Origin: a virus
Strand: one strand, 5' to 3'
DNA: 26,856 nucleotides
Virus record (IMG/VR): IMGVR_UViG_3300037367_000022
Location: 1 to 26,856 of that record
Every line of letters begins with the position of its first letter. Position 1 is the first letter of the stretch. Under the pieces are notes generated by a model. The model was not told the DNA's origin. It saw only the letters and a list, made by a program, of their open reading frames with translations, and did not search any database. A program made the position numbers and the translations under genes. Shown one piece after another: positions 1 to 26,856 of this stretch.

Positions 1-284
1 ATGCGCCAGGCAGCTTCGGCAAGGATGTAAATGTCGGTGCCTGTCTCAAACACCTTGCCGTCCACCGCGGCCTCCATCATGTGCCGGAACGCGCTGCCGA
101 GCTGGTCGGTGCTCTTGCCGCGCGCCCAATTGATGTCAGCCGGGTCCTTCTCGGGGCTGTACCGGACGTTGTTCGCGACGCTGACCTTCGTGACTTCGCG
201 CAGCGCCTTGGGGAAGTAGCGCGTAACAAGCTTGAAGATCGGCAGCAGCTTGCGGGCCTGATCGTTGTCAGGAAAGAGGCTCAT
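1..284 (-). CDS. dATP/dGTP diphosphohydrolase-like protein (DUF5664-like), 3' end cut by window edge
   Basis: 94 codons are visible and the reading frame is still open at base 1, so the C-terminus lies outside the window. The protein begins MSLFPDND and contains the signature LLPIFKLVTRYFPKAL, then NWARGKSTDQLGSAFRHMMEA and a following ETGTD. This pattern (WARGKSTD, RHxxEA) resembles the N-terminal domain of phage dATP/dGTP diphosphohydrolases, all-helical MazG-related NTP pyrophosphatases that trim purine dNTP pools. The start at 284 has GGAG nine bases upstream and overlaps the stop of the preceding gene as ATGA, so the two are probably translationally coupled. The family call is from memory of the motif, not from a search; substrate specificity cannot be read here. 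Confidence 0.7.
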   Translation of the reverse strand, partial: MSLFPDNDQARKLLPIFKLVTRYFPKALREVTKVSVANNVRYSPEKDPADINWARGKSTDQLGSAFRHMMEAAVDGKVFETGTDIYILAEAAWR

Positions 285-703
285 GACATGTATCTCCGAA
301 TAATGTTCAGCACCCAATCAGAAGATACAGGACGTACCAGTCCGAGCATGCGGGGCTCGTACAGCGCGAATCTCTTGTTGCACAATGCGCCGACAAATGC
401 TTCGAGCTTCGCGCCGCGTGACTTCTCCCAGTCCTGAAGTAGGACTATCCCCTCTATTCCGCCGTCGGCTATCAGCTTGATGTCGCGTGCCAGGCAATCC
501 CCCCAAGCGCCGAGCAGATCACTCTCGAAGCCGGTAACAGTGTCACCCATCACCCGCTCGCGAAACGCTGCATCGTCCAGCTCTGCGGGCGATACAACGT
601 CGTAGCCGTGCGCTCGGAGCTGCGCCGCAACCGTGTCGAAGTAGGGAAAGTTGAAATTCTTGATGTGGGACATCGGCCCCGCAATGTACACTCTAGTAGA
701 CAT
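281..703 (-). CDS. DUF4406 protein, nucleoside 2-deoxyribosyltransferase-like
   Basis: 140 aa. The N-terminus VYIAGPMSHIKNFNFPYFD followed by AAQLRAHGYDVVSPAEL is the hallmark of DUF4406, a Rossmann-like family related to nucleoside 2-deoxyribosyltransferases and common beside phage replication genes. The middle (CLARDIKLIADGGIEGIVLLQDWEKSRGA) fits the rest of the fold, including the conserved W-x-x-S-x-G-A segment. I place the start at ATG 703, seven bases after AGGAG, rather than the in-frame GTG at 706. It overlaps the end of the DUF6899 gene upstream and shares ATGA with the diphosphohydrolase-like gene downstream. A role in nucleotide salvage or base modification is inferred; the family's biochemical activity in phages is not established. 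Confidence 0.75.
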   Translation of the reverse strand: MSTRVYIAGPMSHIKNFNFPYFDTVAAQLRAHGYDVVSPAELDDAAFRERVMGDTVTGFESDLLGAWGDCLARDIKLIADGGIEGIVLLQDWEKSRGAKLEAFVGALCNKRFALYEPRMLGLVRPVSSDWVLNIIRRYMS

Positions 704-944
704 CACCGTTCTCCTGCATTTTTAGTTCCTCGTAGGGCACTGCAACGCGACGATAAAATTCGAGCTTCGCGCCTTCGAGCGCGCCGAGCACATCGTTGAT
801 GCGCTGGTAACTTAACCCGTTCACCTGAATGTACGTGCGGATTACACACGTTATTTGGTAATTCAAACCCCCTGGCACCGCAGGGGTAAATTCTGAACCG
901 GGCTTAATGTATTCGCGATCACTCTGTTTGATGTAGGGCATCAT
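693..944 (-). CDS. DUF6899 phage protein
   Basis: 83 aa, or 82 if the second of two consecutive ATGs (941) is used; homologues as I recall them start MPYI, which favours the second. Recognisable features are MPYIKQSDRE at the start, PGGLNYQITCVI in the middle, SYQRINDVLGALEGAKLEFYR and a C-terminus ending ENGDVY, a very conserved pattern in phages. The function is unknown. The RINDVLGALEGAKLEFYRR helix resembles a segment seen near nucleotide-metabolism genes. The start shares ATGA with the stop of the helicase gene, so coupling is likely. Confidence 0.75.
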   Translation of the reverse strand: MMPYIKQSDREYIKPGSEFTPAVPGGLNYQITCVIRTYIQVNGLSYQRINDVLGALEGAKLEFYRRVAVPYEELKMQENGDVY

Positions 945-2356
945 CGTCTCTTTTTCATGGCTGCCATCAGCGCTTCGAGCACTGAGCAGTTGGTTGCGTG
1001 AACTGATAGAACGTCTTCGTCAACGGTGTCTTTCGCTACGATGTCGTATTCGTACACCGGGCGGTCGAATCCTTCCTGGTACTGGCGCATTGGGCCGATG
1101 CGGGCGCGGAACTGGTTGGTGTCCCTTGTGTTCCAAGTATGCCCGAATCTCGCAATGATGTTGCAAACTTTTTGCAACCCGTCGATGCCGTGGCCCATCG
1201 ACTTCGGATGGGCATAACCGATCTGCGCGTCTCCGGCCTTGAACGCGGCCTCGCCGGCTTTCTTGGAAAGGTCAACGGCCTTAGGGAACGCGGCCTGTAT
1301 GCGCTCTGCCTCGTGTGTGAAGTTGTACTGCACCATGACCGGGGCGCCCGCGGCCTCGTGGATGACCGACTCCAGCGCCTCAATCTTCGCGGTGTGGATG
1401 GGCGCCCAGATGGGGTGCTCCGTAAACACGGCACCCCCCGCAATCTGAAGGCACTTGTTGACGAGTCCCCCTTTGTTCATTATGTGAATCTCACCGTATT
1501 CCGCGATCTCCGCGAACATCTTCACCTCCAGGTCTTTGTACAGCGCTCGCGCCTTGGGCGGCAGCGTCACGCCCACGGGCGTTACGATGGGTTCGTGCAG
1601 GTCGAAGTAGTCCTTGGGGTCTATCGTGAGGCAGATGTCTTGAAGCTCTTTGTCGATGATCTGCTTGCTGTACGGGCCAAGCTCGACACCAAAACCGCTC
1701 CACTTCTTGCGGAAGTAGCGCCGCATGAATTCGCCGTGCGTTGCGCCGAGCCGCTGGCCGCGATCGAGATACCAAGTCTGCCCCCACAGGTCAGCGTAGC
1801 CTTGGTTGCCTGTGGGCGTGCCGGTAAGGTTTGTCCAGCGATCGACGATAGAGTGCGCAACCCGCGCGAGTTGGAAGGCGCGCTCGCCGGAGGCGCCGCG
1901 CTTCTTGCTGCCGTCCAAGTTGTGGCCGCCTTTCTTGCCGCGCAGGCCGCTCAAGCGGTCAGCCTCGTCGGCGATCACGCGGCGGAAAGGCCACTTCGCC
2001 ATGAAGTGCTCGACGAGCCACGGGGCCAGCTCGTAGCTAACGGTGAACATGTCCGCTTTGGCGCGCAGCTTGTCGCGGCGCTGCTCCGGCGTGCCTGTTA
2101 GGGGGATAATCTTCAGGTTACGGAACTGTTCCCACTTCGCTACTTCCTCAGGCCATGTGTCTCGCGCCACGCGCGCCGGGCCGATTACGAGTGTTGGTTC
2201 GCTGCCGATCTCATCCATGAGCCGCATCACGTCTTCGACATAGAGAACTGCCGATCCTTTGCCAATACCCATGCCGGCCCAAATGGCGCAGCGCTTGTTG
2301 GCGCGCATGAAGTCCACCATGGGAACCTGCGGCTCGCGTAGCTCAAGTCTGCGCAT
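941..2356 (-). CDS. SNF2-type superfamily 2 DNA helicase/translocase
   Basis: 471 aa, the usual length for phage SNF2 helicases. Motif I is GMGIGKGS (about residues 28-35), motif Ia lies around TLVIGPARVARDTWPEE, motif II is the DEAD box in VIADEADRLSG, and motif III is NLTGTPTGN. The C-terminal RecA-like domain has a motif VI-like NQFRARIGPMRQ followed by YEYDIVAKDTVDEDV, the typical end of these proteins. It probably unwinds or remodels replication and recombination intermediates beside the polymerase and VRR-NUC nuclease. Oddity: motif I reads GKGS where GKT/GKS is normal, so the residue after the catalytic lysine is glycine. It overlaps the upstream nuclease gene by 14 bases and the downstream gene by ATGA. 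Confidence 0.9.
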   Translation of the reverse strand: MRRLELREPQVPMVDFMRANKRCAIWAGMGIGKGSAVLYVEDVMRLMDEIGSEPTLVIGPARVARDTWPEEVAKWEQFRNLKIIPLTGTPEQRRDKLRAKADMFTVSYELAPWLVEHFMAKWPFRRVIADEADRLSGLRGKKGGHNLDGSKKRGASGERAFQLARVAHSIVDRWTNLTGTPTGNQGYADLWGQTWYLDRGQRLGATHGEFMRRYFRKKWSGFGVELGPYSKQIIDKELQDICLTIDPKDYFDLHEPIVTPVGVTLPPKARALYKDLEVKMFAEIAEYGEIHIMNKGGLVNKCLQIAGGAVFTEHPIWAPIHTAKIEALESVIHEAAGAPVMVQYNFTHEAERIQAAFPKAVDLSKKAGEAAFKAGDAQIGYAHPKSMGHGIDGLQKVCNIIARFGHTWNTRDTNQFRARIGPMRQYQEGFDRPVYEYDIVAKDTVDEDVLSVHATNCSVLEALMAAMKKRR

Positions 2357-2633
2357 AGCGACTCAGAAAACCCTCGGCCTGCTCTACGGTCCACAGCACC
2401 GCGACCCGGAACCCAAGTACGCGCAGCTTCGTGTGCCACCACTGCTGCATGTCGCTGACAGTGCCGCCTTTCGTTTTGGTCTCAACGAAAAAGACGCGGC
2501 CGTGCGGCAGGAGCAGCATGCGGTCGGGGATACCGACGTACCAGAGCGCGTTGAGTTTTATGCACAGACCGCCATACTCCTGGACGCGATCATATAGAAA
2601 ACTTTCGACTGTCGTTTCTCTAACGTTTTTCAT
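2343..2633 (-). CDS. VRR-NUC domain nuclease
   Basis: 96 aa, a stand-alone VRR-NUC of the common phage type. It has E10 in TVESFLYDRV, GGLCIKLN, the catalytic GIPDRMLLLPHGRVFFVETK (D in PDR, E-x-K in VETK), and a C-terminal Q/WH-containing helix MQQWWHTKLRVLG. These are the PD-(D/E)XK-fold active-site residues, so a structure-selective or nicking DNA nuclease is expected. It sits between the polymerase and the SNF2 helicase, overlapping both by 14 bases. This order (pol A, VRR-NUC, SNF2) is a recurrent phage module. Confidence 0.92.
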   Translation of the reverse strand: MKNVRETTVESFLYDRVQEYGGLCIKLNALWYVGIPDRMLLLPHGRVFFVETKTKGGTVSDMQQWWHTKLRVLGFRVAVLWTVEQAEGFLSRYAQT

Positions 2634-4680
2634 ACCTGTACCCCGCGAAGCCCTTCGCGGCGAGCGGCATGCCCGCAGTCCAGGGCGATGATAGTGTCAT
2701 CAGGTCACTCAGACCTGTAGACGTAAACTCCGGCGAGTCCGGCGGCTCGCAGATGATTTCGTCATGGACGGACAGCACAGGCTCGTATCCCGCATCGTCG
2801 GCAGCCACAAGTCCGTCCATTAGGATGTCGGCCGAGCTGCCCTGTACGATGTTCTCGGCGAGCTTGCCACTGTACGTGCTGATGCGCTTCCACTGCTTCG
2901 TGTAGGCATCGACGCCCACGAAGCTGATCCCTTCCCACTCCTTCGCGCGCGGCGCCGGGTAGTTGAGGTATCGGCCACTCGGCAGCCGGACCCGCAGCCA
3001 GTTGGCGACGCGATCGACGACAACGCGGCCGGCCGGGTAGTGCTTGCCGGGGTTCTTGACCGCCATCTCGACGGCACTCTCTAGCTCGCTCCAAAACCCG
3101 ACAATCGCCGGATGTTGCTCGCGCCACATCAGCACGAGCGCTTGGCACACGAGCCACACTTCGCGCTCTAGGCCGTAGGTGCGGCGCCGCTTGACGGCCT
3201 TATCCCACCCGGCTTCGGCCGCTTTCTGGAATTGGCGCGGAATGTGAGGCCAAGCGGTGCGCGGCAAGTCTTCAAGACGCAAGCCGTAAGTCTCGGCCAT
3301 CGAGCAGAACGCGCCAACACCGCCGTAGTACTGGAGCGCAAGCTCCATTACCTTACCAATCTGCCGGCGCCAATCCGTGTCGTCTATCTCGTTGGGGTCT
3401 ATTCCGAACGCGCGGCCCGCGGAGACTTTATAGAGATCCGGACCTTCCCCCGCGTCGTAGGCGGCGAAAGCTTCAAGCTTCCAGTCTTCGCCTGCAATCC
3501 ACGCCATGTCCCGTCCCTCGATGTTTGCAAGGTCGGCGACGCAAAGCTTCCGTCCGCTCGCCGAAACCATAATTCCTCGGAGACAGGAGTTGGCAAGCCC
3601 GAGTACATCTGTTCGCGTGTATTCGTGTATGGTACCTTCGCGAAACGCCTGAATCGCGTTTTCAATATCCCACGGGGCATGCTTAGGGCGCGGGAGATTC
3701 TGCGGCTGGAAGGTGCGTCCAGCCCAACGCCCGGTGCGGTTAGCGCCGCAAAACACCAGGAGATTGCGCAGGCGACCCCCAACGTGTTGATCGAGTGCGC
3801 GCTTATATTTCGCTCCCGCAGACTTGCTTGCTTGCTGCCGAATGCGAAGTAGTTCTTTGATGTGTTCGGGGAGTTGGTCATCTTCGAGTCGCCTCTCAAC
3901 AGTGTCTGCTGTTAGGTCGGGCAGGTCTACGCCGTAGTCGGCCATGTAAGCGAGCAGTCGGTTCCGTTGCGTCGTGCGCTCGACTTCGTTCTCTGTGATT
4001 TCCGCGGTGCGATCGGCGAGCTTGCGCTTCGCCTTCTCGGCCGCCTTCATGGCGCCTTCGCACAGTTTCAAGTCTGCTGCCACGCCGCGCGCGTTCATCT
4101 TCTGGTCAAGGTGCCATATGCGCCACATGCGCGGTGTGGCGTTCCACTTCGGACAGTGCCGGTAAACGGCACGCATCGAGCGAATGTCACCCGCGCCATA
4201 CTCCATGAACTTCCGCCACTGCGTCGGGTGCGAGTGGCGATCGTTGTACTTGCCATCCTTGCGCGGGACGCAAAAAAGCTGGATCAGCTCGCGGCCGCCC
4301 TCGTCCTTACCCTCGTCGCCGAGCTTGAAGATGGTTGACAGCTTGTCGAGTCCGCCGGGCAGACCGTGCATGCGGGCGAGCGCCATCGTGCAGCGCCACT
4401 TGGTTGGCTCAATGATCGGCCAGTACATCGGCCAACAGGCGCTCGTGAGCTGCTGTTCAAACTCCGCGCCGTGCGCCCATATCTCGTCGGCTTGCTCGGC
4501 TGCTACCATCAGGGCGCCAGATGGCGCATCGCTCTTGCCGCCGGTCAAATCTTCGACGTGTATTTCGCCATCGTCGATAGCCCACTGCGCCATGATGATC
4601 TGTGCCTTGGTCGCATATCGCGCTACGCCGCGTTTGATCGGAATAGGCGAGCGGGTCTCAAGGTCGAGCCAGAGCTTCAT
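2620..4680 (-). CDS. Family A DNA polymerase with 3'-5' exonuclease domain
   Basis: 686 aa. The N-terminal DnaQ-like exonuclease has Exo I D6/E8 (WLDLETRSP), an Exo II-like HGAEFE (70-75) and Exo III YGAGD (161-165). The polymerase domain has the template-binding GANRTGRWAGR-FQPQNLPR (312-331), motif A VADLANIEGR (D383, E388), motif B around IGKVMELALQYYGG (441-454) and motif C LSVHDE (H639, D640). All catalytic positions appear intact, and there is no 5'-3' exonuclease domain, as usual for phage replicative enzymes. It starts in an ATGA overlap with the small basic protein upstream. Some phages with a diaminopurine genome encode a dedicated member of this family (DpoZ); nothing visible decides whether this is one. 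Confidence 0.95.
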   Translation of the reverse strand: MKLWLDLETRSPIPIKRGVARYATKAQIIMAQWAIDDGEIHVEDLTGGKSDAPSGALMVAAEQADEIWAHGAEFEQQLTSACWPMYWPIIEPTKWRCTMALARMHGLPGGLDKLSTIFKLGDEGKDEGGRELIQLFCVPRKDGKYNDRHSHPTQWRKFMEYGAGDIRSMRAVYRHCPKWNATPRMWRIWHLDQKMNARGVAADLKLCEGAMKAAEKAKRKLADRTAEITENEVERTTQRNRLLAYMADYGVDLPDLTADTVERRLEDDQLPEHIKELLRIRQQASKSAGAKYKRALDQHVGGRLRNLLVFCGANRTGRWAGRTFQPQNLPRPKHAPWDIENAIQAFREGTIHEYTRTDVLGLANSCLRGIMVSASGRKLCVADLANIEGRDMAWIAGEDWKLEAFAAYDAGEGPDLYKVSAGRAFGIDPNEIDDTDWRRQIGKVMELALQYYGGVGAFCSMAETYGLRLEDLPRTAWPHIPRQFQKAAEAGWDKAVKRRRTYGLEREVWLVCQALVLMWREQHPAIVGFWSELESAVEMAVKNPGKHYPAGRVVVDRVANWLRVRLPSGRYLNYPAPRAKEWEGISFVGVDAYTKQWKRISTYSGKLAENIVQGSSADILMDGLVAADDAGYEPVLSVHDEIICEPPDSPEFTSTGLSDLMTLSSPWTAGMPLAAKGFAGYRYEKR

Positions 4681-4859
4681 CGCTGCACGATCTCAGTGGG
4701 ACGCCATGTGGGCATCGTAATAAGCTTGTCGTCCTTATCGCTGCGGACAATGACTCTATCGCCGATCACACGGACGACGGTTCCTTTGAACCAGAGCGCC
4801 GTATTGTACTTCGACAGCCACGTCACTCGCATGTGCGGCCGAAGTGGCTTGTCGGTCAT
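4677..4859 (-). CDS. Small basic beta-rich protein of unknown function
   Basis: 60 aa, MTDKPLRPHMRVTW at the start. The core has alternating hydrophobic beta-strand character (KGTVVRVIGDRVIVRSD, DKLITMPTWRP), like a small SH3-barrel or KOW-like fold that often binds nucleic acid or proteins. Function is not recognised. It is locked into the operon: its ATG overlaps the upstream stop as TAATG and its stop overlaps the polymerase start as ATGA, suggesting co-translation with the polymerase. Confidence 0.7.
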   Translation of the reverse strand: MTDKPLRPHMRVTWLSKYNTALWFKGTVVRVIGDRVIVRSDKDDKLITMPTWRPTEIVQR

Positions 4860-5122
4860 TAGCTCAGTGTGACGATCATGTTGTCTGAAATCGGTCCTTC
4901 AGACGAATTGATGATGTGCTCGGCCATATAGAACACGGCGAACGCGGCGCCAACGGCAACTGCCGGATCTTTCGGCGCTTCCTTCTTCATCGCGTCCCAC
5001 ACTTCAATCATGCGTTCAGCGGCGCGCTTTGCGCGCAGTTGCGCACCGCGCGGCATGCCTTGGATAAGCTCCTGCACTAGCGCGAGGCTATCGTGGCACG
5101 AGTCAGTAAACTGTGTGGTCAT
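4859..5122 (-). CDS. Hypothetical helical phage protein
   Basis: 87 aa, MTTQFTDSCHDSLALVQE. It is predicted mostly helical, with a basic segment (GAQLRAKRAAERMIEVWDAMKKE) followed by an Ala/Val-rich stretch (PAVAVGAAFAVFYMAEHII) that could be a buried helix. No family is recognised. AGGAAG lies ahead of the ATG and overlaps the end of the upstream gene, so expression is probably coupled. Confidence 0.65.
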   Translation of the reverse strand: MTTQFTDSCHDSLALVQELIQGMPRGAQLRAKRAAERMIEVWDAMKKEAPKDPAVAVGAAFAVFYMAEHIINSSEGPISDNMIVTLS

Positions 5123-5123
5123 T

Positions 5124-5387
5124 TCATTTCTTCCTGAAGGGGTTTATCTCGCCGCACGAAACGCATCGTATGCGCCAGGGTGATATATTGCCGGAGGCGT
5201 CGGAGTTTAGTGTGACATCCAACACGCACTTGTGTCGAAGAATCTTGCACAGCAAGCGCTTGATCCACAAGAATCGGATCGGGCGCGGCGGCTGCGACGG
5301 GGGTAACCCGGCGCTCGTGAGGTACGGCGCCGCGTAGGCGCTCGTCATCTCTTGATCGGGAACGGAGTAGGTTGTGAGGGTGTCCAT
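5124..5387 (-). CDS. Hypothetical small Cys-containing protein
   Basis: 87 aa. The N-terminal half is Pro/Ala/Ser-rich and low in predicted structure; the C-terminal half has RFLWIKRLLCKILRHKC and RCVSCGEINPF, so a C-x-x-C plus outlying Cys/His residues could form a zinc-ribbon-like knuckle. Start ATG 5387 follows GGAG by five bases, and this Shine-Dalgarno abuts the T-tract of the terminator behind the ssDNA-binding gene. Expression may therefore depend on readthrough. Function unknown. Confidence 0.65.
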   Translation of the reverse strand: MDTLTTYSVPDQEMTSAYAAPYLTSAGLPPSQPPRPIRFLWIKRLLCKILRHKCVLDVTLNSDASGNISPWRIRCVSCGEINPFRKK

Positions 5388-5395
5388 GCGCGCTC

Positions 5396-5427
5396 CAAAA
5401 AGAAGGCGGCGCCGGGGGCGCGCCGCC
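5396..5427 (-). terminator. Rho-independent terminator after the DUF2815 gene
   Basis: Read on the minus strand, an 8-bp perfect GC stem (GGCGGCGC / GCGCCGCC, plus-strand 5405-5412 and 5420-5427) with a 7-nt loop is followed by TTCTTTTT. It lies nine bases beyond the stop of the ssDNA-binding gene and before the next gene of the same operon, so it should act as a partial terminator setting a high ratio of ssDNA-binding protein to polymerase. Confidence 0.8.
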
Positions 5428-5435
5428 GAGTGGGG

Positions 5436-6011
5436 CTAGGCCATCAGGTCAGCGTCGGAGGGGGTGTCGCTGCCTTCAGTGCCTTCTGCGCTTATCTCGT
5501 CAAACTCATCAGCGTCAGCCGGGCTGCCGCCACCGGAGAACACTTCGCCCTTGCGAAGATGCTGTACGCCGCGGAGCTGCGCGTTGACGCGCTTGCCGTA
5601 CTGGTTTTCCTGCGCCCAAATCTCGATAGATGCGTTGACGTAGTAACCGCTGAGCAGCAGGCCGTCCTGCTCGCTGATCTCGTTACGCTGACCGTCGTAC
5701 GCAGTGGGCCGCACCTTAGCGCGTGCGCTGATGAACAGATTGCCCTCGAAGCCCTCATACTCCGACTTGGCGTCGCCGTTATGAAGCGCCGTCTTGTCCT
5801 GAGCTTGAAGTGCCTTGAGGATTGCATCGGCCTTGACGCCCCACTTCTCTTTCGCTACGGCAGCAATCGCTGCGCGCAGCTCTTTGACCTGGGGGTGCGT
5901 CGGAGGGAACAGGAACGAAGCAGAGAAGGCTGCCTCGCCACCGCCGGCCGGTGCTGTCGCCTTGAACAGATTGGGGAAGGCGAGTCGAACGTCTTTCAAA
6001 AGGATTCGCAT
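5436..6011 (-). CDS. DUF2815 family ssDNA-binding protein
   Basis: 191 aa. The start MRILLKDVRLAFPNLFKAT, the later FSASFLFPPTHPQ and the segment SGYYVNASIEIWAQENQYGKRVNAQLRGVQ are typical of DUF2815, a phage OB-fold-like protein regarded as the single-stranded DNA-binding protein of DUF2800/DUF2815 replication modules. The C-terminal tail (about residues 165-191) is very acidic (DADEFDEISAEG, DTPSDAD), as in SSBs that recruit partners through an acidic tip. TAGGAG lies five bases before the ATG. A candidate promoter lies about 80 bp upstream and an intrinsic terminator directly downstream, so this gene looks independently and strongly expressed. Confidence 0.88.
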   Translation of the reverse strand: MRILLKDVRLAFPNLFKATAPAGGGEAAFSASFLFPPTHPQVKELRAAIAAVAKEKWGVKADAILKALQAQDKTALHNGDAKSEYEGFEGNLFISARAKVRPTAYDGQRNEISEQDGLLLSGYYVNASIEIWAQENQYGKRVNAQLRGVQHLRKGEVFSGGGSPADADEFDEISAEGTEGSDTPSDADLMA

Positions 6012-6089
6012 AGAAGCTCCTAGCTAGAAGATTGAGGTTTGCGGATTCGAGCCCCGCGGTAAAAACCGCTTGGCTCTGGCCGTGGTGCG

Positions 6090-6117
6090 ACTCTAGCAGG
6101 TTTACCGTTTGAGTCAA
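6090..6117 (-). promoter_or_regulatory. Candidate sigma70-type promoter for the DUF2815 gene
   Basis: On the minus strand TTGACT (6117-6112) and TAGAGT (6095-6090) are separated by 16 bases, close to the bacterial consensus. The predicted transcript would have a leader of roughly 70 nt containing a small hairpin, GCGGT-TTTT-ACCGC (6056-6069), before the strong TAGGAG ribosome binding site. It lies in one of the few non-coding gaps (6012-6149) of the leftward block. Confidence 0.5.
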
Positions 6118-6149
6118 CAGGTATCGGCGCCGGTTTCTTGTCTTTTGGC

Positions 6150-6383
6150 TCAGCCACGGGTAACAGCCCTCAGCCCGACGCGCCAGTCGTCCAGCGTCGG
6201 CGCCAGTTTCTTGCCGTAGGCATACGCTTCGCGCGCTGTGCCGAAGCCGAGCGCCTCGCGTATGTTATCGCTGTACTCGGCTTGACGCCCGACGCCGGGG
6301 ACCAACAGGACACTGTTGACGTACAGCTCATCGCCGCGCTCGACGCGGAAGAAAACCCATTTGGTGCTAGACAGGGGCAACAT
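6150..6383 (-). CDS. Hypothetical phage protein
   Basis: 77 aa from ATG 6383, chosen because AGGAG lies seven bases upstream; a TTG two codons earlier is less likely. The N-terminal half is beta-like (KWVFFRVERGDELYVNSVLLVPG) and the C-terminal half helical (REALGFGTAREAYAYGKKLAPTLDDW). No family recognised. It overlaps the end of the DUF2800 nuclease gene by 17 bases. Confidence 0.65.
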   Translation of the reverse strand: MLPLSSTKWVFFRVERGDELYVNSVLLVPGVGRQAEYSDNIREALGFGTAREAYAYGKKLAPTLDDWRVGLRAVTRG

Positions 6384-7614
6384 CGTCAAACTCCTGGGCC
6401 TCTGCTTTGCCCGTGTACGGGGGCCGCTCGTCGCTGCCTAAAGCCAAGATCGGCTTGCCGGGTGCGCGAGTTATCAATGGCGAGAATACATCATTCCACA
6501 GTGCGGCGGTCTTCTTTTTATCAAGCAGTTTAGCCGCTGCGGATGCGGTTATGATCGCCTTGGGCTCATAGGCTTTCTCCGCGAGCTGTCCGACCAGGGC
6601 CGCTTCGGCTGCCGCCTCATCAGCCCACTTGCGGTTGCCCATCTTGCCCTCAACGAACTTGAGCGGCTTGCCATCGCTGCCCGTTATTTGTATCCCGTTC
6701 TGGACTGCTTTAGCGGTTTCAGCCTCAATTTCGGTACACCATTGCCGGATCAGCGGCACGGCAACCATCGCCTTGCCAAGGTATTCTTTGTTGGTGCTCA
6801 TGACACCCGGCGGATCGGCCGCGATTGTCTCGAAGTCCGAGCGCGTTTCGTCAGCGACGAATTTCGCGAGCTTCGGACATTCAGCCTTCGCGCGGCACCA
6901 GCGGCATGTCTTGTCGCCGGGGTTCATGAACTGCTCAGCCTGCTGCGGGGTCTGCACGAGACAAGCGCCTGCTAGACCAGAAGCGTATGCAGCGCGGTCC
7001 ATCAGCGCCATGATCTTCGCGACCGGAAAAACCTTCTCGCTGTGATTGCCGATGCGCGGCTGGCTCACGACGAGCCGTGCGCCAGTGATTGTGTAGCCCA
7101 ACAGCTCCGCGTCGCGAACGAGACCTGCGGCGTACAAGCCTAGCTGATGGTTGGGTTGTTCCTCGCCGTTGGCGTCGAGGTAGAATGCTTCTACCTTCTC
7201 ACCCATGCCGTACTTGAAGTCGGCCGCGGTCACAAGGCCGGGCTCGATGATACCCGCGTCGCACGTTCCGCCTTGATCTTTACCAAGCCAGTCGGACAGA
7301 TCGACCCAGTGCTCAACGTACAAGTGCTTGCCGAGCGCGAGCTGACGCACCATATCAAGATAGCTTTGGATATGGCCGGCGCGGTCTTCGTCCATTGCGT
7401 AGGTTGCACCGTTGATCACGAGTTTGTCGCCGATGTATTTTTCGGCATCTTCTCCGAGTCGCAGTGCTTCAGACGCCCACCAATGGCTTGCCGTACCGTC
7501 GTCCGCGTACGAACTGGAGCCGCCGTCCTGCGTGTTGGCCGGATACGCGAAGCTGCCGGGGCACTCAATCCAGCGGTGCGCGGCGCTCGGGGAAAACAGC
7601 GCGTGGCCGCTCAT
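6367..7614 (-). CDS. DUF2800 family RecB-like (PD-(D/E)XK) nuclease
   Basis: 415 aa. I place the start at ATG 7614, in an ATGA overlap with the upstream small gene; from there the protein begins MSGHALFSPSAAHRWIECPGS, the classic DUF2800 N-terminus. DGTASHWWASEAL corresponds to the conserved G-T-A-x-H motif. The nuclease core has D119 (TCDAGI), D132-x-K134 (AADFKYG) and Q157 (NHQLGLYA). A Cys cluster C237, C240, C246 (CRWCRAKAEC), perhaps with C18, resembles the Fe-S site of Cas4/AddB-type nucleases. With DUF2815 it forms a known recombination/replication pair. An in-frame extension upstream of 7614 exists but lacks family similarity. Confidence 0.88.
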   Translation of the reverse strand: MSGHALFSPSAAHRWIECPGSFAYPANTQDGGSSSYADDGTASHWWASEALRLGEDAEKYIGDKLVINGATYAMDEDRAGHIQSYLDMVRQLALGKHLYVEHWVDLSDWLGKDQGGTCDAGIIEPGLVTAADFKYGMGEKVEAFYLDANGEEQPNHQLGLYAAGLVRDAELLGYTITGARLVVSQPRIGNHSEKVFPVAKIMALMDRAAYASGLAGACLVQTPQQAEQFMNPGDKTCRWCRAKAECPKLAKFVADETRSDFETIAADPPGVMSTNKEYLGKAMVAVPLIRQWCTEIEAETAKAVQNGIQITGSDGKPLKFVEGKMGNRKWADEAAAEAALVGQLAEKAYEPKAIITASAAAKLLDKKKTAALWNDVFSPLITRAPGKPILALGSDERPPYTGKAEAQEFDDVAPV

Positions 7615-7724
7615 GCGAGCAACCACAGCATCCCGAGAACCCCTACCGTCATCCCTAAGGCGGAGAAGAAACACCCGACTATAAACAGCACACCGCAGGC
7701 GAACGGGTGAAGGGGTTTTGTCAT
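7611..7724 (-). CDS. Small single- or double-pass membrane peptide
   Basis: 37 aa starting MTKPLHPFACGVLF. Residues 8-36 are almost entirely hydrophobic (GVLFIVGCFFSALGMTVGV, LGMLWLLA), consistent with one or two short transmembrane helices. AGGA precedes the ATG. Its start overlaps the upstream stop (ATGA) and its stop overlaps the DUF2800 start (ATGA), which strongly supports translation. Function unknown. Confidence 0.65.
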   Translation of the reverse strand: MTKPLHPFACGVLFIVGCFFSALGMTVGVLGMLWLLA

Positions 7725-7918
7725 GGTTTGTAGTTCCTGTAGAAGCTTTTAAGAAGCTTCGTGCCGGGAGGGTTCACCGGGCCGCTGCCGGCCCGGTGCC
7801 CTTTGCGGTCGCAACCTCTTTCGCGCAGCGGGCGCTTCGAGATGCGATAGCCGTGCGGCTGTCGCAACTTGTTGAGCATCGCCGCACCAAAAAGCGCTTG
7901 CAGACTTTTCAGACTCAT
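7721..7918 (-). CDS. Small basic hypothetical protein
   Basis: 65 aa, MSLKSLQALFGAAMLNKLRQ then strongly basic (ISKRPLRERGCDRKGHRAG). The start shares ATGA with the stop of the upstream gene and the stop shares ATGA with the next. The coding DNA contains a perfect 10-bp inverted repeat with a 4-nt loop (7775-7798). Function not recognised; it may bind nucleic acid given its charge. Confidence 0.6.
   Translation of the reverse strand: MSLKSLQALFGAAMLNKLRQPHGYRISKRPLRERGCDRKGHRAGSGPVNPPGTKLLKSFYRNYKP
7775..7798. repeat. 10-bp perfect inverted repeat with 4-nt loop, inside a small gene
   Basis: CACCGGGCCG, loop CTGC, CGGCCCGGTG. Neither strand has a T-tract after it, so it is not an intrinsic terminator. 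In the leftward transcript it would form a very stable hairpin within coding sequence and could slow RNase or ribosomes. Could be fortuitous in GC-rich DNA, but ten perfect pairs is notable. Confidence 0.5.
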
Positions 7919-8325
7919 GAAGTCAGGTCTTCGCCGTTGAGGATTGCGGTTCCCTCAGCGATGAAGTCATCAGCGACAGCAGCCTTGACGCCGCTGACGC
8001 TCGTAGCGCCAAACTTCTTGAGCAATGCAACGGCCTCATCACGCTTGCCAGCAGCAAGCAAGCCGTCTACAACGCTCTTGACAGTCGGCGCGCCGTTGGC
8101 AGGCCCGAGATCAGCCTCTGGGGCAGCCACGGGCTTCGCGACCTTGACAGGCTTCGGAGCTGCCGACTTCGGCGCGGCCGGCTGCGCGGGCGCAGGGGAC
8201 GGCACGTCGCCAGCGAGGATGAAATCGACAAAAGCGCGGGCGGCAGCCAGAACGCTATCGGCATCGGTCAGACCGAGCTTGTTAGCTTCCTGAAGCGCAA
8301 TTGCGCGGGGGGCAACTTGGGACAT
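7915..8325 (-). CDS. Hypothetical phage protein with Ala/Pro linker
   Basis: 136 aa. A helical N-terminal part (to about residue 42) is followed by an Ala/Pro/Lys-rich linker (about 43-75) and a C-terminal helical domain (VKSVVDGLLAAGKRDEAVALL, KKFGATSVSGV, DDFIAEGTAIL). The C-terminal part matches my memory of small phage proteins of unknown function encoded beside replicative primase-helicases. The RBS TAGGAG overlaps the stop of the primase-helicase gene; the leader GGAGTCCCACA is also found at the primase-helicase start. Confidence 0.7.
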   Translation of the reverse strand: MSQVAPRAIALQEANKLGLTDADSVLAAARAFVDFILAGDVPSPAPAQPAAPKSAAPKPVKVAKPVAAPEADLGPANGAPTVKSVVDGLLAAGKRDEAVALLKKFGATSVSGVKAAVADDFIAEGTAILNGEDLTS

Positions 8326-8337
8326 GGTGTGGGACTC

Positions 8338-10509
8338 CTAACTTAGTAATGGGTCTTCGGCTGAAACATCGAGGTTTTGCCAATGCGCGATCCTATCGGT
8401 CTGTGTTGAGTTTGTCCAGAACTTTTTATTGCGGATAATCCAAAGGTGGGGGCGACTCTTACCAAAACGAACTTGTTCAAATTCGCCGCCGAAAATATCT
8501 CTTAGCATGTCGCCGATGCGGTGCAGACTGGGCGAGTAGCGTAGCGTCTCGCGCAAGGCTTGCGCTACTTCGGCGGTCGTTACAATGTCCTTTTCAAACG
8601 GCCCTGTCCGCTCATCAAACCAAGCATGGAGTTGTTCAGCGTCTGCCCCTTCGCCGGCTTTTACCATCTGGGCCTTGGCGTCAGTTAGCGGCGCCCGCGC
8701 GCTTGGGCTGAATCCTGTGGTATCGAGGCTCATAAAGTAGTGTCGCAGCACGCCGGGCGCGCGGTCTGTATTCAAGAACCCCTCAAAGATCCACGACATT
8801 TCGTCTTCAGTCATGGCTGGCGCAAGCATGTGATGGATGCCCCATTTGCGGTCGTCATTGGATATAGAGGCGGCGTTCTCTTTGTTGGAACTGGCCGTCA
8901 CGAAAAAGTGGTTCGGTATAGTGACGGCGCCCAAGTTCTTTTGATGTAGCTCCAACTTGGTCTCTACAATCCAGCGTTCGACCTTCTTTGTAACTTGGTC
9001 GTTCTCGCGGCGAGAGCCGCCACTAAACTCGCTCAAACTAACATGCCAAGCGCTGCTTAAAGCGTCGTTGAATGTACCATCTAGAACGTCGGCTCCGATC
9101 TGCACATGGTAGTCATCGCCTACCAGCGCCGCGGGTACCCTGTCCGTCAGCATCGACTTACCGTTACCCTGCGTTTTGCTCCATATAAGAGGCGCACTTC
9201 GGATCTTAACGCCCGGATGCTGGATTGCGTAGGCGTAGAACTTCAGCAGCCACGTCCGGTACGCATCATCATATATGCGAGCGAACATCCATGTGATTTT
9301 TTCCTGTTCTTCTGCTGTCGGCGGCAACTCTTTCGGGATGCGCGCGCGGTATTTGTTGACGTATCGGTTGCCGTTCTCGGTAAATACGACGCCCTCGCCG
9401 GGGTGAAACCCAACGCCGTCTACGACTTCTTTATCCTTACCTAGCGCGACCAATAAGCTATACGCCTTTTTCTTTGCCGGCATGAGATAGCCGAACATCT
9501 GCTCGATGCCTTGGTTCGTCTCGAATAGGTGATGGGTCTCGCGGTCAAAAAATTTCTCATAGCACATGACGAAGACCAACCGGGCTTTTAAGAAGTCCTT
9601 TGCCGCTTGGAGCTTGTCTCGTTTGACCTTTAGGTCAACCAACGCCGTTGTTTCTTCGTCGGGTGCCGCCTCGCACACAACCTCAAATTCGTCCGGCGCC
9701 GCTGGCGTGTTGAGACCGCGCGCACCGTCAACGTCAAAGCTAATCCAGTGCGTGTTCAGGTCGCCGACGTTCTTGTACGACTTCCCTGTTTTCGATAGTT
9801 CGTTCCACAAGGAGAGACCGGCAGTTGAGCCGCCGGTTTCCTTGTGGATGCTCTGCCCGAGGTTGATCCAATCGTCATAGTTGTCGATGTCGAGCCGCGC
9901 GAGCTTCGCTTTTGCCGCCTCGCGTATGCGCTCAATCGGCAGCGCGTTAGGCGTTTTGTTCACCATCTCGCGAACCGGCTCGCTGTCGGTCAGCTCGCGC
10001 CAAACACGGAATACGTTCGCAGGGATGTTGGGTAGCGTGCGCCAGTCGCCGGTCAGCGGCTCGCCGTACGCCCATTCGTACGGCCTTTTTGTCAGTGGAT
10101 GCACGCTCGGCGGAATCACGTCTTGAACGCTCTTGCCTTCGGCCGTGGCGCAGCGCAATTCAAAGCCCGCGCCGCGCGGCTTGACGGTGCGCAACGGTTT
10201 ACTCAGCTTGTAGAGTAATTTGTCGCGGCCTGCGCGACCGCTCGCGATATGTACGCTGTCGGGGCTATTGCGCAGAGCATCTATGTCTACGCCTTTTTCC
10301 GCCCACCATGCGCGGGCTGCTTCCATGTCGTCAATGTCAAAGGCGCAGGTCCCGCTCAGTGCATGCAGCAGTCCGGCGCCGCCCCCTAGCGCATCGATGC
10401 TCTCGGCGGGCATCGGTGTGACGTTCCAACCGTCATACCGGGGTGCCTTCTGCCCAAGCTCGATAGCGCACAGGCACCAACCTGCGGCCTCATAGTTGTT
10501 GAAGCTAAT
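8338..10509 (-). CDS. Prim-Pol primase / PriCT-2 / D5-like helicase, apparent ATT start
   Basis: 723 aa if it starts at ATT 10509; 691 aa if it starts at ATG 10413. The Prim-Pol N-terminus is visible upstream of that ATG (EAAGWCLCAIELGQKAP, YDGWNVTP), then SGTCAFDIDD carries the catalytic D58-x-D60 and SVHIASGRAGRDKLLY follows. A PriCT-2 domain spans roughly residues 190-260 (LPIERIREAAKAKL, WINLGQSIHKETGG). The C-terminal D5-like AAA+ helicase has Walker A QGNGKS, an acidic SLSEFSGG segment, sensor TASSNKENA and DDRKWGIH. No ATG, GTG or TTG occurs between the in-frame stop upstream and the Prim-Pol start; ATT lies eight bases after GGAG. It primes and unwinds for the family A polymerase. Confidence 0.9.
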   Translation of the reverse strand: MSFNNYEAAGWCLCAIELGQKAPRYDGWNVTPMPAESIDALGGGAGLLHALSGTCAFDIDDMEAARAWWAEKGVDIDALRNSPDSVHIASGRAGRDKLLYKLSKPLRTVKPRGAGFELRCATAEGKSVQDVIPPSVHPLTKRPYEWAYGEPLTGDWRTLPNIPANVFRVWRELTDSEPVREMVNKTPNALPIERIREAAKAKLARLDIDNYDDWINLGQSIHKETGGSTAGLSLWNELSKTGKSYKNVGDLNTHWISFDVDGARGLNTPAAPDEFEVVCEAAPDEETTALVDLKVKRDKLQAAKDFLKARLVFVMCYEKFFDRETHHLFETNQGIEQMFGYLMPAKKKAYSLLVALGKDKEVVDGVGFHPGEGVVFTENGNRYVNKYRARIPKELPPTAEEQEKITWMFARIYDDAYRTWLLKFYAYAIQHPGVKIRSAPLIWSKTQGNGKSMLTDRVPAALVGDDYHVQIGADVLDGTFNDALSSAWHVSLSEFSGGSRRENDQVTKKVERWIVETKLELHQKNLGAVTIPNHFFVTASSNKENAASISNDDRKWGIHHMLAPAMTEDEMSWIFEGFLNTDRAPGVLRHYFMSLDTTGFSPSARAPLTDAKAQMVKAGEGADAEQLHAWFDERTGPFEKDIVTTAEVAQALRETLRYSPSLHRIGDMLRDIFGGEFEQVRFGKSRPHLWIIRNKKFWTNSTQTDRIAHWQNLDVSAEDPLLS

Positions 10510-10543
10510 TTGTGGGACTCCGCTGACGTGAGCGTAGAGTAAG

Positions 10544-10777
10544 CTAGTAGCCTCCTTGCCGCAAGCGATTCAGTGCATTCTCCAGAGAGGTGTCTAGCGC
10601 CTCGGAGTAGACGTTCTCGTGTATCTTGCCACTATACGGGCTGGCATGGCTCAAATGCTCCATGGCCTCGCGCGGGGGGCGTACGTCGCGGTTGTCCCGC
10701 AAGCGTACAGTTGTCGGGCGCGATGCCGGCCGCTCGAAGAAACCGGGGTATTTCTCGCCTTGTGGGAAAGGTCTCAT
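10544..10777 (-). CDS. Hypothetical protein
   Basis: 77 aa, Arg/Pro-rich N-terminal half (GFFERPASRPTTVRLRDNRD) and an acidic helical C-terminus (ENVYSEALDTSLENALNRLRQ). Starts in an ATGA overlap with the stop of the upstream gene. Function not recognised. Its end lies 34 bases before the apparent ATT start of the primase-helicase. Confidence 0.6.
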   Translation of the reverse strand: MRPFPQGEKYPGFFERPASRPTTVRLRDNRDVRPPREAMEHLSHASPYSGKIHENVYSEALDTSLENALNRLRQGGY

Positions 10778-10959
10778 ACGCGCAATCCCGCGTTATCCAG
10801 GAACATCTGGACATCGAACTGCGGGTTGTTGGCCTTCAGTCGATCCGCCATAATGTAGGCCGTGCGCACTACTGCGCGCCGCTCGTCGGCCGTCAGCAAA
10901 TCGCACTCTAGCGCGAGGCGCATCGTTTCCGCAAGGAAAATGTAATCTCGCCTTGTCAT
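10774..10959 (-). CDS. Small conserved phage protein
   Basis: 61 aa, beginning MTRRDYIFLAETMRLALE and ending NPQFDVQMFLDNAGL. This layout (MTxxDYxxxAxxLR..., A..L...NPxFDxxxFLxxxG) is a widespread small phage protein of unknown function often next to replication genes. GAGG lies eight bases before the ATG. All-helical prediction. Confidence 0.75.
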   Translation of the reverse strand: MTRRDYIFLAETMRLALECDLLTADERRAVVRTAYIMADRLKANNPQFDVQMFLDNAGLRV

Positions 10960-10964
10960 GGGTG

Positions 10965-11153
10965 TTACCTCAGTAGTGGGTCTAGCGCCTTTACGTCCTG
11001 ATCGCGCCGTTGCAAGCGCGCACGTAGCTCGTTCACAAAGTTTGTTAGCTCAGCCCCGGCATCCGTATGCAGCGCCGGATGGTTCTCAAGCGCGCTGTGG
11101 ATAGCCGCGCACGTCGCCGTGCTTAAGTCTAGCTCCAAATGCTCGTATCTCAT
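10965..11153 (-). CDS. Hypothetical small helical protein
   Basis: 62 aa, MRYEHLELDLSTATCAAIHSAL, predicted helical and acidic at the N-terminus, with a basic segment (ELRARLQRRDQDVK). ATG shares ATGA with the upstream stop and has GGGAG ten bases upstream. Function not recognised. Confidence 0.62.
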   Translation of the reverse strand: MRYEHLELDLSTATCAAIHSALENHPALHTDAGAELTNFVNELRARLQRRDQDVKALDPLLR

Positions 11154-11431
11154 GACGGTTTCACTCCCGGCGGTAACTCATCGTCAGGCTGCGCTGGCGA
11201 ACATCCTAGGCTGGCAATGTCCATGCCGACGGACGCATGCGTGAACGCAAGCGACGCGCGCAGCGCGTCCGCCCACTCCTGGATACCAAATTCCTGCTCG
11301 CCGACAAGTACGACGGTCCACACGCGGCCGTTAGCCTTTAATGTCGCGGACAGCGACGGCAGCTTGTCCCCGTCGCGCGGCAGATAGACGCAATCAAGCA
11401 GTCGCCAGACAGATGCGTTTATCGCGGACAT
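11150..11431 (-). CDS. Hypothetical protein
   Basis: 93 aa from ATG 11431, which has AGGA about ten bases upstream; an in-frame start seven codons earlier (11452) is possible. A beta-like core (GRVWTVVLVGEQEFG) is flanked by helical segments, and the C-terminus is Pro/Asp-rich. The first bases overlap the end of the Pro-rich membrane protein gene upstream. No family recognised. Confidence 0.6.
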   Translation of the reverse strand: MSAINASVWRLLDCVYLPRDGDKLPSLSATLKANGRVWTVVLVGEQEFGIQEWADALRASLAFTHASVGMDIASLGCSPAQPDDELPPGVKPS

Positions 11432-11901
11432 TGGGTTTCTGTCCTGTAGCAAGGTGGCGCGCGATCAAAGAATCCACCCCCTGTGTGCGGCAGTTCGCGC
11501 GGGATGTATGGTGCGGGCGTCACTACCGGCGGCACATAGGCCGGCGCGGCTGGTGGCGTCAATACGGGCGTCAATACGGGTTCCGGCAGCGCAGTGTAGC
11601 TAACGATTGGGGCTGCATAGGACGGCGCTGGCGCCGCTACGGGGTCTACGGCCGCCTCAGGTGCGGGCGCCGTCGCGCAAGGCGCCACGGGGGCGTGCGG
11701 CCCTCGTATGAGCGGCCTGAAGCATCCGGTCAGGACGATGGGCGCCGGAGTGTCCAATAGCTCAACGTCTAGCGTCGGGGGTTGGATAAAAAACGCACCA
11801 CTTGTTGACTTATGGTCCCGCTCCTGAAACAGGTACGCCATGGTCAATATCTCGACTACAGCTCCCGCCAGCAGCGCAGCGGCAACGTATCTGGTTTTCA
11901 T
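11419..11901 (-). CDS. Membrane-anchored Pro/Ala-rich protein
   Basis: 160 aa from ATG 11901 (GGAG eight bases upstream, ATGA overlap with the previous stop). A basic N-terminus and hydrophobic stretch (MKTRYVAAALLAGAVVEILT) form a likely uncleaved signal anchor. The rest is a low-complexity Pro/Ala/Val region (about residues 75-145; PAPSYAAPIV, VLTPVLTPPAAPAYVPPVV), as in periplasm-spanning proteins. It could be an envelope or lysis accessory, but no lipobox or spanin coiled coil is seen. Call based only on composition. Confidence 0.6.
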   Translation of the reverse strand: MKTRYVAAALLAGAVVEILTMAYLFQERDHKSTSGAFFIQPPTLDVELLDTPAPIVLTGCFRPLIRGPHAPVAPCATAPAPEAAVDPVAAPAPSYAAPIVSYTALPEPVLTPVLTPPAAPAYVPPVVTPAPYIPRELPHTGGGFFDRAPPCYRTETQCPR

Positions 11902-12092
11902 TCGCATAGCTCCAAGCGCCCGCGGGGCGCGATGTAGATAGCAGTAGGACAGCCGCTGTCATTAGCCTTGAGGTTCTCTTGGTCCCACGACTGCGCCTTA
12001 CGCGCGGCTTTGTAGTCAGCGGTGGCGAGGTATCCGGACCAGACAGCGACGACGGCGAGAAGGAAGGATACGGCTAGCAGCTTGTTTGACAC
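11898..12092 (-). CDS. Small membrane protein, GTG start
   Basis: 64 aa. Start GTG 12092 has GGAG six bases upstream. One N-terminal hydrophobic helix (LLAVSFLLAVVAVWSGYLA, residues 5-23) is followed by a short polar tail (ADYKAARKAQSWDQENLK) and two cysteines in the last 17 residues. N-in, periplasmic tail is likely. It overlaps the preceding small gene by 77 bases and the next by ATGA. Function unknown. Confidence 0.58.
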   Translation of the reverse strand: MSNKLLAVSFLLAVVAVWSGYLATADYKAARKAQSWDQENLKANDSGCPTAIYIAPRGRLELCE

Positions 12093-12171
12093 AGTAGACT
12101 CCGATGGGCGCGTACAGCGCCAGCAGTATTAAACCCGGCCAAGCGTATTTGATTCCGTGCAGGTTGTGCAT
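12016..12171 (-). CDS. Small membrane peptide, overlapping the next gene
   Basis: 51 aa, MHNLHGIKYAWPGLILLALY. One hydrophobic segment (about residues 11-27) precedes a strongly basic end (LPSRRRRCLVRIPRHR). ATG 12171 overlaps the upstream stop as TAATG. Its last 77 bases overlap the downstream GTG-started gene in another frame, so either the overlap is genuine or this frame is not used. No family recognised. Confidence 0.45.
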   Translation of the reverse strand: MHNLHGIKYAWPGLILLALYAPIGVYCVKQAASRILPSRRRRCLVRIPRHR

Positions 12172-12317
12172 TATAGCTTCGGCCAGTGGGCGCCCATTGC
12201 GGTTCCGACCCGGTATAGCGCGACGCCCAAGGCGCGCAGGCCGAAGGCAAACGCGTACCATATGCCGAGAAACGCAAAGGTAACTACAAACGGTATTAGC
12301 AGGGCAATGAAGATCAT
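12171..12317 (-). CDS. Small membrane peptide
   Basis: 48 aa starting MIFIALLIPFVVTFAFLGIW. Residues 2-35 are hydrophobic, long enough for one or two helices. The start overlaps the stop of the JAMM-like gene (TGATG), with GAGG ten bases upstream; the stop overlaps the next start (TAATG). These junctions support translation. Function unknown. Confidence 0.55.
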   Translation of the reverse strand: MIFIALLIPFVVTFAFLGIWYAFAFGLRALGVALYRVGTAMGAHWPKL

Positions 12318-12733
12318 CACTTGACTACCTCCCCAAGCGCAATATGGCCCTCTAGGCCATTCTCGTGCGCGGTCTCACCTGGCACGTAGCGGCGCACCGC
12401 GCCGTGTTCGTACTCAATGCCGATGTAGCTGACGACGTGGTGAACATCCGCGGCGCGAGTATCAGCGTCACTGAACCAGCGCGCGTACTCCTTGTTGCCG
12501 GGGTGCGTGTGGTACAGCCCCACAAAGTTATAGTCCGTCGTGAAGCTGAATCGGATGTCTATGTGCACATCGTTGCGCGAAGTCTGCGCGATGCTGTAGT
12601 AGAACTTGCCGTCACGCTCAAGCAGCACGCCACCAAATTCATAACCGCTGTGCCACGACATGTCTTCGCAGGACTGCTCGGCAGCAACGGCAGCATTGTC
12701 TAGCGTGTCGTACGCTACGCTTACGGGCATCAT
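12317..12733 (-). CDS. JAMM/JAB-like (DUF4329-type) metalloprotease-fold protein
   Basis: 138 aa. The metal-binding JAMM pattern is complete: E32 in YEFGGVLL, H75-x-H77 in YHTHPGN, and S88-x-x-D91 in WFSDAD. The layout with KFYYSIAQ before the HxH motif and VRRYVPGE after it resembles DUF4329. JAMM enzymes cleave isopeptide bonds or process proteins; phage tail JAB proteins usually carry a fused NlpC/P60 domain, absent here, and this gene lies far from the tail genes. A role in counter-defence or host-protein processing is only inference. The ATG-ATG start follows an ATAGGAG leader shared with neighbouring genes. Confidence 0.72.
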   Translation of the reverse strand: MMPVSVAYDTLDNAAVAAEQSCEDMSWHSGYEFGGVLLERDGKFYYSIAQTSRNDVHIDIRFSFTTDYNFVGLYHTHPGNKEYARWFSDADTRAADVHHVVSYIGIEYEHGAVRRYVPGETAHENGLEGHIALGEVVK

Positions 12734-12758
12734 GGCTCTTTGCTCCTATGAATTAATT

Positions 12759-13490
12759 TTAGTACTCAACAGCTTCTTGCCGCGTGATGAAGAAGTGTAT
12801 GCCGTGGCTACACTCAACCCGCGGATCAGGATCATAACTATCTGGTGTTACCAACCCGCTCAGGGGGTATTGGAAACCGCCATACGCTTCTCCTAACAGC
12901 TTGCCTTCGCGATCCAGGATATAAGCGAATTCCGCGCGACACTTGCGACTGCCATAGGCGTTTACTCGCTTGGCGTCGGCGGGAATCATCAGCGTAACGA
13001 TTACTTTACCGACTTTCTTGAACCCAATGAACTGTCCTACTTGGGGCGCTACGACAAACTGCTCTAATCCCCGGCAACCTGACAGGTTCGCGTCGCGCAG
13101 GTTCGCGCCGTCCAGGTTCGCGCCGTCCAGGTTCGCGCCGCGCAGGTGCGCGCCGCGCAGGTGCGCGCAGCGCAGGTTCGCGCCGTCCAGGTGCGCGCCG
13201 CGCAGGTCCGCGCAGCGCAGGTGCGCGCAGCGCAGGTCCGCGTCGCGCAGGTTCGCGCTGCGCAGGTCCGCGCCGCTCAGGTTCGCACCGCGCAGGTTCG
13301 CGCCGGGCAGGTGCGCACGGCGCAGGTCCGCACCGCTCAGGTCCGCGCCGCTCAGGTCCGCACGGCGCAGGTCCGCACCGCTCAGGTGCGCGCAGCTCAG
13401 GTTCGCGCCGCTCAGGTGCGCGCCGCGCAGGTTCGCACCGGGACGAATGTCAACCTCGCGTTCTGAACCGTCAAGGAATTTAATCATCAT
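12759..13490 (-). CDS. Pentapeptide-repeat protein with C-terminal DUF5758-like domain
   Basis: 243 aa. A short beta cap ([15 protein letters not shown]) leads into about 24 pentapeptides, residues 18-138, of form A(N/D/H)L(R/S/D)G, forming a right-handed square beta-helix. Such solenoids can mimic DNA, as in gyrase-protecting Qnr/MfpA. The C-terminal domain (about 140-243; [41 protein letters not shown]) matches the phage DUF5758 pattern as I remember it. The gene starts behind an ATAGGAG leader and overlaps the upstream damaged paralogue as ATGA. Function unknown; gyrase or nuclease interaction is only a family-based possibility. Confidence 0.85.
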
Positions 13491-13917
13491 GGTTGGTTAC
13501 TCCTATGTCGATAAGAAGCGTAGCAGTTCGTGGCGATCAGGTTCGCACCGCTCAGGTTCGCACCGCTCAGGTCCGCGCTGCACAGGTACGCGCCGTCCAC
13601 AGGTTCGCGCCGCGCAAGTCCGCACCGCTCAGGTGCGCGCCGCTCAGGTCCGCGCAGCACAGGTACGCGCCGCGCAAGTCCGCACCGCTCAGGTGCGCGC
13701 CGCTCAGGTCCGCGCAGCACAGGTACGCGCCGCGCAGGTTCGCACCGCCCAAGTACGCGCTGTTCAGGTTCGCGCTGATCAGGTTCGCACCGCTCAGGTT
13801 CGCACCGCTCAGGTTCGCGCTGCTCAGGTCCGCGCAGTACAGGTCCGCGGAGCGCAGGTCCGCGCCGGGACGAATGTCAACCTCGCGTTCTGAACCGTCA
13901 AGGAATCTAATCATCAT
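13487..13917 (-). pseudogene. Frameshifted, C-terminally truncated second pentapeptide-repeat gene
   Basis: The first 18 residues are nearly identical to the next gene ([19 protein letters not shown]), with the same leader. It reads pentapeptides until a 2-nt insertion (CA at 13598-13599) breaks the 15-nt period. The original frame then stops at 13567 after [10 protein letters not shown]; the repeat continues in another frame ([19 protein letters not shown]) to a TGA at 13487 that overlaps the next start. There is no C-terminal domain; instead the repeat runs into a copy of the last codons of the upstream 45-aa gene. The whole is best explained by a 427-bp tandem duplication. The 116-aa frame from 13917 to 13567 could still be expressed as a short solenoid. 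Confidence 0.75.
13609..13728. repeat. Perfect 60-bp tandem repeat (two copies) in the damaged pentapeptide gene
   Basis: 13609-13668 and 13669-13728 are identical and each encodes four pentapeptides, visible as [20 protein letters not shown] twice in the protein. The 60-bp unit is four 15-nt repeats, so the duplication adds one whole turn of the beta-helix without breaking frame. This points to slippage or unequal recombination between repeats. Confidence 0.9.
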
Positions 13918-13929
13918 GGTTGGTTACTC

Positions 13930-14067
13930 CTATGTCGATAAGAAGCGTAGCAGTTCGTGGCGCGTTGTGCTCGCCTTTTTCACCTTGTCGCGCAGCGTCT
14001 GTTGCGGTGAAGGTCGCGGCTCGCGTGAGCGCTCCAGGATTCGAGCGTAGCGGCTTTTGTGCGTCAT
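13930..14067 (-). CDS. Small basic hypothetical protein
   Basis: 45 aa from ATG 14067, chosen because GGAGG lies eight to nine bases upstream; longer in-frame starts (to 14145) would overlap the upstream gene extensively. Highly basic (MTHKSRYARILERSREPR, LRDKVKKASTTRHELLRF). One base separates it from the upstream stop. Its last nine codons are duplicated at 13505-13535. Function unknown. Confidence 0.6.
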   Translation of the reverse strand: MTHKSRYARILERSREPRPSPQQTLRDKVKKASTTRHELLRFLST

Positions 14068-14068
14068 G

Positions 14069-14194
14069 TTAGTTGAACCTCCGCAGAATGGCTGAGATGA
14101 ACATGCGTTGGAAGGCTTCCCGCGCGTCGCGGCCGTGATGCTCAATCACAGTGTAGCCGCGAGTGCGGAACACCAGAGCGCGCCACGCGCTCAT
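14069..14194 (-). CDS. Small hypothetical protein (MSAWRALV family)
   Basis: 41 aa, MSAWRALVFRTRGYTVIEHH, helical second half (DAREAFQRMFISAILRRF). ATG overlaps the upstream stop as ATGA. Its first 25 bases of coding/leader sequence recur at 14819-14843, where they begin a 10-codon remnant. The pattern WRALVFRTRGYTVIEHHGRDAREAFQR looks like a compact alpha-beta domain. Function unknown. Confidence 0.6.
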   Translation of the reverse strand: MSAWRALVFRTRGYTVIEHHGRDAREAFQRMFISAILRRFN

Positions 14195-14364
14195 GCGCCA
14201 CCGCGCAGTGCTTTCAGGTGATCCAATCGCGCCATGCGCACGTAGTAACGCACCGTTGAGGCGCGACGCGCAGGGTCCACGATGTTTCGCTTGGCGAACC
14301 TCGCTTGCTTAAGCGAGTGGTTGCGCATCCTCAAGTAGTCGGGGTTCCTATGAATCATTTCCAC
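14191..14364 (-). CDS. Small basic hypothetical protein, probable GTG start
   Basis: 57 aa from GTG 14364, six bases after GGAGGG; ATG 14358 is the alternative and a longer frame reaches 14460 without a good RBS. Strongly basic and helical (DYLRMRNHSLKQARFAKRN, RRASTVRYYVRMARLDHLK), possibly nucleic-acid binding. Stop overlaps the next start as ATGA. Function unknown. Confidence 0.58.
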   Translation of the reverse strand: MEMIHRNPDYLRMRNHSLKQARFAKRNIVDPARRASTVRYYVRMARLDHLKALRGGA

Positions 14365-14416
14365 GAGTATCCCTCCACTTGCGCCGTCGTGCGGCGCGTT
14401 GCCAGTGTTCCAATTG

Positions 14417-14776
14417 TCACGATTGCACCGCTTTGGCGCGCCAAATGCTAAGTAAGGCACTCACAATCACGACCGCCACCACGCACCCGGCGACCGCGGC
14501 CCATTTGTGCCACCGCCGCGAGTAGTCTCGCGTGCCGGCCCAGGTAACTAGCGGCCCGGCCAGAACGCCTAAGTAGCCTGCTGCCACCCACCACGCGCTT
14601 ACTTTTGCGCTTCGAGCCATGCGCATACAGATAATCGACCCGAGAACAATGCCCGCGTTCGATGCGGCGAAGGCGCTCTCGGGCCCGCCCGGCTCGCCGA
14701 TGTAGATCGCGGTGTTCACGACTACGCCGACTACTATTGTGGCGGCGGCTGCCGCCCTGTACCAAGTCCCATTCAT
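14417..14776 (-). CDS. Hypothetical polytopic membrane protein
   Basis: 119 aa with about four hydrophobic helices: residues 6-26 (RAAAAATIVVGVVVNTAIYI), 35-52 (ASNAGIVLGSIICM), 61-82 (WWVAAGYLGVLAGPLVTW) and 92-112 (AAVAGCVVAVVIVSALLSIW). GGAG lies eight bases before the ATG. No lysis or superinfection-exclusion family is recognised, though small multi-pass proteins in accessory phage regions sometimes alter host membranes. Confidence 0.68.
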   Translation of the reverse strand: MNGTWYRAAAAATIVVGVVVNTAIYIGEPGGPESAFAASNAGIVLGSIICMRMARSAKVSAWWVAAGYLGVLAGPLVTWAGTRDYSRRWHKWAAVAGCVVAVVIVSALLSIWRAKAVQS

Positions 14777-14809
14777 GAACTGTTCTCCAGGTATTGGGTG
14801 TGACCAGGA

Positions 14810-14842
14810 TTACGGGATCACCAGAGCGCGCCACGCGCTCAT
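14810..14842 (-). pseudogene. 10-codon remnant of a duplicated MSAWRALV gene start
   Basis: ATG 14842 sits in an ATGA overlap with the upstream stop and reads MSAWRALVIP then TAA. The 25-nt segment 14819-14843 is identical to 14171-14195, where it begins a complete 41-aa gene in the same ATGA arrangement. This is most simply a truncated copy left by recombination; it may alternatively be a functional coupling element. Confidence 0.6.
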
Positions 14843-15027
14843 GACTGCACCTTGGCGATGGCGGCGCGGGCCTGCGCAAACGCGCGCATTGGATGCTGCT
14901 CGCAGTGATAGCAGTAATCGCAGAACTGATGATTGCGACAGTCCGGGCACTCGGTATGTGGTCGGCTGCAAATGGTGCAGTGCGTCTTGGCGGCGATCAG
15001 GTCAGCGCGTGGGTTCAGGGTTTGCAT
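14839..15027 (-). CDS. Small Cys/His-rich zinc-binding-type protein
   Basis: 62 aa from ATG 15027 (GGAG nine bases upstream); ATG 15033 lies too close to the RBS. The core has CTICSRPHTECPDCRNHQFC, then DYCYHCEQHP, giving CxxC, CxxC and CxxC-x-x-H groups spaced like a double zinc knuckle or treble clef. Such peptides often bind nucleic acid or proteins. It follows a leader shared with four nearby genes. Confidence 0.68.
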   Translation of the reverse strand: MQTLNPRADLIAAKTHCTICSRPHTECPDCRNHQFCDYCYHCEQHPMRAFAQARAAIAKVQS

Positions 15028-15069
15028 GGTCATTTACTCCTATGCCTTGTAAGTGTTCAGTGTATCCGC

Positions 15070-15222
15070 CTACCGGCGGAATGTTGTGACTCGCGTCACA
15101 AATGCGTCTAAGGCTTTGAAGGCCGCCACCAGCGACGCGATGATGAGGATCGGTATCGCCAGCAGTACTTGCAAGCCGGCGATGGCGAAAGGTATCAAAG
15201 CCAGAAGGATGATCATGTGCAT
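15070..15222 (-). CDS. Small membrane peptide
   Basis: 50 aa, MHMIILLALIPFAIAGLQVL. Residues 3-35 are hydrophobic (LLAIPILIIASLVAAF), consistent with two short helices or one hairpin, ending with a basic tail. TAGGAG precedes the ATG within the ATAGGAG-type leader. No family recognised. Confidence 0.6.
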   Translation of the reverse strand: MHMIILLALIPFAIAGLQVLLAIPILIIASLVAAFKALDAFVTRVTTFRR

Positions 15223-15287
15223 GGTTGTTTGCTCCTATGTCCTGATGCTTAGACTAGCACCGCTACGGGATAGTTGCGTGATTCACG

Positions 15288-15536
15288 TCACAAAAGCAAA
15301 GGATCAACCGGATCGGCGATAGCCTTGCGCAGCGCGTGAATGTCAAAACCATAGGTCTTGCAGTTACCGTAGAACGTGGCACGCGTCATCCCTAAAGAGC
15401 GGCACACGTCCGCCACAGTGCGCCCTGTTTGCACCAGGGCGATAGCCTTCAGCGTACGCGCCTTCGCCCGAGCAGTGCGCGCGTCGCGCGCTCTAATCTG
15501 CGCTTCACTTGCGTAATCTGTCCAAAAATCAGTCAT
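15288..15536 (-). CDS. Small helix-turn-helix DNA-binding protein
   Basis: 82 aa. Residues about 35-70 (GRTVADVCRSLGMTRATFYGN) form a clear HTH of the resolvase/Hin or transposase-like type (x-V-x-x-V-C-x-x-L-G-M-x-R-x-T-F-Y). The N-terminus is a basic helix (RARDARTARAKARTLKA). It is the first gene of the leftward block and abuts the repeat-rich intergenic region, so it is a natural candidate to bind the operator-like repeats there and control the divergent blocks. AGGAG lies eight bases before the ATG. Confidence 0.78.
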   Translation of the reverse strand: MTDFWTDYASEAQIRARDARTARAKARTLKAIALVQTGRTVADVCRSLGMTRATFYGNCKTYGFDIHALRKAIADPVDPLLL

Positions 15537-15731
15537 TTACGTATCTCCTATCGTGGAAAACCTTCGTGTATAATGTGTCAGGTTTGCTATGTGGGTGTCA
15601 AGTAGGCTTACTGAAAACGCGTATAAGTTACTGATAGCTATAGGAAAAAAGCCTAAAACGTGAGTGTATGGTGGGCTGGCAGGCTTATCTTCAAGTCAGC
15701 TGTGCGTTTTCTCTCTCTCCGTACATTGTTC

Positions 15732-15766
15732 TATATATAAAGCAAGACAAGCAAGACAAGCAAGTC
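15732..15766. repeat. AT-rich TATATATAA plus three 9-nt direct repeats (iteron-like)
   Basis: AAGCAAGAC occurs at 15740-15748 and 15749-15757, then AAGCAAGTC at 15758-15766, directly after TATATATAA. This is the pattern of a small DNA-unwinding element beside iterons. On the minus strand the same bases give TTGCTT, an 18-nt spacer and TATATA, so it could instead be a leftward promoter. Confidence 0.45.
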
Positions 15767-15861
15767 ATACATCCTATATTCTTCGCTGAAAACAATCGCT
15801 TACGGCACTGACTCACTTCACGCTCGCTTTTGTCAGGCTTCCCTAAGCGAACCATACACTT

Positions 15862-15937
15862 CGCGCGACACGGCGCAAGCGCTCGGCATGGTTCTTGCAC
15901 ACGACACGTGGCACAGTTCTTGCACGACACGGTGCAA
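15862..15937. promoter_or_regulatory. Three operator-like inverted repeats with GACACG core
   Basis: GACACG occurs at 15867-15872, 15903-15908 and 15926-15931. The third site is a perfect TTGCAC-GACACG-GTGCAA dyad (6-bp arms); the second has GTTCTTGCAC in front and a partial right arm; the first has CGCGC and GCGC arms. GTTCTTGCAC is itself repeated at 15891-15900 and 15916-15925. Repeated dyads between divergent blocks fit operators or initiator-binding sites. The HTH protein encoded next to the region is the obvious candidate ligand. Confidence 0.55.
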
Positions 15938-16129
15938 TACGCTTGCCAATAGCGACGGGGGTGAGAGCCCCTTTCGGAGGACCCCTGGCGTGCGGTGGAA
16001 GGCGGCGGTTCAGTGTGCAACTCCAATGCGAGGCCCCGCCAGCTTTCCGCGAGGGACCCGCAAGATCCGTGCCAATAAAACGGCCCCCGGCCTCGCGCAA
16101 AAAGGGACCCATCCGAGGCGCCAATTGTA

Positions 16130-16162
16130 AAAAGGCCGTATGTGGGGTACCGTACATACGGC
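16130..16162 (-). terminator. Hairpin with T-tract reading leftward
   Basis: GCCGTATGT (16135-16143) and ACATACGGC (16154-16162) form a 9-bp perfect stem with a 10-nt loop containing GGTACC. On the minus strand it is followed by CCTTTTT, matching an intrinsic terminator. No leftward gene is seen to its right, so it may block antisense transcription or end a small RNA. On the plus strand it lies about 80 nt before the first virion gene. Confidence 0.6.
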
Positions 16163-16241
16163 GCCGCGCCATACAGGTATCATTTTTGCAGGAGCGCGCG
16201 GACAAGGATGTCATTGCGCCTCAAGCACAGGGAGTGCACAC

Positions 16242-17168
16242 ATGCCGACACTTACGGACACGAACCAGCAATTTGCTTTGTCTATCTCCGCCGCTAACCC
16301 GGTGCAGTGGACGCTGCAGCTACAGCAGACTGTGGCCACGCCGCAGAACGCGGGCTCGGCTACCAACCAGCAGAATTTCGATTACGAGGGGAACATCACC
16401 CACGTCGGGCAAACAGACATCGGCGCGCCGGGCGTCTCAGGGTTCACCCTGGAGGCGACCTACGTCTCGATCCTCAACACCGACCCGAGCGTCACGCAGA
16501 CCATCAGCTACGGCAAGAACATCGTCGGCAGCGGCTATTTCCACGTCTCCCCGACCTTCGTGCTGGCGCCGGGCGAGTGTGCGATCTTCGTGAAGGACAG
16601 CGGATGGACAGTGTATGGCCCGAACGGCACACAGAAAGGACCCGCCGCGCCGGTGACGTTCGGCGATGGGACTACACAGTCGACCAGCGCCGCGCCGTTG
16701 AACATCAACGCATGCATAGTGTACAACTCGCAGAGCCAGGCTGTGAATGCGGCGACATCGATCCAGTCGGCCTTCGATACGGTAGTTGACCAGAACACAT
16801 CGCCTGGCAACAACGCCACACCGTTCTGGAATCCCGCGACGCCGACGTATCTCACGATCCCTGAGCCTGGGTATTACCTGGTAAATGCCGGGTACAGTAT
16901 CACCCCGAGCGCAGGCCCCGGTCAGACATATCTCCAGATTTACAAGAAGGGGTATCCGGGCGGGGCGCAGACCTGCTTCGCGCAGCAGTCGCAGGAGCAG
17001 AATCAGGCCGTAGACAATCAGTCGCTGAACGCCAGTGCGCTCATTGCCTGCGTGGCAGGGGATCAGATTTATTTCATAGTCGGGAACAGCGGGCCTGACA
17101 ACCTCAGCGTCTTTGGCGGGATTTCGACCTGCTACCTGTCCGTGGCGCTGCTGGCCGGGGGCGGTTAA
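16242..17168 (+). CDS. Virion surface protein with C-terminal C1q/TNF-like jelly roll
   Basis: 308 aa from ATG 16242 (GGGAG seven bases upstream); an in-frame start at 16140 lies inside the hairpin and lacks an RBS. The N-terminal part (1-130) is beta-rich. A glycine/threonine linker (VTFGDGTTQSTSAAPLN) follows. The C-terminal part (about 157-305) has ACIVYNSQSQAV, PTYLTIPEPGYYLVNAGYSI, YLQIYKKG and a final hydrophobic GISTCYLSVALL, the spacing of C1q/TNF-type jelly rolls found in phage head fibres and decoration proteins. A receptor-binding or capsid-decorating role is inferred. It leads the rightward block. Confidence 0.65.
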   Translation: MPTLTDTNQQFALSISAANPVQWTLQLQQTVATPQNAGSATNQQNFDYEGNITHVGQTDIGAPGVSGFTLEATYVSILNTDPSVTQTISYGKNIVGSGYFHVSPTFVLAPGECAIFVKDSGWTVYGPNGTQKGPAAPVTFGDGTTQSTSAAPLNINACIVYNSQSQAVNAATSIQSAFDTVVDQNTSPGNNATPFWNPATPTYLTIPEPGYYLVNAGYSITPSAGPGQTYLQIYKKGYPGGAQTCFAQQSQEQNQAVDNQSLNASALIACVAGDQIYFIVGNSGPDNLSVFGGISTCYLSVALLAGGG

Positions 17169-17171
17169 CGC

Positions 17172-17226
17172 TTGACGGGGCCTACCGAAAAAGTAGCTTG
17201 ACGCTTCGCGCGCGGTCGAGTAGGTT
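17172..17226 (+). promoter_or_regulatory. Two tandem candidate promoters, the second giving a leaderless start
   Basis: TTGACG (17172-17177), 16 bases, TAGCTT (17194-17199); and TTGACG (17198-17203), 17 bases, TAGGTT (17221-17226). For the second, the expected transcription start is at or next to the ATG at 17233, implying a leaderless message; no Shine-Dalgarno is seen before that ATG. Both -10 boxes are imperfect. Confidence 0.4.
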
Positions 17227-17232
17227 CTATCC

Positions 17233-17502
17233 ATGCGCCGCCGATTGTTCACCATTCTGCTCATGCTGCTCGCGTTCTACGCCGGCAAGCGCTTTGCGGA
17301 ATGGGAGCACCGGCCGATTGTTGTCGGCAGCTTCCGCACCGCACCTCTGTGGCCGACAAGCGTCGAGGCGCCAAGGCTGAAGGATCTCGGACCGACCCGA
17401 GATCTTGGACCGCCGGTCGATAAGATTGAAGTGACGCCCGCCGAGCTGTGCTACGGCCCCAATCCGTTTTTCCCCGACATCATCTGCGAACAGGAGACCT
17501 GA
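17233..17502 (+). CDS. Small membrane-anchored protein
   Basis: 89 aa. A basic start MRRRLFTILLMLLAFYAGKR gives a single N-terminal membrane anchor or signal; the rest is polar and Pro-rich (DLGPTRDLGPPVDKIEV) with two late cysteines (LCYGPNPFFPDIICEQE). Possibly envelope-directed. No RBS, see the tandem promoter upstream. Function unknown. Confidence 0.65.
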   Translation: MRRRLFTILLMLLAFYAGKRFAEWEHRPIVVGSFRTAPLWPTSVEAPRLKDLGPTRDLGPPVDKIEVTPAELCYGPNPFFPDIICEQET

Positions 17503-17504
17503 CA

Positions 17505-17756
17505 GTGAACTTCCCCATCGTCATCATGATCGTATGGTTGAACGCCTCGGGCGGGATTGAAGCGCACGCATCGGGCGTCGCGGTGGATGTGGTGAGCTGC
17601 CAGAAGCTCGCCGAGAAGAATATCGCCGACGAGATCGCGCACAACCCGGACGTGAAAGGGCTCACACCGAAATTCGCCTGTTGGGATACGACTGCCGCCC
17701 CTAAAGCCCCCGTTGCTCCTGTCGCCCCGCCCAAGCAGAAGACTGACGAAGTGTGA
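17505..17756 (+). CDS. Small phage protein, GTG start
   Basis: 83 aa from GTG 17505 with AGGAG eight bases upstream. NFPIVIMIVWLN is a short hydrophobic N-terminus that could be a signal sequence; ASGVAVDVVSCQKLAEKNI and KFACWDT give two cysteines likely to pair outside the cytoplasm. An Ala/Pro/Val tail (APKAPVAPVAPPKQ) ends the protein. Conserved small phage proteins of this look are known, but no function is assigned. Confidence 0.65.
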   Translation: MNFPIVIMIVWLNASGGIEAHASGVAVDVVSCQKLAEKNIADEIAHNPDVKGLTPKFACWDTTAAPKAPVAPVAPPKQKTDEV

Positions 17757-17757
17757 C

Positions 17758-17970
17758 GTGGCTCTTTGGAGCTTCGTCGAAGGGCCGCTGAAAGGATTGT
17801 GCCCGGCATGCAAGCTATTCCTGCGCACAGGCTGCGCGCAGGGGATTGTGCGGTGGGCCGGGCGTGACTGGCACATCGCTTGTGTGCTTCAATACCTGCC
17901 CGATGCGCCGCCACAGGCCCCACAGCCTGTGCTGGACTACGATTTTTCCGACTGGCAGGCCCACCCATGA
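17758..17970 (+). CDS. Small Cys/His protein, probable zinc-binding
   Basis: 70 aa, GTG start one base after the preceding stop. CPACKLFLRTGCAQG, WAGRDWHIACVLQYL gives C-x-x-C plus H-x-x-C, a plausible zinc site as in LIM-like or C2HC folds, with a Pro-rich tail. No clear RBS, so reinitiation after the preceding stop is likely. Function unknown. Confidence 0.55.
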   Translation: MALWSFVEGPLKGLCPACKLFLRTGCAQGIVRWAGRDWHIACVLQYLPDAPPQAPQPVLDYDFSDWQAHP

Positions 17971-18101
17971 TGCCCGAAGAAAACGACGATCTGCACACCG
18001 TAGTAGCGAAGCTCACGCTGTACGCGCTCAAGCTGACGGCGATCGCACTTGGCGTGCTAATCATGTTCGCCGCGCTGCTGGATCAGCTCAATGGGCATTG
18101 A
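17967..18101 (+). CDS. Small single-pass membrane protein
   Basis: 44 aa, MMPEENDDLHTVVAKLTLYAL, with one hydrophobic helix (about residues 16-38, including TAIALGVLIMFAALL). It starts in an ATGA overlap with the upstream stop and its end overlaps the next gene by 11 bases. Size and position before packaging genes would suit a lysis accessory or membrane protein; not recognised. Confidence 0.6.
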   Translation: MMPEENDDLHTVVAKLTLYALKLTAIALGVLIMFAALLDQLNGH

Positions 18102-18393
18102 CAAAAAAGCCCGCGACCGCGGGGAAGCGGCGATCGACGTGATCGACGAGATCATGAGCGACCCATTCGCGGAAAATAAGGACCGCCTCGCAGCGGCGCG
18201 CGAGATGCTCGACCGCGGGCACGGCAAGCCGCAGCAGGCGGTCATCATGGTGCCGTTGGACCGACAGCGCCGGCAGGCCGCAGCTCTCTACACCGACGCC
18301 GAGCTGGACGACATCATCGACGTGGAGATAACATCCCGGCGAGACGAAGAACAAACCCTCTTAACCCACGAGATAGACCCCCTACTAAAATGA
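18091..18393 (+). CDS. Possible small terminase subunit (DNA-packaging protein)
   Basis: 100 aa. AAIDVIDEIMSDPFAENKDRLAAAREMLDRGHGKPQQ resembles the segment A-A-x-x-L-L-D-R-G-x-G-K-P frequently seen in small terminase-like phage proteins, followed by an acidic TDAELDDIIDVEI helix. It lies upstream of the large terminase, with the methyltransferase, glycosyltransferase and a 46-aa gene between. The assignment rests on this motif and position only; a ParB- or regulator-like alternative is possible. Confidence 0.5.
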   Translation: MGIDKKARDRGEAAIDVIDEIMSDPFAENKDRLAAAREMLDRGHGKPQQAVIMVPLDRQRRQAAALYTDAELDDIIDVEITSRRDEEQTLLTHEIDPLLK

Positions 18394-19019
18394 CAATCCG
18401 CAGCAGGCTCTACAAAAACCAACCTTTCACCTATCCGGCGCAGCCTCTTCTGCCGTTCTGCGATGAGGGATGGAACAGCACCGAGTCGGTATTCGAGGCG
18501 ACTATTCGCCGCGTCAAGCCGACGGTCATACTGGAAGTCGGAAGCTGGTACGGCGCAAGCGCGATCCACATGGCGCGGTTGGCGCTGAACCAGCGCGGCC
18601 TGACCGATCCGCCGGTCGAGCTGATAGCGATCGACACCTTCCTCGGTTCTACCTACATGTGGCAGCTCGCCGAGTACGACAAGCATCGCGTGTTCGGCCG
18701 CGTCGATGTGTACCCTCAATTTTTGAGCAACGTGATCCATTGCGGCCTGACCAACACGATCACACCGCTTCCGATCGACTCGATCAATGCCGCGTATTTG
18801 CTGGCAGATTGCGGCATCAAGGCGGATCTAATCTACATCGACGGCGGTCACGACTATCCGCAAGTCGTGCAGGATCTGCGCTGCTACAAAACCTTATTGC
18901 GACCGGGCGGCGCGATGTTGGGAGATGACATCGGCCTAGCCGGCGTGTGGAACGCCGCGACTGAAGTCCTTGGGGAATTTGCGACTCACGACAGGAAATT
19001 CGTATGGACGGCACCATAG
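18390..19019 (+). CDS. SAM-dependent methyltransferase (Methyltransf_24-like)
   Basis: 209 aa. Motif I is VILEVGSWYGAS (47-58), the end of strand 2 is IAIDTF (D82), and DLIYIDGGHDYPQVVQDL (146-163) is the D-G-x-H-x-Y signature of this class, followed by RPGGAMLGDD. These FkbM/Methyltransf_24-type enzymes usually methylate sugars, small molecules or O-linked groups, not DNA. Starts in an ATGA overlap with the upstream gene and overlaps the glycosyltransferase gene by 16 bases, so the two likely act on a common glycan. Confidence 0.85.
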   Translation: MTIRSRLYKNQPFTYPAQPLLPFCDEGWNSTESVFEATIRRVKPTVILEVGSWYGASAIHMARLALNQRGLTDPPVELIAIDTFLGSTYMWQLAEYDKHRVFGRVDVYPQFLSNVIHCGLTNTITPLPIDSINAAYLLADCGIKADLIYIDGGHDYPQVVQDLRCYKTLLRPGGAMLGDDIGLAGVWNAATEVLGEFATHDRKFVWTAP

Positions 19020-19645
19020 TCACACCGTACGCGACCGAGCCCCGCGAGATGATTGAACGGTGCATCGCTTCGGTAAAGGCGCAGACGGTGCCCGTGCATC
19101 ATCTGCTTGTCGCGGACGGCAACCCGCGCCCCTGGATTTCTCAGGCGGGGGTAAAGCACGCAGCGCTCAATAGGCGCTACAACGACTGGGGGAACACTCC
19201 GCGCGCATACGGCATGGAGAATGCGGCCGAGGGCGGCGCGTCGTTCATTGCTCTGCTGGACGTGGATAACGTCTACGACCCGGACCACATTGAGAGTTGC
19301 CTTGATACCCTGCGCCGCTATCCGGGCGCGGACCTCATTGCGAGCCGTCGCCGATTCGTGCGCTACAACCCGGACGGCACGTACACCTCAAGCTCGGCAA
19401 TCGACGAACCGCAATCGAAACATATCGACACGAGCTGTTTTTTCTTCCTGCCCGGCGCATACGAACTGGCGAGATACATGTGGGCGAACGGTCCGCAGGA
19501 ATGCGCCAGGTATCGGTACAGCGTGGATCGCCACGTCTACGGCGCGCTGAAGGCCGCGAATAAATTCATCGCCTTCACCAATCGCGAGACGGTGACATAC
19601 ACCATCCATAGTGTAGAGGCATCGGCGCGCCATGAAGCCAAGTAA
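19004..19645 (+). CDS. GT-A fold glycosyltransferase (GT2-like)
   Basis: 213 aa. VTPYATEPREMIERCIASVKAQTVP and LLVADGN match the nucleotide-sugar-binding first half of GT-A enzymes; the DxD motif is in ALLDVDNVYDPDH (86-88). Catalytic acid could lie in the later segment with RYSVDRHVYGALK. It is encoded with a methyltransferase between packaging genes. Target unknown: virion glycan or host surface. Confidence 0.8.
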   Translation: MDGTIVTPYATEPREMIERCIASVKAQTVPVHHLLVADGNPRPWISQAGVKHAALNRRYNDWGNTPRAYGMENAAEGGASFIALLDVDNVYDPDHIESCLDTLRRYPGADLIASRRRFVRYNPDGTYTSSSAIDEPQSKHIDTSCFFFLPGAYELARYMWANGPQECARYRYSVDRHVYGALKAANKFIAFTNRETVTYTIHSVEASARHEAK

Positions 19646-19772
19646 AAAGCCGCACATCTTCAAGCGCGGTGCCTGGTGGTACTGCGGTTGGGGCGGCCGC
19701 ATGGTGAACGGCTGTGCAAGCGGCCGCACGCCGCTGAAGGCATATTTGATCCTTATGGCGTATCCGGCATGA
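19632..19772 (+). CDS. Small conserved phage protein upstream of terminase
   Basis: 46 aa, MKPSKKPHIFKRGAWWYCG, GRTPLKAYLILMA. The pattern (PxIFKRxGWWYCG ... GxGRTPLxAY) recurs in tiny phage proteins. It overlaps the glycosyltransferase end by 14 bases and the terminase start by ATGA. A single CW-rich fold, function unknown. Confidence 0.7.
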   Translation: MKPSKKPHIFKRGAWWYCGWGGRMVNGCASGRTPLKAYLILMAYPA

Positions 19773-20827
19773 ACCCGGATCGCCAACCAATAACCCCATC
19801 GCAAGCCGCGATCGAGAAACTGCGACGCCAGAGGGCACGCACAAGCCTCGCTGAATTCAGCCAGTGCATCGACATCCCCGGCGTGCCGATATGGGGCGAA
19901 GGCGAAAGCGATCCGCTCGATGGCGTGGAGGATGGCGACACGCGCATTGTCGAGAGGCGGCCGACAATGTTCACACCGATCGAGTCGCGCATCGCGCTTC
20001 ACCATCTCGTGATGATGATGGCGATTCAGAAGTGCATCGAGACCCCGCGCGGCAGGCTCATGATTTTCGCCCCACCTGGCTCTGCCAAGAGTACGTACGC
20101 TTCAGTCGTCGGCCCCTCTTGGGCCATGGGCAGGAAGCGCAACCAGTCGATCATCCTGGGCGGCTACGGCACCAGCATCGCGGCCAAGCAGAGCCGCAAA
20201 GTGCGCGCCGTCGTCAAGGAGCAGATATACACCGCGCTGTGGGATTCGGCGCCGCGGCTGTTGGATGACCAGAGGGCCATCGACGACTGGAGCTTGACCA
20301 ACGGCAGTAGTATGATGGCAGCCGGCCTGCTTGCCGGAATCACGGGCAACAGAGCAGACGGTTTTGTCATCGACGATCCCGTAGCAAACCGCGAGCAGGC
20401 CGATTCCTCCGCGATCCGCGAGAAGACCTACCAGGAGTACATCGACACGGTAATGACCCGTGCCAAGCCGAAGATGTGGTGTATTCTGATTCAGACGCGA
20501 TGGCACGAGGAAGACCTTGCGGGCTCAATTCTACCTGCGAACTACGAGGGCGAGTCAGGTCGCATCCATTGCCGCGACGGCCAATGGTGGGAAGTCCTGT
20601 GTATTCCGGCTAAAGCTGAGCGTGTGGACGATCCATTGGGCCGAACGGTGGGAGAGTATCTTTGGCCGGAGTGGTTCCCGCGCGAGCACTGGAGCACATG
20701 GGAAGACAACCCGCGGGCTGCTCGCACATGGTCAGCGCTGTACCAACAGCGGCCGGCGCCACTTGCGGGCATCCACTTTTCACGAGAGATGTTCAAGCTT
20801 TACGACCCGTTCCTGCCACCGCTATGA
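19769..20827 (+). CDS. terL: Large terminase, ATPase part
   Basis: 352 aa starting MNPDRQPITPSQ in an ATGA overlap with the upstream gene. Walker A is APPGSAKST (101-109), Walker B FVIDDP (199-204), and coupling motif C IQTRWHEEDLAG (241-252). WSALYQQRPAPLAGIHF and FKLYDPF (to 347) match the linker region before the nuclease domain. Whereas most terminases continue into the nuclease, this frame stops at TGA 20825-20827, and the nuclease continues in a second gene starting four bases earlier. Function: ATP-driven DNA packaging motor. Confidence 0.9.
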   Translation: MNPDRQPITPSQAAIEKLRRQRARTSLAEFSQCIDIPGVPIWGEGESDPLDGVEDGDTRIVERRPTMFTPIESRIALHHLVMMMAIQKCIETPRGRLMIFAPPGSAKSTYASVVGPSWAMGRKRNQSIILGGYGTSIAAKQSRKVRAVVKEQIYTALWDSAPRLLDDQRAIDDWSLTNGSSMMAAGLLAGITGNRADGFVIDDPVANREQADSSAIREKTYQEYIDTVMTRAKPKMWCILIQTRWHEEDLAGSILPANYEGESGRIHCRDGQWWEVLCIPAKAERVDDPLGRTVGEYLWPEWFPREHWSTWEDNPRAARTWSALYQQRPAPLAGIHFSREMFKLYDPFLPPL

Positions 20828-21462
20828 TTGAAAGCTACGCCAATCTCGACGCGTTGCCGCGCGCTCTACGCATCTACGGCGCGAGCGACTACGCGACGAT
20901 GGAGCCGGACTACACGAAGCGCGAACCCGACTTTACGGAACATGGCGTTGTAGGCATCGACGCGATCGGGGATCTGTGGTTCATCGACTGGTGGTTCGAG
21001 CAGTGCGAGACCGACAAAGGTATTGCCGCATTCATCAAGCTCGTCGGGTTGCACAAACCTGTGAAGTGGTTCAACGAGGGCGGCCTCATAGACAAAGCGA
21101 TCGGTCCGTCGATCCGCCAGGCTATGCGCCTCTCGCAAAAGTACGTCGCGGTCGAGTCATTGAGTCTTATCGGTGACAAAGCGGTCAAACTTCAGGCGTT
21201 CCACGCCCGCGCCTCAGCACGGACGGTTCACTTTCCCGCCCGCCGCGCTTGGACCGATCATGTCATCGACCAGCTAGTTAAGTTCCCCGGCGGCCGGTGG
21301 GACGATGCAGCCGACGTATGCGGCCTTTTAGGGCGCGGGGTGGACAAGATGTTCGAGGCCAATGTATCCTTGCCCGAGCGTCGGCCACTCCTGATTCCGT
21401 TCACGGAGAAATGGCTTGAGTACAATGAGCGGAACGAAAAGCCGAAGGTTAGGTACTTCTGA
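20824..21462 (+). CDS. Large terminase, nuclease part
   Basis: 212 aa starting MIESYANLDALPRALRIYGASDYA. D22 (GASDYA), with EPDFTEHGVVGIDAIGDLWFIDWW, E85 (NEGG) and D160/D161/D164 (GGRWDDAADVCGLLG), give the RNase H-like nuclease of terminases. In relatives this is fused to the ATPase. It is in the -1 frame relative to the ATPase and starts within ATGA. It ends in TGATG with the next gene. A split motor or a 1-nt deletion are both consistent. Confidence 0.85.
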   Translation: MIESYANLDALPRALRIYGASDYATMEPDYTKREPDFTEHGVVGIDAIGDLWFIDWWFEQCETDKGIAAFIKLVGLHKPVKWFNEGGLIDKAIGPSIRQAMRLSQKYVAVESLSLIGDKAVKLQAFHARASARTVHFPARRAWTDHVIDQLVKFPGGRWDDAADVCGLLGRGVDKMFEANVSLPERRPLLIPFTEKWLEYNERNEKPKVRYF

Positions 21463-21677
21463 TGTCACGCCCAGGCTATCCGCCAGGTACGAGGGTCCCT
21501 GATCTCCCAAAAGCACCGGCACAGCCGGTCAAGCCGGCGTCACCAACAGCAGCACCGACCGTCTCGCGACCGAATGCGACCCCGCCGATTGGGCCATCGC
21601 TGCGGCCTGCGCCCGTGCGCGGTCCGGTTATTCATCCGCGGCCCTCGGGGCCACCACATGCAATTCCAAGGAAATGA
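21462..21677 (+). CDS. Pro-rich small protein
   Basis: 71 aa, over a quarter proline (PGYPPGTRVPDLPKAPAQP and similar throughout), without predicted globular structure. It overlaps the terminase stop and the next start by one and four bases. Similar Pro-rich linkers occur near portal genes, but the role is unknown. Could be a structural or assembly peptide. Confidence 0.55.
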   Translation: MSRPGYPPGTRVPDLPKAPAQPVKPASPTAAPTVSRPNATPPIGPSLRPAPVRGPVIHPRPSGPPHAIPRK

Positions 21678-21679
21678 AC

Positions 21680-21886
21680 ATGGCAACTACGATCGAAAGT
21701 CTAGAAGCTCGCGTCGCTGCGCTCGAAGCCAAGGTTGAGACGAAGGTCGAGACCGCGATTGCTAAGGCCGTTACCGCCGTGAAGGCGCGCGCCCCGAGCA
21801 TCGTTAAGGCCGCCGTCACCGTCGCCGCCGGCTATGCCGCCGCGAAGTTTGACGTAGTGTCCCTGATCCTGAAGCACATCGTCTGA
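21680..21886 (+). CDS. Small coiled-coil plus hydrophobic-helix protein
   Basis: 68 aa from ATG 21680 (AAGGAA about seven bases upstream); ATG 21674 overlaps the upstream stop but abuts the RBS. TIESLEARVAALEAKVETKVETAIAKAV is a heptad-like coiled coil, followed by an Ala/Val-rich helix (IVKAAVTVAAGYAAAKF). It may be a membrane- or portal-associated assembly factor. The stop shares a base with the portal start (TGATG). Confidence 0.6.
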   Translation: MATTIESLEARVAALEAKVETKVETAIAKAVTAVKARAPSIVKAAVTVAAGYAAAKFDVVSLILKHIV

Positions 21887-24126
21887 TGACTAGCGGCGCA
21901 GACAACGGCCTCCATTCCGGCACTGCCGGCATTCTGACTGACCCCACGCAGTCAGCGGACGGCGGTTTTCCGCAGCCGGGCGTTGACGGCCAGATGGGCG
22001 GCGAAGACAAACAGTCGCCCGGCGAGGAAGCGCTCGTCAAGAAATTTTGGGAAAAGTACGACATGGCGCGGAAGTTCGACGAGAACTTCCGCAAGCAAGT
22101 CGCGATCGACCGCCGCTACGCCGCCGGCACATCCGATCTTGCGTGGGCTGTTACCACGAATCTGATAGGCGCTTTCATCGACATCCTGACAGCCATCCTC
22201 TACGCGAAAGATCCGGACGTTAGCTGCCGCAAGGCAACTCAGGTTGACGAGGAAGGCACACTCCAGACCGACCAGTTTGCGAAGACGCTCGAAATCGTCA
22301 TCTCGCACCTGTGGATGCGGGGCAAACTTAAGAAGCAGGCACGCAAGAGCGTGCGCGGGGTGCTCTCGACTGCTGAAGGCTGGCTCAAGTGCAACCTTAT
22401 CAGCGAGAAAGTGCCTCAACCGCAGACCGAGAAAGCACTGAACGACGTGCAGGAGACTCTTGGGCATCTGCGCGCACAGTTGAAGCTTATGCAGGACCCA
22501 CAGGGTCAGACGCAAGAAGAACTTAACGCTGAGCTAGCGGAGAAAGACGCGCTGCGCATGGACCTGGAGATGAAGCTCGAAGTTGCAGTCAACAAACTGT
22601 TCTGCATCGACTTCATTCCGTGCGAGCGCATGCAGGTCTCGACCGACATCACGTCAATCGAAGACTATTGCGAAGCGAATTGGGTCTCCAACGAGGAATA
22701 TCTGGACCGTGACGAGGCGCTGGCTCGCTTCGATCGGCTTACGTTGGAGGATCTGAAGTCGGCGAAAATGTACTACCAGCAAGAGCCGAAAGAGATGACC
22801 ACGCGCGACATCGACAACGTGCTGCCGCAGGGCATGCTGACCGCCGAAAGCGCGCAGGCGTTCGTATCCCACCAGGCGAGTCCCGAGCAGCCGCCGTTCG
22901 TGCGCGTCGTCGAGCAGTGGAACCGTCAGGACAAGCTCATTCGCACATCGATCGAGGGCGTTAAGAAGTGGTGCGTGATGCCGTATGCGCCACCGCTGCC
23001 CACGAGCCGGTTCTACCCGTATTTCTATCTCGGCTTCTACGAAGTCGATGGGCAGCGCCATGCGCAGTCGCTTTCTTGGCGCATGTATAAGCTTCAGGAC
23101 GAGTACAGTGCGACGCGCAGCAACTTCCGCATCACGCGCGAGCGGTCGATTCCCGGCGTCCTATTCAATGCGACGATGATCGACGAGGTTGAGGCGAAAA
23201 AGCTCACCGAGTCGAAGCACCAAGAGTATACCGCGCTGCGCCCAAGCGATCCGAGCATGCCGCTCGCGAATTGCTTCGCGCCGAAGCCCGTTCAGGGCAT
23301 CGACTCGCGCCTTTTCGACCCGACGTACATACTGAACGACATGGAGCGCGTTTCCGGCGTGCAGGAAGCCCTTCAAGGCTCGCTCAGTTCACAGGGCAAC
23401 CCTGTGACCGCGACAGAAGCCAATATCCAACAGGCCGGCACCAACGCGCGCACCAGTTGCGACCGGGATTTCCTCGAAGACATGCTCACCGATCTCGCGC
23501 GGTACACCGCGGAGCAGGCGTTGAGCGTGGGCGGCATCACGCTGCAGGAAGCGCAGCGAATGGCCGGTCCGAAAGCCTTCTGGCCCGCCGGCATGTCGAT
23601 CGAAGACCTGTTCACGATGGTGGAAATTGACATCGAGGCTGGTTCCACAGGAAAGCCGCGCCAGGGCGGCGATCAACAGGCGTGGGCGACCATCCTGCCG
23701 CTCATTCAGAAGATGCTCGGCGAGATCCGTCAGGCATTCGCCACCAACGATCACGCGACGGCCAACTCACTCATTGAGCTGGTCAAGGAAACAATGCATC
23801 GCATGGGTGACGAGTCCGACCCGGACCGTTTCATCCCGCGCGTACCTCCGCCCGGCTCGCCCGGCGCTGGCGCTCCGCCTCCGGCGATCATGCCGAAGAT
23901 CACGGTCCAGCTCAAAGGCGAAGTCGATCCGGCTACGGCCGTGGCACTTGCCAAGCCGGCCGTGCAGATGGACGCCATCCACGAGGCTATGATGCCCCCA
24001 ATGCCAGGTTCCGGCGTGCCAGGTGCGCCGTCAGCAGCTCCGGCCCCAGTAACGGGGTCTGCCTTCTCGCCCGCCACACCGGCGCCGGGACCTGTCTCTA
24101 GTCCAGGACTTGCCCCACACCCTTGA
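21886..24126 (+). CDS. Portal protein
   Basis: 746 aa, length and position (after terminase, before scaffold) fit a portal of the podovirus/long-type kind. DLAWAVTTNLIGAFIDILTAILYAKDPDVSC shows the membrane-like early helix pair and parallel segments of portals; a long hydrophilic helical insertion (about residues 180-240, NDVQETLGHLRAQL, EELNAELAEKDALRMDLE) is probably the stem/coiled-coil region. EALQGSLSSQGNPVTATEANIQQ and the later GKPRQGGDQQAW suit the clip and crown. The last ~130 residues are Pro/Ala-rich. Forms the ring through which DNA is packaged. Confidence 0.82.
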   Translation: MTSGADNGLHSGTAGILTDPTQSADGGFPQPGVDGQMGGEDKQSPGEEALVKKFWEKYDMARKFDENFRKQVAIDRRYAAGTSDLAWAVTTNLIGAFIDILTAILYAKDPDVSCRKATQVDEEGTLQTDQFAKTLEIVISHLWMRGKLKKQARKSVRGVLSTAEGWLKCNLISEKVPQPQTEKALNDVQETLGHLRAQLKLMQDPQGQTQEELNAELAEKDALRMDLEMKLEVAVNKLFCIDFIPCERMQVSTDITSIEDYCEANWVSNEEYLDRDEALARFDRLTLEDLKSAKMYYQQEPKEMTTRDIDNVLPQGMLTAESAQAFVSHQASPEQPPFVRVVEQWNRQDKLIRTSIEGVKKWCVMPYAPPLPTSRFYPYFYLGFYEVDGQRHAQSLSWRMYKLQDEYSATRSNFRITRERSIPGVLFNATMIDEVEAKKLTESKHQEYTALRPSDPSMPLANCFAPKPVQGIDSRLFDPTYILNDMERVSGVQEALQGSLSSQGNPVTATEANIQQAGTNARTSCDRDFLEDMLTDLARYTAEQALSVGGITLQEAQRMAGPKAFWPAGMSIEDLFTMVEIDIEAGSTGKPRQGGDQQAWATILPLIQKMLGEIRQAFATNDHATANSLIELVKETMHRMGDESDPDRFIPRVPPPGSPGAGAPPPAIMPKITVQLKGEVDPATAVALAKPAVQMDAIHEAMMPPMPGSGVPGAPSAAPAPVTGSAFSPATPAPGPVSSPGLAPHP

Positions 24127-24135
24127 GGAACTAAC

Positions 24136-25233
24136 ATGGCTGAGACAACCCCACCCGATCTGATGGCCGTGCTGGATCACGCCATGGAGACAGGAGACAC
24201 CAGCGGAACACTGGGCGACGCTGTTGCCGATCCGATTGCGGACGGAGACACCGAGACGCCGGAAGGTGAAACCCCCGAGAGCGAGACGCCAGAAGGCGAG
24301 ACCCCCGAAGGCGAGACGCCGGAAGGCGAAGGCGAAGGCGAACGCAACGCTGATGGCACCTTCAAGGCTAAGGCAAAGGCCGAAGAAAAGCCGGAAGGGG
24401 AGAAGCCTGCCGGGGAGAAAAAGCCGGAAGCGGAGCCCAAAAAGGTAGACCCCATCAATGACCCGATTCCGAAGGATCTCAAGCAGGAGACGCAGGAGCG
24501 TATCCGCTCGCTGATTGCCACGACAAAAGAGGCGACAGAGAAGGGTGAGAAGGTCGCCAAGGACTTCGACTACATGATCGAGGGCATCAAGGCCACCGGC
24601 ACGACGCCCGAGCAGTACGGCGAGGTGTTGAGCTTCATGGCGCTGTTCAACAGCAACAATCCCGAGCACCAGGTCAAAGCGCTGGAGATCCTCGACAACA
24701 TGGGCGACAGGCTCGCGATGTTGTTGGGTAAGGACCGCCAGCTTAACGATCCTCTCACGAACCACGCCGATCTTCGCGAGGCTGTGGCGAAGGGCCAGAT
24801 CACGGCGCAGTACGCGAAAGAGATCGCGCGTACCCGCAACGGACAAACCTTCCGCACCGAACTGACGACAGCGCAGCTTCAGCGCCAGCAGCAGGAGCAG
24901 GCTGCGGCGACAGAGAAGGAAGCCGGACGCAATTCGCTCAACGAGCTTGAGGCATCGCTCAAGGCGACTGACCCCCAGTACGACGCCAAGAAGGCGCAGC
25001 TCGTGCCGATCTTGAAGCCGATTTTTGCGACCATTCCGCCGTCGCAGTGGAAAGCCCGCTTCGAGCAGGCATACCGCAGCCTCAACATTCCCGCGCCCGT
25101 GCGCCGCGGCCCGCAGCCACTACGCGGTGGGCGCAGCGCGGGTGCCGGCAGCGGCAAGGGCGGCGAGATGAAGACTGAGCCCGGCAGCATGCTGGACGCG
25201 GTGAACGCAGCTCTTGAGGGGATGGGCAAATGA
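24136..25233 (+). CDS. Head scaffolding-type protein with TPEGE repeats
   Basis: 365 aa. An acidic N-terminus holds a TPEGE repeat block (about residues 41-65, TPEGE/TPESE, nt 24256-24330) and then a Lys/Glu region (KAKAKAEEKPEGEKPAGE). A helical core follows (residues 110-250), then Gln-rich coiled coil (LQRQQQEQAAATEKEAG) and a basic Gly/Arg-rich tail. This composition, plus its place between portal and capsid genes, is typical of capsid scaffolds. GAGGAAC precedes the ATG. Confidence 0.7.
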   Translation: MAETTPPDLMAVLDHAMETGDTSGTLGDAVADPIADGDTETPEGETPESETPEGETPEGETPEGEGEGERNADGTFKAKAKAEEKPEGEKPAGEKKPEAEPKKVDPINDPIPKDLKQETQERIRSLIATTKEATEKGEKVAKDFDYMIEGIKATGTTPEQYGEVLSFMALFNSNNPEHQVKALEILDNMGDRLAMLLGKDRQLNDPLTNHADLREAVAKGQITAQYAKEIARTRNGQTFRTELTTAQLQRQQQEQAAATEKEAGRNSLNELEASLKATDPQYDAKKAQLVPILKPIFATIPPSQWKARFEQAYRSLNIPAPVRRGPQPLRGGRSAGAGSGKGGEMKTEPGSMLDAVNAALEGMGK

Positions 25234-25895
25234 GCAAGGAAATCCTACCCATGGCGCCCATCGCCGTCCCAACAACCGCCGATCGCCGTAGCGCGATGAT
25301 CAGCACCCCGCTGCGCGGCCGCGCGGTGGACTTCGAGTACGTCGTCAGCCTGATGCAATCCACGGGAATTCACAGCGGCTGGATGCCACTCAACGGGCAA
25401 TCGGACATTTATGTGGCCAGAAACACGCTCGCGAATGCTTTCCTGCTACAGTCGAAGCTGGAGAATCAAATCTGGATCGACGGAGATATAGGCTGGTCGC
25501 GCGCGAACCTGCTCGACCTGATCGACTCGCCGCATCCGTTCGTAAGCGGACTTTATTGCGGACATGGCGCTCCTCAGTGGATCTGCCGGGACCAGGAGGG
25601 CAACGAGATCCCGCCCGACAAGATGCCCGAGACAGGCTTCAAGAAGTCGAAGCTCGTCGGGTGCGGCTTCCTGAAAGTCCACCGTTCAGTGTATGAGACG
25701 ATCATCGCCAAAGGGCTCGCGCCGAAGTATGGCGTGTGCCATCAATTCTTCAACGGGAGCATCGAAAGTGACTTTTTGCTCTCAGAGGATTATTCTTTCA
25801 GTTCCTTGGCGCGCAAGGCTGGCATTCAACCGATGCTGAATTGCGACGTTCGTGTACTTCATGGGGGGAAATCCCTTGGCAAAGCAACTGGTTGA
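25230..25895 (+). CDS. GT-A fold glycosyltransferase-like protein in the head operon
   Basis: 221 aa. YVARNTLANAFLL, then IWIDGDIGWSRANLLDLI (D84-x-D86) and PFVSGLYCG match the GT-A pattern of phage glycosyltransferase-like proteins (N-x-L-x-x-x-x-L, xWxDxDI, V-x-G-x-Y). EDYSFSSLARKAGIQPMLNCDVRVLHGG gives the catalytic acidic ED and the C-terminal His. It starts in an ATGA overlap with the scaffold stop. Because it is co-transcribed with capsid genes, modification of a virion protein is a plausible target. Confidence 0.78.
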   Translation: MSKEILPMAPIAVPTTADRRSAMISTPLRGRAVDFEYVVSLMQSTGIHSGWMPLNGQSDIYVARNTLANAFLLQSKLENQIWIDGDIGWSRANLLDLIDSPHPFVSGLYCGHGAPQWICRDQEGNEIPPDKMPETGFKKSKLVGCGFLKVHRSVYETIIAKGLAPKYGVCHQFFNGSIESDFLLSEDYSFSSLARKAGIQPMLNCDVRVLHGGKSLGKATG

Positions 25896-26253
25896 CCTTA
25901 AGCGGTCGAGTAAAGACACACCCCCGGTGGCGATCGAGGGTCCTGGCGACAGCCACTACCCGCACGGGACGAAGATCAATCTTGAGCATGACGAGGTGAA
26001 AAAGCTCGGCATGCACAAGGCAAAGGTCGGCGACCAGTTCATGGTTCACGGCCATGCGCACGTTACGTCGGTGAACGAAGGCCAGGACGAAGGCGGCGAG
26101 CCGCGTCATAGCATCGGACTGCACATCCGCAAGATGGCGGTCAAGAAGCATCGGCCCGAGACAGGCCGCGTGAAGGATGAGGCATCAGACGGCGCCAAAG
26201 CCGCGATGGATGAGGCGTTGACCGAGGAAGCCAATACGGCGAATTCGGACTGA
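25876..26253 (+). CDS. Capsid staple/decoration protein
   Basis: 125 aa with TTG start 25876, behind GGGGGGA, giving MAKQLVDLKRSSKD, the expected N-terminus of this family (MAKxLVDLKxS). ATG 25861 in frame (130 aa) is the alternative. HYPHGTKINLEHDEVKKLGM, VGDQFMVHGHAHVTSV and EPRHSIGLHIRKMAV match capsid staple proteins of Chi/YSD1-type siphoviruses, which strap capsomers together. It lies immediately before the major capsid gene, as in those phages. Confidence 0.75.
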   Translation: MAKQLVDLKRSSKDTPPVAIEGPGDSHYPHGTKINLEHDEVKKLGMHKAKVGDQFMVHGHAHVTSVNEGQDEGGEPRHSIGLHIRKMAVKKHRPETGRVKDEASDGAKAAMDEALTEEANTANSD

Positions 26254-26448
26254 TGAGCATAACCCCGTCGTGCTTCGACGAGCTGCCGCTGCCGCGTACC
26301 TAGAGTTGACGGACCCTATTCTTTTGTGAAATCATACGCGGCAGTGACCGTATAGTCGTGATGACGTGGGTGTCGGCGCCCCACTAAACTCCGGGCCTCG
26401 ATCACTCCTGGGAAGAACGCAGTTTTTCCATTTTCAGGAGCGATTTCA
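26254..26448 (+). promoter_or_regulatory. Non-coding leader before the capsid gene, weak candidate promoter
   Basis: 195 bases separate the staple and capsid genes. TTGACG (26306-26311) is followed 18 bases later by AATCAT (26330-26335), and TATAGT occurs at 26351-26356 without a good -35. A 16-codon frame starting at 26253 has no distinguishing features. A promoter here would explain high capsid expression, but support is weak. Confidence 0.3.
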
Positions 26449-26856
26449 ATGCCGTTCACCACCGAGCAGCTTGCCTACGCTGGCAACGCGGCCATCAACT
26501 ATTTCCTGCGCAACGACCCGATCGACCAGATCAACGTCGAGCGCCCCCTGATCAAGAAGCTGATGGAAGGCAAAAAGCCCTACGTCGGCGGCTTGCAGTA
26601 CGTTGTCGAGCAGCTCCGCTACTCGAACGACAGCAACTTCCAGTCATACTTCGGCGACCAGCAGGTTACTTACAACCGTAAGCGCACCTTGCAGCAGGCG
26701 AAGTTCACCTGGGGCAGCTTCCACGACGGCTTCGGCCTGAATGAGGATGAGCTGGCCCAGAACGGCATCGTGATGACCGACGACAAGTCGTCTGTCCCGA
26801 GCGACGCCGAGAAGGTGCAGCTCACTAACCTGTTGAAAGAGAATACCGAGACCCTC
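26449..26856 (+). CDS. Major capsid protein, 5' part (runs off the window)
   Basis: 136 codons from ATG 26449, with AGGAG eight bases upstream and no stop before the window end. MPFTTEQLAYAGNAAINYF, VERPLIKKLMEG, KKPYVGGLQYVVEQLRYS, FQSYFGDQQVTYNRKRTL and GFGLNEDELAQNGI are those of the HK97-fold capsid proteins that follow staple proteins in Chi/YSD1-type phages as I know them. Position after scaffold and staple is as expected. The C-terminal two thirds is missing. Confidence 0.8.
   Translation, partial: MPFTTEQLAYAGNAAINYFLRNDPIDQINVERPLIKKLMEGKKPYVGGLQYVVEQLRYSNDSNFQSYFGDQQVTYNRKRTLQQAKFTWGSFHDGFGLNEDELAQNGIVMTDDKSSVPSDAEKVQLTNLLKENTETL

Follow-up and report, generated by a model that had tools for sequence, protein, structure and literature searches.

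The primase-helicase gene and its surroundings

The stretch of DNA analysed here, referred to as the window, is a metagenomic contig comprising positions 1 to 26,856 of the IMG/VR record IMGVR_UViG_3300037367_000022. Its minus strand carries a primase-helicase gene with the following features, where residues are numbered from the ATT at 10509 and L009 and L047 are loci of related phages:

8341..10509, minus strand: Prim-Pol primase-helicase coding sequence counted from the ATT, 723 codons, with its stop codon at 8340-8338 (translation, Pfam, PHROG)
10507..10509, minus strand: ATT, putative initiation codon, 32 codons before M33
10518..10521, minus strand: GGAG, Shine-Dalgarno-like, followed by 8 nt (TCCCACAA) and the ATT; kept in L009 and L047
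10511..10521, minus strand: leader GGAGTCCCACA, copy 1 of an exact repeat, before the primase ATT
8328..8338, minus strand: leader GGAGTCCCACA, copy 2, before the ATG (8325) of the next gene
10414..10509, minus strand: 32 residues that conventional gene calling would leave out (38-sequence alignment; AlphaFold2 model)
10544..10777, minus strand: upstream ORF of 77 aa, its TAG 37 nt ahead of the ATT; a conserved neighbour outside the primase
7915..8325, minus strand: next gene downstream, with an ATG start and the same leader motif as the primase

The protein matches PHROG 1156 (DNA primase), and among the phage primase-helicases of this type its nearest annotated relative is that of Phage DSL-LC05. 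Three Pfam domains were detected, all above their curated cut-offs: Prim-Pol at residues 6-154, covering positions 4-150 of the 158 in profile PF09250, PriCT_2 at 209-265 and DUF5906 at 444-553. Both this domain order and the N-terminal motif are those of the Prim-Pol/PriCT-2 primase-helicases of PHROG 1156. The catalytic D-x-D and H motifs are present (D58, D60 and H137, invariant among 38 homologues), and the sequence TQGNGKS occupies the Walker A position in the helicase part.

Two other loci of the window are also worth describing. On the plus strand, two separate ORFs encode the large terminase, 19676-20827 (ATPase part) and 20824-21462 (nuclease part), which overlap as ATGA (ATG at 20824, stop TGA at 20825-20827); the split of the terminase is not an assembly error, because both the split and the ATGA overlap recur in the contig of the relative L009 (locus L141). 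On the minus strand, two adjacent pentapeptide-repeat ORFs (12759-13490 and 13567-13917) have near-identical beginnings and are probably the result of a local duplication.

The ATT codon and its leader

A codon-by-codon reading of the minus strand indicates that the primase frame, which contains the ATG of M33 at 10413, is open upstream to a TGA at 10572-10570, and that no ATG, GTG or TTG lies in this frame between that stop and M33. The first-pass annotation had described 32 Prim-Pol residues upstream of the first ATG and no canonical start ahead of them, and both statements hold. Since the Prim-Pol match starts at residue 6, the N-terminal extension is genuine protein. Equally accurate, down to all of its coordinates, was the description of an ATT eight bases past GGAG and of a repeat of its leader before the next gene, whose ATG lies 9 nt after GGAG. 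The window contains exactly two copies of the 11-mer GGAGTCCCACA, both on the minus strand, and exact copies were found in none of 100 dinucleotide-preserving shuffles.

Near-cognate codons other than the ATT were also considered as starts. In the case of the CTG at residue 13 (10473), conserved residues lie ahead of the codon and L009 has CTC at this place, whereas the near-cognates located upstream (ATC at 10569 in the window and ACG at 2426 in L009) are neither shared nor preceded by a Shine-Dalgarno sequence. The AUU is the sole near-cognate start at Shine-Dalgarno distance that is common to both loci. Regarding RNA structure at the primase start, nothing unusual was found in either the window or L009 (z = -0.13 and -0.66), and Rfam and tRNA searches gave no matches.

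A diverged relative with the same ATT

A scan with the C-terminal part of the primase detected L009, a locus in a 48-kb IMG/VR contig (IMGVR_UViG_3300005921_000004) which is syntenic with the window across most of the latter. The two primases share 61% protein identity over their full length, with about 67% identity for the DNA of the primase region. An ATT at position 2471 of L009 aligns exactly with the ATT of the window, in both cases as ATT-AGC, and follows the leader tcGGAGccccaccATTAGC, with GGAG at 7 nt from the start instead of 8; the L009 counterpart of the next gene shows GGAGTCCTACACC-ATG. As in the window, the L009 frame is open to an upstream stop (TGA 2423), with no ATG, GTG or TTG ahead of the ATT, and its first canonical in-frame start is a GTG at 2558 (residue V30), as compared to M33 in the window.

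These data bear on the possibility of a sequencing or assembly error that masks an ATG or another canonical start. The window is a metagenomic contig, and its start is one substitution away from the ATG-AGC-TTC that is frequent at this position in homologues. The first-pass annotation had named such an error as a way in which its reading could fail. However, the identical codon is found in a separate contig with a primase as diverged as that of L009, therefore this origin for the ATT seems extremely unlikely.

Scans of the IMG/VR proteins with the N-terminus, the upstream ORF and the terminase, as well as a DNA-pattern scan of IMG/VR for GGAG-N4-11-ATH, returned only the contig of L009 and no third member of the ATT lineage, and no further close relatives beyond the seed genome were found in 369 genomes of one bacterial class. 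Another locus (L194) shows 90% terminase identity, but it lies in a short contig without a primase. The conservation of the ATT codon thus rests on one pair, because only these two contigs carry it.

Where coding begins

The comparison between the window and L009 reveals a change from a non-coding to a coding substitution pattern precisely at the ATT (Fisher p = 2e-5). In the 12 codons that precede it, only 2/12 residues are identical, and the nucleotide differences are spread over codon positions 1, 2 and 3 (6/7/8), whereas in codons 1-32 identity rises to 28/32 residues and the differences (4/1/16) concentrate at third positions. In the 38-homologue alignment, K21 and W28 are invariant and Y6, G10, W11, I16, G19 and P23 near-invariant. 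An AlphaFold2 model (mean pLDDT 96.8) predicts for residues 1-32 a helix (3-8) and a strand (13-16), the first of the Prim-Pol fold, and the best PDB matches of the model are the Prim-Pol domains of pRN1 ORF904 and CAPP, at modest E values of about 3e-3 to 1e-2. Among other genes shared by the window and L009 with a clear coding signal, no comparable conserved stretch was found ahead of canonical starts, a comparison in which the terminase alignment begins downstream of the canonical starts available.

A start at M33, leaving the upstream residues untranslated, would be the choice of gene callers limited to ATG, GTG and TTG, as this is the first canonical in-frame start. Such a start would remove the two invariant residues along with the helix and strand that open the domain, and it does not explain why an untranslated segment would change mostly at third codon positions. 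Moreover, L009 would have to begin elsewhere, at the GTG of residue 30, and there seems to be hardly any chance that M33 is the true start.

A different possibility is that the primase lacks a start of its own and is produced as a +1 frameshift fusion from the upstream ORF, at its TAG stop (TAC TAG C). For the window as well as for L009, the frame of the primase lies at +1 to that ORF (77 and 76 aa, respectively) and is open across its stop, and the distance of 37 nt from TAG to ATT is the same. On the other hand, the 12 linker codons are those without a coding pattern, there is no common slippery sequence (TAC TAG C in the window, TGG TAG G in L009), and an AAGGAGG that directly precedes the stop codon in the window is absent from L009. 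In L047, the upstream ORF ends 33 nt before a TTG that provides the primase with its own start, and because this ORF is in the frame of the primase, there is no conserved frameshift relation. All this makes a fusion very improbable.

Starts of the homologues and origin of the ATT

Alignment-based scans yielded 80 viral and 9 genome loci, plus a further 38 that come in part from the same contigs, of which 95 loci were analysed. An in-frame ATG, GTG or TTG lies within -20 to +2 of the ATT position in all of them except L009 and L080, the contig of the latter being cut off at the primase start position. The canonical start coincides exactly with the ATT position in several loci, as ATG (L014, L017, L018, L022 and L034), GTG (L019, L114 and L115) or TTG (L047), and none of the 95 starts at the equivalent of M33. 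Comparison with homologues, the check proposed in the first-pass annotation, has therefore located their N-termini at or near the ATT and not at M33, which supports rare ATT initiation; the other suggestion made there, a start modified in some different way, finds no support. Prim-Pol family members use ATG, GTG and TTG interchangeably, and all the PHROG 1156-type members examined that have an intact 5′ end carry one of these three, the exceptions being the ATT of the window and L009.

The next closest relative, L047, has its TTG at the ATT position after the leader ccGGAGcaccca, with GGAG at 6 nt. A phylogenetic tree groups the window with L009 (SH-aLRT 85) and places L047 as their sister (99). 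This topology is consistent with a single origin of the ATT, and the codon seems to have been derived just once, from a canonical start. The simplest path would be a G-to-T change in an ATG-AGC-TTC of the common ancestor of the window and L009 phages, kept since then, whereas an alternative path would be the loss of a G from ATTGAGC, the sequence found in L047.

A variation of the leader was observed in L111 (IMGVR_UViG_3300031474_000007, about 3975-4003), where GGAGTCCCACGA-ATG opens a mini-ORF of 5 codons (MRIKL) whose TGA overlaps the GTG of the primase, which suggests a start-stop coupling derived from the same leader motif.

Probable initiation at AUU

Altogether, the position of the codon, the lack of other starts, its conservation and the coding boundary make it very probable that translation of the primase-helicase in this phage lineage begins at the AUU at 10509. 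The leader motif shared with the next gene would place this AUU 8 nt past a GGAG Shine-Dalgarno sequence, and the initiator tRNA would presumably pair with it through a third-position mismatch, so that the protein would begin with formyl-Met and not with Ile. A weak point of this explanation is the Shine-Dalgarno match, which with GGAG comprises only 4 nt. Initiator tRNA can start inefficiently at AUU, and initiation factor IF3 represses such starts. By analogy with the genes described below, the ATT would lower the output of the primase, and its start may be sensitive to the IF3 of the host, as in infC.

Known rare starts

The infC gene of E. coli, which encodes IF3, has an ATT start and is autoregulated through IF3 (PMC5472188). 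As with the window primase, ATT is its sole start, is kept in relatives and has been misannotated by gene callers (PMC5472188; PMC3091656), but infC encodes an initiation factor of the host and is controlled by its own product, a feedback that a phage primase lacks. A second chromosomal AUU start in E. coli is reported for pcnB, encoding poly(A) polymerase I, where it reportedly limits translation (Binns and Masters 2002, as cited in PMC13009471). According to that citation, pcnB would resemble the primase as a nucleic-acid enzyme with an AUU start, although it is a chromosomal housekeeping gene tested by experiment, whereas the phage primase is known from sequence alone. In Staphylococcus aureus, cvfC1 (AUU) and ccpN (AUA) also combine a rare start kept in relatives with a Shine-Dalgarno sequence, which is strong and extended in contrast to the GGAG of the primase, and the AUU of cvfC1 gives about 10% of the output of AUG in poor medium (PMC13009471). 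Finally, sigR of Streptomyces starts with GTC under IF3, and this rare start reduces the output of a dose-sensitive protein (PMC5472188); its regulatory role has been demonstrated, whereas for the ATT of the primase such a role is proposed by analogy.

In the case of phages, a single publication claiming AUU starts was found, the announcement of Salmonella phage f18SE, which states that ten coding sequences start with AUU (PMC4599075). However, the annotation of its record (KR270151) contains 46 ATG, 5 GTG, 2 TTG and no ATT starts, and f18SE is therefore unfit as a precedent. The literature searched contained no phage gene for which an AUU start has been verified.

Accident or control

To our knowledge, confirmed bacterial starts other than AUG, GUG and UUG are few and nearly all chromosomal. 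Whether the ATT of the primase was selected or tolerated is a near even question, and both variants are compatible with ATT initiation. That the codon is used but represents a tolerated accident with no regulatory role is slightly short of an even chance: one substitution suffices to create it, the family exchanges its start codons freely, and no conserved regulatory structure was found at the start in the window or L009. Against this, the ATT has been kept through about 39% of protein divergence, even though one substitution would restore ATG, and infC and pcnB of E. coli indicate that such starts can be retained for regulated or low output.

If translated from its AUU, the primase would be a phage-borne addition to the genes of the infC/pcnB type, and an essential-looking phage replication gene with a rare start kept over a large divergence. 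Gene callers truncate such proteins, with a loss of 32 residues in the window and 29 in L009 that includes invariant residues of the catalytic domain, and comparing the start positions of homologues can reveal non-canonical starts of this kind. A more tentative idea, which we consider rather doubtful, is that the AUU start was fixed as a dose control of the primase, tying the start of phage DNA replication to the IF3 level or the growth state of the host. This primase would also offer a simple test of whether phages may set the dose of their primases by means of weak starts.
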